Shown here: in pieces, positions 1 to 64,000 of the stretch | How the letters are laid out: each line of letters starts with the position of its first letter | How positions within the stretch are numbered: position 1 is the first letter of the stretch | Assembly: GCA_903842345.1 (NCBI GenBank) | Contig: CAIMLR010000047.1 | Location: forward strand, 248,001-312,000 | DNA: 64,000 nt | Direction of reading: 5' to 3' | Source: an uncultured Myxococcales bacterium | GTDB taxonomy: Bacteria; Myxococcota_A; UBA9042 | Program-made: the position numbers and the translations under genes | Notes under the pieces: model-generated | Database searches by the model: none | Seen by the model: only the letters and a program-made list of their open reading frames with translations | What the model was told of the DNA's origin: nothing

Positions 1-957
1 CGGCTGGCCGATTTGCGGCACCGCGGTCCAGTACTCGCTCGGATTCGTCGCGGCAAATGCGGCGGGCACCGACGGCTTGGCCGCGGTCAAGTCGCGGATC
101 GAGTTCAACTCCGCAACGGTCGGCAGGCGCCAATCGCTCTGGCCGCCAAGGTCGAGGTCCTGGCAATAGCCGTTGGCCGCACTCCAGCTCTTGGCCATGT
201 AGGAGTCGCCCTGCTGCCAGGTGAGGCCGATCTGTACGTCCGTGACGGTGCCGTCGCCGTTGTCCTTGTACAGACTGCCGGGCGCGTCCGGGCGGATGCC
301 CCACACGGGCGTGTCCGCGGCGCAGACGGTCGCCGCGTCGACGGCAATCGCCAGGTAGCCGCGCGGGCACATGCAGCCGGTCGCGGCGGGGCAAGCCGGG
401 TTCATTTCGCACGCGCTGAGCGCATCGCCGACGAAGCCGCTGGAGCACGCGCAGCCGCTGCCCTCGACGCACTCGGCGTTCTTGGCGCACGTCACGGCGG
501 TAAGCACGCACGCGCCATTGCTGCAGGTATCCGTCGTGCAAAGCTTGCCGTCGTTGCAGTCCGCATCCGTCGTGCACGCGGGCGCCGTCGGAACATCGGC
601 AGTTGCCGGCACGTCGGGCGTTGCCGGCACGTCGGGTGTTTCGGCGACATCCAGCACATCGGGCGCAGCAGGGACATCGGTGGCACTCGGGAGATCGGGG
701 GCACTGGCGACGTCGGGCACGTCGGCCGCTGCGACGTCCAGACCAGCCGTCGCGTCGACCGCGGCGGCATCCGTGCCCGCGATGTCAGGCGTAGCCGTTG
801 CGGAATCCGCTGCGTCGTCCGTTGCCGTGGCGCCTGCCGCGCCGCCCGTGCCGTTGCAGCCCAGCGCGAGCAGCGCAAGACCGAAAGACGCCAGTTGCAC
901 CGGCTGAAGGCGCTTGACGCGTGAAAGCGTCCGCTGGACATGGGACTCGGTCTGCAT
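1..957 (-). CDS. DUF1566-domain lipoprotein, cut by window start
   Basis: The frame is open from ATG 957 to the window edge (319 codons, C-terminus missing). The N-terminus has a hydrophobic segment and lipobox LALGC (Cys34), so it is probably a lipoprotein. Residues about 40-125 are a linker of repeated DVP/ATPDV units. Residues about 127-200 are Cys-rich (for example CTTDADCNDGKLC). The last ~100 visible residues match the DUF1566 (Lcl C-terminal-like) pattern: DNGDGTVTD, LTWQQ, then WRLPTVAELNSI. GAGG lies 7 bases before the ATG and a strong promoter lies upstream. It diverges from the gene at 1203. The same domain closes the kinase at 22711. Exact function is unknown; the domain is usually extracytoplasmic and presumed to bind a ligand. 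Confidence 0.85.
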   Translation of the reverse strand, partial: MQTESHVQRTLSRVKRLQPVQLASFGLALLALGCNGTGGAAGATATDDAADSATATPDIAGTDAAAVDATAGLDVAAADVPDVASAPDLPSATDVPAAPDVLDVAETPDVPATPDVPATADVPTAPACTTDADCNDGKLCTTDTCSNGACVLTAVTCAKNAECVEGSGCACSSGFVGDALSACEMNPACPAATGCMCPRGYLAIAVDAATVCAADTPVWGIRPDAPGSLYKDNGDGTVTDVQIGLTWQQGDSYMAKSWSAANGYCQDLDLGGQSDWRLPTVAELNSIRDLTAAKPSVPAAFAATNPSEYWTAVPQIGQP

Positions 958-1042
958 GCGATTGCCTCAGCGATTCTTGGGACCGATCCCGGCCCGGTGA
1001 TGCGATTGCAATACCGAAGTCCGAGTTCATGATCAAGCCAGA

Positions 1043-1071
1043 ACTATACGGGCCGACCTACCGCGGGTCAA
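1043..1071 (-). promoter_or_regulatory. sigma70-like promoter for the DUF1566 lipoprotein
   Basis: On the minus strand, TTGACC (1071-1066) is separated by exactly 17 bases from TATAGT (1048-1043). This is the best promoter match in the window. It implies a leader of about 80 bases before ATG 957. Confidence 0.6.
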
Positions 1072-1135
1072 GGCAGAAGTAGTGCAAGATTGCGGAACTG
1101 CGCGCGCCGGCTCGGCCACCGCAAGCAGTCCGCCG

Positions 1136-1164
1136 TTGACCCGTGCCGCAGCCGCGTGTAGCGT
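1136..1164 (+). promoter_or_regulatory. predicted promoter for the secreted coiled-coil gene
   Basis: TTGACC at 1136-1141, a 17 base spacer and TAGCGT at 1159-1164, 39 bases before ATG 1203. It shares the -35 sequence of the divergent promoter at 1043-1071. The rest of the 245 base intergenic region shows nothing else recognisable. Confidence 0.4.
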
Positions 1165-1202
1165 CAAAGCAGCGCCACTTCCCTCGTGGCCATGAGTCGT
1201 CC

Positions 1203-2150
1203 ATGTCGTTCTTCCGCACCCTGCCCGTCGCCGCGATTGTGATTTCCGCCCTGCCCGCTGCGCCGCTCTACGCCCAGGCCGCCAAGACGCCGATGCAACA
1301 GGCTTCCCCGATTGTCGACACGCTGGCCGCGCGCCTGACCAAGCTCGTGCGCGACGTAGAGGCTGCAGGCGCCGACCTGCCGAAGATCCGCGGGTTGACC
1401 GAGAAACACCGGCAGGACAACGAGCGTCTGGAGGGCCAACTCACGGCGCTCAAGGCGCAAATGACGCCCGCGGAGGCGAGCGAACTGGAAGTGTACACGC
1501 AGCTGAAGACCGGCAAGACGCCGGAGAAGCTCAAAATGGCCGTCGACAAGGCGACAAAAGAAGCCGCCGAGCTCGCGGCGAAAGTGGGTCCGGCGACCAT
1601 CGCCAAGTACCGCGAGACCATCGCCCAGTCGGCGGCGGAAGGTGCGGAGCACGTCAAGCATCTGCGCGACGCGAGCGCCGATGCGGCCAAGCGCGAGCAG
1701 GCCTGGAAGCCGTTCCTGACGTGGGACGGCAAACGCCATCCGCTGATTCACGCGATTCGCAACGATCCCAATGTGATGGATCCCAAGCCGCTGGTTGACG
1801 AAGCTGAGAGTGCGCTGCAGCCGCTGGCGGTGCATGCGTCGCGATTGTACCGCCTGGGTGCGCAGCCGGCGTGCGCGGAGCTGCAGAAGGAACTCGCTGC
1901 CGCGCCGGGTCGGGCCAAGGCGATCGCTGAACTGGAGCCGCTCTTCGCGAAAGCCAACACCCACGGGCAACTGGAAATGGCCAAGGCGCAGCTGCGGGAG
2001 GCGCGCGACGCGGCGCTCGAAGTCAGCAATCCGGAGCTGACGCGGGACGAGGCGGATGAAGTGCGCGATACGGTCGCCGAGGCCATGGCGCCGATGTTGA
2101 AGCACTTGAAAGAGGCGGAGTTGAAGGCCGCTGCCAAGGTCAAGAAGTAG
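1203..2150 (+). CDS. secreted coiled-coil protein, function unknown
   Basis: A 315-residue protein with a clear Sec signal peptide (MSFFRTLPVAAIVISALPAA, likely cleaved after the A-Q-A at about residue 24). No lipobox or known enzymatic motif is seen. The mature part is almost entirely charged, Ala/Lys/Glu-rich helix, consistent with coiled coil in two stretches (about 40-180 and 225-315). An in-frame start 60 bases upstream exists but would bury the signal peptide, so ATG 1203 is preferred. The gene is convergent with the glycosylase gene, with only 9 bases between their stops. A periplasmic structural or chaperone-like role is possible, but nothing proves it. Confidence 0.75.
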   Translation: MSFFRTLPVAAIVISALPAAPLYAQAAKTPMQQASPIVDTLAARLTKLVRDVEAAGADLPKIRGLTEKHRQDNERLEGQLTALKAQMTPAEASELEVYTQLKTGKTPEKLKMAVDKATKEAAELAAKVGPATIAKYRETIAQSAAEGAEHVKHLRDASADAAKREQAWKPFLTWDGKRHPLIHAIRNDPNVMDPKPLVDEAESALQPLAVHASRLYRLGAQPACAELQKELAAAPGRAKAIAELEPLFAKANTHGQLEMAKAQLREARDAALEVSNPELTRDEADEVRDTVAEAMAPMLKHLKEAELKAAAKVKK

Positions 2151-2159
2151 CGTTCGCGG

Positions 2160-2786
2160 TCAGACGACCGGCGGCCGACCTTTGCGCGCATCGGCATCGC
2201 GGTAGAAATACCAGGAAGCGACGCTGCGCCACGGCCGCCATGTCTCGGCAATCGCCAGCGCCTTGTGCGGAAAATCGGCCTTCTGCAAACCGTAGTGGTG
2301 CATAAACGCCTCGCGCACAGCCAAATCGCCCAGCGGCAGCACGTCGGGACGCTGCAGCGTGAAGATCAGGAACATGTCCGCCGTCCATCGGCCAATCCCG
2401 GGCACCGCGACGAGCGCATCGGCAACGGCGTCATCCGGCAGCGCGTCGAGTCCCGCCAGATCGAGGCGCTGATCGACGACGAAGGCCGCCAGCGCGTGCA
2501 GGTACTTGGCCTTTTGACCTGACAAACCGGCGGCGCGCAAGGACTCCGGGGACTGCGCCGCAATCGCTGCGGGCGTCGGCAAGCCGTCGGGCAGCAGCGC
2601 GCAGAGGCGACCGTGAATCGTCTTGGCCGCGGCGCTCGACACCTGCTGCGAAATCACCGCGCCGACCAGCGCGGCGAAGCGATCCTCGTGGAACCGCATG
2701 ACGCAAGGCCCAACGGTCTGGATGATGCCGGCGAGCGTCGGATCGACCGCCGCGAGATGCGCCGCCGCGTGCGGGTGGGCCGCCAT
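2160..2786 (-). CDS. DNA-3-methyladenine glycosylase II (AlkA/HhH-GPD family)
   Basis: A 208-residue helix-hairpin-helix base-excision repair glycosylase, expected to remove alkylated purines such as 3-methyladenine. ISQQVS at residues 45-50 is the usual N-terminal family signature. The hairpin is VPGIGRWTADMF at about 128-139, and the catalytic Asp is D154 in PLGDLAVR. The length matches the short AlkA-like bacterial class lacking the E. coli N-terminal domain. Its ATG overlaps the stop of the upstream lipoprotein gene by one base (TGATG), so translation is probably coupled although the functions look unrelated. Confidence 0.93.
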   Translation of the reverse strand: MAAHPHAAAHLAAVDPTLAGIIQTVGPCVMRFHEDRFAALVGAVISQQVSSAAAKTIHGRLCALLPDGLPTPAAIAAQSPESLRAAGLSGQKAKYLHALAAFVVDQRLDLAGLDALPDDAVADALVAVPGIGRWTADMFLIFTLQRPDVLPLGDLAVREAFMHHYGLQKADFPHKALAIAETWRPWRSVASWYFYRDADARKGRPPVV

Positions 2787-4654
2787 CAGTAGCCCGTGCC
2801 GACGATCTTGGCGCCAACGGCGGAGAAGCGCAGGCCGATGCTGCTCGCGTCCTTGTTGCCGTCGCCGTCCGTGTCGATATCGACCGCCAGCAGCTGCTTC
2901 ACGAGCGCGAGCGCGTTGGTCTTGCCGCCGAGCGACGTGAACACGCTCTCGTCCATCGCGTTGATGATGTCCACGACGACCGGCGAAGGCACCGCGCCGC
3001 CCAGCGCGCCCGCCATGCCCTGTACGGCCTTGCCGTCAGGCGTGAACGTGACTTTGGCCTCGACCCGCGCGCCCTTCACGTACAACGTTGCATTCTTGGC
3101 GCCAAGCAGCGATGCATCCATGGCAAACAGCGTATCGGAACCGCCCGCCGTCAGGACGCCGCCTTTGACGAGCGCGTCCTTGAACGAGAATTTTGGCAGG
3201 CAACCGGCCGTGAACGCCGTCTGCATCGCCAGCCAATTGCACACGTCCTTTTGCTGATCGCAGTTCACGTTCTTGCTGGAGATGTCCATGTTGGCGTAGT
3301 AGAGATTCAGCGTGAACGGAACGTTTTCCCCTTGATAACCGGCCATTTCCGCGACAAACGTGAACTGACCGTTGTTGACTGAATCAATCAGCGGCTGGTT
3401 GACGATGAAGGACAGCACGGACGCGGCATTGTCGATGCCCGCCGAGCAATCGCCGTCCGGCGCGCACGTCTTGGGATCGCCGTCCACGTCGATGCCATCG
3501 CCTGGATTGCCGCTCGTGCCAATCTGGAACTGCGTCAGCTTGCCGTCAAAATCGCTGAAAATCTTGTTGCAGATCGGGCACATGTTGGACTTGACGCCGA
3601 TGCATTGGCCGCCGGTGCACAGGTCCGGGTACGTGCAGTATTCGCCGTCGTCGCAGGACAACGTGTTGATGGCGTGGATGCAGCCTTTGTCCGACTTGCA
3701 GAAATCGTCGGTGCAGATGTTCTTGTCCTCGCAGACGACCGGGTTGCCGCCCTGGCATTTCAGCGCCGACGAGCACGTGGAACCGGTCACGCACAGGTCG
3801 CCGGTCGAGCAGGCGTCGCCGATCTTGAGGCTCGTGTGTTTGCAGCCCGTCGCGGGATCGCAGCTGTCGATCGTGCAGCCCTCGTTGTCGTCGCACGCCA
3901 TGGGGTCGATTTCCGCCTTGCAGCCGGTCTTGGGCTCGCAGAAATCCTTGGTGCAGGGGTTCTTGTCGTCGCACTTCAACGCGTCTTTGCCCGGTGCGCA
4001 TTTGCCGGCCTTGCAGCTGTCGTTCACCGTGCACGCGTTGTTGTCCTCGCACGCGCCGACGTCCAGGCTCGTGTACGTGCAGCCGTCCGCCGCGTTGCAG
4101 GCGTCCAGCGTGCAGGGCTTGCCGTCGTCGCAGCCGATCGCCGCGCCCACGCAGCTGCCGTCCTGATGGCAGGAGTCGAACTGCGTGCACGGGTTGCCGT
4201 CGTCGCAGTTGAGCTTGATGTCGACGGTCCAGCCGGTCGGGTCGACCTCTGGCTGGCAGCGCTGACACGCGACGGTCGGCGAGTTGCTGCCGCCGCCGAT
4301 GCAGACGCCGCCGATGAGGCAGCCGTCGATCTTGTGGACGCAACCGGTTGACTTCAAACAGCTGTCGGTGGTGCAGCTGACGTCGTCGGCGCAATCGACG
4401 GGCACGCCCGCGCAGACGCCGCTCGCGCATTTGTCGGTGTTGGTGCACGCGTTGTTGTCATCGCACGTGGCGCCGTTGTTGTCCGCGCTGCAGGTCACGG
4501 TTGCAACGCCGTCGCCCAATTCGCTGAAGGTGCCGTCGTTCGTTGCGTCGGCAGAGGCGCCATCGCCACCCGTCGCTGCTGTGGTCCCGCAAGCCGCGCC
4601 AAGGGCCACGAGGAGGAGAAACCAGGACTTGGAAACAATCGAACGCGTCAGCAT
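2786..4654 (-). CDS. Cys-rich repeat lipoprotein
   Basis: A 622-residue protein. The N-terminus MLTRSIVSKSWFLLLVALGA followed by Cys22 reads as a lipoprotein signal with a slightly atypical box (LGAAC). Residues about 55-390 hold roughly a dozen Cys-rich units of the type CDDxNxCTxDxCxxxxGC, common in myxobacterial surface proteins. The C-terminal ~230 residues lack Cys repeats and look like a beta-rich domain ending near DIDTDGDGNKDASS. ATG 4654 was chosen because GGAG sits 6 bases upstream; a longer frame starts 27 bases earlier. Likely an outer-surface structural or binding protein; ligand unknown. Confidence 0.85.
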   Translation of the reverse strand: MLTRSIVSKSWFLLLVALGAACGTTAATGGDGASADATNDGTFSELGDGVATVTCSADNNGATCDDNNACTNTDKCASGVCAGVPVDCADDVSCTTDSCLKSTGCVHKIDGCLIGGVCIGGGSNSPTVACQRCQPEVDPTGWTVDIKLNCDDGNPCTQFDSCHQDGSCVGAAIGCDDGKPCTLDACNAADGCTYTSLDVGACEDNNACTVNDSCKAGKCAPGKDALKCDDKNPCTKDFCEPKTGCKAEIDPMACDDNEGCTIDSCDPATGCKHTSLKIGDACSTGDLCVTGSTCSSALKCQGGNPVVCEDKNICTDDFCKSDKGCIHAINTLSCDDGEYCTYPDLCTGGQCIGVKSNMCPICNKIFSDFDGKLTQFQIGTSGNPGDGIDVDGDPKTCAPDGDCSAGIDNAASVLSFIVNQPLIDSVNNGQFTFVAEMAGYQGENVPFTLNLYYANMDISSKNVNCDQQKDVCNWLAMQTAFTAGCLPKFSFKDALVKGGVLTAGGSDTLFAMDASLLGAKNATLYVKGARVEAKVTFTPDGKAVQGMAGALGGAVPSPVVVDIINAMDESVFTSLGGKTNALALVKQLLAVDIDTDGDGNKDASSIGLRFSAVGAKIVGTGY

Positions 4655-4719
4655 GGCAAACTCCGTGGCGGGGGATGCCAAGGATAGCGAACTTCCGCTG
4701 CCGCTGCGAGTGGGCGCGC

Positions 4720-5871
4720 CTACGCGTCCGTTTCGTCGGTTCCGGCGGCGAAGTCGTCCGGCATGGCGGTGTACGCCGACGAGGCGCGATAGTCGGTAAG
4801 CGCCTCGTCCAGCAGGATGCGCGTAATCGCCATCAACGGCAGCGCGAGCAGAATCCCCGTCAAACCAGCCAGTTCGCCCATCGCGATGATACCCAGCAAC
4901 ACTACGACCGGCTTCAAGCCCACGCGATTGCCGATCATCCGCGGCGTGATGTAGATGAGGTCAATGCTGTAGAACGCCACAAAGAGGAGCGCGACGCCGC
5001 CGATCTGCCAGGCCGAGTGATCCGTGAGGAGCGACATGATGACGCACAGCGTCCCGCCGGTGAGCACGCCAATGTAGGGCACGAGGTAGATCACCCCGGC
5101 GATCGGCCCCATGACGAGCGCATACGGCACGTCGAGCAGCAGCAGTCCGACCGAGAACGCCACGACGGCGCTCGTCATGAGCAGCAGTTCGCCGCGCAGG
5201 AATCCGGCAAGCGCGCCGTCAATCCGCCGCACGACGTGCGCCACGCGCGCGCTGTGGCGACGTGGCACGAGCGACGCAGCGCCGCGTACGATCTTCTCGT
5301 AATCCTCCAGAAGGAAGAACGCGACAACGACGATGAGCACCACGTTGCCCACGGTCATGAGCAGGTCGCGCGCGCTCGAGAGGATCCAGCCCACCGTGGA
5401 GTCTTCCGGACCGACGAATTCCTTGGCCAGCGCTTGCAGCACTTGGCTCAGGTTCTGGTACGGCACAAAGTCGCTGAGCTTGCGGGCAAAATGCGCCTCA
5501 AACCACGGATCCATCTTCAGGACCGTGTTGTACATGAGCTGCGGCAGGTGCGAACTCGCGTACTGCAGCTTTTGGGCCATCTGCGGTACCACGACGGTGA
5601 AGAAGACAACCGCGAGCGAGACGAAGAGCAGCACGGGAACCGTCAGCGCCAGGAACGGCGGCACCCGCCAGCGGCGCAGGCGCACGACAACGGGATTGAG
5701 CGCGTAGGCGACAAAGAAGCCAAAGAGCACCGGCGTCGTGACGATCGACAGGCGGATGACCAGCCAAATCAACAACGTCAGGCCGGAACCGACGAGCGCA
5801 AATTGAAAGAACCGCGCTTGCCAGTGGGACAACGGCGACTTGGGCTGCGGGATGTCACGGTCCTCAGGCAC
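4720..5871 (-). CDS. AI-2E family transporter (PerM/UPF0118-like permease)
   Basis: A polytopic inner-membrane protein of 383 residues with about eight hydrophobic segments. The family hallmark VYLVPYIGVLTGGTL lies in the third quarter. The N-terminal paired helices (ALVGSGLTLLIWLVIRLS, then TPVLFGFFVAYALNP) and the C-terminal GLTGILLALPLMAI helix fit the family. Members are annotated as AI-2 exporters or transporters, but most have other or unknown substrates. GTG 5871 was preferred because GAGGAG (5881-5886) lies 9 bases before it. A TTG at 5955 would add 28 residues and leave almost no room for a divergent promoter. Confidence 0.9.
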   Translation of the reverse strand: MPEDRDIPQPKSPLSHWQARFFQFALVGSGLTLLIWLVIRLSIVTTPVLFGFFVAYALNPVVVRLRRWRVPPFLALTVPVLLFVSLAVVFFTVVVPQMAQKLQYASSHLPQLMYNTVLKMDPWFEAHFARKLSDFVPYQNLSQVLQALAKEFVGPEDSTVGWILSSARDLLMTVGNVVLIVVVAFFLLEDYEKIVRGAASLVPRRHSARVAHVVRRIDGALAGFLRGELLLMTSAVVAFSVGLLLLDVPYALVMGPIAGVIYLVPYIGVLTGGTLCVIMSLLTDHSAWQIGGVALLFVAFYSIDLIYITPRMIGNRVGLKPVVVLLGIIAMGELAGLTGILLALPLMAITRILLDEALTDYRASSAYTAMPDDFAAGTDETDA

Positions 5872-5964
5872 GAAACGGGGCTCCTCTGACGGCAAAGGAT
5901 AGCGGCGCGTCTTGGGGAATGCTACTTTCTGGACCGGCTGCGGGCGCGCGGCCAAGGAGATGCG

Positions 5965-7038
5965 ATGGCAGCGTGGCTCACGGGGCTTGTTTGGCTGGCC
6001 CTGACCAACAATCCGGTGGCGTTGCAGAGCATGGATTTGGCGTGGGTGCCGCCGCCGTCAGCGGGCGTGCGCGTGCCGGCGATGGCGCGCGTGGCGACGG
6101 ACCGCGGACTGGTCCGCAAGCCGTGGTGCAGTTTTGGCCGCCATGCGCAGCGGACCAGCAGCGCCGCCAATGGCCCGGACGTGTTGTTTCGCAGGCTCTC
6201 GCCAGAAGTGCGAAGCGCGCTCAGTGAAATCCACGAGGCCATCCTCAATCCCAGCGACTACAGCGCGCGGGCGACGGCTGAAGCGCGGTTTGCCAAGCTC
6301 GTGCAGACCGTGGACGGACCGGCGCTGATCCGGACGACGCTGATGGACACCGACGCGCGCGTCCAGTTGATGGCGCTCAAGGCGGCGCAGCTGATCGTCG
6401 CCCGGCAGCCTCGCCTCGCGGCGTTTGCCACCGGCTATCTGGGCGCGGGCGATCCGCAGCTCTCGATGGCCGCGCTGGATCTGCACTTTGCCAGCGGGTG
6501 CGACACGGCGGCGCAATACGCGCTGGACGGCTTTCGCCACCCCGATGAAGGCGTGCAGCTCACGACGCTGCGGCTTGTCTACGCGTACAGCCGGGACCAC
6601 GAGAACCTGCGGCTGGCCGATCGGATCGGCGAGTTCGTCGCGCAGGGCAAGGGAACGCCGCGCGCGCGGGTGGTCGCGCTGCGCATTCTGGGCCGGCTGG
6701 GCGTCTCCGCGACGACGAGCTACGTAGAAGCGCTGTTGAACGACAAGCAGGACGCGGTCGCGGCGGAGGCGCTGGCAACACTGGCGATCCTGCAACCCGG
6801 TGCGGCGGAGAAGCTGCTGGGAAAATGGCTGAAGGACAAGTCCCCGCTCAAGCGCGCCGGCGCGTTGCGGGCGTTCGCGCAGGTGCACGCGTCGCGCCGC
6901 GATTTGGCCGAGAAGGTCCTGCGGCCGATGCTGAACGAAGCGACGCCCGTCGTTGACGTGTACGGCGTAGGCGCAGCGCCGGGCAGGACGCTGGGCGAGG
7001 TGGCGCACGCGGCGCTGGACTACATCGAGATGCCGTAG
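5965..7038 (+). CDS. secreted helical-repeat (HEAT-like) protein
   Basis: A 357-residue protein. A short hydrophobic N-terminus (WLTGLVWLALT) may be a signal peptide or anchor. From about residue 90 the sequence is a series of amphipathic helices with recurring units such as ARVVALRILGRLG and DAVAAEALATLAIL, which resemble HEAT/ARM-type repeats. No catalytic motif is seen. AAGGAG lies close to ATG 5965. It diverges from the permease gene and converges on the barrel gene at 7069. It probably acts as a protein-binding scaffold. Confidence 0.7.
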   Translation: MAAWLTGLVWLALTNNPVALQSMDLAWVPPPSAGVRVPAMARVATDRGLVRKPWCSFGRHAQRTSSAANGPDVLFRRLSPEVRSALSEIHEAILNPSDYSARATAEARFAKLVQTVDGPALIRTTLMDTDARVQLMALKAAQLIVARQPRLAAFATGYLGAGDPQLSMAALDLHFASGCDTAAQYALDGFRHPDEGVQLTTLRLVYAYSRDHENLRLADRIGEFVAQGKGTPRARVVALRILGRLGVSATTSYVEALLNDKQDAVAAEALATLAILQPGAAEKLLGKWLKDKSPLKRAGALRAFAQVHASRRDLAEKVLRPMLNEATPVVDVYGVGAAPGRTLGEVAHAALDYIEMP

Positions 7039-7068
7039 CGCGGTCGCAAGCCGGAGCTCAGGCGGCGC

Positions 7069-8277
7069 CTACCAGAACTTCATCAGCAGCCGCGCGCCCG
7101 CCATCAACACATCGGTCGCGCGCGTGTTGCGGCCCGGAATCAGCTCCTGCGTCAGGTACGCCCCGTAGAGCTGGAGCGGCAAGCCCAGGCGCATCAGGCT
7201 GATGTCCGCGCCCAGCCGCACCGTGTTCTTGTCGCCGGGCAACCACAGCTTGTTGTGATCCCAATCCCACATCGCCGACTGCGATTGCCAGGTCGACTGG
7301 TTCACATGCGCATACTTGAGCGACGCCGTCAGCGTCAGGAGCGCGGGCCACTGCGCGGACTTCGCCGGATCGTGCTGGTTCATCCACGTCGAGAGGGTCG
7401 GACCGATGAACGGCATGCCCTCGACGAGAAACGTCGCGCCGAATTGGTCGCCCGGGTCAATCGTGTACGTCGGGCCGATGTACGGCGCGAACGTCATCAG
7501 GAGCGGCGCCTGCGCGCCCGTCGCGGACTGGTACGTGTGCTTGAGGAACGCGGCATAGTGGAAATCGACGCCGATGTTCAACCGGGTAAAGTCGTCCCAT
7601 TTGAAGGGCTTCTCCAGCGCAAAGTGAAGCTCCGCATCGCCATAGTTGTTCAGGTCCCAGACGGTCGTGCCGGCCGCCACCAGGTTCTCCGGATCGGCGG
7701 GCTTGCCCGTGGGAATCGCCACTTGCGCACTCACGGCGGCGCGCAGCCCGTTGTTCTCAAACGCCTTCAGCTTGGACAGGCTGTAGCGCACGCCAAGCAC
7801 CATGTCCGCGGGCGTCCAGTTGTTGCCGGAAAAATCGCCCGGCTTGTCCTGGCCCATGCTCTTGGCCCACTGCCAGAAATCGGACTCGCTGTACGGCCGG
7901 CCAAGATTGTTCTGGTAGTCGCCCGGCGTCCAGCCGAGATTCGGCTTGATCGACGTGTGCACGACCGTTGGCATCGCCAGCACTAGCGTCAGGTCGTCGG
8001 TCACGCCGTACATGACTTGCGGCACGAAGAGCTGGTATTTTACATACGGATTCGCGGTGATCGCCCCCTGCAGGCCGCCGCCCGGCTCGTAGCGCTGGAT
8101 GCCGTCCATGAGCGGCCGCGCGACGCGGGAATTGTCAAAGCGCGTCGTGGTCGTCGTGTCAAAGTACGCCGTGTCGACGACAATCGTGCCGGTCGGCAAC
8201 GTCGCGGTGTTGTTGCCCGCGTGCGCCGGCACAGCGATGCCCAACAGGAGAAAAACGAGCAGCCGCAACGACTTCAT
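7069..8277 (-). CDS. outer-membrane beta-barrel protein
   Basis: A 402-residue protein with a clean Sec signal peptide (MKSLRLLVFLLLGIAVPAHA). Alternating aromatic/hydrophobic strands run throughout, with repeated Gly-Asp-Tyr turns, and the protein ends in MKFW, the terminal aromatic typical of barrels recognised by BamA. It resembles the broad 'transporter/MetA-pathway of phenol degradation' barrel group, but I cannot assign a substrate. Its ATG overlaps the stop of the upstream C45-like gene by four bases (ATGA), so the two are translated together and probably work together. Confidence 0.8.
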   Translation of the reverse strand: MKSLRLLVFLLLGIAVPAHAGNNTATLPTGTIVVDTAYFDTTTTTRFDNSRVARPLMDGIQRYEPGGGLQGAITANPYVKYQLFVPQVMYGVTDDLTLVLAMPTVVHTSIKPNLGWTPGDYQNNLGRPYSESDFWQWAKSMGQDKPGDFSGNNWTPADMVLGVRYSLSKLKAFENNGLRAAVSAQVAIPTGKPADPENLVAAGTTVWDLNNYGDAELHFALEKPFKWDDFTRLNIGVDFHYAAFLKHTYQSATGAQAPLLMTFAPYIGPTYTIDPGDQFGATFLVEGMPFIGPTLSTWMNQHDPAKSAQWPALLTLTASLKYAHVNQSTWQSQSAMWDWDHNKLWLPGDKNTVRLGADISLMRLGLPLQLYGAYLTQELIPGRNTRATDVLMAGARLLMKFW

Positions 8278-10172
8278 GGCGCACTCGTCAGGTCAAAGGT
8301 GTCAAAATCAGAATCCGTCGCAGGCTCAGTGCCCAGCGCGGCGTGCAGCTTGCCAAGACCGGGCTCAATGACCACCGCCGTCATCGAATCGTGGGCATCG
8401 ACAAGCTCCGGCACACGCAGCGTCGCGATCATCGTCGCCAGGTCAAACTTGCCGTAGTTCGCGGTAATCCGCGCGGCGAGGTTGGCCATGGCGCGGACCG
8501 ATGAGAAATAGTAGGAACTCCAATCGCGCTGCGGGCGCAGATTGAAGATGCCGAGGTCCATGGCAAAGTCGTTGGCGAGCGGCCGGAAATGGGCGCCCAC
8601 GCGCATGTCGTCCTGCTTTTCAGACGCCCAGGGCACGCCCCACTGGTCCACACCCGCGGCATCGGCGTCGGGGGTCCAGTTGGCGCGCCCCTCGCCGGGC
8701 TTGGCAATCACGCCGCCCATGCCAACGTCCCGCCGGACTTCCACGGCGCGCAGCTTGCCGCCCTTGTCCGCGAACAGAAAGTTCCAGCCAAAGGTTGGCG
8801 TCGTGTCGTACGCCAGCGTCGCCGCTTCGTCGGCGTTGTGCGCCTGCGCGAGGATGTCGCGCAAGAGGAAACCAATGGGCTCGCCGCTGGACAGCAGCTT
8901 GGCGTCAAAGAAGTCCGTGAGGAACGCGCCCGCGAGCGGATTGTTCAGCGTGTCTGAATGGTTGCAGCCGTACGCGACACCTTCGCTATTGAGGCCAGCA
9001 AAGCCGTAGGCGATGCCCACCCAGCCGACAAACGCGTAGCTCGGACCGGTATCCGGATGGTGAATCTGCACAAGCGTGTGTTTGTGGGACGTGCCCGCGT
9101 CGAGCAGCGAAAAGTGATGCGCAAGTCGCACCTGGCCATCGGGCGTCGCCGACTTGCGCACGGCGAAGCCGATGGACGGCGGCTGGCTCGTCCCGTCCGA
9201 AACGCCCTGGTTGGGCACGAGATGCGGCGGCTTGCCGTACCCCTTCGTGCTCACCGTGAACTGCTCCGTGCGCATCCGGTGCTCGTGACTCGGCGGCGGA
9301 TTGATCGAGAGCTTATTGTCGCCCGCCTGCACCTGCACCGTCACGATCGGCTTGGTCCAAGGCGCCGCCGGCGTCACCGTCACGTCCGTGTCATGAATCA
9401 GCGGCAGACCACCCGCGTCGGTCGGGGTCACCACCACGAGTTCCGGCGAGTCGAGCGTGTAGACTTTTTCGTCAACGATGACCCGCACGGACTCCGGGTC
9501 GACCTTCGCGTCATCGTCGTGCAACCGCACGCGCACCTTGGCCGTCGAGGGAACCTCCACCCACATCGCGTGCGGCAGGGATTCATACGGCGCGACGAGC
9601 GATTCCGTCGGTTCATCGGTCGTGCCATCGCCGTTGTTGTCCACGCCGTCGCCGACGAGGCTCGCGCCCAGCCACTCGACCTGCGTGACGCGCGGCGCGC
9701 CCGCCTGCTGCAGGAAGTAAGTGATGCCGCGCGCCGCGAGCACGGTATCGACGAACGTGTTCAGGACCAGGATGTCCTGATAATTCATGCCGGAGCCGTC
9801 GGCGATGCCGTGCATTTCCTCGACGAACTGCGGCGGAATGGACGCCTCCAACGACGCCGCCGACTCGCGCAACAGCAGCAGGGAGAACTGGCCATTGCCA
9901 TACTCGGGGTGCAGAACGGCGTCGTAGTTGTGCAAATACGCAGCGATATCGGGCTGATTGCGGTTCAAGTACGGCAGGAGCGACGTCGCCAGGAGCGTCG
10001 AGTAGAACGACTTGATGAGGCTCGACATCTGCTGCCCGTGCTGCAGTCCGCGCTGGTACGAGGTGCCAGACAGGTGCACGACCTGATAACGCGGCGGCTG
10101 CTCGGCGGCGCACGCAGTCAGAAGTACAGCAACGGTAAGGGCGATGGACGAAGGTTTCAGCATCCGCAACAT
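8274..10172 (-). CDS. C45-like (acyl-CoA:6-APA acyltransferase family) hydrolase, lipoprotein
   Basis: About 632 residues. The N-terminus ends in lipobox LLTAC (Cys21). Residues ~30-150 match the C45/Ntn-hydrolase start (YQRGLQHGQQM, then IADGSGMNYQDILVLNTFVD), and the later part has the family beta core (GLNSEGVAYGCNHSDT). Between them is a large insertion holding a calcium-loop-like DNNGDGTTDE at about residue 175. Where family members have a nucleophilic Cys-Thr, this protein appears to read PPSIGFAV, giving Ser instead. Substrate is unknown. Starts at 10172 and 10163 both give the signal peptide, and neither has a strong ribosome site. The stop overlaps the next gene (ATGA). Confidence 0.75.
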   Translation of the reverse strand: MLRMLKPSSIALTVAVLLTACAAEQPPRYQVVHLSGTSYQRGLQHGQQMSSLIKSFYSTLLATSLLPYLNRNQPDIAAYLHNYDAVLHPEYGNGQFSLLLLRESAASLEASIPPQFVEEMHGIADGSGMNYQDILVLNTFVDTVLAARGITYFLQQAGAPRVTQVEWLGASLVGDGVDNNGDGTTDEPTESLVAPYESLPHAMWVEVPSTAKVRVRLHDDDAKVDPESVRVIVDEKVYTLDSPELVVVTPTDAGGLPLIHDTDVTVTPAAPWTKPIVTVQVQAGDNKLSINPPPSHEHRMRTEQFTVSTKGYGKPPHLVPNQGVSDGTSQPPSIGFAVRKSATPDGQVRLAHHFSLLDAGTSHKHTLVQIHHPDTGPSYAFVGWVGIAYGFAGLNSEGVAYGCNHSDTLNNPLAGAFLTDFFDAKLLSSGEPIGFLLRDILAQAHNADEAATLAYDTTPTFGWNFLFADKGGKLRAVEVRRDVGMGGVIAKPGEGRANWTPDADAAGVDQWGVPWASEKQDDMRVGAHFRPLANDFAMDLGIFNLRPQRDWSSYYFSSVRAMANLAARITANYGKFDLATMIATLRVPELVDAHDSMTAVVIEPGLGKLHAALGTEPATDSDFDTFDLTSAP

Positions 10173-10283
10173 CGTGCCCGCAACATCCCGGGTATGCAAG
10201 CGGCCGACTCGGTGTTCTGCCAACGGAATCCGCGACTGTCCTCGCAACGGCCTTCGTGGTATAGAAACGCTGAGGAGGAGCCC

Positions 10284-11300
10284 ATGAGTCAGTCCAGCAG
10301 CTACCAACTTGTGCAGGCCAGCCACGTGGAAATGGCCCAGCGCTGGCGGCATCACCACCACGCGTGGGGCGGCGGAATGCCGCTGGAACTCTACCTGAAG
10401 CGCGAGGAAGCGCTGAACGACGGCGAGCTGTGCCGCAAGTCGATGCGGTTGTGGCTGCTGAAGAATGATTGTGATGAAATTCTGGCGAGCTGTGAAACCT
10501 ACGCGGCGCGCATCTGGTATGGCGAGGCGGAAGGCGACCTGAACGGCCTGAAGCTGGAAACCGTGGCCTCCGTGCTGGTTGAACCGCGTTTGCGGATGCA
10601 GGGTTACGCCGGTCAGCTGCTGGCGGAGCTGGGGGCGCGCCTGAAGTTCGAGGGCGTCGCGGCGGCGGCGCTGTATTCCGACGTGGGTCCCGGGCTGTAC
10701 CGGCGCGCGGGCTACTACCTGCACCCGGCGCGCGAGTCGATCCGGGTGGTGGCAGGCGAGCCGTGGCCGGCGACGGCCGACGAGATCACGCTGGCGCAAG
10801 TCGCTGATCTACTGAAGGAAGAGACCCGTCATGTGCATGGTCGGCTGGCGATGACGTCCGTGCCGGCCATTTTGGAGGTGCCGACGGCCGAGCGCATCGC
10901 GTGGTTCAACGTGCGCAGCCAGTTCCGCGCCTGGTCGCGCGGGCAGCAGCCGCCCGTGGTGGTGGGCGCGCGCGGGCCAGATGGCGGCTATGTGCTGTGG
11001 ACGGCCGATGCGGGCGACCCCGTGCTGCACGCGCTGGTGTGGCGCCCGCGGAGCCCGGAGGACGCGGCCATCCTGGCGCAGGCGGCGGTGGCGCAGGCCC
11101 TGGACCAAAATCTGCAGCGGGTGATTTGGTGGGACGCGGACCGGGACACCGGACTTGACCCGTACCGCGCGCCGCAGCTGCAGCCGCCGCTGGCGATGGC
11201 GCGGGAGCGCGAGTCCTCGCTGCCGATGTTGGCGTGGCTGGACGATGCGCGGCCGTTCCCGCTCGTTTGGGGCGGCATTGAACGCTTTGGGTGGTGCTAG
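10284..11300 (+). CDS. GNAT-family N-acetyltransferase (LYC1-like)
   Basis: A 338-residue cytoplasmic protein. The N-terminal half holds a GNAT fold: ETVASVLVEPRLRMQGYAGQ is the acetyl-CoA pyrophosphate loop (VxxxxRxxGYAxxL), followed by ALYSDVGPGLYRRAGYY. The start MSQSSSYQLVQASHVEMAQR and the LYLKREEAL segment recall the LYC1-type acetyltransferases, which carry an extra C-terminal domain as seen here. GAGGAGGAG (10272-10280) is an excellent ribosome site for ATG 10284. It diverges from the C45-like gene. The acceptor substrate cannot be read from the sequence. Confidence 0.8.
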   Translation: MSQSSSYQLVQASHVEMAQRWRHHHHAWGGGMPLELYLKREEALNDGELCRKSMRLWLLKNDCDEILASCETYAARIWYGEAEGDLNGLKLETVASVLVEPRLRMQGYAGQLLAELGARLKFEGVAAAALYSDVGPGLYRRAGYYLHPARESIRVVAGEPWPATADEITLAQVADLLKEETRHVHGRLAMTSVPAILEVPTAERIAWFNVRSQFRAWSRGQQPPVVVGARGPDGGYVLWTADAGDPVLHALVWRPRSPEDAAILAQAAVAQALDQNLQRVIWWDADRDTGLDPYRAPQLQPPLAMARERESSLPMLAWLDDARPFPLVWGGIERFGWC

Positions 11301-11420
11301 CCGACCGCCCGGGGCAACTTTCACCCGCCGCGCGCGCATCCGGCTTTGGTGGGCGGCTGCCCGGCCGAAGCGGCCGGTCACCGGGCTCGACTCGCTCCAG
11401 GGCGCAGCGCGCCCCTCCGC

Positions 11421-13868
11421 TCACGGAGACTCGCTGCGCGAGCCTCCGCCCTGCGGGTGACGATCCCTGCCGCGGCTGACAACCTGCTGGACGGCTTTCC
11501 GCCGCCGGATCACCAGCATTCCGGCCCACGCCAGCAGTGCCGCAACAGCGCCCGCCGATCCCGCCGTGCCCGCCGAGCAACCGGACGACGTGCCGCTGCC
11601 GCCATCGGACGCGGTGCCGGTGGTGCCCGCAACGGCGGCCAGCAAGTAGCAGCCACCCACCTGGGTGTTGACGGCGGCGCACCCCTGCCCGGCGGCGCAT
11701 TCGTTGTGGCTCGGGTCGCACGGCGTCTGGCAGCGGTTGGCGCCGTTGGCGGTGAAGTCCGGCGCGCAGAACAGCGTCGCGCAATCGGCGTCACTCGTGC
11801 ATGGCTGGTAGTTGTCGGCGCCGCCCGCGGCGTGGCAAATGCCCGCGACGCTGTCGGCCGCAGTCCGCTGACAGCTGAGGCCAGCCGCGCAGGTGCTCGG
11901 CACGGAAGTCACGGTGCAGGCGCCGCCCTCGCCGGTCGTGCCGCCAACCGGGTCCGGCTGCTTGCCGCCGACGCACTTGCCCGCGGAGCACATGCCTCCG
12001 GCGCACTCGCTCGTCGCGACGCACGCGCCGCCCGCGGGCACGCAGGCGACCTTCTTCCCGGCAAAACACAAGCCGCCCGCCGTGGTGCTCAGGCACTCAA
12101 AACCGCACGGGCACGTCGTCGCGTCGCCGACCGTGCAGACCTGCGTGCAACTTTGCTTGTTCTGGCCCGCGACGCACAGGCCGCTGTCGCAGCTGTCTGA
12201 CGCGTCGCACGCGTCGCCCAACTGCTTCTTGTCGGCCGCGGCGGGAATGCACGCCAACGCGCCGTCGGCCTGGGCCTTGCACACGTCCGTGCCGCCGCAG
12301 TCGCTGGTCTGCGCGCACGGCTTGCGGCACCAGCTCTGCGGATCGCTGGCGTTGAGCTTCTCGCACGTGGCGCCCGTGATGCAGTCCGTCGTCGAGGTGC
12401 ACTGCGATCCGACCGGCAGCTTGCCGCCGGTGCCGGGGACACAGGCCGAGTACCCTTCCGGCTCCGCTGTGCACCCTTGGCCGCTTGGGCAATCGGTCTT
12501 GTTCACGCACTTGGCGCGGCAGAAGCCCGCGACGCACGCGCCCGACTGGCACTGCGTTGAATCCGCGCACGTGCTGCCCACGGCGTTCTTGCCGCTGCCG
12601 GGAACGCAGACGCCCTTGCCCGTGGTGCCGGTCGATTGGCAGTCTTCGGTCGGGCCGCACTGCGTCGGATTGGCGACGGTGCACGCGACGCGGCAGATTT
12701 TGTTGAAGCACGTGTTCGTCGTGCAGTCGGTGTTCGCCGCGCACGGGTCGCCGGCGTTGGCGGTCGGCGTCGTGGTGCCGCCGCTGGTCGGGACGCACGC
12801 GCCCTGCCCGTTGCCGCTCTGATACCCGATGCACTGAAAGCCTGTGCCGCAGTTGGACGCCGCCGTCTGGCAGAGTTGGCTGCAGTACGACGTCGTGTTG
12901 ACCGGCTGGCAGAACAGCGGCGAGGTGCAGTCGGCGTCCAGGCTGCACACGGCGCCCATCTTGCCGCCGGTCGTCGTTGTCGTGCCGGCGGTCCACGAGC
13001 ACTTCGACGTGCCCGTGTCGCAGCTCATCTTGGCCGCGTAGTACTCCTGGCCGCTGCTGTCGGTTTCGTTGATGTACGGGCAGTCCGCGTCGTTGGCGCA
13101 CGTGTACGCGGTCTGCGGGTTGAGAAAGCAGATGATCTTCTGATCGTCCGCGGAGAGCGTCGCCGTCGCGCCGTACGGATCCACTTCCGGCGCCATCGTC
13201 GGCGGATCCGACTGCGAATAGTTCTTCAACACGTGCTGCGCGCCAAAGAAGTGGCCCTCCTCGTGGATCGCCACGCTCAGGATGTGCATCTTGGTCTTGC
13301 TCGTCGGCGTCGGCGTCTGGCTCCACGGCCCGGCGTCGGCAAAATTGGCGACCCAATTGTAGTAGTAGCCGTTGAATGCGATGTCCGCCTCGTAGATCTT
13401 GCCCGACTGCGGATCGAACGACGGCGACGTCACGCCCAGCACGTACGCGCCAAACGTCCAGGCGTTGGTTGTGACAAAACCAAGCTCATTGCGGCTGTTG
13501 GTCGTGCCAAGCGGCGTGAGCTTCAGGTTCTTGGCGCTCGGACAATCCGCGTCCGTGGCGCACGTCAGGCCCTTGTCGTAGGTGCACATGCCGGCGGTGC
13601 AGTGGTGGTTGAGCACGAACTGCAGATTGCCGCACGCGACGTCCATCCAGCCCTGAAAGCCAAGCTGCAATTGGCCGTTGGCGATGTCCGGCGTCGTCCC
13701 CGGCGCGCCCGACGGATGCAGGTAATACGGCACGCTGGTTTGCGTCCAATGCAGGAAATTGTGCGACCCGGCCTGCGGCACGCCCACGGAAAACGCCAGC
13801 AAGGTCTGCGGCAGGACGGCCAACGCGAGCAGCGCGGCCGGAATCAGAAGCTTCTTGAACGTCCGCAT
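11421..13868 (-). CDS. metzincin (matrixin-type) protease with Cys-rich repeats and MYXO-CTERM tail
   Basis: 815 residues. After a signal peptide (to about residue 25) comes a catalytic domain with the full zinc motif HEEGHFFGAQH (His202, His206, His212; Glu203) and a likely Met-turn at PPTMAPEVDP. Residues ~265-740 are Cys-rich repeats with CxxDxDCxxxxCxxxxC spacing. The C-terminus has SGCSAGTAG, a hydrophobic helix (AVAALLAWAGMLVI) and an Arg/Lys cluster, the MYXO-CTERM sorting pattern for surface anchoring. A further ~25-residue tail follows, partly encoded by the hairpin at 11425. ATG 13868 is preferred, with TTGGAG 9 bases upstream. It follows the secreted protein at 13908 by 39 bases. 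Confidence 0.9.
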   Translation of the reverse strand: MRTFKKLLIPAALLALAVLPQTLLAFSVGVPQAGSHNFLHWTQTSVPYYLHPSGAPGTTPDIANGQLQLGFQGWMDVACGNLQFVLNHHCTAGMCTYDKGLTCATDADCPSAKNLKLTPLGTTNSRNELGFVTTNAWTFGAYVLGVTSPSFDPQSGKIYEADIAFNGYYYNWVANFADAGPWSQTPTPTSKTKMHILSVAIHEEGHFFGAQHVLKNYSQSDPPTMAPEVDPYGATATLSADDQKIICFLNPQTAYTCANDADCPYINETDSSGQEYYAAKMSCDTGTSKCSWTAGTTTTTGGKMGAVCSLDADCTSPLFCQPVNTTSYCSQLCQTAASNCGTGFQCIGYQSGNGQGACVPTSGGTTTPTANAGDPCAANTDCTTNTCFNKICRVACTVANPTQCGPTEDCQSTGTTGKGVCVPGSGKNAVGSTCADSTQCQSGACVAGFCRAKCVNKTDCPSGQGCTAEPEGYSACVPGTGGKLPVGSQCTSTTDCITGATCEKLNASDPQSWCRKPCAQTSDCGGTDVCKAQADGALACIPAAADKKQLGDACDASDSCDSGLCVAGQNKQSCTQVCTVGDATTCPCGFECLSTTAGGLCFAGKKVACVPAGGACVATSECAGGMCSAGKCVGGKQPDPVGGTTGEGGACTVTSVPSTCAAGLSCQRTAADSVAGICHAAGGADNYQPCTSDADCATLFCAPDFTANGANRCQTPCDPSHNECAAGQGCAAVNTQVGGCYLLAAVAGTTGTASDGGSGTSSGCSAGTAGSAGAVAALLAWAGMLVIRRRKAVQQVVSRGRDRHPQGGGSRSESP
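11425..11447. terminator. hairpin at the convergent 3' ends
   Basis: GGAGACTCG (11425-11433), loop CTGCG and CGAGCCTCC (11439-11447) form a nine-pair stem with one A/C mismatch. It overlaps the last codons of the metzincin gene and faces the acetyltransferase 3' end. No T-run follows, so intrinsic termination is uncertain. The 11301-11420 gap around it is GC-rich and otherwise empty. Confidence 0.35.
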
Positions 13869-13907
13869 GGGCGTCATCTCCAATGGCTGCGCGAAACGCG
13901 GTCGGGG

Positions 13908-14555
13908 CTACTTGACGCGGTGGACCGGAATCGGCGCGACGGCAGGCTGCGGGGCGGCTTTCTGCGCCGCGAGCACGTCAGCCTTGAAATCGCCGAGCAG
14001 CTTCATCGGCTGGAGCGGCGCCGCGCCCGGCGTGACCGCGCCCGTCTGGCGATTCTGCGTCAGGAAGTGAACGTCCGGCATGTCCCGCTGCACGGTCTTC
14101 TTGCCCTGCTTGTCTGTTTGCACAGTCCACTTGCCCTGCGGCCCGCCGCACACGACGTAGCCTTGCGCGGTCTTTTCCAACGCGACAACGACCTCTTCGC
14201 CCACCGCGAAGCTCGGCATGCCCGGGACGGAAACCATCAGGCCATCAGAACGCAGCCCACCCGGGTGCGCCCACGTGAAGCGCTTGCCCGCGCGCGCGGG
14301 GCTGACCTTGAGGACTTCCTCGCCTTTCCAGGCGTCGGCGATTTCCAGCGTGAACTCGGTCCAGACGCCGTGGCCATCGGCGCGGCGATCGCGGCTCTGC
14401 ACCGCGACGACCTTGCCGTGCAGCACAAGCTCAGAAGTCTGCACGAGCTGTGGCAATTCAACCGCGAGCACGGTCATGGCCTGCGCGGGAACGGCCAACG
14501 GCAGCGCGGCGACCGTCAGGAGGCCGACCAGGAGGAAACGGGGGAAGGTCAACAT
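13908..14555 (-). CDS. secreted protein upstream of the metzincin
   Basis: 215 residues, with signal peptide MLTFPRFLLVGLLTVAALPL cleaved near AQA at about 26. The mature part (ELVLHGKVVAVQSRDRR, then WTEFTLEIADAWKG, then FAVGEEVVVALEK) resembles small beta-barrel proteins that are often encoded beside secreted matrixins in myxobacteria. No catalytic motif is seen. ATG 14555 begins the signal peptide; longer frames reach into the glucokinase gene. It is first in a two-gene unit with the metzincin, so it may assist secretion or inhibition of the protease (inference). Confidence 0.75.
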   Translation of the reverse strand: MLTFPRFLLVGLLTVAALPLAVPAQAMTVLAVELPQLVQTSELVLHGKVVAVQSRDRRADGHGVWTEFTLEIADAWKGEEVLKVSPARAGKRFTWAHPGGLRSDGLMVSVPGMPSFAVGEEVVVALEKTAQGYVVCGGPQGKWTVQTDKQGKKTVQRDMPDVHFLTQNRQTGAVTPGAAPLQPMKLLGDFKADVLAAQKAAPQPAVAPIPVHRVK

Positions 14556-14593
14556 GGCAAAATCCAGTTTGCGCGGCGGCGCGCAGCGCATGA

Positions 14594-14621
14594 ACGATAG
14601 CCGAATCCGCAGCGGATTCAA
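14594..14621 (-). promoter_or_regulatory. predicted promoter of the metzincin operon with palindrome
   Basis: On the minus strand, TTGAAT (14621-14616), a 16 base spacer and TATCGT (14599-14594). A perfect palindrome GAATCCGC-A-GCGGATTC (14603-14619) covers most of the spacer and part of the -35 box. It could be an operator for the downstream operon or a hairpin closing glucokinase transcription, whose stop is 7 bases before it. Confidence 0.4.
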
Positions 14622-14625
14622 CCGT

Positions 14626-15609
14626 TCATTGGCCAACCGCGGATTGTGCAAGCTGCAGCGCCGCTTGCGTCGCGCCCTTGAGCGCCACCGCCGGATCGCG
14701 CAGCGCCAGCACCGGGAGTTGCTGCATGACGGCGACGTAGCGGCCCTTGGCGTGGAAGCCCTGCAGGAACGCGCCTTCGTGGAGAATCGGCCACAGGTGC
14801 GCGGTCAGACCGCCGGCGATGTACACGCCGCCCACCGCCCAGGCCGTCAATGCGAGGTTTCCGGCCTGCGCGCCGAGGAGCCGCGTCAGCCACCGCACCG
14901 CCTTGCCGCAGGTCGCACAGTCGCCAGCCACGCCGTGTTGGCCAATCGCCGAGGAGGGATCGCCGCCCTGCGTGCCGTGCGCGCACGCGGGTTCACCCCG
15001 CCGCTCGGTCAGACACCGCCAAATCAGCTGCAGCCCAGGACCTGAGACGACGCGCTCCCACGACACATGGGGCCACGTTTCCCGCGCGAGCAGCCACAGC
15101 GCGACGTCCGCGTCATCGCTCGGGGCAAAATCGACGTGCCCGCCCTCGGTCGCCTGCACGTGCGCGCGCCCGTCCGCCTGCCAGACGATGGCCTGCCCGA
15201 GGCCCGTCCCCGGCGCGATGACCACGCGCGGCCCCGTCCGCGGCGTGCCGACCTGCAGTACGTCCAGTTCCTCCGGCGCCAAAGCCAGCGCGCCCAGCGC
15301 CGTCGCCGCGAGGTCGTTGAGCAACTGCACCGGCACGCCCAGCGCCGCCTGAAGGTCGCGCTCGGTCACAAGCGGCCACGGAAGGTTTGTCGTCTGCGCC
15401 GCGCCGTCCAGCACCGGCGCGGCGATCCCCAGCGCCGCGGCCTGGATCGCGTCGCCCGGCTGCAGGAACCGCAGCAACAGGTCCTGCAGGCTGGCAAAGT
15501 CGCGGCTCGGCAGCGTCGCCTCGCGCACGACCGCAAGCTGGCCTGCGTCGGCACGCACGAGCCGCAGCCGGCCATTGGTGCCGCCAATATCACCAGCGAG
15601 AATCAACAT
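14626..15609 (-). CDS. glk: glucokinase
   Basis: 327 residues, the normal size for the Glk family. It phosphorylates glucose with ATP to glucose 6-phosphate in the cytoplasm. The N-terminal phosphate-binding motif is LAGDIGGTNGRL; LLNDLAATALGA contains the catalytic Asp and VVIAPGTGLGQAI the second phosphate loop. EGGHVDFAP holds the Glu/His that contact the sugar, and WAVGGVYIAGG is the adenosine motif. ATG 15609 has AGGTGG 5-6 bases upstream; a longer frame to 15768 is not supported by family length. It diverges from sucA across a 294 base region in which no convincing promoter could be identified. Confidence 0.93.
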   Translation of the reverse strand: MLILAGDIGGTNGRLRLVRADAGQLAVVREATLPSRDFASLQDLLLRFLQPGDAIQAAALGIAAPVLDGAAQTTNLPWPLVTERDLQAALGVPVQLLNDLAATALGALALAPEELDVLQVGTPRTGPRVVIAPGTGLGQAIVWQADGRAHVQATEGGHVDFAPSDDADVALWLLARETWPHVSWERVVSGPGLQLIWRCLTERRGEPACAHGTQGGDPSSAIGQHGVAGDCATCGKAVRWLTRLLGAQAGNLALTAWAVGGVYIAGGLTAHLWPILHEGAFLQGFHAKGRYVAVMQQLPVLALRDPAVALKGATQAALQLAQSAVGQ

Positions 15610-15903
15610 CTGGACCACCTGGCCGCGGCGATCCGCGCGCGCCCCATGGGCGATGTCGTGGCGGGAGTGGAACCGCGGCAACTGCCCAAACACTTGAACT
15701 TGCACGCCATTCGCATCGCTCCCGTTGCGGGGGTAGAATAGCGGCGGAAGTCCTTGGCGCGCAACCATTCACGGTCGACGCGCTCGACTTTTTGGCCGGT
15801 GGCGCGCATCCTCGCCTGTGCTTGGACGGACGCGGACGTCTGCCCGATCTCACCCTCCCGGAACGGAACGCCGTCGGCTGCCCGACGGTCCCATCGAAAC
15901 TCC

Positions 15904-18678
15904 ATGAACCTCACCGATCCCCAAGACCTGCTGACTGGCGCGAACCTCGACTTTGGCGAGGAGCTCTACGCGCGATTCAAGCTGGATCCGCGCAGCGTTC
16001 CGGACGACTGGCGCAGCTTCTTCACCCTGCTGGACCTCGAGCCGCTGGCGGCGCCGCTGCCGACGACGGGTGACGCGCAGCCGGCGGGCGGGCTGCACCT
16101 GGCCGCGCGGCAGGAGGCGGTGGACCTGCTGATCCGCGTCTACCGCGTGCGGGGCCACGTCATCGCGCAACTGGATCCGCTCCAGACGGTGCAGGCGACG
16201 CATCCTGAGCTGGAACTCTCCGCTTTTGGCCTTTCAGAAGCCGATCTGGACGCGACGTTTTCAGCGCGGACGATGCACGGCGTGCCGACGCTGACGCTGC
16301 GGCAGATTGTCGCGTATCTGCGGACCACGTATTGCGGGCCAATTGGCGTGCAATACATGCACATTGACGATCCGGACGTGAAAGATTGGTTGCAGACCCG
16401 GATGGAAACGTCCCAGAATCACTGCGATCTGACGCGTGATGAGCAGCTCCGCATCTTCACCAAGCTCGTCGACGCCGAGACGTTCGAGAACTTTCTCCAG
16501 AAGAAGTACGTGGGCGCCAAGCGTTTTTCCCTGGAAGGCGGCGAGTCCCTGATTCCGTTGCTGGATCTGGCGCTGGAATCGGCGATCGATCACAACATCG
16601 ACGAGGCCGTCATCGGCATGGCCCACCGCGGCCGCTTGAACGTGCTGGCCAACATCATGGCCAAGGATCCGCAGCAGATCTTCCGCGAATTCGACGACAA
16701 GGACGCGGATCAGAACATCGGCCGCGGCGATGTGAAGTACCACAAGGGGTACGCTGGCGTGCGCAAGGGCCGCAACGGTCGTTCGCTCAAGCTGCAGTTG
16801 TGCTTCAACCCGTCGCACTTGGAGTTTGTCGGTCCGGTGGCGACCGGGCGCGTGCGCGCGCGGCAGGATCGCTTGGGCGACGCCCAGCATCGGCGGGTCA
16901 TTCCGATCGTCATCCACGGCGATGCGGCGTTTGCCGGTCAGGGCGTTGTGCAGGAAATGCTCAACATGTCGCAGCTGCACGGCTATCGGGTCGGCGGCAC
17001 GCTGCACATCGTCGTGAACAACCAGATCGGTTTCACGACCCCGCCGGAGTCTTCGCGATCCTCGCATTACGCGACAGACGTCGCCAAGATGCTGCAGATT
17101 CCGATCTTCCACGTCAACGGTGAGCACCCCGAGGGCGTCGCGCAAGTCGTTAAACTCGCGATGGATTTTCGCGAGAAGTTCCAGCGGGACGTCGTCATCG
17201 ACATGTACTGCTATCGCCGCCACGGCCACAACGAAGGCGACGATCCGACCTTCACGCAGCCGCTCATGTACAAGTCCATCCGCGCCCGCAAGTCGGTTGT
17301 GGAGGGGTATCTGGACTCGCTGCTCGCGTTGGGCGGCATGAGCCGCGATGAAGCGCGCGAGATCGGTTTCCGGAGCCAGCAGCGGTTGGAAGAAGCGCTG
17401 TCGCTCGCCCGGACGGCGGATGCGCCGTCAGAAAGCGACAATTCCGATTCGCCCTGGCAGAAATACGTCGGCGGTCGCGACCGCGCGGTGCCGGAGGCGG
17501 TGACGGCGTTGTCGCGCAAGCGCCTGACGGAAATCATGGAGGCGCAGTGCAAGGTCCCGAGCGGCTTCACGCCGCACCCGAAGATCGAGAAGCTGCTGCA
17601 GACGCGCCTGGAAATGGCCAACGGTCGCAAACCGCTGGACTGGGGCGGCGGCGAGCTGGCGGCGTTTGGCTCGCTGGTGGCGGAAGGTCGACCGGTGCGT
17701 CTCTCCGGTCAGGATTCCGGTCGCGGCACGTTCAGCCATCGCCACGCGGTGCTGCACGACTACGAAACCGGCAAGGAATACATCCCGATGCAGAGCCTCG
17801 CGACCGATCCGCGGCGCGTGGGCATTTGGGATTCGTCGCTGTCTGAGACCGGCGTGCTGGGCTTTGACTACGGCTATTCGCTGGACATGCCGGACGGCCT
17901 CACGATTTGGGAAGCGCAATTCGGCGACTTCTCCAACTGCGCGCAGGTCATCATCGATCAGTTCATCAGCTCCTGCGAGGACAAGTGGAACCGCCTGTCC
18001 GGCATCGCGATGTTCCTGCCCCACGGTTTTGAAGGCCAGGGACCGGAGCACAGTTCCGCGCGGCTGGAGCGTTTTCTCAACAACGCCGCCGAGGACAACT
18101 ATCAGGTCGTCAACCTGACCACGCCGGCGCAGCTTTTCCACTGCCTGCGGCGTCAGGTGCTGCGGCGGATCCGCAAGCCACTGGTGGTGATGTCGCCCAA
18201 GTCCTTGCTGCGCCATCCAGAAGCGGTGTCCTCACTGGATGATCTGGCCACTGGCACGTTCCAGCGCGTCATCGCCGATCCGACCGTGGCTCCGGCGACC
18301 GCCAAACGCGTGCTCATCTGCACGGGCAAGGTCTACTACGACCTGCTCGCCGCGCGCCGCGAGCGCAAAGCGACGGACGTGGCGATCATCCGCATCGAGC
18401 AGCTCTATCCGCTGAGCGACGTGGAACTGCAGGCGGCGCTCAAGCCGTTTGCCGCGGACGTGCCGGTGTTCTGGGTGCAGGAAGAGCCGCGCAACATGGG
18501 CGCGTGGGTGTTCATGCGCATGCGCCTCGGCAAGAAGCTGTTTGGCACGTGGACGATGCACGGCATCACGCGTCCTGAGAGCGCGAGTCCGGCGACGGGA
18601 TCGCACGGCGCGCACAAGCTGGAGCAGGATCGGCTGATGGAAGACGCGTTCACGCTCGACACCGCCAACGACTGGTAA
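15904..18678 (+). CDS. sucA: 2-oxoglutarate dehydrogenase E1 component
   Basis: 924 residues, close to E. coli SucA (933). It is the thiamine diphosphate-dependent decarboxylase that transfers a succinyl group to the lipoyl arm of SucB in the TCA cycle. The N-terminus (ELYARFKLDPRSVPDDWRSF) is the E2-binding tail. The catalytic core has MAHRGRLNVLANIM, VATGRVRARQ, YCYRRHGHNEGDDPTFTQP and, near the C-terminus, QEEPRNMGAW. ATG 15904 begins the conserved tail, and upstream in-frame codons are not conserved in type. It is first gene of sucA-sucB-lpdA, with 60 bases to sucB. Confidence 0.97.
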   Translation: MNLTDPQDLLTGANLDFGEELYARFKLDPRSVPDDWRSFFTLLDLEPLAAPLPTTGDAQPAGGLHLAARQEAVDLLIRVYRVRGHVIAQLDPLQTVQATHPELELSAFGLSEADLDATFSARTMHGVPTLTLRQIVAYLRTTYCGPIGVQYMHIDDPDVKDWLQTRMETSQNHCDLTRDEQLRIFTKLVDAETFENFLQKKYVGAKRFSLEGGESLIPLLDLALESAIDHNIDEAVIGMAHRGRLNVLANIMAKDPQQIFREFDDKDADQNIGRGDVKYHKGYAGVRKGRNGRSLKLQLCFNPSHLEFVGPVATGRVRARQDRLGDAQHRRVIPIVIHGDAAFAGQGVVQEMLNMSQLHGYRVGGTLHIVVNNQIGFTTPPESSRSSHYATDVAKMLQIPIFHVNGEHPEGVAQVVKLAMDFREKFQRDVVIDMYCYRRHGHNEGDDPTFTQPLMYKSIRARKSVVEGYLDSLLALGGMSRDEAREIGFRSQQRLEEALSLARTADAPSESDNSDSPWQKYVGGRDRAVPEAVTALSRKRLTEIMEAQCKVPSGFTPHPKIEKLLQTRLEMANGRKPLDWGGGELAAFGSLVAEGRPVRLSGQDSGRGTFSHRHAVLHDYETGKEYIPMQSLATDPRRVGIWDSSLSETGVLGFDYGYSLDMPDGLTIWEAQFGDFSNCAQVIIDQFISSCEDKWNRLSGIAMFLPHGFEGQGPEHSSARLERFLNNAAEDNYQVVNLTTPAQLFHCLRRQVLRRIRKPLVVMSPKSLLRHPEAVSSLDDLATGTFQRVIADPTVAPATAKRVLICTGKVYYDLLAARRERKATDVAIIRIEQLYPLSDVELQAALKPFAADVPVFWVQEEPRNMGAWVFMRMRLGKKLFGTWTMHGITRPESASPATGSHGAHKLEQDRLMEDAFTLDTANDW

Positions 18679-18738
18679 GCAGCGGACGATCGGCAACAAG
18701 CGAACTTACTACACGTTATCGTTCAGGAAGGTCAATTC

Positions 18739-20019
18739 ATGGCAGTCAACATCAAAGTGCCGACGGTGGGCGAATCGATCACGGAAGTGGTGATCGGTGA
18801 ATGGCTGAAGGCGCCGGGCACATGGGTCGCGATGGACGAATCCGTGGTGTCGCTGGAAACGGACAAGGTCAACGTCGAAGTGCCGGCGCCCGTCGCGGGT
18901 ATCCTCGGTCAGCCGCTGAAGAAGCAAGGCGAGACGGCGGGAATCGGCGACATCCTGGCGACGATTGAAGAGTCGGCGCAGCCAGCTGCGGCGGCTCCTG
19001 CGGCAACGGCAGCGTCGGCTCCGGCGGCGGCCTCCGCACCAGCGCCCGGGGCTGCGGCGACGGATGCGACAGTGATGCCCGCTGCGCGGCGGGTGCTCGC
19101 GGAGGCCGGCGTGGATGCCCTGCTCGCGCGCGGCACGGGCCCGGGCGGTCGCGTGCTCAAGGAAGATGCGCAACGCGCGGTCGCGGAAAAGCCCGCAGGG
19201 AGCTTGTCCGCCGGCACGGCCATTCCGCTCGTTTACGCCGCGCCGCCGACGCCTGCGACCCCGGTAGCGGCCAAGCCTGCGCCGACTCCAGCGCCAGCCG
19301 CGCCCGTCGCTGCCGGCGATCGCCGTGTGGAAGTCGTGGCAATGACGCCGCTGCGTCGCCGCGTCGCGCAACGCCTCGTGGAAGCGCAGCACACGGCGGC
19401 GATCCTGACGACGTTCAATGAAGTCGACATGACCGCCATCCAGGACCTGCGCAAGAAGCATCAGGAAGCGTTTGTCGCGAAGCACGGCATCAAGATCGGC
19501 TTCATGAGCTTCTTCATAAAGGCATCCGTCGCCGCGCTCAAGGAATTCCCCGGCGTCAACGCGCAGTTGCGCGGCACGGACATTCTCTACCAGCACTTCT
19601 ACGACATTGGCGTGGCGGTGGGCGGCGGCAAGGGCCTCGTGGTGCCGATCCTGCGCGACGGCGACAAGCTCGGCCTGGCGGGCATCGAGAAGGCATTGGC
19701 AGATTACGGTGCGCGCGCCAAGGCCGGCACGCTGAAGCTGGACGAGCTGACCGGCGGCACGTTCTCCATCTCCAACGGCGGTGTGTACGGCTCGATGATG
19801 TCGACCCCGATTCTCAATCCGCCGCAGTCAGCGATCCTCGGAATGCACAACATCATCGAGCGGCCGATCGGCCTCAATGGTCAGGTTGTGCTGCGGCCGA
19901 TGATGTATCTGGCGCTGAGCTATGACCATCGGCTGATTGACGGCCGCGAGGCGGTGAGCTTCCTGGTCAGCTTGAAGCGCAGCCTGGAAGCGCCGGAGCG
20001 CCTGCTCCTGGACATCTGA
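18739..20019 (+). CDS. sucB: dihydrolipoyllysine-residue succinyltransferase (E2)
   Basis: 426 residues. The N-terminal lipoyl domain (about 2-76) has lipoylation Lys43 in [11 protein letters not shown]. An Ala/Pro linker follows, then the E1/E3-binding domain at about 110-146 ([24 protein letters not shown]). A second Ala/Pro linker leads to the catalytic domain from about 195 to the end, with active-site [11 protein letters not shown] (His397, Asp401). It forms the core of the oxoglutarate dehydrogenase complex. AGGAAGG lies before ATG 18739, and the stop is 14 bases before lpdA. Confidence 0.97.
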
Positions 20020-20033
20020 ACAAGGAAGCCAAA

Positions 20034-21431
20034 ATGAGTGAGCTGCAAGCGTTCGACGTGATCTTCATCGGCGGCGGTCCAGCGGGATACACCGGCGCCA
20101 TTCGGGCCGCGCAGCTCGGCCAGAAGGTCGCATGCGTGGAAATGGAGCCACGCCTCGGCGGCACGTGCCTGCGCGTGGGATGCATTCCCTCCAAGGCGCT
20201 GCTGGAATCCAGCGACAAGTTTTTGGAGACCAAGAATACGCTGAAAAAGCATGGTATTGTGGTCGACAATGTGACGTTGGATCTCGCGACGATGCAGAAG
20301 CGCAAAGAGACAATCGTGACCCAGCTCACGGGCGGCATTGCCGGGCTGTTCAAGAAGAACAAGGTGACGCGGTTTCTCGGCCAAGGTCGGCTGGACGGTC
20401 CGGGGCGCGTCATCGTCAAGGCGGCGGATGGCGTGGAAACGGCGCTGGCGGGCAAGCACGTGATCCTCGCGACTGGCTCGGTTGTCACGCCGCTCAAGGG
20501 CGTCGACCTGGATGACAACCGCATCGGCACGTCGACGGAAGCGCTCGCGTGGGCGGAAGTGCCGGAGCACCTCGTGGTTATCGGCGGCGGCGTCATCGGG
20601 CTGGAGTTGGGCAGCGTGTGGCTGCGGCTCGGCGCCAAGGTGACGGTGCTGGAGTACATGGACCGGATCCTGGCCGGGACCGATTTGGAAGTGGCCAACG
20701 CTGCGCAGAAGCTGTTCAAGCGCCAGGGCATGGATTTCCGGCTCGGCGTGCGCGTCACGGGCGCCAAGCTCGACGGGGCGGAGGTGGTCGTGGAAATCGC
20801 CGATGCGGAGTCAATCCGCTGTAGCCATGTATTGTTGGCTGTCGGTCGAAAACCCAATACATCAGGATTGGCACTGGAAACCTGTGGCATCACGCCCGAT
20901 GCACGCGGTCAGATCCCGGTAGACGGTCATTTCCAGACCACGGCCGCGGGCGTCTACGCGGTGGGGGACGTGATCCACGGGCCGATGCTCGCGCACAAGG
21001 CGGAGGAAGATGCCGTGGCGTGCATCGAGCAGATCGTCAAGGGTTATGGCCATGTGGACTACAACCTCGTGCCGGGCGTGGTCTACACGGAGCCGGAGAT
21101 TGCGACGGTCGGCAAGAGCGAGGAGGACCTGAAGAAGGCCGGGATCGCGTACCGCAAAGGCAGCTTTCCGTTTGCCGCCAACGGCCGCGCGATCGCGCTT
21201 GGGCACACGGACGGCTTCGTCAAGATCCTCGCGGACGCACAGACGGACCGCGTGCTTGGCTGCGCGATCCTGGGCCCGCGCGCTGGCGACCTCATCGCGG
21301 AAGTTGCCGCAGCCATGGCGTACGGCGCATCGAGCGAGGACATCGCGCGCACGTGCCATGCACACCCGACGCTCGCGGAAGCCGTGAAGGAAGCCGCGTT
21401 GGCGGTCGATGGCCGCGCGGTCAACATCTGA
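20034..21431 (+). CDS. lpdA: dihydrolipoyl dehydrogenase (E3)
   Basis: 465-residue flavoprotein that reoxidises dihydrolipoamide with NAD+. The FAD Rossmann motif is IGGGPAGYTGAIRAAQLG near the N-terminus. The redox disulfide is GTCLRVGCIPSK (Cys45, Cys50). The NAD motif is VIGGGVIGLELGSVW, the second FAD motif is GVYAVGDVIHGPMLAH, and the C-terminal active-site pair is in HAHPTLAEAVKEA (His/Glu). It is the third gene of the suc operon and can serve other lipoyl complexes as well. AAGGAAG precedes ATG 20034. A slightly AT-richer patch at about 20815-20885 does not disturb the frame. Confidence 0.97.
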   Translation: MSELQAFDVIFIGGGPAGYTGAIRAAQLGQKVACVEMEPRLGGTCLRVGCIPSKALLESSDKFLETKNTLKKHGIVVDNVTLDLATMQKRKETIVTQLTGGIAGLFKKNKVTRFLGQGRLDGPGRVIVKAADGVETALAGKHVILATGSVVTPLKGVDLDDNRIGTSTEALAWAEVPEHLVVIGGGVIGLELGSVWLRLGAKVTVLEYMDRILAGTDLEVANAAQKLFKRQGMDFRLGVRVTGAKLDGAEVVVEIADAESIRCSHVLLAVGRKPNTSGLALETCGITPDARGQIPVDGHFQTTAAGVYAVGDVIHGPMLAHKAEEDAVACIEQIVKGYGHVDYNLVPGVVYTEPEIATVGKSEEDLKKAGIAYRKGSFPFAANGRAIALGHTDGFVKILADAQTDRVLGCAILGPRAGDLIAEVAAAMAYGASSEDIARTCHAHPTLAEAVKEAALAVDGRAVNI

Positions 21432-21438
21432 GCGGCGC

Positions 21439-21467
21439 TTGGCAGTTCGGCTGCGGTCGGCGATGAT
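21439..21467 (+). promoter_or_regulatory. predicted promoter for the Sel1 lipoprotein
   Basis: TTGGCA (21439-21444), 17 bases, GATGAT (21462-21467). The GTG start at 21485 is only 17 bases beyond, giving a very short leader. The site begins 7 bases after the lpdA stop, so read-through from the suc operon is also possible. Confidence 0.35.
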
Positions 21468-21484
21468 GCCCGGGCGAGGTCTCT

Positions 21485-22660
21485 GTGAAACGTTGGCTCA
21501 TCCTGGCTCTCTGGTTCGTAGGCTGCAGCGGCGGGCAAGTCACGTCTGACCCCGAGACGCCCGAGGGCATGCAGGCGCTCTGTGACAACGGCGACGGCCC
21601 CGCGTGCGCGCGCCTCGGCATGAAACTCTACCGCGGCGACGGCGTGCCGACCGACCTTTCCCGGGCCGCCAGCCTGTTCGAGCGCGGTTGCGCCGGCGGC
21701 CAGGTCTACGCGTGCGGCGAACTCGGCAACATGCTGCGCCACGGCGAAGGCGTGAAGAAAGACACCGCGCGCGCCGCCGTCCTCCTCACTGGCGCCTGCA
21801 CGGCCAGCCACATGGCCAGTTGCACCCGTGCGGGCATCCTGTACGAGACCGGCGATGGCGTCCCGGTCGATCAGGTCAAGGCCGCGCAATTCTACCAAGC
21901 TGCCTGCAATGACGGGGACATGCGCGCGTGCACCAACCTCGCTGGCCTGTTCTCCGAGGGCCAAGCCATTGCCCACGACGACCGGCGTGCCGCCCAGCTC
22001 TGGACCCAGGCCTGCGACAACAACTACGGCCCGGCGTGCGCATCCTTGGGCAACATCTATGAACGCGGCGCCGGCGTGGAGCAATCCAGCGCCAAGGCGC
22101 TCGGGTTCTACACCAAGTCCTGCGAGGCGCTGGGCACCGGCTCCGGCTGTTTCCTCATCGCCATGGCGGCCGATCGCGGCGTGAGCGCGCGTCCGGACAT
22201 GCCCCGAGCGCTGACGTACTTCAGCCGCGCCTGTGAGAAAGGCCACGCTTTGGGCTGTCATTACGCGGGGATCGCGTATGAACAGGGAAGAGGCGTCAGC
22301 GTTGATGAGAGCAAAGCCCTCAGCCTGTATCAGAAATCCTGCGATTTGGACCACGCGCCAGCGTGTGTTCGCACCGCAGAGTACTACGCGAGCGGCAAGG
22401 CCGTGCCGTTTGCCACGAGCTGGCACTACCTGGACAAAGCGTGCACGGCAAGGTCCTGGATCGCGTGCGTGAAGCTCGGTACGGCGTTGCGGACTGGCGA
22501 CCGCGACCTCGCGGCCGATCCGGCGCGCAGCCAAGCGCTGCTCCACAAGGCCTGCGAGGCCGGCGAGAAGTTGGGCTGCGAGAACACGGCGCCCACACCT
22601 GCGACGACCCCGGCCAAGAATGCGCCCGCGCCGGCCAAGCGCCCGACCAAGAAGCGCTGA
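21485..22660 (+). CDS. Sel1-repeat lipoprotein
   Basis: 391 residues, GTG start with GAGG 6 bases upstream. A very short lipoprotein signal ends in FVGC (Cys14). The rest is about nine Sel1-like repeats of ~36 residues (for example LGMKLYRGDGVPTDLSRAAS, YERGAGVEQSSAKALGFYTK), unusual in holding a Cys pair per repeat (ALCDNGDGPACARLG). The C-terminus is an Ala/Pro/Lys tail. Sel1 proteins are protein-binding solenoids that often act with signalling or envelope proteins. Its neighbour 50 bases on is a membrane Ser/Thr kinase, so a shared sensing role is plausible but unproven. Confidence 0.87.
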   Translation: MKRWLILALWFVGCSGGQVTSDPETPEGMQALCDNGDGPACARLGMKLYRGDGVPTDLSRAASLFERGCAGGQVYACGELGNMLRHGEGVKKDTARAAVLLTGACTASHMASCTRAGILYETGDGVPVDQVKAAQFYQAACNDGDMRACTNLAGLFSEGQAIAHDDRRAAQLWTQACDNNYGPACASLGNIYERGAGVEQSSAKALGFYTKSCEALGTGSGCFLIAMAADRGVSARPDMPRALTYFSRACEKGHALGCHYAGIAYEQGRGVSVDESKALSLYQKSCDLDHAPACVRTAEYYASGKAVPFATSWHYLDKACTARSWIACVKLGTALRTGDRDLAADPARSQALLHKACEAGEKLGCENTAPTPATTPAKNAPAPAKRPTKKR

Positions 22661-22664
22661 CATC

Positions 22665-22693
22665 TTGACGATTGGCGGCACCCGGTCAACAGT
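22665..22693 (+). promoter_or_regulatory. predicted promoter for the DUF1566 kinase
   Basis: TTGACG (22665-22670), 17 bases, AACAGT (22688-22693), 17 bases before ATG 22711. The -10 box is weak. The site lies just after the Sel1 gene stop. Confidence 0.33.
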
Positions 22694-22710
22694 CGAGATC
22701 GGGAGCTGCA

Positions 22711-24420
22711 ATGACCGCGTCCGCTGAGAATCGGTACTGTCCGCGCTGTGGCCTCGCCACCGAGGAATCCCTGTGCGCGCGCGACGGCACGGCGACGATT
22801 GCCCGCTCGACGATCGACCTGAACGCGATGCAGTTCCGCCCCGGCGACGTGCTGGCGTCCCGCTACCGCATCGTCAAGCTCCTGGGGCGCGGCGGCTACG
22901 GCGCGGTCTTTGCCGCCGAGCACACGGGCACGGGCCAGCCGGTGGCGTTGAAGCTCCTCGCGTCCGATCCAGGGCAAGGCGGCGATGACAATCAACGGCG
23001 CTTCTTTCGCGAGGCGGCGATCACGGCGCGGCTGCGGCATCCCAACACGGTACGCGTGCACGATTTTGGCCAAGCGGAGAACGGCGCGCTGTTCATGGCG
23101 CTGGAGCTGATCGAAGGCCCGACGCTGGCCCAGAAGGCGCGCGAATACGTGAACCGCGGCAAGGCCATGCCGGAGAGCGCGGCGATTGACATGGCGATCG
23201 CCGTGCTCCGCTCGCTCGGCGAAGCGCACAATGCCGACCTCGTGCACCGGGACCTCAAGCCCGCGAACATCATGTACGCGTCCGTGCCGGGCGAGGATCC
23301 GGTGGTGAAGGTGCTGGATTTCGGCATCGTCCGGGCGCGCGATTCGTCGCTGACGGCGAGCGGAACGGCGCTTGGCACGCCCGAGTACATGAGCCCGGAG
23401 CAATGCAGCGGCGACCCGATGGACGGCCGCAGCGACCTCTACTCGCTGGGCGTCATCCTGTTTGAGTGCGTGACTGGCCGCCTGCCGTTCATCGACGAGA
23501 ATCCGTTGCGCGTGATGATGATGCAGCTGTCCTCCCCGCCGCCGAACGTCGCGCTGTTTGCGCGCACGGCGCTGTCCGCGGGTTTCGTCGACATCGTGAT
23601 GAAAGTGTTGGCGAAGAACCCCAATGAGCGGTTTGCCGACGCTCGCGAGATGCGCGCTGCGCTGGAATCCGCGCGCGGAACGACCACGGGGCGCGGTCCA
23701 GTGAGCGAGCCGACGACGATCAACGCGCCGACGCTGCCAGCCAAGCGGCCGGGAAGCCAGGGCGTTGCGCCGCAGACGGGCGCGAGCACCACGATGCGCA
23801 CGCCGGAGCCTGGGCCAACGACCGAGGCGTACGCGGCCGCACAGACGCGGGCGCAGCCAACCGCGCCGCGGTCCCAGCTCGGCAAGTGGCTGGACAGCCG
23901 CGAACTCCGCATCGCCGCGCTGGGCGCGGGTGGCGTGCTGGTCCTGCTGGCGATCTTTGCGGGCGGCTACTTTTTTGCGACGCGGCACGCCGCGCCCAAG
24001 CCGACGGAGCCGACGGATGTTGCGACCGACGTCGCGGAAGAAGCGCTGGAACCCGTGGCAGTGCGCCCGACAGCGCGGTTTGTGCCGTCAGAAAACGGCA
24101 AGACCGTCCGCGATAACAAGACGCGCCTCACGTGGCAGCGCGATGTGCCGGCCAACGGCCAAACGTCGGCGCAGGCGGGGCACTATTGCAGCGCGCTGAA
24201 CCTGGACGGTCACGGTTGGCGGCTGCCGAGGAAGGACGAACTGGTCGGCCTCGCCGTCGCATTTGACCCCGCAGCGTTTCCCAACGCGCCCACGGCGTGG
24301 TTCTGGACCGATTCGCCGTATCAAGGTTCGGCGACCAACGGCTGGGGCGTCGACTTCGCGGACACCAACCCAGGACCGCACGACGTCACGACCCTGGGCC
24401 GCGTGCGCTGCGTGCGGTAG
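22711..24420 (+). CDS. membrane Ser/Thr protein kinase with extracytoplasmic DUF1566 domain
   Basis: 569 residues. N-terminal zinc-ribbon-like YCPRCGLATEESLC (10-22), then a Hanks-type kinase domain (about 52-320). Motifs are the Gly loop LLGRGGYGAVF, Lys81 in VALKLL, HRDLKPANI (Asp181), DFG in KVLDFGIVRA, and GTPEYMSPEQ. A Thr/Pro-rich linker leads to one transmembrane helix at about 396-420 (GGVLVLLAIFAGGYFFA). Residues ~455-569 form a DUF1566 domain (KTVRDNKTRLTWQRD, then GHGWRLPRKDEL). The topology is a cytoplasmic kinase with an outside sensor domain. ATG 22711 has GGGAG 5 bases upstream. Its stop is 6 bases from the convergent deacetylase gene's stop. Confidence 0.93.
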   Translation: MTASAENRYCPRCGLATEESLCARDGTATIARSTIDLNAMQFRPGDVLASRYRIVKLLGRGGYGAVFAAEHTGTGQPVALKLLASDPGQGGDDNQRRFFREAAITARLRHPNTVRVHDFGQAENGALFMALELIEGPTLAQKAREYVNRGKAMPESAAIDMAIAVLRSLGEAHNADLVHRDLKPANIMYASVPGEDPVVKVLDFGIVRARDSSLTASGTALGTPEYMSPEQCSGDPMDGRSDLYSLGVILFECVTGRLPFIDENPLRVMMMQLSSPPPNVALFARTALSAGFVDIVMKVLAKNPNERFADAREMRAALESARGTTTGRGPVSEPTTINAPTLPAKRPGSQGVAPQTGASTTMRTPEPGPTTEAYAAAQTRAQPTAPRSQLGKWLDSRELRIAALGAGGVLVLLAIFAGGYFFATRHAAPKPTEPTDVATDVAEEALEPVAVRPTARFVPSENGKTVRDNKTRLTWQRDVPANGQTSAQAGHYCSALNLDGHGWRLPRKDELVGLAVAFDPAAFPNAPTAWFWTDSPYQGSATNGWGVDFADTNPGPHDVTTLGRVRCVR

Positions 24421-24426
24421 CTGCGT

Positions 24427-25461
24427 TCACAGCGTGAAATACGGGTCCCAAATCTCCAGATACTGGCCCGCGTCGCCCAGATTCATCTGCCGCAGCGCGC
24501 CCATCGGCTCCTCGACAACCAACCGACCAGCCATCGCTTCCAGGCACGCCAGGACGCCGTCGTGCAGCGCGCTCAGTTGGTAGCCGCCCTCCAACACAAA
24601 GAGGATCCGGCCGTTGCAGAGCAAATCCGCGGCGTTGAGCAGATGTCCGGCGATGCGGGCAAAGCCTTCTGTGGAGACGTTCATGCCGCCCAGCGGATCG
24701 GTCGCGGCGATATCAAAACCCGCTGAAACCAAAATGATTTCAGGACGGAAGCGCTCCAGCATCCGGGCGATGAGCCCGCCGTAGATGGTGTCGTATTCGG
24801 CGTCGCCGTGGCCCGCAGCGAGCGGAATGTTGACCGTCCGACCCAGGCCCAGACCCTCGCCGATCTCCGTCGCCGCGCCTGAACCGGGATAGAGCGGCGC
24901 CTGATGCGTGGAGATGTAGAGCACGTGCGGATCGCCGATGAACGCCGCCTGCGTGCCGTTGCCATGGTGGACGTCAAAATCGACGATCGCCACGCGCCGC
25001 AGCCCCAGGACGTCGAGCGCGTGACGCGCCGCGAGCGCGACGTTGTTCAGGATACAAAAGCCCATGGCGCTGTCCGGCATCGCGTGATGGCCCGGCGGCC
25101 GTACGAGCGCGAACGCCCGCGGAATCGGCGATTGCAAGATGGACTCCGTCGCCGCCAACACGCTGCCCGCTGCGCGAATCGCCGCGCGCACGGAATGCGG
25201 CGAGGCAACCGTGTCGGCGTCCAAGTGCACGCTCTGTCCCTCGATCGCGTGCAAGAACGCAATGTAGTCGGCCGTGTGGACCCGCGTCAGTTCGAGGTCC
25301 GTCGCGTCGCGCGGGGCGATCAGCTCAGGTGCCAACGACTGGACCGCTGGAGAACCAACCAGTTGCAGCAAAGTCTGCAGGCGCTGCGGACTCTCAGGAT
25401 GGTCCAAGCCCGGATCGTGCTGCAGACCCAGTGTGTCGTAGACGAGAGAAATTGGCCGCAT
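24427..25461 (-). CDS. histone deacetylase-family (AcuC/HDAC-like) zinc hydrolase
   Basis: 344 residues of the class II HDAC / acetoin-utilisation family. Active-site motifs are all present: RPPGHHA (His125-His126), DFDVHHGNGT (Asp163 and His165 as zinc ligands), AGFDIAATDPLGG (third zinc ligand) and LEGGYQLSALHD. Family members remove acetyl groups from lysines, polyamines or small molecules; the substrate here is unknown. ATG 25461 has GGAGG nearby, so the longer frame to 25626 is not used. It diverges from the ThyX-like gene across 127 bases. The 3' end abuts the kinase gene. Confidence 0.92.
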   Translation of the reverse strand: MRPISLVYDTLGLQHDPGLDHPESPQRLQTLLQLVGSPAVQSLAPELIAPRDATDLELTRVHTADYIAFLHAIEGQSVHLDADTVASPHSVRAAIRAAGSVLAATESILQSPIPRAFALVRPPGHHAMPDSAMGFCILNNVALAARHALDVLGLRRVAIVDFDVHHGNGTQAAFIGDPHVLYISTHQAPLYPGSGAATEIGEGLGLGRTVNIPLAAGHGDAEYDTIYGGLIARMLERFRPEIILVSAGFDIAATDPLGGMNVSTEGFARIAGHLLNAADLLCNGRILFVLEGGYQLSALHDGVLACLEAMAGRLVVEEPMGALRQMNLGDAGQYLEIWDPYFTL

Positions 25462-25588
25462 GGGCACCTCCGCTACCAAAAGATTAGGCTCGCCCGGCCC
25501 GGTGCGCCAGCGACCGCAGGCACAGTTGCCGCGGACGGCCGACTGAGGCAACCTCACGGCAGAGGGCCGTCGCCCGGGTACGCATGCT

Positions 25589-27169
25589 GTGACGTCACCT
25601 TTTGAGACATCTTTGCCGCGCGTCACGCTGATCAGCGCGTTTGATCGGCCCTACGAACAAGCAGTTGCGGCGGCGCGAACGTGCTACTCCGGCGGCGGGA
25701 TCGTGACCGCCGATCAGGTCAGCGGCGTCGGTCAGAGCCTGGAGAAACAGGCGACGCGCGCCGAGCAGCGTGATCGCATCGCCCATTCGACGTTCAAGGC
25801 TGGCCACCACACGACGCTTCAGCACGGCCACGTCAGCTTTGGCCTGGACGCGATTTCTCGGCATTTTGTCTGGTCTTTTCTGCACAGTCACCCGTTCTAC
25901 AACAGTGAGCAGGTCAGCCAACGCTACGTGGAAGTGAAGCCCGATCGCGTGACAGTGCCCACCCTGCCCGAGCCGGCGGCGCGCATCTACCGCGCGTGCG
26001 TGGAGCGGCAAATGCGCGACTACCGCGACCTGATCGCGCTCCTGGAGCCGGTCGCAGCGGCGGAATACGGCCAGGTATTCCCTGCGCGCGGCAAGAACAT
26101 TGACCGCTGGCAGGGCGCGATCCACAAGCGCGCGCAGGAAGTGGCGCGTTACGTGCTGCCGGTCGCGACGCACACGTACATGGTGCACACGATCAGCGTG
26201 CTGACGCTTCTCCGTTACCGAAGGCTTTGTCAGGAGCCTGATACGCCTACGGAATCTCGTCTTGTTGTCGACGAAATGTGCCGCCTTCTGTTCGAGCGCG
26301 ACCCGCTGTTGCGCAAGCTCGAAGTCGAGCCGCTGGAGACGACGCAGGCCACGCCCTGGCTCAAAGCGCCGAGCGATCTGGCCGCGCACAAGCGGTTTAT
26401 CGCCGAGTTCGAGCAGGATCTCGCCGGCAAGACGGCCGCGCTCGTCGACCGTTTTGGCCACAACGAGCGGCGCGTCGCCGATGCCGTTCGCGAAGTGCTG
26501 GGGCTGCCGCGCGATGCGCTGTCGGACGCGGACGCGATCGCGCGCGCGCTGGACCCGGCGCAGAATCCGCTGCTGGGCGAGCCGATGAACACGACGGTGC
26601 ACCAGAAGCTGGGGCGATCGCTGCACGCGGCGCACTACGCCTTCAAGAAGCGGCTGTCCCACGCCGCGGACAGCCAGGATCAGCGCCACCGCCTCACGCC
26701 GGCTTCCCGGCCGACGGTGCACGCGTATCTGACGCCGGAGCCGGATTTTGTCACGCCGCGCTTGGTGCTGCACGCCGGCGGCGAGGCGGCGAGGCGCTAC
26801 CAGCAGTCGATGGCGGAGACGTGGCAGGCCATCGGCCAACTGCGCGATCTCGGTGTGTCGGCGGAATGGCAGGCGTACTTGCTGCCGAACGCGGTGACGA
26901 TTCGCTTCACGGAGACGATGGATCTCGCAGCGTTGCGCCACAAGCACGCGATGCGGCTGTGCTGGAATGCGCAGGAGGAGATTTGGCAGGCGAGCGTTGA
27001 CGAGGCCGATGCGATCGCCGCGGTGGAGCCGGAGATCGCCCAGTACCTGCTGCCGCCATGCGGAGTTCGCCATCGCGCGGGGCTGCGGCCGTATTGCCCT
27101 GAAGGGGACCGGTATTGCGGCACGCCTGTGTGGCAGCTGGAGCGCTCGGCGTGGCGCCGCGTGCTGTAG
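25589..27169 (+). CDS. long ThyX-family (FAD-dependent thymidylate synthase-like) protein with two related halves
   Basis: 526 residues, about twice a normal ThyX (220-280). The first half has family features: ARTCYSGG near the N-terminus, HTTLQHGHVSFGLDAISRHF, and the motif region HSHPFYNSEQVSQRY. That replaces the canonical RHRxxSxNxxSxRY, and only the terminal S-x-R-Y is kept. The second half (from about 385) again resembles ThyX: LLPNAVTIRFTETMDLAALR, then RLCWNAQEE. It may make dTMP using FAD, NADPH and methylenetetrahydrofolate, but the changed motif leaves activity open. GTG 25589 has no clear ribosome site; a TTG at 25613 is the alternative. Confidence 0.8.
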   Translation: MTSPFETSLPRVTLISAFDRPYEQAVAAARTCYSGGGIVTADQVSGVGQSLEKQATRAEQRDRIAHSTFKAGHHTTLQHGHVSFGLDAISRHFVWSFLHSHPFYNSEQVSQRYVEVKPDRVTVPTLPEPAARIYRACVERQMRDYRDLIALLEPVAAAEYGQVFPARGKNIDRWQGAIHKRAQEVARYVLPVATHTYMVHTISVLTLLRYRRLCQEPDTPTESRLVVDEMCRLLFERDPLLRKLEVEPLETTQATPWLKAPSDLAAHKRFIAEFEQDLAGKTAALVDRFGHNERRVADAVREVLGLPRDALSDADAIARALDPAQNPLLGEPMNTTVHQKLGRSLHAAHYAFKKRLSHAADSQDQRHRLTPASRPTVHAYLTPEPDFVTPRLVLHAGGEAARRYQQSMAETWQAIGQLRDLGVSAEWQAYLLPNAVTIRFTETMDLAALRHKHAMRLCWNAQEEIWQASVDEADAIAAVEPEIAQYLLPPCGVRHRAGLRPYCPEGDRYCGTPVWQLERSAWRRVL

Positions 27170-27210
27170 GGGAATGCCAAGGCGCGCAGCGGGATTGAAG
27201 AAGCGGCGGA

Positions 27211-27231
27211 AGCGCCTTTTCCCCCGGCGCT
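27211..27231 (+). terminator. possible hairpin after the ThyX-like gene
   Basis: AGCGCC (27211-27216), loop TTTTCCCCC, GGCGCT (27226-27231), about 40 bases after the stop. The stem is short and no T-run follows. The rest of the 206 base gap before the next start shows no other recognised element. Confidence 0.3.
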
Positions 27232-27375
27232 GCGGCGGCCGATAGACCAGACGATGATGTGGCACGTCCAATCGACGTGGCATTCGCGCCACAGGTTGGG
27301 CACACTGCGTTCCCGCGCTTGGCCAAACGCGCCCGACGAGACGACAGCCACCGGCCGTGGCCGGAAGCAGGACGA

Positions 27376-29199
27376 ATGGATACAGTCGGGAAGCGTGAAA
27401 ATCACTGGCAACGGCGACACTTCCTGACGCTGCTTGGCGCCGTTCCGCTGCTCGCGTCGCGCTCGGCGCTGGCCACGGCGCTGAACGACAGTCAGGTTGC
27501 GCGCGCTCAGAACGGCAGTGTGGAGACGCTTTCGACCGCGGAAATTCAAGGCGGCATGAAAGGTTACGGCCTGACGGTGGTGAAAGGCACCAAAGTTGAA
27601 CGCTTTGACATCGAAGTCATTGGCGTGCTGAAGAAGGCGATGCCGCAGCAGGACCTGATCCTGATCCGCTGCGCTGGCCTTGGCCTGGAGCACAGCGGCG
27701 TGGTCGCGGGCATGTCCGGTTCGCCGATCTTCGTCAACCATCCGCAATTGGGCGAACGCCTGATCGGCGCGCTGTCCTACGGTTTTCCGTTCAACAAGGA
27801 TCCGGTCGCGGGCGTCACGTCGATCCTGGACATGCTGCCGGAGTTCGACCGCAAGCTTGGGCCGATTCCGGTCAACCAGCAGATCACGGCGATGAACGCG
27901 CCGGCCGTCACGATTCCCGGACAGGGCGACATGCTGCCGGTGGCGTTGCCGTTGACCGTGGCGGGCGTGCATCCGGACGTGCTGGCGGCGATGCGCCCGC
28001 AGTGGGCGGAACTGGGCTTTGCCCACATCAACGCGGCGGCGGGATCGGGCGGGAGCACGACGGACAGCAAGCAGGTGGCGAAGCTGGAACCCGGCGGCTC
28101 GATCTCCGTCTGCCTGGCGCGGGGCGACATCTCCATGGCGGCGATCGGCACGGTGACATGGGTGCGCGGCGACCGCTTCATCGCTTTTGGCCATCCGTTC
28201 AAGGGGCTCGGCCAGCTGCACTTGCCAGTCGGTTCGGCGGATGTGCAGTGGATTCTCGCGTCGCAGCAGTCGTCGTTCAAGATGGCCAATGCGTTTGGCG
28301 ACGTTGGCGTGCTCGATCAGGACCGGCAGCCGGCCGTCGCTGGCCGCATCGGACCCAAGGCGCAGATGGTGCCGATCGACATCGCGCTCACCAACCGCGA
28401 TCGCGGCCAGAAGAGCGTGTGGCACGTGGAGGCGACGGACCAGCCGTCTTTCTTCCCGATGGTGCTCGCGATGGCGATGGGTACGGCGGTGCGCGTCTCA
28501 GAGCCGATCGCCGAGAATGCCGCGGTGACGATGACCGTGCGCTTTGACCTGCCCGACGGCCACGCGCCCGTCGAGTTCAGCGAGACGATGACGGGACTGC
28601 AGGGTTCGGCGTCGCTCTCCGACGTCAGCACGCTGGCGCAGAACGCGGCAAAGGCCATCGTGTTCAATGGCTTTGAGCGGCTGCGCGTGGAGCGCGTGGC
28701 GGCGACGCTCTCGCTGGCGGACGACCGCAACATCGCGTTCCTGGACAGCGCGCGGACCCAGTCTGAAGAGGTGGACGCCGAGACGCCGGTGACGATTCAA
28801 GTGACGCTGCAGCTGGCCAACGTGGGCCCCAAACGCGTGACGCTGACCCTGCCGCCGCTGCCGCGCGAGCTGATGGGCCAAACGGTGACGGTGCAAATCG
28901 GCTCAGAGAAGGCGATGGCGCCGGAACTCGCGGAGCCTGCCAACATCCACGACTATCTGAACGCGCTGCGCCGGCAGATCCCGCGCAACCGGCTCGCCGC
29001 GGTGCTGAACCTCCCCGAGCCGACCGTGCTGCTGCGCGGCGTCCGACTGACGCAGTTGCCGCTCGGCGTGCGCGACGAACTGGCCGGACATACCGCGACG
29101 TATCGCGCGGGCAAGGAGACGCTGCGTACGCACGTCGACACGCCGTGGACGCTCAACGGGACGCTCTCGCTCAAGCTGCGCGTGCGCCAGACGCCCTAA
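27376..29199 (+). CDS. Tat-exported SpoIVB/S55-family peptidase-like protein
   Basis: 607 residues. The N-terminus has a twin-arginine motif (QRRHFLTLLGAVPLLA, Arg13-Arg14), suggesting Tat export of a folded protein. Residues ~55-290 match the SpoIVB peptidase S55 domain: IQGGMKGYGLTVVKGT, then the nucleophile loop VAGMSGSPIFV (Ser114), and RFIAFGHPFKGLGQ, which may hold the catalytic His. The C-terminal 300 residues are beta-rich and unassigned. S55 peptidases are best known from sporulating Firmicutes. ATG 27376 has AGGACG close by. It starts a three-gene envelope operon, with 27 bases to the next gene. Confidence 0.83.
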   Translation: MDTVGKRENHWQRRHFLTLLGAVPLLASRSALATALNDSQVARAQNGSVETLSTAEIQGGMKGYGLTVVKGTKVERFDIEVIGVLKKAMPQQDLILIRCAGLGLEHSGVVAGMSGSPIFVNHPQLGERLIGALSYGFPFNKDPVAGVTSILDMLPEFDRKLGPIPVNQQITAMNAPAVTIPGQGDMLPVALPLTVAGVHPDVLAAMRPQWAELGFAHINAAAGSGGSTTDSKQVAKLEPGGSISVCLARGDISMAAIGTVTWVRGDRFIAFGHPFKGLGQLHLPVGSADVQWILASQQSSFKMANAFGDVGVLDQDRQPAVAGRIGPKAQMVPIDIALTNRDRGQKSVWHVEATDQPSFFPMVLAMAMGTAVRVSEPIAENAAVTMTVRFDLPDGHAPVEFSETMTGLQGSASLSDVSTLAQNAAKAIVFNGFERLRVERVAATLSLADDRNIAFLDSARTQSEEVDAETPVTIQVTLQLANVGPKRVTLTLPPLPRELMGQTVTVQIGSEKAMAPELAEPANIHDYLNALRRQIPRNRLAAVLNLPEPTVLLRGVRLTQLPLGVRDELAGHTATYRAGKETLRTHVDTPWTLNGTLSLKLRVRQTP

Positions 29200-29226
29200 A
29201 TCTCCCTCGCTTTTGCGGAGTTCCGG

Positions 29227-31218
29227 ATGACCCTGCCCCGATCCTTGACCAGTCTTCTGCTTGCCGGCGCCCTGCTGGCGCCATCCGCGCACGCCAGCCA
29301 GCCGACCGCTTGGCAGTTCGCCGACGACGCCGACTTCCGCCGCGGCAATCTCGATGGGCTTGCACTGCATCCGACGCTCGGCCTGACCGCAGCGCCAAAA
29401 CTGACGCGACTGGACGTCGATGCCGAGTTCATCCACTGCTGGCTGCGCGATGGCCAGCGGCTGTGGCTGGGCACGGGCTTGAACGGCAAGCTGTTCAAGG
29501 TCGAGAACGGCGCCGTGACGGAAGTCGCGAAGGTCGACGGGCCGCTCATCGCGTCGCTGGCCAGTGACGGCAAAGGCGGCGTCTACGCAGGCCTGGTCGG
29601 GACGGGTGAAATCCTGCACATCGACGCGGCCGGCAAGAAGGAGACGTTTGTCAAGTTGACAGATGTCCAGCATATCTGGGCGCTGCAACTGCGGGGCCAG
29701 GTGCTGTACGCGGGTACTGGGCCGGGCGGCAAGGTCTTTGCCGTCGACGTCGCGACGAAAACCGCGAAGTTGTTTGCTGAAACGACGGCGGACCACGTCC
29801 TGGCGCTGCTCTGGGACGGCGAAGCGCTGCTCGCGGGCACGTCTGATCCGCCGCTGCTGTTGCGCATCGACGGGGAGAAGTCCGTGCGCGCCCTGGCGTC
29901 GTTTCCCGGCGTGGAAGTCCGCAGCCTGGCGCGGAGCGGCAAGACGATCTACGCGGTCGTGAACGGCGGGCAGACCGCGGTGCCATTGGCCTCGATGAAG
30001 CCGACGCCGGAGCGTCCGGGGACGGGCACGGTGGCCAAAGCGCCGGGCGCGAACAAGGGCGCGAAGGACACGGCGGCCAAGGGCAAAGGCGCGGTGTGGA
30101 AGCGGACGCCAGATGGCATCGTGTCGCGCGTGCTGGTGTCGCCGGAAGGGATGCTGAGCGAGGTTGGGATCGTCGGCAAGCAGGTCGTTGCGGGCGCGGC
30201 GCGCGGCGGGCGCGTGGTGCTGGGCGATGAGATGGGCGACGTGCAGAGCCTGTTTGACGTGAAAGAAGAAGAGATCCTCGGGGTGGAAGTCGGCGCCAAG
30301 GGCGTGCAGACGCTGTTTACCGGCAAGGCGGCAGCGGTGTACGTCGTGGGCGAGCAGCCGGCGGACGCGGTCTTTACCACGGACGTGCTGCAGGAGACCG
30401 GCACCGCGCAGTGGGGCCGCATTGACGCGATCGGCGAAGGGACGCTGGACGTCGAGACGCGCTCCGGCTTCTCCGAACTGCCCAACGACACGTGGAGCCC
30501 CTGGCAGCCATTGCGCGCGGTACAGGGCCAGAGCGGCCAAAGCCAGAGCCCGCCGGCCAACGCGCTGCAGGTCCGCGTGAAGCTCGCGAGCGCGGGGGCG
30601 CGGCTGCAGGAGCTGAAAATCTTCCGTCAGGTGGCCAATCGCGCGCCGACGATGGCCAAGATCGACGCCACGCTGAACAAAGGCAAAGGCACCGTGACGC
30701 TGGCGTGGACGGCGGAGGACGTGGACGGCGATACGCTGGGCTACGTGGTGCAATACCGCCCCCGCGGCAGCAAGCAGTGGTTGGTGCTGCACGATCGGCT
30801 GTTCGACAAGAAAACGATGGACCTGAGCCCGACGGACATGCCCGATGGCTGGTACGAAGTGCGCGTGGAAGCGACGGATCTGCCGAGCAACGGCCCCAAG
30901 AACGCGAAGGCGGTGGCGCGGATCTCCAAGCCCTTCCTTGTCGATCGCGGCCGGCCAGAAGTCATCGCGGAGCTGAAAGGCCGGTCGGTGCACGGGATGG
31001 CGATGGACGCGATTTCCCGCATCACGCGCGTGGACATCTCGGTCGACGGCGAGCCGCCCATGCTCGCGGCGGCGGTCGACGGCGTGTTTGACCAGTCCTC
31101 CGAGGCGTTTGAGCTGGACCTGCCGGAGAGCGTCGTGAAGGGCAACCACACCCTGCTGCTGCAGGTCACGGATGAAGCCGGCAACACGGGCGCGTTGCGG
31201 CTGCCGATCGGCCAATGA
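29227..31218 (+). CDS. secreted beta-propeller / FnIII-like protein
   Basis: 663 residues, signal peptide MTLPRSLTSLLLAGALLAPS cleaved near AHA. Residues ~30-240 and 300-400 read as propeller blades with a recurring 'G..L.AGT..G.L..V' pattern (LWLGTGLNGKLFKV, VYAGLVGTGEILHI, LYAGTGPGGKVFAV). A Lys/Ala/Gly linker at about 260-290 interrupts them. Residues ~470-660 hold a fibronectin III-like segment (RAPTMAKIDATLNK, VTLAWTAEDVDGD, YVVQYRPRG). No catalytic residues are recognised. GCGGAG lies 6 bases before the ATG. It probably binds the S55-like protein or another envelope partner. Confidence 0.78.
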   Translation: MTLPRSLTSLLLAGALLAPSAHASQPTAWQFADDADFRRGNLDGLALHPTLGLTAAPKLTRLDVDAEFIHCWLRDGQRLWLGTGLNGKLFKVENGAVTEVAKVDGPLIASLASDGKGGVYAGLVGTGEILHIDAAGKKETFVKLTDVQHIWALQLRGQVLYAGTGPGGKVFAVDVATKTAKLFAETTADHVLALLWDGEALLAGTSDPPLLLRIDGEKSVRALASFPGVEVRSLARSGKTIYAVVNGGQTAVPLASMKPTPERPGTGTVAKAPGANKGAKDTAAKGKGAVWKRTPDGIVSRVLVSPEGMLSEVGIVGKQVVAGAARGGRVVLGDEMGDVQSLFDVKEEEILGVEVGAKGVQTLFTGKAAAVYVVGEQPADAVFTTDVLQETGTAQWGRIDAIGEGTLDVETRSGFSELPNDTWSPWQPLRAVQGQSGQSQSPPANALQVRVKLASAGARLQELKIFRQVANRAPTMAKIDATLNKGKGTVTLAWTAEDVDGDTLGYVVQYRPRGSKQWLVLHDRLFDKKTMDLSPTDMPDGWYEVRVEATDLPSNGPKNAKAVARISKPFLVDRGRPEVIAELKGRSVHGMAMDAISRITRVDISVDGEPPMLAAAVDGVFDQSSEAFELDLPESVVKGNHTLLLQVTDEAGNTGALRLPIGQ

Positions 31219-31247
31219 AAACCCAACGACTGACGCGGGAGCCGCAC

Positions 31248-32279
31248 ATGAAGCGACTGGATGGGATGAATCGGCCGTTGGCCTGTGCTGCGCTGCTGTT
31301 GGCGATGGCTGGATGCAAGAAAGAGACGCCGCCTGCGACCAAGGCAGCGCCCGCCGCGGATGCGCCTGAAGCCGCCGCGCCTGCAGCCGGTTTGCCCGCA
31401 GCGGCGACGCCGTCACCGTTGCCCGCGTTGGTTACCGTTACCGCTGAGCCCGCGGAGGCCCCGCTGACCCAGCGGCCGCGCGTCTCCGTGGACATGCGCA
31501 GTGGCCCGCAGTTGACCGCGGGCTTGCCGACGGTCGGCGAAGCGGCCTCGTTTCGGATGACGCTGCGCGACGCGGATGGCCAATTCGTCAGCAACCTCGA
31601 TCCGCTGCTCGGCGGCAAACTGCTCTTCGTCGTCGCGCGCGCGGATCTGGGCTGGACGACCGTGCTGCGCGCCGATGAAATGTCCGACAAGGTCCGCGGG
31701 ACGCACGATTTCCGGATGATCTTCCCGTTCGCCGGCATCTACCGCACGTGGTTCCTGTTCAGCTACGGCGGCAAGACCTACAGCGAGGAAATGGCGTTCT
31801 CGGTCGAGGGCAAGCCGTTCGTCGGCAAGGAACTGCCTGAATCCACGGTGCAATGGCAGGACGACAAGGGGATGGCGGCGCGCCTGAAGATCGAGCCAGG
31901 GGCGCCGCAGACTTGCCAGCCGTTTCAGCTCGCGACGGCCTGGACGCGCAAGGACAAGCCGCTGCGCATGACGGCCGAACCGGATGCGCCGACGACGTGG
32001 TACATCGCGATCGAGGGTGGACTGGGTGAGATCGTCACGAGCGCGCAGGAGAAGCAGCCGGTTGACCCGCCCAAGGGCGCGACGGAATCGGTGGCAAGCA
32101 AGATGGGCGGCGACCTCGGGACGCTCGCGGCGCTGAAGGTGGCCCGACCTGGTCGCTACCGCGTACTGGCCATTGCGACGCCGCCCGGCGCCAAGGCGGG
32201 CCAGAAGGACGCCACGGTTGTCGCGTCGTTTGCGATCACGGTCCAAGGCGAGAAGCATGAAGGCGGCTGCCCGAAGTAG
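31248..32279 (+). CDS. lipoprotein with YtkA/FixH-like domain
   Basis: 343 residues from ATG 31248, which has GGGAG 6 bases upstream. An upstream ATG at 31215 overlaps the previous stop (ATGA) but has no ribosome site. Lipobox LAMAGC (Cys23) is followed by an Ala/Pro linker. Residues ~95-190 (LDPLLGGKLLFVVARADLGW, then HDFRMIFPFAGIYRTWFLF) resemble the YtkA/FixH-like beta domain found in metal-handling envelope proteins. A second, diverged beta domain may follow. It is the third gene of the S55 operon, so it may anchor that complex at a membrane (inference). Confidence 0.75.
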   Translation: MKRLDGMNRPLACAALLLAMAGCKKETPPATKAAPAADAPEAAAPAAGLPAAATPSPLPALVTVTAEPAEAPLTQRPRVSVDMRSGPQLTAGLPTVGEAASFRMTLRDADGQFVSNLDPLLGGKLLFVVARADLGWTTVLRADEMSDKVRGTHDFRMIFPFAGIYRTWFLFSYGGKTYSEEMAFSVEGKPFVGKELPESTVQWQDDKGMAARLKIEPGAPQTCQPFQLATAWTRKDKPLRMTAEPDAPTTWYIAIEGGLGEIVTSAQEKQPVDPPKGATESVASKMGGDLGTLAALKVARPGRYRVLAIATPPGAKAGQKDATVVASFAITVQGEKHEGGCPK

Positions 32280-32299
32280 GTGCGATTGCATCAATCGAC

Positions 32300-32328
32300 T
32301 TGCCAGACCGACCGGTTGCGTCTAGACT
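32300..32328 (+). promoter_or_regulatory. predicted promoter of the 57-residue basic protein
   Basis: TTGCCA (32300-32305), exactly 17 bases, TAGACT (32323-32328), 56 bases before ATG 32385. This gives the small gene its own transcription start after the S55 operon. Confidence 0.45.
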
Positions 32329-32384
32329 TCCAGCCCCGCCGCAGAGGCGCTATTTTTCGAACTGAACCCGCTACGGATTGCACG

Positions 32385-32558
32385 ATGAACACGAAGAACC
32401 TTGCCGATCGCAACCTTGCCAAGGCGCTCAAGCGCGCTGGCCGCGCCCGTCTCAAGCTGTTGGAAAACGGCCTGACGACCGAGCAGCGCAAGGCCCTGCG
32501 CCGCGCCCGCAAAGAAAAGACCATTGGTTTGAAGACCTTCTTGGCCAAGGCCAAGTAA
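32385..32558 (+). CDS. 57-residue highly basic protein, unknown
   Basis: A short frame from ATG 32385 (MNTKNLADRNLAKALKRAGR onward), about a third Lys/Arg, and predicted as two helices around LLENGLTTEQRKALRR. There is no signal peptide or membrane segment. The charge suggests binding to RNA, DNA or the ribosome. It has a recognisable promoter and codon use like its neighbours, which argues for a real gene. It is not an identifiable ribosomal protein. Upstream in-frame codons to 32280 look non-coding. Confidence 0.6.
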   Translation: MNTKNLADRNLAKALKRAGRARLKLLENGLTTEQRKALRRARKEKTIGLKTFLAKAK

Positions 32559-32598
32559 TTTCGGGTCGATCCAGGAATCGACCTTCCGGCGGTCCAAC

Positions 32599-33228
32599 AT
32601 GGGTTTGCCGATCGACTTCTGGTTCGACTTCTCCTGCCCCTACGCCTATCTCGCGTCCACGCAGCGCCACCAGTTGGCGCGCGAGGCGCAGTCTGTCGTC
32701 ACGCCCCAGCCGTTCCTGCTCGGCGGCGTGTTCCGGGCGATAGGTCAGGCGCAGAACCTCTCGACGACGCTCTCCCCGCCCAAGGCGCGCCACAACCGCC
32801 TCGACGTCATCCGTTGGGCCGCGTGGTTTGACGTGCCGTTGGCAACGCCGTTCCGCCATCCCAACCGTCCGGTGGAAGCCCTGCGGGCGCTGCTCGCGAC
32901 GCCGCTGGAACATTGGGATGCGGTCATCGACGGCTTTTACCGGCTCTATTGGGTCGAGTCGCGCGACATCAGCGACGTCAACGTCTTGCGCCAGCGGCTC
33001 ATGGAGCTGAAGCTGGACGCCGACGCCATCCTGACATTGGCGCAGACCGACGCGATCAAGGACGAACTGCGGCAACGCACGGATCGCGCGATCGCGGCGG
33101 GCGTTTTTGGCGCACCGGCTTTCGTCGTCGGTGATCAGCTTTTTTGGGGCCAGGATCGCCTGCCCTTCGTCGTCCGCGCGGCTCAGGGCTGGCAGCCCGA
33201 ATTGGGTCGCGAAACTTTCACTTTCTGA
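32599..33228 (+). CDS. 2-hydroxychromene-2-carboxylate isomerase-like protein (DsbA/kappa-GST family), copy 1
   Basis: 209 residues with the DsbA-like thioredoxin fold. The N-terminal signature FWFDFSCPYAYLAS holds the family's Ser-x-Pro-Tyr site, with Cys between Ser and Pro. GAPAFVVGDQLFWGQDRLPF is the C-terminal family signature. Classic members isomerise 2-hydroxychromene-2-carboxylate in naphthalene breakdown using glutathione; many genomic copies have unknown substrates. No other aromatic-degradation genes are nearby. It is followed 12 bases later by a paralogue, so the two are probably co-expressed. Confidence 0.88.
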   Translation: MGLPIDFWFDFSCPYAYLASTQRHQLAREAQSVVTPQPFLLGGVFRAIGQAQNLSTTLSPPKARHNRLDVIRWAAWFDVPLATPFRHPNRPVEALRALLATPLEHWDAVIDGFYRLYWVESRDISDVNVLRQRLMELKLDADAILTLAQTDAIKDELRQRTDRAIAAGVFGAPAFVVGDQLFWGQDRLPFVVRAAQGWQPELGRETFTF

Positions 33229-33240
33229 ACCGGAGTCATC

Positions 33241-33849
33241 ATGAAACGCGTTGAATACTTTTATGATGTCTCATCGCCGTACGCGTATCTCGCCCACGAT
33301 GAGATCGGCAAGGTCGCGACGGCCCATGGCGCGGAAGTCATCTGGCGGCCCTTCTTCCTCGGCGGCCTGTTCAAGAGCCTGCAGGCGGAGATCGTGCCGT
33401 TCACCAATGGCTCCACGCAGAAACAGGACATCCTCAAGAAGGACATGTACCGCTGGGCGGAGGTGCGCGGCATCCCGTTCAACTGGCCGACGACGTTTCC
33501 GATGATGACGATCCGCCCCATGCGCGTGCTTGTGCAGCTGGAAGGCGAGATGCAGATCGCGGTGGCGCGCCACTTGTTCCGCGCGTACTGGGCGCACGAC
33601 GAGAACATCGGCGACCCGCTGGTGCTCCACCAGTTGCTGGAAACCCAGGGGCTGGACGCGGAGGTGCTGCTGGCCGCGTGCGACAGGCCCGAGGTCAAGC
33701 AGAAGCTCGTGGATGCCACGGCGGAAGCGCTGCAGCGCGGCGCGTGCGGTGCACCGACGTTCTTCGTGGGCAACTATCTCGTGTGGGGCCAGGACCGGCT
33801 GGATTTCGTTGGCCGCCTGCTGGACGGCTGGCAGCCGAAGCACGGCTAG
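33241..33849 (+). CDS. 2-hydroxychromene-2-carboxylate isomerase-like protein (DsbA/kappa-GST family), copy 2
   Basis: 202 residues, a paralogue of the preceding gene. The N-terminal active-site motif is canonical here: FYDVSSPYAYLAHDE. GGLFKSL and the C-terminal GAPTFFVGNYLVWGQDRLDF complete the family pattern. The two proteins keep the same order of motifs but differ strongly elsewhere, so the duplication is old; they may form a heterodimer. The 78 base gap to the convergent apaG gene holds only a short GGCGC-A-GCGCC palindrome (33879-33889). Confidence 0.88.
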   Translation: MKRVEYFYDVSSPYAYLAHDEIGKVATAHGAEVIWRPFFLGGLFKSLQAEIVPFTNGSTQKQDILKKDMYRWAEVRGIPFNWPTTFPMMTIRPMRVLVQLEGEMQIAVARHLFRAYWAHDENIGDPLVLHQLLETQGLDAEVLLAACDRPEVKQKLVDATAEALQRGACGAPTFFVGNYLVWGQDRLDFVGRLLDGWQPKHG

Positions 33850-33927
33850 CCGCGTTGGCGCGCGGAACCGTGCGAAATGGCGCAGCGCCGCCGGGCTGAT
33901 TTGGCTCGCCTCTGGCAGCCGGGTCGA

Positions 33928-34317
33928 CTAGTTCAACGCCATCGGATCCGCCAGCGCGAAGGCCGCGATCTCCACGTCAAACGGCTCGCCGTCCTCATCG
34001 ACCATCTGGTACGCGCCGGCCATGGTGCCGACCGGCGTGTCCAGCGGGCAACCACTGACGTACTGGAAGCCTTCGGACGGCCGCAGCACGGGCTGTTGGC
34101 CCACCACGCCGGGGCCGCGCACGTGTTCCGTACGGCCGTCGGCGTTGGTGATCCGCCATTCCCGCGAGACGAGCTGAACGGTGCGCTCGCTGCGATTCAG
34201 GATGGTGATTTGATAGAGGAAGAACCAGTGCCCTTCTTCGGGCGCGGACTGCTCGGCAGCAAAGCTGGACACGACGTCAACACGGATTCCGTGGGTTGTG
34301 GCGCTGGACTCGGGCAT
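33928..34317 (-). CDS. apaG: ApaG-family protein
   Basis: 129 residues, the size of E. coli ApaG (125). The whole protein is one FnIII-like ApaG domain. Visible hallmarks are FLYQITILNRSERTVQLVSR, RHWRIT-type EWRITNADG, and the glycine loop GPGVVGQQPVLRPSEGFQYV followed by GTMAGAYQMVDEDG. ApaG is linked to cobalt/magnesium sensitivity and diadenosine tetraphosphate metabolism, but its biochemical role is unsettled. It lies 32 bases after the kinase gene on the same strand, so it is likely in the same transcript. Confidence 0.93.
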   Translation of the reverse strand: MPESSATTHGIRVDVVSSFAAEQSAPEEGHWFFLYQITILNRSERTVQLVSREWRITNADGRTEHVRGPGVVGQQPVLRPSEGFQYVSGCPLDTPVGTMAGAYQMVDEDGEPFDVEIAAFALADPMALN

Positions 34318-34349
34318 GACGGGAACTCACAAGCGGCGACAGGACCGAC

Positions 34350-37202
34350 TCAGTGAGCTTGGACAGCCAGCGGCTTCTTGGCAACGACCGGCGCATTTTT
34401 GCCAGCGGCCACAGGGGCTTTCGCCGTCACACCCAGCTTGGCCGGACCGGCGGGCTTGGCGGGGACGACGGCCGACTTGCCAACCGCGGCCGGCTTGGCC
34501 ACAGGCTTCGGCGCGACGGCGGGCTTGGCGCCAATGACCGGCTTGGCGGCGACGACTGGCTTCGCGCCGGGCGTAGGTTTGCCCGCGACGGCCGCTTTGG
34601 CGGCAATCGGCTTCGCAGCCACGCCGGCGGGCTTGGCGGTGGGCGCGAGCGGCTTCACCGCCGGTTTGGCAGCCGCAACGGCGGGCTTGGCCGTCGGGGC
34701 AGTCGGCTTCGCGGCGACAAGGGGCTTGGGCAGTGCGGGCGCCTTGGCCGCAACGACGGGCTTGGTGCCGACGACGGGCTTGGCCAACGCCTGCGCTGGC
34801 TTGGCCGGCGTCGGTGCGCCCTTGGCAACGGGGACGGCCGGCTTGGCCGCGCCCACAACTTTGGGAGCGACAGCCGACGCAAGCTTCGGCGCGACGACGA
34901 CCGGCTTTCCGGTGAGGGCCGCCACCTTGGGCGCGGGCGCTGCAGCCTTGGCGACGGCGACCGGGGCCTTGACCACCGCAACGGCCGGCTTCTGGTTGGC
35001 CGGCAACTTCACGGCTTTGGCATTCGCCGCGTTGACGGGCGCCACCGGTGCCTTGGCCAGTGCGCTGGGCGCTTTCGCGGGAACCACGGCCGGCTTGGCC
35101 GCGGCAACGACCGGCTTGGGCACAATCGGCGTCGCCTTGGCAGCGTTGGCCGCCGTCGGCGTCGCGGCATCGGCAGGCACCGCGCGCTTCGGCTTCACCG
35201 GAAGGTTGGGCATGCCCGCCACGAGGTAGCCCAGCTTGCTCGCCGCATCAATGGCACCGCGCGCCTCGGCCAGCGTCACCGGCTTGGCCGGCTTGCCCGG
35301 CTTGTCGCCGTGTTCCGGCACGCCCGGACGCTCCACGTGTTCCACCGGCCGACCTTCCCAGGCCACCCGCTCGGCGTTGTGCGCGACCGCCGCTTCCGCA
35401 TGCGCCGCCTCCATTTCTTTCTCCGCCGGCGGCACGGGCATGTCCGGCATCACGCCGCCCGCCACTTTGCGCACCGGAATCGCCGGCGCTTCTTGCGCCG
35501 CCACGACGTCCTCATGCGAGCCCGCGTCTTTCTCCGTGAGCACGGTCTTGCGCACCTGCGGCTTGGCCACATCGATCTTCGGCGGGGCAGCATGCGGCCC
35601 CGAACGGGCTACAGCATCGGTGCGCGTCGGCGCCGGCTCATCGTCCCACAGGCTCGCGACGCGCAGATCCTGGGCTTCCGGCATCTTGAGCTGCGCGCCC
35701 ATCAACTCCTGCGTCACCGCAAACAGCAGCAGCGCCGCACACGACCACGCCACCGCGCTCGCGAGCGCCAGCCCCGGCTGCTCCTGCACCGGCTGCGGCG
35801 TCCGCTTGGCCTTGGGCTTTGGCGGCGGCGGCGCGACCTCCAGCTCCGGCTCATCGTCCATCCGCCGCGGCGAGGCCAGGCTGCCCGGCGTCAGCGCTTC
35901 CACGTGCGCGCCTTTGGCGACCTTCACCGGCACGTTGTCCGGCGCGTAGGACTTGCCCATCGCCGCTTCCGCCGGCATCAGGTCCTTGCGCACATGCACG
36001 CGCTCGACCTTGGGCCCCATGTCCCGCACAACCGTCACCGGCCGCATCTGGACGTCGCGCTTGGCGTTCCAATCGACCTTGCTGTCGCCGCGTTCATGCC
36101 CCAACCGCGACACGCGCTGATTGGCGTCCAGCTCCACGCGCGCACCGGTCGGCACCACCTTGGGCGGCAACGCGTTGGCCTGCATGACCGCGCCCGGCTG
36201 GATGCGATTGGACGCCGCCGCATCTTCCAGGATCAGCCGTTGATTCTTCTCTTTGCCCTTGGACCGCCGGGCATCTTCCATGTCCAGCAGCTTCACGAGC
36301 GCATCGGGCTTGTAGTGCGCGCGGGACGCCTTCGCCAACTGCTCCATCGCCGCGAGCATCGCGTCGGCCGTCTGGAAGCGCATCTCCGGCACGTTCGCCA
36401 GGCACCGCTTCAGCCACGTCTTCACATCTTCCGGCAGGCGCTCGAACTTGGGGCCATACTCAAAATCGCCGCGGATCGCCCGCATGTGCAGGACTTCCGT
36501 CGTGCCTGGGCCAAAAAGCGGCTGTCCCGTCAGCATCTCGTACGCGACCGCGCCCATCGCGTACAGGTCCGCCCGGCCGTCCACGCGCTCGCCCGACGCC
36601 TGCTCCGGCGCCATGTAGTGCATTTTGCCTTTGATCGTCCCGGTCCGCGTCCGATCGCTCCGGTGATCGCCGCGCGCGATGCCAAAGTCCGTCAGCTTGA
36701 TCAGCGGCTCCCGCGAAATCAGCAGGTTCTGCGGCGACACGTCGCGGTGGACGATGCCCTGCGAACGGTTCTTGTTGCCCTTGTAGTCGTGCACATAGCG
36801 CAGCGCGACGAGCGATTGCCGCAGGATCTCGAACGCCACCGGCGACGGGACCTGGATGTGGTTCAGGCGGTGCGCCAGCAGGACCTGCGCCAGATCGCGG
36901 CCGTCGATGTACTCCATCGCGAGGTAGTGCATTCCGTCGCACTCGCCGACTTCAAACACGTGAACGACGTTGGGATGGTCCAAATCGCGGACGATGCGGC
37001 CTTCATCCTTGAACATGCGGACGAATTCCGGATTCTCGGCCAGATGGTCGTGGAGGATTTTGATGGCGATCGGCCGGCCTTCCAGTTCATCACCGGGCTT
37101 GGCGTCGGCGCGAAAAACCGTCGCCATGCCGCCGGACGCGATCTTGGCGATGAGCGTGTAACGGCCAAAATCACGCGGACTGTCGAGCTTGCCGGAAATC
37201 AT
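34350..37202 (-). CDS. membrane Ser/Thr protein kinase with Ala/Lys/Pro-rich tail
   Basis: 950 residues. The kinase domain (about 14-290) has Gly loop IASGGMATVF, Lys48 in IAIKIL, catalytic HRDVSPQNLL (Asp154), the HRDVSPQN form frequent in myxobacterial kinases, TDFGIAR (Asp172) and MHYMAPEQ. A charged linker leads to one transmembrane helix at about 477-497 (LALASAVAWSCAALLLFAVT). The part beyond it is outside the cytoplasm. After an acidic/basic stretch, the last ~285 residues are repetitive Ala/Lys/Pro/Val (units such as KPVVAAKP) almost free of acidic residues. A long opposite-strand frame here is a composition shadow. Confidence 0.93.
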   Translation of the reverse strand: MISGKLDSPRDFGRYTLIAKIASGGMATVFRADAKPGDELEGRPIAIKILHDHLAENPEFVRMFKDEGRIVRDLDHPNVVHVFEVGECDGMHYLAMEYIDGRDLAQVLLAHRLNHIQVPSPVAFEILRQSLVALRYVHDYKGNKNRSQGIVHRDVSPQNLLISREPLIKLTDFGIARGDHRSDRTRTGTIKGKMHYMAPEQASGERVDGRADLYAMGAVAYEMLTGQPLFGPGTTEVLHMRAIRGDFEYGPKFERLPEDVKTWLKRCLANVPEMRFQTADAMLAAMEQLAKASRAHYKPDALVKLLDMEDARRSKGKEKNQRLILEDAAASNRIQPGAVMQANALPPKVVPTGARVELDANQRVSRLGHERGDSKVDWNAKRDVQMRPVTVVRDMGPKVERVHVRKDLMPAEAAMGKSYAPDNVPVKVAKGAHVEALTPGSLASPRRMDDEPELEVAPPPPKPKAKRTPQPVQEQPGLALASAVAWSCAALLLFAVTQELMGAQLKMPEAQDLRVASLWDDEPAPTRTDAVARSGPHAAPPKIDVAKPQVRKTVLTEKDAGSHEDVVAAQEAPAIPVRKVAGGVMPDMPVPPAEKEMEAAHAEAAVAHNAERVAWEGRPVEHVERPGVPEHGDKPGKPAKPVTLAEARGAIDAASKLGYLVAGMPNLPVKPKRAVPADAATPTAANAAKATPIVPKPVVAAAKPAVVPAKAPSALAKAPVAPVNAANAKAVKLPANQKPAVAVVKAPVAVAKAAAPAPKVAALTGKPVVVAPKLASAVAPKVVGAAKPAVPVAKGAPTPAKPAQALAKPVVGTKPVVAAKAPALPKPLVAAKPTAPTAKPAVAAAKPAVKPLAPTAKPAGVAAKPIAAKAAVAGKPTPGAKPVVAAKPVIGAKPAVAPKPVAKPAAVGKSAVVPAKPAGPAKLGVTAKAPVAAGKNAPVVAKKPLAVQAH

Positions 37203-37262
37203 GCGCTTCCCCCAAACGCTGTCCGAGAGGCGCGACCGGGCGCCCGGGAACAGCTGGAGGGA

Positions 37263-37290
37263 ACGGTAGCTTAGGGCGCAAAGGCGTCCA
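37263..37290 (-). promoter_or_regulatory. predicted promoter for the 950-residue kinase
   Basis: On the minus strand, TGGACG (37290-37285), a 16 base spacer and TACCGT (37268-37263), with a leader of about 55 bases to ATG 37202. Both boxes are imperfect. Confidence 0.3.
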
Positions 37291-37313
37291 GTTTTTGACC
37301 GATAATCTTGGGC

Positions 37314-38666
37314 CTAAATCACGACCGGCTTCACCCACCGCGGCGTCGTCCGGACCATCGCCTCGATGTCGTCGGGCTGCTTCACGCAACCGCGCGTCAG
37401 CACGTCCGGACCGTCCTCCGTGATCAACACGTCGTCCTCGATTCGCACGCCGATCCCGCGCAGCGCTTCCGGCGCGCCCAGGTCGTCGATCGCAATGTAC
37501 AAGCCGGGCTCAACGGTCAGGACCATGCCGGGCACCAGCGGCTTGCTGGCCTTCTGCGCCTCCAGGCTCGTCACGTCGTGCACGCCGCCGACGTCGTGAA
37601 CGTCCAGCCCCAGCCAATGGCTTGTGCCGTGCATGTAGTATTTTTTGAAGGTGTTTTCCTTGATCAGCGTCGCGACGTCCCCGTGCAGCAAGCCCATAGT
37701 CACCATGCCTTCGGTGAGCACGTGAACCGCCGCGTCGTGGACGTCGTGAAACGTCTTGCCGGTGCGACAGGCGTCGATCGCGGCCAGCTGGGCGGCGAGC
37801 ACAATGTCGTAAACCGCGCGCTGCGGAACGGAAAACTTGCCGTTGGCGGGGAAAGTGCGCGTGACGTCGGCGGTGTGCAAATCGACTTCACAGCCGCCAT
37901 CGACGAGCACCAGCGCGCCGTCCGGGATGATCATCCGGTTCTCGGTGTAGTGCAGAATCGTCGCGTTGTCCGCGGAGGCCACGATCGAACCGTAGCCGAC
38001 GCGTTCGCCGCCGCCGGCAAGAAAAACGTACTCGAGCGCCGCCTGCAACTGCGACTCATTGCGACCCGGTTCACAAAGTCTCATGACTTCGTGATGCGCC
38101 TCCGACGTGATCTCGCTGGCCTGCCGCAGCGCCTCGATCTCCGCGGGTTGCTTGAACAAACGCAGCGGCCAGAGCGCCGCGGACAGATCGGTCAGGCGAT
38201 CCGGGCCGTTGATCCGCAGCTTGGGATGCGTGCGATGGCGGCGCACCGCGCGCAGCACGAGGCTGTCAAACGCCGCATCGCGGCCAAACACCCACGCGAC
38301 CTCCTGCGCACCCTCGCACAGCCGGCCAAGCTCCTTCTCCAGATCCGCGATCAGATAGGCTTTTTCCGCGCCATGGGTCGCCACCGCGCCTTCCAAACCC
38401 GCGCGACGTCCAGTCCACGTCTCCGCGTCCTTGTCGCGCGGACGGACAAAAAGGACGTACTCCTCGCCGCCGCGCCCTGGGCTCAGCACCGCGACGCTAT
38501 CGGGCTCGTCCAGACCGGTCAGGAACCAAAAATCGCTGTCCTGCCGCCACGCATGGTCCACGTCGCCGTTGCGCAACGCGTGATGCGCAGACGGAATGAG
38601 GAGGACTGACCCCGGCGAGAAGGTGTGCATCAGCCGCTGGCGGCGTTCATTGAGGAGGTTGGTCAT
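37314..38666 (-). CDS. pepP: Xaa-Pro aminopeptidase (PepP, M24B)
   Basis: 450 residues. It removes N-terminal residues before proline in the cytoplasm. The N-terminal aminopeptidase-P domain includes GSVLLIPSAHHALRNGD and FWFLTGLDEPDSV. The pita-bread catalytic domain has all five metal ligands: Asp in LVDGGCEVD, Asp in ADVTRTF, His in GTSHWLGLDVHD, Glu in LTVEPGLY and Glu in GVRIEDDVLI. ATG 38666 gives the family N-terminus (MTNLLNERRQRLM); the longer frame adds nothing conserved. A promoter is predicted just upstream. Confidence 0.95.
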   Translation of the reverse strand: MTNLLNERRQRLMHTFSPGSVLLIPSAHHALRNGDVDHAWRQDSDFWFLTGLDEPDSVAVLSPGRGGEEYVLFVRPRDKDAETWTGRRAGLEGAVATHGAEKAYLIADLEKELGRLCEGAQEVAWVFGRDAAFDSLVLRAVRRHRTHPKLRINGPDRLTDLSAALWPLRLFKQPAEIEALRQASEITSEAHHEVMRLCEPGRNESQLQAALEYVFLAGGGERVGYGSIVASADNATILHYTENRMIIPDGALVLVDGGCEVDLHTADVTRTFPANGKFSVPQRAVYDIVLAAQLAAIDACRTGKTFHDVHDAAVHVLTEGMVTMGLLHGDVATLIKENTFKKYYMHGTSHWLGLDVHDVGGVHDVTSLEAQKASKPLVPGMVLTVEPGLYIAIDDLGAPEALRGIGVRIEDDVLITEDGPDVLTRGCVKQPDDIEAMVRTTPRWVKPVVI

Positions 38667-38703
38667 GGGCGTTCCCGGATGCGCGTGGGCGCGTTGCCGG
38701 CTG

Positions 38704-38732
38704 ACGGTAACTGCGTCCAACGATGACGGCAA
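38704..38732 (-). promoter_or_regulatory. predicted promoter for pepP
   Basis: On the minus strand, TTGCCG (38732-38727), 17 bases, TACCGT (38709-38704). It is back-to-back with the plus-strand promoter at 38739-38767, only 6 bases apart. Confidence 0.4.
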
Positions 38733-38738
38733 CTGCGG

Positions 38739-38767
38739 TTGACTTGAGCACGCGCGGCTCCCATCAT
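38739..38767 (+). promoter_or_regulatory. predicted promoter for the KPEP-repeat lipoprotein operon
   Basis: TTGACT (38739-38744), 17 bases, CATCAT (38762-38767), 48 bases before ATG 38816. Divergent from the pepP promoter. Confidence 0.45.
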
Positions 38768-38815
38768 TTCAGGTCCGTCGCAGCTGGCCGATTCGCTCGG
38801 CCGGCGGAGGTTTGG

Positions 38816-40234
38816 ATGACTCGCGGTTCGAAAAAGTGCTCTTCCCCTGCCCCTCTTTTTCACGTCCGGACTCGTCTGGCCGCGCTCTCAGGCGCTTTTG
38901 CCGTGCTGCTTGCTGCGTGCGGAGGCGCCGGCTTCCAGCGTGCCGCCAACGCGCCCAAGTACGGACCGCTTCCCGTCGGCGCCAAAGTGCGTATCGCCGC
39001 GAGCATGGCCGACTTGCCGCCGGACTCACAGGTGATCGGCACGCTGCACACCACGACGCGCGGCGATCCGGCCAACCGGATCGAAGCGGAACAGTCGTTT
39101 CGGACCGCTGCGGCGCGTTACGGGTGCGATGCGGCCGCGAACCTGGAGTCCAAGCGCCACGAAATTCGTTCGACCAAGAAGGTGCGGACGATCGCGAACA
39201 ACGGCGCGACCGTATGGGTCGATGAAGCGGTTGTGACGGCGGAACACGATTGGACCGCGCAGTGCGTCCACACGCCGGACGCGCCAGCGCAGTTGATCGC
39301 CGCGGCGGTGGCACCCAAGGACGAACCCGACGAAGTGAAGCCCGAGCCCGTGCGGCCCAAGAAGCGCACCCCCGATCCGAAGGTCGAGCCGAAGCCGGAG
39401 CCGCGCGTGGAGCCGAAGCCGCGGGTTGAGCCCAAGCCCGAGCCGAAGCCGGAGCCGCGGGTCGAGCCCAAGCCGCGCGTGGAGCCGAAACCGGAACCCA
39501 AGCCGGAGCCGCGCGTGGAGCCGAAGCCGCGTGTTGAGCCCAAGCCCGAGCCGAAGCTGGAACCGAAGCCCGAGCCGCGGCCCGTTGTCGTGGAGAAGCC
39601 GGTGGTTCGCCCTGCGCCGCAGCCGGAGAAGCCGACCGTCGCCGAACGCCCGACGCAGCCGGAACGGCCGGCGCCGCAGCCGGAGAAGCCTGCCCTGCCG
39701 ATCGTCACGACGAATCCGGCGGACGCCAAGACCGGCAGTGAAATCGCCAAGATGTTCATGCAGTGGAGCGCCGCGTGGACGCGGGGCGATGCGGACAAGC
39801 TGTGCAGCAGCTTTGAGGAATCCGTCGTGTTCAACCTGTCAGCGAATCAGCCCAAGCTGAAGCTGAAGCAGGAAATGACCGCGGCGGATGCGTGCACGTC
39901 GCTCAAGGAAGGCGAGCTGGCCAGCTACATTCGCGAACTCGGTCCGGCGGAAGTGCACGCGGAAGTGGCGACCCTGATTCCGACGCTGTTTGGCATCCAC
40001 GGCGGCGCGTTCCTGAACCTCGAGCCGGACGTGCAGAAGCGCTACACGGACGCGGTGGCGACTTCCCGTGCTGGCAAGAAGCCATTGGCCTGCACGATGT
40101 ACACGGTGACCCCGCGGGATGAAGGCAACTACCAGATTTCGCTCGCCTGTCAGGGTGTCACGTCGTTCAAGGTGTTTGTCGCCAAGGGCGCAGATGGCAC
40201 GTGGAAAGTCAAAGCGTTCTCACACGTCCGGTGA
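38816..40234 (+). CDS. lipoprotein with Lys-Pro-Glu-Pro repeats
   Basis: 472 residues. GGAGG sits 5 bases before ATG 38816. The signal ends in lipobox LLAAC (Cys35). Residues ~45-155 form a small domain (KVRIAASMADLPPDSQVIGT, then WTAQCV). Residues ~165-300 are a rigid Pro/Lys/Glu/Arg rod containing three perfect 18-residue repeats. Residues ~308-472 fold as an alpha/beta domain (IAKMFMQWSAAWTRGDADKL) resembling SnoaL/NTF2-like proteins. The rod could span the periplasm or cell wall, as in TonB. It leads a unit with the hotdog and SppA genes (gaps of 9 and 8 bases). Confidence 0.82.
   Translation: MTRGSKKCSSPAPLFHVRTRLAALSGAFAVLLAACGGAGFQRAANAPKYGPLPVGAKVRIAASMADLPPDSQVIGTLHTTTRGDPANRIEAEQSFRTAAARYGCDAAANLESKRHEIRSTKKVRTIANNGATVWVDEAVVTAEHDWTAQCVHTPDAPAQLIAAAVAPKDEPDEVKPEPVRPKKRTPDPKVEPKPEPRVEPKPRVEPKPEPKPEPRVEPKPRVEPKPEPKPEPRVEPKPRVEPKPEPKLEPKPEPRPVVVEKPVVRPAPQPEKPTVAERPTQPERPAPQPEKPALPIVTTNPADAKTGSEIAKMFMQWSAAWTRGDADKLCSSFEESVVFNLSANQPKLKLKQEMTAADACTSLKEGELASYIRELGPAEVHAEVATLIPTLFGIHGGAFLNLEPDVQKRYTDAVATSRAGKKPLACTMYTVTPRDEGNYQISLACQGVTSFKVFVAKGADGTWKVKAFSHVR
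39392..39553 (+). repeat. three tandem 54-base coding repeats
   Basis: Three in-frame 54-base units (39392-39445, 39446-39499, 39500-39553), each encoding KPEPRVEPKPRVEPKPEP. The protein units are identical while the DNA differs at synonymous positions, so the protein sequence is being kept under selection rather than being a fresh duplication. Confidence 0.85.
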
Positions 40235-40243
40235 CAAGCAGTT

Positions 40244-40708
40244 ATGGCTATTCTTGAAATATCACACGGAACATCCTGTTATATTTGTGGAACCGGCCAG
40301 TCGCACGTCGGCGGGATTCAGGTCATGTTCATGTGGCATGAGGACGTGCAGAAGATCCTCGCGGACGCGGTCATGGGGCCGGATTGTCAGGGCGCGCCGG
40401 GACACGCGCACGGCGGCGCGCTGTTTGGCCTGCTGGATGAAGCGATGGGCGGCGCGTGCTGGATGTCCGGCCACCGGGTGATGACGGCGCACGTTGGCAT
40501 CGACTACCGCAAGCCCGTGAAGTTGGGTGAATCCATTCAGATCGCCGCTTGGATTGAACGCATCGCCGGCCGCAAGGTCCACACGCATGGCGAATTGCGC
40601 GTGGATGGCGCGATCGTGACGGAGGCCAAGGGCCTCTTCATCAGTTCAGATCGCCACGCCTGGGACTTCAGGCCGCCAGAAAACGACAAGACTTCCGAAC
40701 CTTTGTGA
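40244..40708 (+). CDS. PaaI-type hotdog thioesterase
   Basis: 154 residues. The N-terminal CYICGTGQSHVGGIQVMF matches the C-x2-CG...G..F start of many PaaI-like hotdog proteins. The core motif is GHAHGGALFGLLDEAMGG, with the catalytic Asp/Glu in LLDEAMG, followed by HVGIDYRKPVKLGE. It is expected to hydrolyse an acyl-CoA thioester in the cytoplasm; substrate unknown. ATG 40244 is 9 bases after the lipoprotein stop with no strong ribosome site. The first ~60 bases are unusually AT-rich. Its stop overlaps a GTG (GTGA), but the next gene more likely starts at 40717. Confidence 0.87.
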   Translation: MAILEISHGTSCYICGTGQSHVGGIQVMFMWHEDVQKILADAVMGPDCQGAPGHAHGGALFGLLDEAMGGACWMSGHRVMTAHVGIDYRKPVKLGESIQIAAWIERIAGRKVHTHGELRVDGAIVTEAKGLFISSDRHAWDFRPPENDKTSEPL

Positions 40709-40716
40709 GGCAAATC

Positions 40717-43239
40717 ATGGCGTCTTACGTCAATGGCCGGCGTCTGGTTTCCGCGGCGCTGATGTGCGCGTGTGCGCTCGCGACCCGGCACGCGTGGGCG
40801 CGCGATCGTGCGCTTTACCTCCCCGGCCAGACGCAGGCAACACCCGATGGTGCGCTGTCCATGGCGAGCAATCCCGCTGGCTTGACGACGACAAACGGCT
40901 GGGACATGCGCCTTCAATTTGCAGCCGGCGGTCCCGACTCGCAACCGCGCGGCGCTGGTTGGGGCGCCTTCCTCAGCACGGCGCCCGTCGGTCCGCTGGC
41001 GTTTGGTCTGTCCCTGGAGCACGACGCTGACCCGGCTTTCGGCCTCGGCTACGTCAGCCCGACCAAGCCCGCTTGGTACGCCACCCAGCGCCTTGGATTC
41101 GCCGCCGCGGCCAAGATTAGCGAGCGATTTTCCATTGGCGCCACAAGTCGTTGGGTAGCAGCAAATGGTGTAACGCTTGACGGTTCCTGGCAGGTCGGCG
41201 CCCTTTACCGCCCGTGGAGTTGGCTGTCCTTCGCGCTCCGCGCCAGCGACCTCGGATCCAACACCTTTGGCTACAGCCAGAGCCATTTTGGCGTCGGCAT
41301 CGCCGTGCGTCCGTGGTTTGGCACCGACCGCGTCACGTTGGCGGGCGACGCCGACTGGCGCCTCGGCGGCGACCTGGAGCAAGCCGCGTTCACCGCGTGG
41401 GTCCGCGCCACGGACGGTTGGTCGCTCGCGCTCGACACGCGCAACATCTTGAGCGCCAACGGGCTTGCCACGCGCGAGCAGCGCACGTCGCTCCTGCTGC
41501 GCTTCTCGTTTGGCCACATCGGCATGGACGCAGGCGTGAACAACGCGCAGTCGGCCAACTCCGGCGGTATGACGCTGGGCCTCCGCGTCTCGACCGACCA
41601 CCTGCCGGGACTCCGCGAAGACGGTCCGGAAGTGGCCAACATCCGCCTCAAGGGCCGCCTGACTGAGAGGCAGGACGACGCGGGCACGCATCTGGGCAAG
41701 CTGCTCGTGGAACTGGATTGGCTGGCGGAGCAGAAGGGCACCAAGGTGGTGGTGCTGCAGGCCGTTGATCTGGAAGGTAACTGGGCGCAGATCGAAGAAC
41801 TGCGCGCGGTGATCGCCAAGCTGCGCAAGGCCGGCAAGAAGGTCGTGTTCTACAGCGACAACCTCGGCACGCGCGGGCTGGCACTGGCGGCGGCGTGCGA
41901 TCGCATCGTGTTGCCGCCCGCGGGCATGGTGTCGGCGCGCGGCGTGGCGACGGATTTTATCGGCCTGCATGAATCGCTGGAGCGCATCGGCATCGTCGTG
42001 GAGACCGTGCGTTTTGCCGATCACAAGACCGCGCCGGAGGCGTTGGTGCAAGACGAGCCGTCGGCGGCGTTGAAGGAACAACTCCAGCGCGCCGTGACGC
42101 GCAGTTGGCAGAATTTCACCGAGGCCGTGGCGCTCGGGCGTGATCTGACTCCGAGCGGCGTCGAGGCGATTCTGCAGCGCGGGGCGACGTTCCCGGAGGA
42201 CGCGCTCGCGGCGCACCTGATCGACGCGGTGACGGCGGAAGCGGATTTGCCCAAGCTGTTGAAGTCCTGGGGCTGGCGGCAGGAGGCCGACAATCTGGTT
42301 GAATTCCAGCAGCCTGCCGAACGGCAGCGGCGTTGGGGTACATTGCCGAAGATCGCGGTCGTGGAAGTGGCGGGCAGCATCGCCGACCACAAAGGCGGCG
42401 CAGGCCTGATGGGCACGTCAATCGGCGGCACGGAAATGGCGGAAGTCATCGCCAAGACGAGCAAAGCGCCGGGCGTGCGGGCGCTCGTCGCGCGGATCGA
42501 CTCCCCGGGCGGCGGCGTCATCGGCAGCGAGGCAATGCGCGATGCGTTGGAGCGCGCTGGCGAGCGGATCCCTGTGATTGCGTCGATGGGCGGCGTCGCG
42601 GCGAGCGGCGGCTACTGGACGTCGCTTGGCGCGGGTACGGTATTCGCCGACCGCACCACTGTGACCGGCAGCATCGGCGCGTTCGTGCTCAAGCCGAGCC
42701 TGAGCGGCCTGTGGCAGAAGATCGGACTGCACGTGACCAACACCAGCGCGGGACCGTGGTCGGGCGTCACGACGATGAACCGGCCGTGGACTGCGGAGGA
42801 GCGCGCGACGGTGACGGCGCAGCTGGGCAAATTCTACGGGCTGTTCCTCGACCGCGTGGCCAAGCGTCGGCATCTGGCGCGGGACGTCGTCGAGCCGCTG
42901 GCGGGCGGTCGCATCTGGTTTGGCAATGAAGCGCTGGACCACAAGCTTGTGGACCGCGCGGGCGGCCTCCTGGACGCGTTGGCGCACGCGCGGGATGTCG
43001 CAGGGCTGGAGGCGCACGATGAGGCGCAAGTGATCTTCGTGCCGCGCCTGAGTTTGGCGCAGAAACTCCGCAAGCAAGTGATGGGCGTGCTCGGCGCGGA
43101 CGAGACGCCGACGGCGCAAGCCGTGATGGACTCGCTGCGCGTGGCCGTGGGCCCGTGGCTCGACGCGGCGGCGCTGGCAGACCTCACAGCAGGGCCGCTC
43201 GCGCTACTCCCGACCAGCCCTGACGCTGTGGGGCCTTGA
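40717..43239 (+). CDS. SppA-type S49 peptidase fused to an N-terminal outer-membrane beta-barrel domain
   Basis: 840 residues from ATG 40717, with GAGG 6 bases upstream. After a signal peptide ending near HAWARD, residues ~28-300 form a barrel-like domain (SMASNPAGLTTTNGWDMRL, then repeated aromatic strands such as WLSFALRASDLGSN) resembling PorV/FadL-type proteins. Residues ~305-800 are a double S49 module: Lys437 in FADHKTAPEAL and Ser630 in GGVAASGGYW fit the SppA Ser-Lys dyad, with DSPGGGVIGSEAM between them. SppA normally degrades cleaved signal peptides at the inner membrane; attachment to a barrel would place it at the outer membrane (inference). Confidence 0.88.
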   Translation: MASYVNGRRLVSAALMCACALATRHAWARDRALYLPGQTQATPDGALSMASNPAGLTTTNGWDMRLQFAAGGPDSQPRGAGWGAFLSTAPVGPLAFGLSLEHDADPAFGLGYVSPTKPAWYATQRLGFAAAAKISERFSIGATSRWVAANGVTLDGSWQVGALYRPWSWLSFALRASDLGSNTFGYSQSHFGVGIAVRPWFGTDRVTLAGDADWRLGGDLEQAAFTAWVRATDGWSLALDTRNILSANGLATREQRTSLLLRFSFGHIGMDAGVNNAQSANSGGMTLGLRVSTDHLPGLREDGPEVANIRLKGRLTERQDDAGTHLGKLLVELDWLAEQKGTKVVVLQAVDLEGNWAQIEELRAVIAKLRKAGKKVVFYSDNLGTRGLALAAACDRIVLPPAGMVSARGVATDFIGLHESLERIGIVVETVRFADHKTAPEALVQDEPSAALKEQLQRAVTRSWQNFTEAVALGRDLTPSGVEAILQRGATFPEDALAAHLIDAVTAEADLPKLLKSWGWRQEADNLVEFQQPAERQRRWGTLPKIAVVEVAGSIADHKGGAGLMGTSIGGTEMAEVIAKTSKAPGVRALVARIDSPGGGVIGSEAMRDALERAGERIPVIASMGGVAASGGYWTSLGAGTVFADRTTVTGSIGAFVLKPSLSGLWQKIGLHVTNTSAGPWSGVTTMNRPWTAEERATVTAQLGKFYGLFLDRVAKRRHLARDVVEPLAGGRIWFGNEALDHKLVDRAGGLLDALAHARDVAGLEAHDEAQVIFVPRLSLAQKLRKQVMGVLGADETPTAQAVMDSLRVAVGPWLDAAALADLTAGPLALLPTSPDAVGP

Positions 43240-43333
43240 AATCCAACTGCGTCTGCAAATCCCATAGTTTCATCGGCTGCAGATGTGTATGCTGTGCCCT
43301 TCGGTCCGCGAGGACCTCGCCCGAGCGGAGCCG

Positions 43334-46300
43334 ATGACCCTGCCCCTGCTGCCAAATTTGCGTCACTTTCTGCCCGCACTCGCTGTGCTGGGCGCGCTGG
43401 CGGCGTGTTCGCCGGGCACGCATGTGGACATGCAAAACGCGACCGACGCAGACAGCGGCGATCCTGGGTTGGACGTCCTGCCGGCGCAGATTGGCGCGTT
43501 GAAGCTGCTCTCCGTGACGCCGGATCGCGGGCCGTTGGTTGGCGGCGGGCAAATGGACGTGAAGGGCGTTGGGTTCGCGGACGACGCGCGGGTTTTCCTC
43601 GGCGACAAGGAATGCACAATCGCTTGGCGCGGCGGCAAGACGCACCTGTACGCGGTCGTCCCGGCGGTCGACGCGCCGGCGACGGTAGACGTCAAAGTGC
43701 AAAGTGGCTTGGACCTCGCGGGCAAGCCGCGGTTTGTCGGCATCACGCACGGGTACGCCTACGTGGGCGAGACGCACGCGGCGAGTTTTGAACCGGCGCT
43801 CGGCCCCGTCGAGGGCGGCACGCAAATTACCGTTCATGGCAGCGGTTTTCGGCCCGGGGACAAGGTGCTCGTCGGCTGGCGCGAGGCGAGCGCCAACCAG
43901 GTCATCGATGACAGCACGCTCGTGGCCTTGACGCCGCCGGCGACGAACATCGGCACTGCCGACGAGCAGAAAGCCATCGTCGCGGTGCGGCATTCCAGCG
44001 GCGTGACGGTGCTGAGCGCGTCGTTCCTCTACGGTCGCGCGCCGACGATTGCCCACGTGGAGCCGAGCACTGTGCCAACGGATGGCGCCGACGTGACGCT
44101 GCACGGTCAAGCGCTGGGCCATGCCGATGAGCTCTACGCCGGCGGCCTGACGGCAGAACTGGCTGCGGGTACCGCGAGCGAAGTGCGTGGCGCCAAGATT
44201 CCGGCGATGACGACCCTCAGCGCTGCGGCGCAACCCGGCGTGCGGGACATGCTGGTGAGCAGCCCGTTTGGCGCGACGCTGCTCTCGCCCGCGTTTGCCT
44301 ACGCGGGGCCAGTGACGTCCGCGCAGCTCCTGGGTGTCGCGCCGGGCAAAGGCCCGACGACGGGGGCGACGAACGTGACGCTGCTGGCAGCGCTGCCTGC
44401 GGGTGCCAAAGTGACCGGCGTGACGTGGGATGGCAGCCCGGTCGCGTTCCAGCAGAACGGCGCGGAGGTTGTCTTGACCACGCCGCCGCACGCTGCGGGC
44501 GCAGTCGCGGTCGCCATCCAGACCGATCACGGCGCCAGCGCCCTGCCCGCGGGCTTTGCCTACGTCAACGTACCGCACATCGACGAAATCCTCCCCAACA
44601 GCGGCCCTGCCGACGGCGGCACGGGCATCCTCCTCAGCGGCAGCAACTTCGCCGGCGATTGCACAGTCCGCATCGGCACGTGGCACGCGCAAATCCAGAG
44701 CATGGACGGCAGCACCATCCACGCGACCACGCCGCCCGGACCGCTGGGCAGCGTGGATGTCGTCGTCACGTGCGATGGCGAGGCGACGACGCTCGCCAAC
44801 GGCTTCCAGTTCACCGACGGCACCGCGCACATCAACGCGGTCGTCCCGGCCCAAGGCGCGACCGGCGGCAGCACGCCTGTCACCGTCTACGGCAGCGGCT
44901 TCAAGACCGGGATGAAATTCTACTTTGGCGGCAAAGTCGCGGCGAGCATCGCCGTCCTCGACAGCGGCCGCGCGGCGATGCTCACGCCCGCGCATGACAG
45001 CGGCGCGGCGAACGTCGACGCCGTACTCGCCGGTAACTCCGAGACGTTGCTCAACGGCTACAGCTACTTCGACCCCACCGCGGCCGATGGCGGCACGTGG
45101 GGCGAACAGATCGGCGGCGCGCTCAACGTCACAGTCATCGACTACTACGCCCGCGCGGCGATCCCGGACGTGACTGTCGTGCTCGGACAGCCCGGACAGC
45201 CGATTTTTGGCAAGTACAAAGGGATCACGGATCAGGCCGGTCAGGTCGTATTCAGCGGCCCGGACGTCGTCGGTCCCATCACCGTTTCCGCGGGCAAGAC
45301 GGACTATTCCGCGAGCTCCATCGTTTCTTTTGACGCGCGCAACGCGACGCTCGTGCTGTTCCCCGAGCATCCATCCGGATCCGGCGGCGGCGAACCGCCC
45401 GTCACGCCCCCCGATCCTGTGCTGAAAGGCCGCGTCCGCGACATCGAGAAGTACATTTCCGTACCGCCCGCCAACTGCCTCAAAGGCTCCGACGCCGGCG
45501 ACAAGACGTGCGACACCTGCCTGACCAACGCCGATTGCGTCGGCTTGCCCAGCGCGGTCACGTTCGCGTGCATCGACAACGGCATCGCCGGAAAGCGCTG
45601 CTTGCCCGACTGCACACAAGCCAACGTGTGCGGCAGCGGGTTCTCCTGCTACGCGGAGCCGAGCTGGCCCGGGCACGCGGTGTGCAAGCCGCAGATGGGC
45701 ATTCGCAAAGTGCTGTGCGCGACGAGCCAGCGGGATACGGATACGCCGAACCAGACGCCGCCGGGGACGCCGCTTGAGGTGCTGTCGGGCGTGCTGCCCT
45801 ATGACGTGATCGCCGTGGACGAAGCGACGGGCGATTTCACCCTGGATGGCCGCCTCGACGAACTGGCGATTGTCTGCGTGGGCGGCTATGTGACAAACGA
45901 CACGCAGAAATTCGTGCCAACGGCGATGGGCGTTCGCCGCCACGTGTTCCCGAAGCCGTACTACAAGCCGGGGGATGAGGTCGCGGGGCTGGACATCAAG
46001 CTCGACATTCCGCTGACGCGCAACCTGCCGACACGGCTGGATCATCCGCAGCAGAACTTCCCGACGGGCCAAGGCGGGACGCAGGAAGTGGATGTGTGGC
46101 TGGACCTCGGATCGGACGGCGTGGTGCCGCTGCTGGCGCAGATCTCAACGGGCGGCGCGGGATTTTCTGGCGTGCAGGACGACGCGATCCTGGCGCACCT
46201 GCCGATGTCCCTGCCCGATGAGCTGACGGACACGTCGTGGATCATCCAGGCAGCGGTGAAGTACGGCACGGGGACGGCGGGCATTCCGCCGGAAGCCGGG

Positions 46301-47599
46301 ACGCGGGCATCGGGGCTGAAGACGCCGGGCGACCTGAATGTGCGCGTGCGATCGGTGGACGGCGAGTGGACGGACCGCGGGCTCGGCGTGGCTCAGGAGC
46401 TGACCGGCGTACTGCACGGCATCGATGACCAGCTGCTGGTGGTGACCCGGCGGGGCCTGCTCTACCGCGGGCAACTGGAGACGCTGAAGCCGATCTATCA
46501 GCCCGTGATTCTGGACCCGTACGCCGAGCCGCTGGCGGTGCTGGCGGCGGCGGGAACCCCGACGGACGCGACGCTGGTGGGCGAGATGGGGCTTATCCGC
46601 CGGCTGCACGGCCAGAAAGTGCAGGAAGAGGCGGGTGCTGTGGCGACGACGCTGCGGGCGGTCTGCCAAAGCGACCTGCTCCGGGTTGCCGTGGGTGACA
46701 AAGGCGCGCTCGAGGCGAACACCGGGGCAGGCTGGCAGCAGCTGAACGTCGCGTCGCAGGCGGACCTGCGGGCGGTCGTGTGCACGCCCACGGGCGCGCT
46801 GGCCGTGGGCGCGGGCGGAACGGTGATCGAGGTGCTGCTGAACGGGACGCAGGCGGTGGCGACGGTGACGAAGCTCGACGCGCTGCTGGACCTGTACGCG
46901 GTGGCGCAGACCGACGACGGGACGCTGTGGGCGGGCGGTCAGTTGACCAACGCAGGCCAGCAGACCGTGATGCCCGCGCTGTGGAAACGCGCGCCGGGCG
47001 GACAATGGCAGGAAAGCTGGCCGGCCGGCGCGAGCATCGTGGACGTGCGCGGGCTGCGGCTCCTGGTGGCGCTGCCCAATCAAACGCTGCTCGCGGTGGA
47101 TCGCGAGGGCGGGCAATGGCGGATCGATGCGATTGGCGTCACGAACGAGTCGCCCGACCACCTGGACCAGCGGCCATCTGCGGGCGTCGCGCTCGCCGAT
47201 GGATCCGCGGTGCTCGTAGGCCAGCCGGGGCTCTGGATGGGCCCGTTCCTGACCGTGCCGGCAATTGCCAAGCCGGATGCGCAGAGCGTCTACCCGTTCA
47301 GCGTCGTGTGGTCGGCGGCACCCGGCCGGCTGCCGTCGTGCAACCGCGTGCACCTGGACGGCAGCAACTTCCCGTTCTGGTGGATCTACGTCGCGCCGGA
47401 TGTGACAACATTCACCCTGCCCGATTTCGGCGCCATCGACGGAATCCAGGTCTTCCCGTCCAATCCGCAGTACCAGTGGGTCGCCCGCGTGGACCGCGTC
47501 TACGTTCCGGGCACGACCATCAACAGTTTTGCAACGTTCGACCTCGAATTCGGCGCGTGGCGGTCGTGGGCGAGCAACGCCGTGCCGTTCCACCCGTAG
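43334..47599 (+). CDS. giant IPT/TIG-repeat lipoprotein with C-terminal propeller
   Basis: 1421 residues. Lipobox ALAAC (Cys25). Six IPT/TIG-like domains run from about residue 55 to 580, each opening with a 'P..GP..GG..V...G.GF' pattern (FEPALGPVEGGTQITVHGSG, ILPNSGPADGGTGILLSG). A carboxypeptidase-regulatory-like domain follows (about 600-690), then a Cys-rich stretch (CDTCLTNADC). A beta-rich middle region leads to a YCF48-like propeller at about 1010-1330 (AVGDKGALEANTGAGWQQL, LAVGAGGTVIEVLLN). Likely a surface adhesin or polysaccharide-binding protein. GGAG is only 3 bases before ATG 43334, an unusually tight spacing. It begins 94 bases after the SppA fusion. Confidence 0.87.
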   Translation: MTLPLLPNLRHFLPALAVLGALAACSPGTHVDMQNATDADSGDPGLDVLPAQIGALKLLSVTPDRGPLVGGGQMDVKGVGFADDARVFLGDKECTIAWRGGKTHLYAVVPAVDAPATVDVKVQSGLDLAGKPRFVGITHGYAYVGETHAASFEPALGPVEGGTQITVHGSGFRPGDKVLVGWREASANQVIDDSTLVALTPPATNIGTADEQKAIVAVRHSSGVTVLSASFLYGRAPTIAHVEPSTVPTDGADVTLHGQALGHADELYAGGLTAELAAGTASEVRGAKIPAMTTLSAAAQPGVRDMLVSSPFGATLLSPAFAYAGPVTSAQLLGVAPGKGPTTGATNVTLLAALPAGAKVTGVTWDGSPVAFQQNGAEVVLTTPPHAAGAVAVAIQTDHGASALPAGFAYVNVPHIDEILPNSGPADGGTGILLSGSNFAGDCTVRIGTWHAQIQSMDGSTIHATTPPGPLGSVDVVVTCDGEATTLANGFQFTDGTAHINAVVPAQGATGGSTPVTVYGSGFKTGMKFYFGGKVAASIAVLDSGRAAMLTPAHDSGAANVDAVLAGNSETLLNGYSYFDPTAADGGTWGEQIGGALNVTVIDYYARAAIPDVTVVLGQPGQPIFGKYKGITDQAGQVVFSGPDVVGPITVSAGKTDYSASSIVSFDARNATLVLFPEHPSGSGGGEPPVTPPDPVLKGRVRDIEKYISVPPANCLKGSDAGDKTCDTCLTNADCVGLPSAVTFACIDNGIAGKRCLPDCTQANVCGSGFSCYAEPSWPGHAVCKPQMGIRKVLCATSQRDTDTPNQTPPGTPLEVLSGVLPYDVIAVDEATGDFTLDGRLDELAIVCVGGYVTNDTQKFVPTAMGVRRHVFPKPYYKPGDEVAGLDIKLDIPLTRNLPTRLDHPQQNFPTGQGGTQEVDVWLDLGSDGVVPLLAQISTGGAGFSGVQDDAILAHLPMSLPDELTDTSWIIQAAVKYGTGTAGIPPEAGTRASGLKTPGDLNVRVRSVDGEWTDRGLGVAQELTGVLHGIDDQLLVVTRRGLLYRGQLETLKPIYQPVILDPYAEPLAVLAAAGTPTDATLVGEMGLIRRLHGQKVQEEAGAVATTLRAVCQSDLLRVAVGDKGALEANTGAGWQQLNVASQADLRAVVCTPTGALAVGAGGTVIEVLLNGTQAVATVTKLDALLDLYAVAQTDDGTLWAGGQLTNAGQQTVMPALWKRAPGGQWQESWPAGASIVDVRGLRLLVALPNQTLLAVDREGGQWRIDAIGVTNESPDHLDQRPSAGVALADGSAVLVGQPGLWMGPFLTVPAIAKPDAQSVYPFSVVWSAAPGRLPSCNRVHLDGSNFPFWWIYVAPDVTTFTLPDFGAIDGIQVFPSNPQYQWVARVDRVYVPGTTINSFATFDLEFGAWRSWASNAVPFHP

Positions 47600-47632
47600 T
47601 CGCCATTCATCTACTGGACATTCATCAATCTT

Positions 47633-48667
47633 ATGCGCATCCTGAACGAACGCGACCTCGCCGCACTTGACGCTGCTGAACATCACGCAGCGATCTTCGG
47701 CCGCGATGACCTGCAAGTCATTGAAGTAACCGGCAAAGATCGAGTGAAATACCTCCAGGCGATGCTGACGCAGGACGTCACGGGGCTGCCAGAGAACGGC
47801 GTCACGCAAGCGTGCTTGTGCGACGCGCAGGGGAAGATTCTGGCGATCTTGACGCTCCTGAAAGAGGCGGAGCGGATCTGGATGTGGACGGATTTTGGGA
47901 CGGCGGAGTCGCTGCGGAATCATCTGGATCGCTACGTCATCATGGATGATGTGGAGCTGGAATTGCGGCCGGAGTTGGCGGCGATTGCGGTTGTTGGTCC
48001 GGAAATGTCGTTTGTTATCAGCGATCTGACACAGCCTTCGGTCGTTGCAGGGACACTCACGGAAGCGACGCTGGCGGGGCATCCCGTCCGCACTTGGGAG
48101 GACACGACCGGGGACCATCGGCCCGGCGGGCAGCCCCTGCCGCAGCGGTGGTTCATGTTGGCGCGGGACGCGATGCCGGATGCGGTGGCGGCACTGACGG
48201 CGGCGGGCGCGGCGATCGGCTGTCACGCTGCGCAGGACGCGCTGCGGATTCTCGCGGGGACGCCGCTGTTGGGGCGGGACATCGAGGAGGGCAGCTTGCC
48301 ACTGGAAGTCGGCCTGCGCGACACGGTGAGCTACCGGAAAGGCTGTTACGTGGGCCAGGAAGCGATCGCGATGATGACGTATCGCGGCCAGCTGCGGCGG
48401 CACTTGTGCTGGGTCGCCATCGAGGAAGGCCAGCCGCAGCCGGGTTGGCAGCTGCGAACGGAGGACGGCAAGCGCGCGGGCAAGATGGGCACGGCGGTGC
48501 AGATGGCGGCAAATCGCACGCTGGGACTGGCAACGATCGCCCGAAAGGTCTACGTTCCGGGCGGCGTCCTGCTCGCGCAGGACGAAGCGACAGGTGAACA
48601 GGCGCGGCTACGCGTGCTGGCGACCACCAAACCAGACGTTTTTCCGGCAAATGAGCGTGATGCATGA
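47633..48667 (+). CDS. ygfZ: YgfZ/GcvT-domain protein
   Basis: 344 residues. A folate-dependent helper of iron-sulfur cluster enzymes, related to aminomethyltransferase GcvT. The family signature KGCYVGQEA is at residues 236-244 with its Cys238. The N-terminal VTGKDRVKYLQAMLTQDV and LPLEVGLRDTVSY are also typical. The length is normal. ATG 47633 is 33 bases after the preceding stop. The stop overlaps the next gene by four bases (ATGA). Codon use in the middle of the gene is a little AT-richer than neighbours, without a break. Confidence 0.93.
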   Translation: MRILNERDLAALDAAEHHAAIFGRDDLQVIEVTGKDRVKYLQAMLTQDVTGLPENGVTQACLCDAQGKILAILTLLKEAERIWMWTDFGTAESLRNHLDRYVIMDDVELELRPELAAIAVVGPEMSFVISDLTQPSVVAGTLTEATLAGHPVRTWEDTTGDHRPGGQPLPQRWFMLARDAMPDAVAALTAAGAAIGCHAAQDALRILAGTPLLGRDIEEGSLPLEVGLRDTVSYRKGCYVGQEAIAMMTYRGQLRRHLCWVAIEEGQPQPGWQLRTEDGKRAGKMGTAVQMAANRTLGLATIARKVYVPGGVLLAQDEATGEQARLRVLATTKPDVFPANERDA

Positions 48668-49224
48668 TCGTGGGACTCACTGGACGCAACGCGTCAGGCA
48701 AAGGCACCGTCGCCGCATGGTTGGAGAGCCGGGGCTTTGGCTACACGTCGCTGTCTGACGCGATCCGACTCTACCTGACCGACAGCGGCAGCCAGACGTC
48801 ACGCGACAACCTCATCGCGGCGGGCACCGCGCTGCGGCAGGAAGGCGGTCCGGGCGTGCTAGCCGAGCGGACATTGCCGCGCATTCCGATCGGCGTGGAT
48901 TTCGTCGTTGACAGCATTCGCAATCCCGCCGAAGTCGAGGTGTTGCGGCGCCGCTCAGACTTTGTCCTGCTGGAAGTGGCCGCCGACGAAGCGATGCGCT
49001 ACTCGCGCTTGGCGTTGCGGAGCCGCGCCGGCGATGCCCAGAGCTTTGCGGAGTTTCGCCGTCAGGAAGCGGCTGAACTCGCGTCGGGCGATCCCTCCGC
49101 GCAACAGCTCGTGGCAACGGCCGCGATGGCCGACGTCGTCGTGCAAAATGACGGTGATCTCGACGCGTTGCACGGTGCGCTCGAGTTGCTGCTGCCCATG
49201 CTCCGCAAGCGCGTCGGCGAGTGA
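48664..49224 (+). CDS. P-loop nucleotide kinase-like protein
   Basis: 186 residues. The N-terminal P-loop is GLTGRNASGKGTVAAWLESR, a Walker A with Gly after the Lys (Lys13). YTSLSDAIRLYL and FVVDSIRNPAEVEVLRRR match dNMP kinase / dephospho-CoA-kinase-like proteins, which phosphorylate nucleotides or related small molecules. Archaeal and bacterial relatives are often annotated as AAA ATPases. The ATG overlaps the ygfZ stop (ATGA), so the two are co-translated. The exact substrate is not readable. Confidence 0.8.
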   Translation: MIVGLTGRNASGKGTVAAWLESRGFGYTSLSDAIRLYLTDSGSQTSRDNLIAAGTALRQEGGPGVLAERTLPRIPIGVDFVVDSIRNPAEVEVLRRRSDFVLLEVAADEAMRYSRLALRSRAGDAQSFAEFRRQEAAELASGDPSAQQLVATAAMADVVVQNDGDLDALHGALELLLPMLRKRVGE

Positions 49225-49229
49225 CCCCT

Positions 49230-49257
49230 TTGCCCACGCCCCATTCCCCGCTACACT
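49230..49257 (+). promoter_or_regulatory. predicted promoter of the polysaccharide O-acetylation cassette
   Basis: TTGCCC (49230-49235), 16 bases, TACACT (49252-49257), 35 bases before GTG 49293. It resembles the TTGCCA/TAGACT promoter at 32300. Confidence 0.4.
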
Positions 49258-49292
49258 GCGCGCGCCGATTGCCAGTCGGCCAGAGGTGATTC

Positions 49293-49994
49293 GTGAAACT
49301 TTCAGTTGTTATGCCGTGTTACAATGAGAAAAAGACCATTCGCGCCATTGTCGCTCTGGTGCTCAAACAGCCGTTCGACATCGAGCTCATCATCGTCGAC
49401 GACTGCTCCAAGGACGGGACGCGCGACATTCTCGCTGAACTGGCGGCAGATTTTCCGCAGGTTCGCGTGCTGTTGCAGGACGTGAACCAGGGCAAGGGCG
49501 CGGCGCTCCGGCGTGGTTTTGCCGAGGCGACGGGCGATGTTGTGCTGGTGCAGGACGCCGACTTGGAATACGACCCGGGAGAGTACGCGCATCTGCTGCA
49601 GCCGATCCTGGAAGGCAAGGCCGACGTTGTGTTTGGCTCGCGCTTTGCCGGTTCGACGCATCGGGTGCTCTACTTCTGGCACTCGGTCGGCAACCGCGTC
49701 CTGACGACTTTCTCGAACATGGTCACCGACTTGAACCTCACGGACATGGAGACTTGCTACAAGGTGTTCCGACGCGAGGTCATCCAGTCGATCAAGTTGG
49801 AGGAGAACCGCTTTGGCATTGAGCCGGAAATGACGGCCAAGCTCGCGGCGATGCCCAACCTGCGCATCTACGAAGTGCCGATCTCGTACGACGGCCGCAC
49901 GTATGCGGAAGGCAAGAAGATCGGCGTCAAGGACGGCTTCCGCGCCCTCTACGCCATCACCAAGTACGGCCTCCGCACCAAGCTGGCGAAATAG
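49293..49994 (+). CDS. family 2 glycosyltransferase (DPM1-like)
   Basis: 233 residues, GTG start with GAGG upstream. N-terminal [27 protein letters not shown] and the metal/nucleotide motif [16 protein letters not shown] are hallmarks of GT2 enzymes. GSRFAG and the [19 protein letters not shown] ending match the polyprenyl-phosphate glucosyl/mannosyltransferase group, which moves a sugar from a nucleotide to a lipid carrier at the inner membrane. It lacks the C-terminal membrane domain of longer members. It lies 21 bases before the MBOAT gene, so it probably supplies sugar for the polymer modified by the next two proteins. Confidence 0.92.
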
Positions 49995-50015
49995 CCGGAA
50001 CGGCTCGGGAACAGC

Positions 50016-51458
50016 ATGGTTTTTTCCTCGACCCTGTTCCTGTTCATCTTCCTGCCGATCGCGGTTGGCGGCCATCTGCTGTTGCCGCAAAAGCTGCGCA
50101 ATTTCTGGCTGTTGCTGGTCAGTCTGCTTTTCTACGCGTGGGGCGAACCGCAGCTGGTCTGGGTGATGCTGGCGACCATCGCGAGCAACTACGGCTTTGG
50201 CCTGTGGATCGGCAAGTTGCGCGGCACGCCGGCGGCCAAGCGCGCGCTTGCGGTAGCGGTGACGGTCGATCTGGCGGTCCTGGCGGCCTTCAAGTACGCC
50301 GCATTCGCAGCGACGACGGCCAACGCGCTCGGACACGCGCTCGGCTTGCCCGCGCTGCCCGTGCCCGATTGGGTGATGCCGCTTGGCATTTCGTTCTTCA
50401 CCTTCCACGCGATGTCCTACGTGATCGACGTCTACCGCGGGGATGCTGAACCACAGAAGAATCTCGCGGACTTGGCGCTTTACGTCACGCTTTTCCCGCA
50501 GCTCGTCGCGGGGCCGATCCTGCGCTACCACGAGGTCGCGTGGCAGTTCCTCGGCCGCAAGATGTCAGTGGCGGGCGCAGCGTATGGGATGCAGCGTTTC
50601 CTGGTGGGCATGGGCAAAAAGGTCTTGATTGCCAACACGTTGGCAGTACCGACCGATCGCATCTTCGCGTTGCCGCCGGAGCAGCTGGGGCTGGGGACTT
50701 CGTGGCTCGGCATCCTCTGCTACACCGGACAAATTTACTTTGATTTCAGCGGATATTCGGACATGGCCATCGGCCTCGGGCATATGCTCGGCTTCCGCTT
50801 CCCTGAGAATTTCCGCTGGCCCTACGCTTCGCAGAGCATTCGCGAGTTCTGGCGCCGCTGGCATATCTCGCTCTCCAACTGGTTCCGCGATTACTTGTAC
50901 ATCCCGCTCGGCGGCAATCGCCGCGGCGATTGGCGCAACGCGTTCAACCTCGTCACCGTGTTCTTCCTCTGCGGCCTGTGGCATGGCGCAAGCTGGGCGT
51001 TCATTGCTTGGGGCCTCTACCACGGCACCTTCCTCGCGCTCGAGCGCACGCGCTGGGGCCGCTGGATGGACGCGCTCCCACGGCCGCTCCGCCATGCGTA
51101 CGCGCTGCTTGTCGTGATCATCGGCTGGGTGCCGTTCCGCGCGCCGACGCTGACTCAGACCTGGCCGTTCCTCAAGGCGATGGCCGGGCTCGGCGGTCCG
51201 CCGGAAATATGGCCGATTCTGCAGTTCCTCACGCTGGACGTCGCTGTCGCGCTGGTGCTTGCGGTTCTCGGTGCAGCGCCGCTCTTGCCGTGGCTCGGAG
51301 CGCGGATCGAGGCGTTCGGCAAGACGGGAGACTTTGGCCTGATTGTCCGCCACGCGAGCGCGCTGCTCGCGATTGCGGCAATGATGGCGATGCTGCTCGC
51401 CTGCTCCGTCATGTTGGCGGCGTCGACCCACAACCCTTTCATCTACTTTCGGTTCTAG
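50016..51458 (+). CDS. MBOAT O-acyltransferase (AlgI-like)
   Basis: 480 residues, about 11 membrane segments. The N-terminus FSSTLFLFIFLPIAVGGHLL and LLLVSLLFYAWGEPQLVW is typical of AlgI. The core has FFTFHAMSYVIDVYRG, FWRRWHISLSNWFRDYLYIP (conserved LGGNR follows) and FLCGLWHGASW with catalytic His323. It moves acetyl groups across the inner membrane for transfer to an exopolysaccharide. The AlgX-like partner starts only 3 bases after this stop, a typical MBOAT/SGNH pairing. The polymer is unknown, since no alginate biosynthesis genes are present here. Confidence 0.95.
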   Translation: MVFSSTLFLFIFLPIAVGGHLLLPQKLRNFWLLLVSLLFYAWGEPQLVWVMLATIASNYGFGLWIGKLRGTPAAKRALAVAVTVDLAVLAAFKYAAFAATTANALGHALGLPALPVPDWVMPLGISFFTFHAMSYVIDVYRGDAEPQKNLADLALYVTLFPQLVAGPILRYHEVAWQFLGRKMSVAGAAYGMQRFLVGMGKKVLIANTLAVPTDRIFALPPEQLGLGTSWLGILCYTGQIYFDFSGYSDMAIGLGHMLGFRFPENFRWPYASQSIREFWRRWHISLSNWFRDYLYIPLGGNRRGDWRNAFNLVTVFFLCGLWHGASWAFIAWGLYHGTFLALERTRWGRWMDALPRPLRHAYALLVVIIGWVPFRAPTLTQTWPFLKAMAGLGGPPEIWPILQFLTLDVAVALVLAVLGAAPLLPWLGARIEAFGKTGDFGLIVRHASALLAIAAMMAMLLACSVMLAASTHNPFIYFRF

Positions 51459-51461
51459 CCC

Positions 51462-52616
51462 ATGGCCCGCGTGCGTCAGAAACAGCCGGCAGAACCGACG
51501 ACGGAACCCGCGCACGCGTGGCTGCCGCGTTGGGCGCAGTACGTGCTGCTGGCCGTGAGCCTCGTCGGGCTGCTGGCGCCGGCGGCCGACATGCATTGGC
51601 ACTTGGACACGACGACGCCGCCGCAAGAGAACCGCAAGCTGGCCGATTGGCCGCCGCTGACCGCGAATGTGACGGCGCTGCAGAAATGGCCGGCGCAGTA
51701 TGAAACGTGGGTGCGCGACAACTTCGGGTTCCGGAGCGCGCTGATTCAATGGCACTCGCAGTTGATGCTGGACGTGCTGGGGATTTCGCCGCGCGCGGAC
51801 GTCGTGCTCGGAAAGGACGGCTGGCTCTTTCTGGGCACCAACAAGTCCATCGATGCCTACCGCTGTATTTTTCCCTACGACGCCGGCGGACTGCAGCACG
51901 AGATGGCCTCGACGCGCGAGCGGACGGAAACCCTTGCCAAACGCGGGATCAAGTACTTGAACGTCTGGGCACCGAACAAGGAAAACGTCTATCCAGAATA
52001 CCTGCCGCTGTGGATTCGGAAATCCGGCGGACCGTGCCGGATGGATCAGCTGGGGGCGACGCTGCACAAGGCTGGGCTGTCATTCGTCGATCTTCGCCAG
52101 GCTGAAGCCACAGCGCGCGCGCAGGGCGTGGCTTACCACAAGACGGACACGCACTGGAATGCGATTGGCGCGTATTTTGGCTATCGGCAGATCGCCGTGG
52201 AGTTGCTGAAATGGTTCCCGAAAATGCCGGTCTTGGCGCTGCAACACGTGCGGTTCGGCGAGATTCCGCGGCCAGGTGGCGATCTGGCCAGGCAGTTGGA
52301 TCTGGAGCAGCGGTATGCCGGGCCGCAGACGTTGGCGCAGGTCATCGGTTCACGTTGCCATCGCGTCTCGCCCAGTGTGACGCGACCGAAGGGGACGAAA
52401 CTCGAGGCTTTTGATTGCCCGGGAAGCGACGGCCCGCGCGTGCTGATGTTCGGCGATTCGTTTGGCAACGGCCTGATTCCGTACCTCGCGGAGAGTGCGA
52501 GTCACTTCCTGGCGGTGGAATTTGGGCCGCCGTTTGACCCGGAACTGGTGGACGTCGAGAAGCCTGATGTGGTGATTGACATCCATGTGGAGCGGCAGCT
52601 TCAGCCGGATCGATGA
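51462..52616 (+). CDS. AlgX/AlgJ-like SGNH O-acetyltransferase
   Basis: 384 residues. One N-terminal membrane helix (YVLLAVSLVGLLAPAADM) anchors a periplasmic domain. The AlgX/AlgJ features are present: ENRKLADWPPL, WVRDNFGFRSALIQWHSQL, GKDGWLFLG, catalytic TDTHWNAIG (Asp229, His231) and MFGDSFGNGL with nucleophile Ser333. It takes acetyl from the MBOAT partner and esterifies the polysaccharide. The carbohydrate-binding domain of AlgX is absent, so it is closer to AlgJ in size. It is the last gene of the cassette. A short direct-repeat copy (52626) begins 10 bases after the stop. Confidence 0.93.
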   Translation: MARVRQKQPAEPTTEPAHAWLPRWAQYVLLAVSLVGLLAPAADMHWHLDTTTPPQENRKLADWPPLTANVTALQKWPAQYETWVRDNFGFRSALIQWHSQLMLDVLGISPRADVVLGKDGWLFLGTNKSIDAYRCIFPYDAGGLQHEMASTRERTETLAKRGIKYLNVWAPNKENVYPEYLPLWIRKSGGPCRMDQLGATLHKAGLSFVDLRQAEATARAQGVAYHKTDTHWNAIGAYFGYRQIAVELLKWFPKMPVLALQHVRFGEIPRPGGDLARQLDLEQRYAGPQTLAQVIGSRCHRVSPSVTRPKGTKLEAFDCPGSDGPRVLMFGDSFGNGLIPYLAESASHFLAVEFGPPFDPELVDVEKPDVVIDIHVERQLQPDR

Positions 52617-52625
52617 GTCAGCGAC

Positions 52626-52638
52626 ACGACCTAAGGCT
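52626..52638. repeat. left copy of direct repeat bounding the 3.6 kb segment
   Basis: ACGACCTAAGGCT, identical to 56205-56217 and followed by TTG here (ATTG there). The remaining part of the 162 base gap up to 52778 is AT-richer around 52640-52680 and shows no other clear element. Confidence 0.5.
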
Positions 52639-52778
52639 TTGTCTACTCATGGATATAAAAGGACTTTAACTCGGTTTCGAGCGAACGCGGTCAACATTCG
52701 ACGGTCCTCGCCGCGGCAGAAACCGACAATTCCCGAACACCTTCAGACCGCGGTCCGGACGCCGCGGCTGGAGGTACC

Positions 52779-54053
52779 GTGCCCGCCATCCGTCACTTCA
52801 CGCCGACGCTGCTCCACGAGGTCTCGCAGCGCGTCAACGGCGGCGTCTGCTGCTTCGACCCAAACAACGCTGAGCTCCGTGACGCGTTCCTCGGTGCCCT
52901 CGCCAAGTCGCAGCGTCGATATGGCGTCAAAGTGCTCGCCTTCCACTTCACGAACAACCACTACAACGGCCTGTTCCAGATACCGTCGGCCGGCAAATTC
53001 TCGCGCTTCCTTGCGCATTTCCATGCCGGACTCGCAGCGGCCTACCACCGCGTGTGCCGAACCGACGGAAAGTTGTGGGGCTACATGACCTGGAATCCCG
53101 TGGCCACTGACGAGCGGTCGGTGTGCAAGCGGTTGAAATACATCATGGGGCAAGCGGTTGCGGAGGGCTTGGTGTCACATCCCGGGCGGTTCCCCGGAGC
53201 GTCGTCGGTTGATTGGATGCTCAATGGAGCGCCGCTGGTTGGCACTGTCTTCGACGGCACTCGCAGGTGCCGTGACCGTAGGCGGAAGGCGGGGCCGGAT
53301 GTTATGGATGGGTATGTTGAACGACTGAACGTCCAGATGACTCCGCCGGACTGCTGGGCGAGCCTGCCAGATGATGCGCTGAGAGTGCGGTACCGACGTT
53401 TGGCTGACGAACTGGCCGGACTCCCTGCCACCGACCGAAGGCGGTGTCATCACGTTGATAACAAATCGAAAATAACAATTGCGAGCCCAACAAGCGCCTA
53501 CCGCCTGAGCCCCGTCACGCCCAAGCTTCCGGATGCGCCGACGGTGCACGTGCGCCGTCCCAGAATTCTCGCCGTGGACCCCGCGGAGGTTGCAGCGTAC
53601 GAAACCGCCTACGCCAAGATCGTCGCAACATACCGTTTTGAAAACGACTACTGGCTTCAAAAGATCCGCCGACGTGCGGGCTCAGTCCGGTTCGGCGCGC
53701 TCAACCTTCCAGCCGACACCTTGGTCGGGACAATGCCGTTCAATCCGCGAGCCCGGCCACACCGCGCGCGGCAGCATCCTCAGCGCCCCGGTGGCCCCAA
53801 GGTTTCGGAGAGCGCGCAACGTGCCGCCCGGCGGCTTGTCCACGCTTCGGCCGATTCCGTGATTCCATCCCGTGCCTTCACGGCCGCGGAATCACGTGGG
53901 GGCCGCGACCGCCGATCACCGGCGGCCGCCGTGCCGTCGTTCACAAACGTTGACTGTTCTGCGCCGGAAAACCTGCGTAGACTCAAGGCTTCTGCCGTCC
54001 GCGACGTGGTTCCGGGGGCATCCCCGTCCTTCGTAGTCCCGGAGCGTCCACCG
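52779..54053 (+). pseudogene. degenerate REP-associated (Y1/IS200-like) transposase-like gene without its own stop
   Basis: GTG 52779 with GGAGG 4 bases upstream. Residues ~1-165 match the RAYT/Y1 transposase group common in Myxococcota (GVKVLAFHFTNNHYNGLFQI, then FWGY-type KLWGYMTWNPVATDERS, KRLKYIMGQAVAEGLVSHPG, PGASSVDWML). The HUH position reads NHYN, so the second His is lost. Homology-like sequence continues to about 53760 (TLVGTMPFNPRA). After that the frame stays open but reads as non-coding Arg/Ala/Pro until it enters the hemolysin III gene at 54054 in the same frame, so a 647-residue read-through protein ending at 54722 is formally possible. Probably an inactive remnant. Confidence 0.7.
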
Positions 54054-54722
54054 ATGTCCATGAACCCCGGTCTGAGCAAGGATGGTAGCGTCCATGTTAC
54101 CGATGAAATCTACAATACGCGCATCTCCACCCTCGGCGCGATCCTGACCCTCGTCGGCACCAGCTTCCTCCTCTGGCGTTCGATGGACAGCCCGTTGCGG
54201 CTCGTCAGCTTCAGCATCTACGGTTTCGGCGTCCTGAGCGTTTTCGTCACCAGCGCCCTGCACCACGGCGTCGACGGCTCACCGCGCACGAACCACATCC
54301 TGCGCCAACTCGACTACTTCGCGATCTTCTTGATGATCGCCGGAACCTACACGCCGTTTTGCCTGCTCCTCGTCAAGAGCGCCTTGGGCACTCGCGTACT
54401 CGCCCTGGTCTGGACGCTCGCCTTCGCCGGAATCGCATCGAAGGCGCTTTACCCCGAACTGCCGAAATGGGCGACGCTCGCCATGACCATCGGCATGGGC
54501 TGGCTTGCCGTGCTGCTCGTCGAGCCAATGTACACTGCCCTTCCCGTCCAGGGCCTTGTCTACCTGCTCGTTGGCGGCCTGTTCTTCACCATCGGCGGCC
54601 TGATCTTCGGTCTCGAGCGCCCCAATCCGATCCCCGGACGGTTCGGCTTCCACGAAATTTGGCACTGCTGCGTCGTCGCAGGTGCCGCGAGCCACTTTGC
54701 CACAATGTGCCTTTGCCTCTAG
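54054..54722 (+). CDS. hemolysin III / PAQR family membrane protein
   Basis: 222 residues, seven membrane helices. PAQR metal-site motifs are present: SALHHGVDGS after helix 2 and FHEIWHCCVVAGAASHF (His-x3-His) in helix 7. QLDYFAIFLMIAGTYTPFCL is the strongest family signature. Bacterial members are called hemolysin III or YqfA, but most are probably zinc-dependent lipid hydrolases or membrane-homeostasis proteins. ATG 54054 has GGAG 9 bases upstream and starts at the conserved DEIYN region. The frame is open upstream through the transposase remnant, so the true start could be fused (see pseudogene entry). Confidence 0.88.
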   Translation: MSMNPGLSKDGSVHVTDEIYNTRISTLGAILTLVGTSFLLWRSMDSPLRLVSFSIYGFGVLSVFVTSALHHGVDGSPRTNHILRQLDYFAIFLMIAGTYTPFCLLLVKSALGTRVLALVWTLAFAGIASKALYPELPKWATLAMTIGMGWLAVLLVEPMYTALPVQGLVYLLVGGLFFTIGGLIFGLERPNPIPGRFGFHEIWHCCVVAGAASHFATMCLCL

Positions 54723-54914
54723 ACATGCAGACTTCTGGGTGACGCCAGGGTTCGCCTATCAGACCTGCTGCATTTCGGCCTTGGACCGCGCGCGACCACC
54801 TCCGGCTGCACGCCGCGGATCGGGTGCCGATGATCTCGCACTTCGGTCAGAGTGTGTCGTTCAACGACATGGACATACGCCAGAAATTCCCGCAGCATCG
54901 GGCCCGGGGGATCG

Positions 54915-56165
54915 ATGTCGGAAGCGCCGGAGCGTCTGGAACGTTCGCACATCGTGCTCATCGCGCTGCTGTCGACCGCAACGTTCTTTGAGGGCTACGA
55001 TTTCGTCCTCCTCAATCTGGTGCTGCCCTACCTGCGCAGAGACTTCGGTCTCACGCTGCGGCAAACCGGCTACGCGGCCTCGGCAATCGCCATCGGCACC
55101 ATCGCCGCGTTCTTCGTGGTCCGACTCGGCGACTCGATTGGCCGACGCGCCATGCTCTTGTGGACCGTCGTCGGCTACACGCTCGCCACAGGCTTGACCG
55201 CCGTAACCACAGACGTCGCCGGCTTCGTCGCCCTCCAGTTCATCGCGCGCGTCTTCCTCGTTGCGGAATGGGGAATTTCGACCGTCATCCTCGCCGAGGA
55301 GCTCCCCGCAACCAAGCGAGGCTTCGGCATCTCGATCGTTCAGGGCGCAGCCGGCGTCGGCGGAATCGTGGGCAGCGCGCTGTTTCCGCTCGTCACGCGG
55401 GCCGCGCTCGGCTGGCGCGCGATGTATCTCATCGGTCTGGCGCCGCTCATCCTGGTGTTCGTGATCCGGACGCAGATGACCGAGACCCGGCGCTACGCGG
55501 CCGTGCGCGCTGCGGCGGTCGACTCGCCCGGCTGGATGGACGTTCTCGCGCCACCACATCGCAAGCCCCTCATCGTCGTGGCCTTGCTGTGGTTCTTCAT
55601 GTACCTCGGCTACACGCCGATTCTGACATTCTGGACCACGTTCGCGCTCACCGACCGCGGGCTGACACCCGGCCAAATCAGCCTCGTCATCGCGGTCGCC
55701 TACACGCTTGGCCTCTCCGGTTTCGTAACGGCCGGCAAGCTCATGGACGCTTGGGGCCGGCGTCCGACGGCCGCGCTGTTCTTTGGCCTCGGCGCGCTTG
55801 CCACCGCCGCGGCGTTCATGGGACCACCGTCGGTGTGGGCGATGGGCATCGCGCTCGTCGTGCTCATTTTCTTCGCCACGGGCTATCTCGCCTTGTGCGC
55901 AACCCTGACAGCTGAACTTTTTCCCACGCGACTGCGCGCATCCGCCGCTGCATGGAGCAACAACACGGTCGGGCGGGTTGGCATGGTGCTTGCGCCCACG
56001 CTCGTGGGCGTCCTCGCAGAGCGATTCGCCGACCCACATGGGCCCGCCGGTAGTGGCCTGGGCCCCGCGGTCGCGCTCCTCGGCCTCGCTCCGCTGGTCT
56101 GCGTCGGCTTGGTTCTGGGGTTCCTGCCGGAGACGCGCAACCGCGAACTGGAGGAAATCGGCTGA
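54915..56165 (+). CDS. MFS transporter (aromatic acid/sugar-type symporter)
   Basis: 416 residues with 12 predicted membrane segments. FFEGYDFVLLNLVLPYLRRD in helix 1 recalls the GYD motif of aromatic-acid/H+ and sugar-type MFS symporters. VVRLGDSIGRRAMLL is the loop 2-3 MFS signature and KLMDAWGRRPTAALF its counterpart in the second half; FLPETRNRELEEI closes the protein. The substrate is unknown. ATG 54915 has GGGGG close upstream; the frame extends to 54852 without conserved sequence. The 192 base gap before it shows nothing recognisable. It is the last gene of the direct-repeat-bounded segment. Confidence 0.9.
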   Translation: MSEAPERLERSHIVLIALLSTATFFEGYDFVLLNLVLPYLRRDFGLTLRQTGYAASAIAIGTIAAFFVVRLGDSIGRRAMLLWTVVGYTLATGLTAVTTDVAGFVALQFIARVFLVAEWGISTVILAEELPATKRGFGISIVQGAAGVGGIVGSALFPLVTRAALGWRAMYLIGLAPLILVFVIRTQMTETRRYAAVRAAAVDSPGWMDVLAPPHRKPLIVVALLWFFMYLGYTPILTFWTTFALTDRGLTPGQISLVIAVAYTLGLSGFVTAGKLMDAWGRRPTAALFFGLGALATAAAFMGPPSVWAMGIALVVLIFFATGYLALCATLTAELFPTRLRASAAAWSNNTVGRVGMVLAPTLVGVLAERFADPHGPAGSGLGPAVALLGLAPLVCVGLVLGFLPETRNRELEEIG

Positions 56166-56171
56166 TCACCT

Positions 56172-56188
56172 GACTGCGATCCGCAGTC
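56172..56188 (+). terminator. hairpin after the MFS transporter
   Basis: GACTGCG (56172-56178), loop ATC, CGCAGTC (56182-56188), a perfect seven-pair stem starting 7 bases after the stop. No T-run follows. Confidence 0.45.
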
Positions 56189-56204
56189 TACCGCGACACT
56201 TGCA

Positions 56205-56217
56205 ACGACCTAAGGCT
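56205..56217. repeat. right copy of direct repeat bounding the 3.6 kb segment
   Basis: ACGACCTAAGGCT, identical to 52626-52638. GCGACAC occurs just before both copies, overlapping in the left copy and 5 bases away in the right. It lies between the MFS gene's hairpin and the hisH promoter. Confidence 0.5.
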
Positions 56218-56293
56218 ATTGCATGCGCGTGTAATCAAAACACAATCAGCCAAGACTCGACGCCACGTGACGCGCTTCTCCGAGAGCAGTCGC

Positions 56294-56322
56294 TTGACAC
56301 GCCCGCGCGGCGACGTCACAAC
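56294..56322 (+). promoter_or_regulatory. predicted promoter of hisH-hisF
   Basis: A consensus TTGACA (56294-56299), 17 bases, CACAAC (56317-56322), 36 bases before ATG 56359. The -10 box is weak. Confidence 0.4.
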
Positions 56323-56358
56323 CGCACGCGTCGGCCGCAGCGTGGCCGCGGATTCGGG

Positions 56359-56964
56359 ATGATTGCGATTGTCGACTACGGCGCCGGAAACGTCGCCAGC
56401 GTGCAGAAAGCCCTCGCGCACATCGGTCGCGAGAGCGTCCTCAGCGCCGACCCGGAAGTGCTGCGACACGCCGACTGCGTGGTCTTTCCCGGTCAGGGCC
56501 ACTTTGGCCAAGCCATGGCGCGGTTGACTTCTACCGGTCTGGACGACGTGCTGCGCGAGATCATCGCCAGCGGCAAGCCCTTCGTCGGGATTTGCCTGGG
56601 CCTGCAATTGCTGTTCGAAGGCAGCGACGAAGCGCCCGGCGTGCCGGGCCTTGGCGTACTTCGCGGTCGCTGCGTCGCGTTCACGGCACCGCTCAAGGTC
56701 CCGCAGATTGGCTGGAATCAGGTCGACCGTACACGCACCGGATCTGCCATCGACGCCGTCCCCGACGGGCAGTTCTTCTACTTCGTGCACACCTATCACG
56801 CCGTCGCCGCCAATTCGCATGACGTCGTCGCCACCGCGGACTACGGCGCTCCTTTCACCGCCGCCGTCCAGCACGGCAACATCTTCGCCGCGCAATTCCA
56901 CCCAGAGAAATCCGGCCAAGTTGGCCTCGACTTGCTCAAAGCCGCGACGGAGGCCGCATGCTGA
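56359..56964 (+). CDS. hisH: imidazole glycerol phosphate synthase, glutaminase subunit HisH
   Basis: 201 residues, class I glutamine amidotransferase. It supplies ammonia to HisF in histidine synthesis. [19 protein letters not shown] is the family start, [15 protein letters not shown] holds catalytic Cys79, and [10 protein letters not shown] holds His181 and Glu183. ATG 56359 has only a short CGGG before it, but it gives the exact family N-terminus; the frame continues upstream into the MFS gene in a different frame. The stop overlaps hisF by seven bases, the usual coupling of these subunits. Confidence 0.95.
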
Positions 56965-57752
56965 CCCGCCGCGTCATTCCTTGCTTGGATATCGAAAACG
57001 GCCGCGTGGTCAAGGGCGTCAACTTCCTGGGCTTGCGCGATGCCGGCGATCCCGTCGAATTGGCCGCCCGCTACGACCGCGAAGGCGCCGACGAGCTCAC
57101 CTTCCTCGATATCCGCGCGTCCGACCAGGGCCGCGCGACGCTGCTGGACCTCGTCAACCGCGTGTCGCGCGAACTCTTCATCCCGTTCACCGTCGGCGGC
57201 GGCATGCGCACGCTCGCGGACATGCGCCAGGTCCTGCTCGCCGGCGCGGACAAAGTCTCCATCGGCACTGCGGCGACGAAGGATCCCCAGCTCGTTGCGC
57301 AGGCGGCCAACGAGTTCGGCAACCAATGCATCGTCGTCTCCCTCGACGTCCGCCGCATCAACAACCGGTACGAACTGACGAGTCACGGCGGCCGCACGCC
57401 CACAGGCATCGACGCGTTGGAGTTCGCCAAGCTCGTCGCATCCCTCGGGGCCGGCGAACTCCTCATCAACGACATGGACGCCGACGGCACCGAGCGCGGC
57501 TTCGGCAATGAACTGAACCGCACCATCGCCCGCAGCGTCCGTATTCCCCTCATCGCATCGGGCGGCGCCGGCAAGATCAGCGATTTTGCCGATGCGGTCC
57601 TCGAGGGCGAAGTCGACGCGGTCCTCGCCGCAAGTGTGTTCCACTTCTGCAAGTTCACGATTAGCCAAGTAAAAGAAGCCATGGCAGCGCGTGGGATTCC
57701 CGTCCGGCGCGTCCAAGTCTCAGCGCAGACGTCAGCCAGCTATACACGCTGA
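56958..57752 (+). CDS. hisF: imidazole glycerol phosphate synthase, cyclase subunit HisF
   Basis: 264-residue TIM barrel that makes imidazole glycerol phosphate and AICAR from PRFAR and ammonia. [18 protein letters not shown] contains the catalytic Asp11, [20 protein letters not shown] the second Asp, and [17 protein letters not shown] and IASGGAGK are the phosphate-binding loops. The length is a little above the usual 250-258. The HisI partner domain is not adjacent; the remaining pathway enzymes HisA, HisI and HisE are fused at 60549. Confidence 0.96.
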
Positions 57753-57771
57753 CCGAATTCCAACGTCACAG

Positions 57772-57800
57772 CCTCCGGCACCGCGGCGCGCCACCGGAGG
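57772..57800. terminator. hairpin between convergent hisF and pirin genes
   Basis: CCTCCGG (57772-57778) and CCGGAGG (57794-57800) form a perfect seven-pair stem around a 15 base loop that is itself GC-rich. It lies 20 bases after the hisF stop and could serve both strands. Confidence 0.4.
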
Positions 57801-57877
57801 TGCACGCTCGCGGTCTCAGTCCGAAATGCAACAGGTCTGCCCCGATCCAGTTTGGTATCCAGATTAGCTCAGCATGT

Positions 57878-58762
57878 TTAGTCCCGTTTTGGCGCAATCG
57901 CGCCCATCCGGCCGGTCTGGTAGTCGCGAAACGCCTGCACGATCTCCTGCTGCGTGTTCATCACGAATGGCCCGTACCGCGTCATCGGCTCGTTGTGCGG
58001 CTGTCCTGCCAGCAGCAGCGCGCGCCCGTTCTCATCTGGCCCGCCGCGCAGTCGCACCGTATCGCCCGCGCCCAGGATCGCCATCTGGCCCTCGCGCACG
58101 ACCTGGCCCGGCTCGCCCACCTGCAGGCTCCCCTCAAACACGTACACGACTGCGTTGTGGTTCGCCGGAACTGCAATGATCGCCTCGCCATCCGGCTGCA
58201 ACGCCCAGTCCTGACAGATGATTGGCGTGTGCGTCGCGATCACCGCGCGCACGCCGAGCGCCTCACCCGCGACCACGCGCACGTGCGCCTTGCCGTCGGG
58301 CGTCGTGGCTTGCGGGATCTGCGCCGCCGGAACGTCCTGATACCGCGGCGCGGTCATCTTCAGCCGCGCCGGCAGGTTCACCCAAACCTGGAAGCCGTGC
58401 ATCCGTCCACCCACCTCCTGCATCCGCCGCGACGGCATCTCCGCATGGACAATCCCCGCGCCCGCCGTCATCCACTGCACGTCGCCGGCGCCCAGCGAAC
58501 CGCGATGCCCCGCCGAATCGGCGTGCTCCGTCTCGCCCTTGAGGATGTAGGACACCGTCTCAAAGCCGCGATGCGGGTGATCCGGCGCGCCGACCGCCTG
58601 CCCCGGCGCGTAGTCAATCGGCCCCAGTTCATCGATGAGCAGAAACGGATCCACCATCTCCAGCCCGGCTACCGGCAGCGGACGCCGCACGATGAAACCG
58701 CCGCCCTCTGATTGGCGGTGCGCGGTGATGATGTGGTCAACGGGGCGAATGTGCGCGGTCAT
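57878..58762 (-). CDS. pirin family protein
   Basis: 294 residues, bicupin. The four metal ligands of the N-terminal cupin are all present: APDHPHRGFETVSY (His62, His64) and AGIVHAEMP (His106, Glu108). FQVWVNLPA and the C-terminal cupin with EPMTRYGPFVMNTQQEI complete the family pattern. Bacterial pirins can act as quercetinases or as regulators of central metabolism; which applies here is not visible. ATG 58762 has GGAG 6 bases upstream, inside a possible earlier ATG at 58774. It is divergent from the lipoprotein at 59004 and convergent with hisF. Confidence 0.94.
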   Translation of the reverse strand: MTAHIRPVDHIITAHRQSEGGGFIVRRPLPVAGLEMVDPFLLIDELGPIDYAPGQAVGAPDHPHRGFETVSYILKGETEHADSAGHRGSLGAGDVQWMTAGAGIVHAEMPSRRMQEVGGRMHGFQVWVNLPARLKMTAPRYQDVPAAQIPQATTPDGKAHVRVVAGEALGVRAVIATHTPIICQDWALQPDGEAIIAVPANHNAVVYVFEGSLQVGEPGQVVREGQMAILGAGDTVRLRGGPDENGRALLLAGQPHNEPMTRYGPFVMNTQQEIVQAFRDYQTGRMGAIAPKRD

Positions 58763-58922
58763 GGTCTTCTCCATTGGGCAGAAAAGCAGAGTAGGTCGGG
58801 CGAAGGCGTGAACAAGGTGTGTCTGGGCGATAAGACTGTTCGCACGTGAGGACAATCGCAAGGCAGGTTCGCAGGCGCCAGAAAAAGCGGCAAGTCGGCT
58901 GAAATCACGTCGATTGTATCGC

Positions 58923-58951
58923 TTGACGGACCCTGCGCTGAGGGTCAGACT
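58923..58951 (+). promoter_or_regulatory. predicted promoter with inverted repeat in its spacer
   Basis: TTGACG (58923-58928), 17 bases, CAGACT (58946-58951), 52 bases before ATG 59004. GACCCT (58929-58934) and AGGGTC (58941-58946) form a perfect inverted repeat filling the spacer, a position typical of repressor operators. The rest of the 241 base pirin/lipoprotein gap is unremarkable. Confidence 0.35.
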
Positions 58952-59003
58952 CCGCCCCACTGCGGTCGGCCAACTGCCTTTCCATTCTGCAAAGGACCTC
59001 ATC

Positions 59004-60029
59004 ATGCACCGTTCCCTCGTCGTCCTCGTCGGCGTACTTCTCTCCGCCTGCTCCGCCACGTCCGGCGGCGGTGGCGGCGGCGCTTCCTACGTCGTCGGTG
59101 CCACGTGCGCCGCGGCGCTCGTCACGGACCAGTGCGGCGCCGCCGTCGGCCACAATGCCGTTGTCCACTGCACAAGCGGCGTCTGGAAGTCGGTCAAGGA
59201 CTGCAACGTCGGGGACACGTGCGCAGTGAAAGGCGGCGTCGCGACGTGCATCGCCGGGTTGGCCGGCACGGACGCGAGCTCGGGTGACGACACGGGCTTC
59301 GTCTTTGACGCAATCACCCAGCCCACGGACATCCAGAACGGCAAGGACTCGGCGACGCCCGACGACGTCCCCGTGGTCGAAGACACATTCCAGCCGCAAG
59401 ACGTGCCCGCGAAGGACATCGGCAAGGACACCGGCAAGGACATCAAGCTGGACACGGGGCCCGCAGCCGCGACGTGGGGCTCGTGCGCCCTGAACGACAC
59501 GGCCTGCTTGCAGAGCTGCGTGCAGACCAGTTGCGCCGCCCCAGGTCAAGCGTGCCAGAACGACCCGAACTGCAACACGCTTCAAGGCTGCATGTCCGAT
59601 TGCGGCAAATCGCCCATCGTGATGCCGTCCCAAAGCGGCACGCCGATTCCCAAGAATTCCGGGGAAACGCAGCAAAACTACTGCTACCGCGTCTGCCAAA
59701 CCCAGGCGGGCGCGAGCGGCGTCGCGCTGGACGAGGCGTACATTGAGTGCGTCATCGGCCTTTGCGTGGACTGCGGCACGTCGGCGAACCAGAACATCTC
59801 GCAAGCGCAGTGCCAATCTTCGTGCGGCTTGGAGAACTACTGCGCAACGCCTTACAACAACTGTCTGCAGGACAGCGACTGCATCAGCCTCTACGGTTGC
59901 ATTCTGACCGCTGCCGACGCGACCGCGCAAAACGACTGCGTGAACGCCAGTTCGACCAACGCGCAGTCGCTCTTCTCCGCGCTGAACACCTGCCTGACGG
60001 ACAACAAGACCAGCTGCGTCGCGCCGTAG
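59004..60029 (+). CDS. Cys-rich lipoprotein
   Basis: 341 residues. AAAGGA precedes ATG 59004. A short signal ends in lipobox LLSAC (Cys16), followed by a Gly run. Residues ~30-90 hold a small Cys-containing domain (TCAAALVTDQC, CAVKGGVATC). Residues ~95-150 are an Asp/Thr/Pro/Lys linker (TGFVFDA, DIGKDTGKDIKLD), and residues ~155-341 a Cys-rich domain with about 20 Cys (CLQSCVQTSCAAPGQACQND, CQSSCGLENYC). No enzyme motif is seen. It is typical of the abundant surface lipoproteins of this window. It is convergent with the VOC gene (24 bases between stops). Confidence 0.82.
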   Translation: MHRSLVVLVGVLLSACSATSGGGGGGASYVVGATCAAALVTDQCGAAVGHNAVVHCTSGVWKSVKDCNVGDTCAVKGGVATCIAGLAGTDASSGDDTGFVFDAITQPTDIQNGKDSATPDDVPVVEDTFQPQDVPAKDIGKDTGKDIKLDTGPAAATWGSCALNDTACLQSCVQTSCAAPGQACQNDPNCNTLQGCMSDCGKSPIVMPSQSGTPIPKNSGETQQNYCYRVCQTQAGASGVALDEAYIECVIGLCVDCGTSANQNISQAQCQSSCGLENYCATPYNNCLQDSDCISLYGCILTAADATAQNDCVNASSTNAQSLFSALNTCLTDNKTSCVAP

Positions 60030-60053
60030 CGCACGTCGCCGCCGGGAAAGCGA

Positions 60054-60467
60054 TCAGCGGCTTCCTGTAGCCGGCAAACCGAGCGCCCGTGCCGCAATCG
60101 GCGGGTGGTGGATGATCTGCACAACCACGCCATCCGGATCGCGGCAATACAAGCTGCGCGCGCCGTCGCGATGCGTCTTGGGCGGCGCCACGATCGGCAC
60201 ATCGTTGGCGTTCAGGTGGACAAACCACGCGTCGACATCCGCCGCTTCTGGCACCGCGAAGCCGATGTGGTCGAGCCGCTGCGCGCCATTTGACGGCTCT
60301 TTCTCTTTATGAATCGCCAAGTTGTCAAAGCCTTCGGTCGTTACATAAATGTTGTCCGCGTCCGGCTGCCACTCCACCGTCATCCCCATGACCCGCACGT
60401 AAAAGTCCGCCGTCCGCTGCGGGTCCGGCACGTTCAGCGCCACGTGGCGCAGCCCCAAAGTTCGCAT
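60054..60467 (-). CDS. VOC-family (glyoxalase/bleomycin resistance-like) protein
   Basis: 137 residues, two beta-alpha-beta-beta-beta units. GLRHVALNVPDPQRTADFYV begins the first; RLDHIGFAVPEAADVDAWFV begins the second, and SLYCRDPDGVVVQIIHHPP holds the last metal-ligand region (D-P-D-G...V..I). VOC proteins include glyoxalase I, dioxygenases and resistance proteins, and the substrate cannot be read. CCGGAGG lies 6 bases before ATG 60467; the much longer open frame upstream on this strand is a shadow of the his fusion gene. It diverges from that fusion across 81 bases. Confidence 0.88.
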   Translation of the reverse strand: MRTLGLRHVALNVPDPQRTADFYVRVMGMTVEWQPDADNIYVTTEGFDNLAIHKEKEPSNGAQRLDHIGFAVPEAADVDAWFVHLNANDVPIVAPPKTHRDGARSLYCRDPDGVVVQIIHHPPIAARALGLPATGSR

Positions 60468-60484
60468 CGCCTGCCTCCGGACGC

Positions 60485-60513
60485 TTTCAAGCCGCGTCGC
60501 GCACAGGTATCGT
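60485..60513 (+). promoter_or_regulatory. possible promoter of the hisA-hisIE fusion
   Basis: TTTCAA (60485-60490), 17 bases, TATCGT (60508-60513), 35 bases before ATG 60549. Both boxes are weak. Confidence 0.28.
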
Positions 60514-60548
60514 ACACGCCCCGCGAGGTGCGGCGTCATGGTTCTGAG

Positions 60549-61790
60549 ATGATCATCCCGAGTATTGACCTGTTGGGCGGCAAAGCCGTGCAGTTGCGCC
60601 GCGGCAATCCCGACGATTGCGTCGTGACTGTCGACGATCCCGTTGGCCTCGCGCAGGATTTTGCCCGCTACGGTGAAGTGGCGGTGATCGACCTGGATGC
60701 GGCGCTGGGGCGCGGGGACAACGCCGCGGTCATCGAGCTCATCACCGCGAAGGTCGAGACGCGCGTGGGTGGCGGCATTCGCGATCATGCGCGGGCGGAT
60801 CGCCTGCTGCGCGCGGGGGCCAAGAAGCTCATCCTCGGCACGGCTGCGACGCCGGAGTTCCTGCAGCGCTACATGCCCGAGCAGATCATCGTTGCGCTGG
60901 ACGCCAGGAAGGGCCAGGTCGTGACGAAGGGCTGGACGCACGCGACCGACGAGACGCCGCTGTCCCGCGTGCGCGCGCTTGAGTCCTACTGCAGCGAGTT
61001 CCTGTACACGATCGTCGACCGCGAAGGCATGATGGGCGGCACGGATCTGGAAGCCGTTCAGGCAGTCGTGGAAGCGACGCGAAATCATGTGGTTGCGGCA
61101 GGCGGCATCACGACTCAGGCCGAAGTGCAGGCGTTGGACAAAATGGGCGCGTCGTGCCAACTGGGCATGGCGATCTACACCGGCCGCCTGGACTTGGCGG
61201 ACACGTACTGCAGCCTGCTGGACTGGAAGAAGGTCGACGGGCTGATCCCGGTGGTGGTGCAGGAAACGACGGGCCAGGTCCTGATGTTCGCCTACGCCAA
61301 CGAAGCAGCCGTTCTGCAAACGCTGCGCACGGGTCAAGGCACGTTCTGGTCGCGCAGCCGCCAGCAGCTGTGGCTCAAAGGCGACACGTCTGGGCACACG
61401 CAGAAGGTGCTGGAAGTGCGCTGGGATTGCGATCGCGACTGCCTGCTCTACCGCGTGGAACAGACCGGGCGCGCGTGTCACCTGCCGCAGCACGCGTGTT
61501 TTGGCGACGCGACGTTCAATCTGGCACACCTCGAGCAGATTTTGCAGGAACGTCGCACGACCGCCGATCCAGCTTCCTACACGGCCAAGCTGTTCTCCAG
61601 TCCGGAGCTGCTGAACGCCAAAATCATGGAAGAGGCGCAGGAATTGACGGAAGCCAAGACGGATCGCGACGTTGTCTGGGAAGCGGCGGACGTGATCTTC
61701 TTTGCCATGACCAAGCTGGCCGCACACGGGCTGACGCTCGCGCAAGTGGAAAAAGAGCTGCGTGGGCGGCATGGCCGTCGCCGTTCGTGA
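60549..61790 (+). CDS. trifunctional histidine biosynthesis protein HisA-HisI-HisE
   Basis: 413 residues in one frame. Residues 1-230 are HisA (ProFAR isomerase): catalytic Asp7 in IPSIDLLGG, IVALDARKGQVVTKGW with Asp118, VGGGIRDH and AAGGITT phosphate loops. Residues ~231-335 are HisI (PRA-CH): VLMFAYANEAAVLQTL, FWSRSRQQLWLKGDTSGHTQ, DCDRDC (Asp293-295) and CHLPQHACF. Residues ~340-410 are HisE (PRA-PH): KIMEEAQELTEAK and VVWEAADVIFFAM. It would perform three consecutive steps from PR-ATP to PRFAR, the substrate of HisH/HisF nearby. HisIE fusions are common; adding HisA in front is unusual. Confidence 0.93.
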   Translation: MIIPSIDLLGGKAVQLRRGNPDDCVVTVDDPVGLAQDFARYGEVAVIDLDAALGRGDNAAVIELITAKVETRVGGGIRDHARADRLLRAGAKKLILGTAATPEFLQRYMPEQIIVALDARKGQVVTKGWTHATDETPLSRVRALESYCSEFLYTIVDREGMMGGTDLEAVQAVVEATRNHVVAAGGITTQAEVQALDKMGASCQLGMAIYTGRLDLADTYCSLLDWKKVDGLIPVVVQETTGQVLMFAYANEAAVLQTLRTGQGTFWSRSRQQLWLKGDTSGHTQKVLEVRWDCDRDCLLYRVEQTGRACHLPQHACFGDATFNLAHLEQILQERRTTADPASYTAKLFSSPELLNAKIMEEAQELTEAKTDRDVVWEAADVIFFAMTKLAAHGLTLAQVEKELRGRHGRRRS

Positions 61791-61875
61791 AACCCCGTGA
61801 GGCGCGCTTGCGCGACGGCTGGGCGAGTCCGACAATGCAGAGCGTGCGTCCGCGATGACGCACTGGGAAAGCAGC

Positions 61876-63990
61876 ATGAAGACGTCTTTGGTGTTCCTCG
61901 TTTGCGCCGGCTTGTTCAGCGCCGCGGCCTGCAGTTCGCCGTCCACACCTGGCACGGGCTCGCTCGCGGACGCCAAGATCGGCCTGCCTGACGGCAGCAC
62001 CGCGACCGACGGCGACGCCAGCGACCCCGGCGACAGCTTGGGCGACACCGGCGGCAAGGACATCGACTCGACGTTCAAGTGCACGACCGGGGCGATCGCG
62101 TGCTTCAACGACAAGACGTCGAAAATCTGCGTCAACGAAGCCTGGCAGATCAAGGAAACCTGCGCGGACACGGCGATTTGCGAAGACGGCAACTGCCTCG
62201 TTCCCGCGGACTGCACGGCCAACCAGCTCATCGGCTGCGACGGCTTTTCGCTGGAAGTGCATTGCTCCGCCAACGGCAAATCGGTGTTCAAGACGCCCTG
62301 CCCGGACGGTCAGCTCTGCGCCGACGGCAAATGCCAGAAGGTCATCTGCACGCCCTACTCGCCTGAATGCACGGGCAAACAGAACTACCACGTCTGCAAT
62401 CCGGACGGCCAAGCGTGGGGCGATGCGGTCGACTGCAAAACCGGCGCGCAGTGCTTTGGCGGCAAGTGCCTGAGCTTGTGCGAGACCAACCTCAAGATCT
62501 CGTCCAACGTCGGCTGCGAGTACTGGTCCGTCGATCTCGACAACTACCCCGATCCGTTCTCGCTCACCGGCGGCGCGACGCCGGAGATGATCCCGCACAG
62601 CATCGTCGTCTCCAATCCCGGCATCATCGACGCCAGCCTGACGTTCACCGTTGACGTGACCTGCGCGGACGGCACGCCGTGCAATCCCGCTGGCTTGTGC
62701 CCGGGCAAGAAGGCCTGCGAGACGCCCGCGACCAAGCCGTATGACCTCATGATCGCCGACGCGACGGTCAAGGCGGGCCAGACCAAGGAATTCAAGATGC
62801 CGGTGATGAACGCGTCCGGCACGTCCAAGCTGCCCAAGGGCATTCACTTGAAGAGCGACCAGCCGATCATCGCGTGGCAGTTCAACCCGTTCAACGCGGA
62901 AGGCGCGGCGTCCAATGACGGCTCGCTGCTGCTGCCGCAGAACGTGCTGGGCAAGAAATACTATCCGGTGTCGCGGCCCTCGGGCATCTCCATGATGGGC
63001 GGACTGCCGGCGCAATCGGGCTACGTGACGGTTGTGGCGGCGTGGCCGGGAACGACGACGGTGACGGTGACGCCGTCTTGCAACCTGAGTCTGACCAAGG
63101 GCGGGAGTTCCCCCGTGCCAAAGATGCCAAAGGGCGCGCCGACGCAGATCCAGCTCCAGCAGTACGACGTGCTGAACCTGCAGGCGGCTGAGGCGGCGCT
63201 CATGTCCGGTGGGAATGACCTGACCGGGACGTTCATTGAAGCGGACAAGCCGATTTCAGTTTTTGGCGGCCATCAGGAGGACGTGGAGTCCTTTGACGGC
63301 ACGACGGACGACAGCTGCTGCGCGGAGCACATTGAAGAGCAGTTCATGCCGCTGGAACAGTGGGGCAACGCCGTCAACTGCGTGAAGACCAAGCCGCGCG
63401 GCAGTGAACCGGATCACTGGATCTTCATTGCCGGCGACTACAACGTGACGCTGACGACGAATCCGCCGAACCTGGCGGTCAAGGGCGTGAAGATCAACGG
63501 CGTCGCGAAGAGCGCGTCGCTCGATGGCCATGTGCTCGCCAAGCCGGGCGATTCGATTGAAGTGGAGACGCCGCAGAGCTTCAACCTCACCGCGACCGGC
63601 AAGATCCAGGCGACGCAAATCATCGTCAGCCGCGGCGTGACCAACACGTTCACGGGCGATCCGTCGATGCAGATTGTCCCGTCGCCCAAGCACTACCGCA
63701 CGGACTACGGCATCCTCACGGCGCTTGGCTACACGGACAACTACGCGACGGTCGTGCGCCCCAAGGGCCTGGCAATCCAGTTGGACGGCACGCCGATTCC
63801 CGACACGGAATTCCAGTCTTTTGGGGATGGCACGTGGGACTACGCCTACGTGGTGTTCAAGACTGGCGCGCACAATTTCACGTCGACCAGCAACTTTGGC
63901 CTGCAGGTGTATGGCTACGGCAACGCCACGGCCTATAGTTATCCGGGCGGTATGAATCTCGCGGGCGCGGCGTCGACTACCGCCCCTTGA
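61876..63990 (+). CDS. IgGFc-binding-like lipoprotein
   Basis: 704 residues. Lipobox FSAAAC (Cys19), then a short Asp/Gly/Thr linker. Residues ~65-205 contain Cys-rich repeats (CFNDKTSKICVNEAWQIKET, CADGKC). The rest matches the IgGFc-binding protein N-terminal domain seen in many myxobacterial surface proteins: IVVSNPGIIDASLTFTV, GIHLKSDQPIIAWQFNP, YVTVVAAWPGTTTVTVTP, FIEADKPISVFGGHQ and HWIFIAGDYNVTLTT. It probably acts as an adhesin or matrix protein; the mammalian name does not imply antibody binding. ATG 61876 was chosen for the signal; a frame from 61855 also exists. It follows the his fusion by 85 bases. Confidence 0.85.
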   Translation: MKTSLVFLVCAGLFSAAACSSPSTPGTGSLADAKIGLPDGSTATDGDASDPGDSLGDTGGKDIDSTFKCTTGAIACFNDKTSKICVNEAWQIKETCADTAICEDGNCLVPADCTANQLIGCDGFSLEVHCSANGKSVFKTPCPDGQLCADGKCQKVICTPYSPECTGKQNYHVCNPDGQAWGDAVDCKTGAQCFGGKCLSLCETNLKISSNVGCEYWSVDLDNYPDPFSLTGGATPEMIPHSIVVSNPGIIDASLTFTVDVTCADGTPCNPAGLCPGKKACETPATKPYDLMIADATVKAGQTKEFKMPVMNASGTSKLPKGIHLKSDQPIIAWQFNPFNAEGAASNDGSLLLPQNVLGKKYYPVSRPSGISMMGGLPAQSGYVTVVAAWPGTTTVTVTPSCNLSLTKGGSSPVPKMPKGAPTQIQLQQYDVLNLQAAEAALMSGGNDLTGTFIEADKPISVFGGHQEDVESFDGTTDDSCCAEHIEEQFMPLEQWGNAVNCVKTKPRGSEPDHWIFIAGDYNVTLTTNPPNLAVKGVKINGVAKSASLDGHVLAKPGDSIEVETPQSFNLTATGKIQATQIIVSRGVTNTFTGDPSMQIVPSPKHYRTDYGILTALGYTDNYATVVRPKGLAIQLDGTPIPDTEFQSFGDGTWDYAYVVFKTGAHNFTSTSNFGLQVYGYGNATAYSYPGGMNLAGAASTTAP

Positions 63991-64000
63991 CGGTGGACCA

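Follow-up and report, generated by a model that had tools for sequence, protein, structure and literature searches.

The window, the 64,000-nucleotide stretch of DNA analysed here, belongs to a host assembly of 5.85 Mb whose nearest public relatives are labelled uncultured Myxococcales and come from lake samples. Three open reading frames lie on the same strand, separated by gaps of 27 bp (gene 1/gene 2) and 29 bp (gene 2/gene 3). Their coordinates and spacing agree with the first-pass annotation of this DNA. A ThyX gene (25589-27169) lies upstream of gene 1 and two DsbA-domain genes lie downstream of the operon; these neighbours are taken as unrelated to the gene 1/gene 2 pair. The features discussed below are:

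27376-29199, + strand: gene 1, predicted exported, circularly permuted S55-type serine peptidase, 607 aa (PF05580, mapping on 9lnf, AF2)
27376-27480, + strand: N-terminal twin-arginine-type signal of gene 1, MDTVGKRENHWQRRHFLTLLGAVPLLASRSALA (sequence; pattern scan of relatives)
27508-27831, + strand: serine half-domain, residues ~45-152, GMSGSP with Ser114 (PF05580 96-201 of 210; six predicted strands)
27715-27717, + strand: Ser114 codon, candidate nucleophile (invariance)
28084-28398, + strand: histidine half-domain, residues ~237-341, GIGTVTW...AFGHPF, His273 and Asp316 (rotation tests; 110/110 invariance)
28192-28194, + strand: His273 codon, candidate general base (invariance)
28321-28323, + strand: Asp316 codon, candidate third triad residue, His+43 (invariance; predicted strand topology)
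28399-29196, + strand: C-terminal beta-rich domain(s) of gene 1, without a family match (AF2 secondary structure)
29227-31218, + strand: gene 2, exported WD40-type beta-propeller with Ig/FN3-type tail, 663 aa (AF2, Foldseek, Pfam, linkage)
31248-32279, + strand: gene 3, lineage-specific lipoprotein without a Pfam family, 343 aa (lipobox LAMAGC)

The N-terminus of gene 1 contains a QRRHFLTLLGA-type twin-arginine motif and a hydrophobic core (QRRHFLTLLGAVPLLASRSALA), and the protein is a predicted Tat substrate, as first proposed. This feature is local to the genus and a few others. A crude pattern scan found Tat-type signals in about 11 of 94 relatives, and most relatives have Sec-type signals.

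The initial hint of an S55 peptidase, based on the GMSGSP loop with Ser114, held up in the profile search. Gene 1 matched PF05580 with 37.3 bits (gathering cut-off 25), and all 74 of 74 relatives matched the same family at E<=0.001. The match in gene 1 covers residues 35-146, corresponding to positions 96-201 only of the 210-position profile. This serine half corresponds to the C-terminal part of the SpoIVB S55 domain, and the histidine half to the N-terminal part. A stretch resembling the SpoIVB histidine half, SMAAIGTVTWVRGDRFIAFGHPF, is found about 150 residues after GMSGSP in gene 1. The catalytic histidine, whose loss would have spoken against the first-pass reading, is present as His273, 159 residues downstream of Ser114. 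The order in SpoIVB is the opposite, with His236 before Ser378. That the histidine comes after the serine in gene 1, with the half-domains swapped, had been overlooked at first. The serine half comes first in every relative examined.

The swapped order was also seen when a profile of 74 relatives (A2) was aligned to the SpoIVB structure 9lnf. Two stretches aligned in reversed order, with profile positions 208-230 falling on chain residues 118-142 and positions 17-93 on residues 232-308. The rotated profile scored 48.5 bits against 9lnf and the unrotated one 37.6 bits, an inexact comparison because the former contains only 18 of the relatives and the latter 74. When the halves of the window protein were rotated, the PF05580 match extended over positions 12-201 of 210 with 39.6 bits, compared with 32.4 bits when the serine half was used by itself. 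Five other members gained 6.7, 7.0, 6.9, 3.9 and 18.8 bits on rotation over controls with a shuffled histidine block, and in the strongest case (18.8 bits) shuffling this block removed the full-length coverage of the profile. Rotation thus raised the score against the curated Pfam profile in six of six family members, by 4-19 bits. Against a single SpoIVB sequence, which agrees with 9lnf except for the serine-loop changes of the crystallised mutant, the histidine half alone gave a weak 7.9 bits and the rotated profile 54.1 bits; each value was reached by one in 100 column shuffles. Because this shuffle test gives support of only about 1 in 100, the Pfam-profile control weighs more. Judged from these sequence profiles, gene 1 encodes a circularly permuted S55/SpoIVB domain with the serine half first.

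Distinct relatives keep Ser114, His273 and Asp316 in 110 of 110 cases, and the GTxT...GH stretch is invariant in the family as well. Since the invariance of Ser114 is biased in a set collected by pattern search, it was rechecked on relatives found by HMM. The 110 distinct rows include these HMM-found relatives, which were not selected on GMSGSP. The spacing between His273 and Asp316 is 43 residues; in chymotrypsin it is 45. The AF2 model of gene 1 has a pLDDT of 90.4 and a pTM of 0.88. Its first barrel has six strands with Ser114 between strands 3 and 4, and in the second barrel His273 follows strand 3 and Asp316 ends strand 5. His, Asp and Ser occupy the same strand positions in the chymotrypsin topology. 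With this confident AF2 model, strand order and residue positions fit a predicted chymotrypsin arrangement in which the barrels are exchanged. In Foldseek the best match was SpoIVB (probability 1.00; 111 columns aligned, one barrel), and viral 3C-type proteases and HtrA-type chains came next. Since Foldseek aligns in sequence order, only one barrel at a time can be matched, as swapped barrels predict.

Gene 2 had been described as a propeller protein, and its AF2 model (pLDDT 90.5, pTM 0.72) bears this out. Foldseek matched the model to WD40 propellers, designed eight-bladed propellers and the BT4673 receptor ectodomain with probability 1.00. The tail gave weak, sub-threshold fn3 and Big_13 matches in Pfam. 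To follow the linkage of the two genes, 80 loci were picked by gene 1 alone, and 77 of them had enough downstream DNA to be scored. Gene 2 lies directly downstream of gene 1 in 72 of the 77, where the stop codon of the one and the start codon of the other often overlap; in three more the two genes are fused in one open reading frame (L076:6794-10624, L091:6788-10618 and L115:2436-5474). In the other two (L071 and L094), gene 2 is unlinked and located elsewhere in the genome. The neighbourhood search therefore confirmed the conserved linkage of gene 1 and the propeller gene. The gene 1 loci are distributed over more than 10 phylum-level labels, including Myxococcota, Planctomycetota, Acidobacteria, Verrucomicrobia, Latescibacterota, Gemmatimonadota, Hydrogenedentes, Sumerlaeota, Armatimonadetes and Wallbacteria.

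Co-occurrence, in counts that are not phylogenetically independent, gave a similar picture: gene 1 was present in 42 of 142 Myxococcota genomes and a strong gene 2 in the identical 42, and gene 1 was present in 22 of 98 Planctomycetota genomes, 21 of which also had gene 2. In genome G256, which carries gene 1, a strong gene 2 is missing. The 42 Myxococcota pairs comprise 38 adjacent ones (one counted despite a split match), three unlinked ones and one cut by contig ends. Because the pair persists when unlinked and is naturally fused in some genomes, we argue that the two proteins share a function. Gene 2 is the near-obligate partner of gene 1. Clustering of the flanking genes revealed no third gene recurring across phyla and no substrate candidate; the neighbours are lineage-local, with common ABC transporters and kinases among them. 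One planctomycete (G232, contigs C25 and C89) has two paralogous complete pairs, each copy with its own partner. In about a dozen Brocadiales genomes (loci L079, L081, L083, L085 and others), divergently oriented RpiB and Sua5 genes are located upstream of the pair, and a LolA-like lipoprotein gene is found further upstream.

Gene 3 contains the lipobox LAMAGC, in agreement with its description as a lipid-anchored protein. The label YtkA-like did not survive: gene 3 and four relatives gave no YtkA family match at E<=10, and no match to any Pfam family even at E=10, barring one chance PKD match. Without a Pfam family, the label denotes only a resemblance. The search turned up homologues in the genus and, with greater divergence, in just two further genera of the family (L032/L033). 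With this distribution gene 3, which had been counted as a component of the system, was rejected as a core component. It is an accessory gene outside the conserved gene 1/gene 2 module.

Gene 1 shares with SpoIVB (MEROPS S55, PF05580; B. subtilis, 9lnf) the GMSGSP loop, the GIGT...GH loop and export, and its half-domains, once rotated, span nearly the full PF05580 profile. It differs in that the halves are swapped, with the histidine downstream and not upstream of the serine, in that it is paired with a propeller protein, and in that it occurs in phyla without endospores. It also differs in having the invariant Asp316, whose counterpart in the alignment with B. subtilis SpoIVB (9lnf) is Asn290, and in lacking Asp363. 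Asn290 is thus a candidate position for the third catalytic residue of SpoIVB. A Pfam scan (E<=0.1) found no N-terminal PDZ domain in gene 1, and the mature protein has only about 80 residues before the GMSGSP loop. The SpoIVB equivalog model TIGR02860 gave 33.2 bits, against a cut-off of 305.25. Because the order of the halves, the PDZ domain and the equivalog score all fail to agree with SpoIVB, we regard gene 1 as S55-derived but not as a SpoIVB member.

Among chymotrypsin-like proteases of the PA clan (HtrA, 3C-like), the resemblance lies in the predicted double six-stranded barrel, the Ser-His-Asp set, the His-Asp spacing and the Foldseek matches to 3C and HtrA-type chains. The linear order is Ser, His, Asp in gene 1, whereas it is His, Asp, Ser in the PA clan. 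Tricorn and proteases of the DPP4/POP type likewise join a serine protease to a beta-propeller with a possible part in gating or recognising the substrate, but their catalytic folds are unrelated (S41 and S9), and gene 2 usually is a separate secreted protein. Gene 2 resembles WD40 propellers and the ectodomain of the BT4673 receptor (3ott) in its propeller fold; unlike BT4673, it lacks both a kinase and a membrane receptor part, and its C-terminal tail is different.

We propose, with a probability of about 0.72, that the products of genes 1 and 2 work in the envelope as a module of two proteins, a barrel-swapped serine endopeptidase and a propeller subunit for recognition or activation. Gene 1 would be exported by the Tat pathway in this genus and by Sec elsewhere. 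It would fold as a chymotrypsin-like two-barrel serine endopeptidase with its barrels in the opposite order to SpoIVB/S55, the Ser114 barrel first and the His273/Asp316 barrel second, and the two barrels probably form one joint active site. The proteolytic activity of gene 1 is what we infer from these features. Gene 2, an exported propeller with an Ig/FN3 tail, would most likely dock on gene 1 and may supply activation or the recognition or presentation of substrate, by analogy with the PDZ domain of SpoIVB or the propellers of tricorn and DPP4. A role of the pair in maturation or signalling is possible. The proposal of an envelope proteolytic system had been made in the first-pass annotation, and fold, invariant triad, linkage, co-occurrence and fusions give good support to the part of it that concerns a serine peptidase related to S55 and its propeller partner. 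The accompanying analogy to SpoIVB in development fared poorly, as discussed below. It is rather likely, though we hold this less firmly, that the module represents a widespread envelope protease, in which a swapped-barrel endopeptidase of the PA-clan type needs a dedicated secreted propeller and travels with it as a unit or fusion in more than 10 phyla.

Other explanations of the pair are less likely than a protease with a recognition partner. Gene 1 may be a permuted binding scaffold or pseudoprotease of the S55 fold, with gene 2 as a structural envelope partner. This would agree with the variability of residues 100-103, which correspond to the Asp363 region of SpoIVB and in which the Asp is not conserved in the family, and with residue 134, the equivalent of Thr393, which is Ala in 65, Ser in 41 and Gly in 4 of 110 relatives. 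But Asp363 is about 24 A away from His236 in the SpoIVB crystal and is probably not catalytic, and Thr393 has been proposed in its place (PMC12502668). The triad residues of gene 1 are invariant in 110 of 110 relatives at about 30% identity, which is rarely so in pseudoenzymes, and we consider the scaffold unlikely. It is quite unlikely that the protease mainly cleaves its neighbour gene 2, or itself, and that the two genes constitute a self-contained cassette for maturation or secretion. Such a cassette would account for the near-obligate pairing, the operon spacing and the fusions, and self-cleavage occurs in SpoIVB; yet the propeller of gene 2 is intact and followed by long C-terminal Ig/FN3 domains, no conserved processing site was noticed, and the fused forms must be cut apart or remain joined.

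We also considered whether the permutation is an artefact, the histidine stretch being an unrelated beta domain in which a GH motif occurs by chance. The weak score of the histidine block alone would fit this idea, which is nevertheless very improbable: the rotation gain was seen in six of six members with the Pfam profile and again with the PDB profile, the predicted strand topology puts His and Asp in chymotrypsin positions, and both Asp316 and the GTxT...GH stretch are invariant. Hardly credible is a SpoIVB-like developmental signalling role, in which an intramembrane protease would be switched on by gene 1 when cells starve or form fruiting bodies. Homology to SpoIVB and the myxobacterial relatives speak for it. 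Against it, gene 1 is permuted, lacks a PDZ domain and scores far under the equivalog cut-off; it is absent from 100 of the 142 Myxococcota genomes sampled; and it occurs in many phyla without comparable development, among them anammox Planctomycetota, Verrucomicrobia and Acidobacteria, which do not form Bacillus-type endospores.

S55 proteins annotated as SpoIVB have already been recorded in Acidobacteria (PMC8841776). The open-access literature that we searched (subscription papers lay outside the search) held no description of a permuted S55 domain or of the gene 1/gene 2 pairing. Since the SpoIVB Pfam model detects the serine half only, the true architecture and the partner of such proteins go unseen. 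If our proposal of a swapped-barrel protease with a propeller partner is true, gene 1 is a relative of chymotrypsin-like proteases whose barrels are swapped in nature, and it would be useful for understanding how the chymotrypsin-like fold arose from a duplicated barrel. The proposal also puts a name to an envelope system of two genes that anammox bacteria share with other Planctomycetota, Acidobacteria, Verrucomicrobia and Myxococcota, and the alignment of the invariant Asp316 with Asn290 is relevant to the dispute over the third catalytic residue of SpoIVB.

PADLOC gave no anti-phage defence match, and a defence role for the locus was dropped. A search with the Sorangium protein found no plasmid-borne copies of gene 1. 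In the surroundings of the operon, the ThyX gene encodes 526 aa with two Thy1 stretches in Pfam and looks like a flavin-dependent thymidylate synthase that has been duplicated or is of double length. Its start overlaps head to head with that of a class II histone-deacetylase-like gene (24427-25626, - strand), an arrangement that is conserved within the genus. The two DsbA-domain genes (32599-33849) are a tandem, HCCA-isomerase-like pair that is kept in two near relatives. Further on, a serine/threonine kinase gene (34350-37202) encodes a very long repetitive tail rich in Ala, Lys and Pro.
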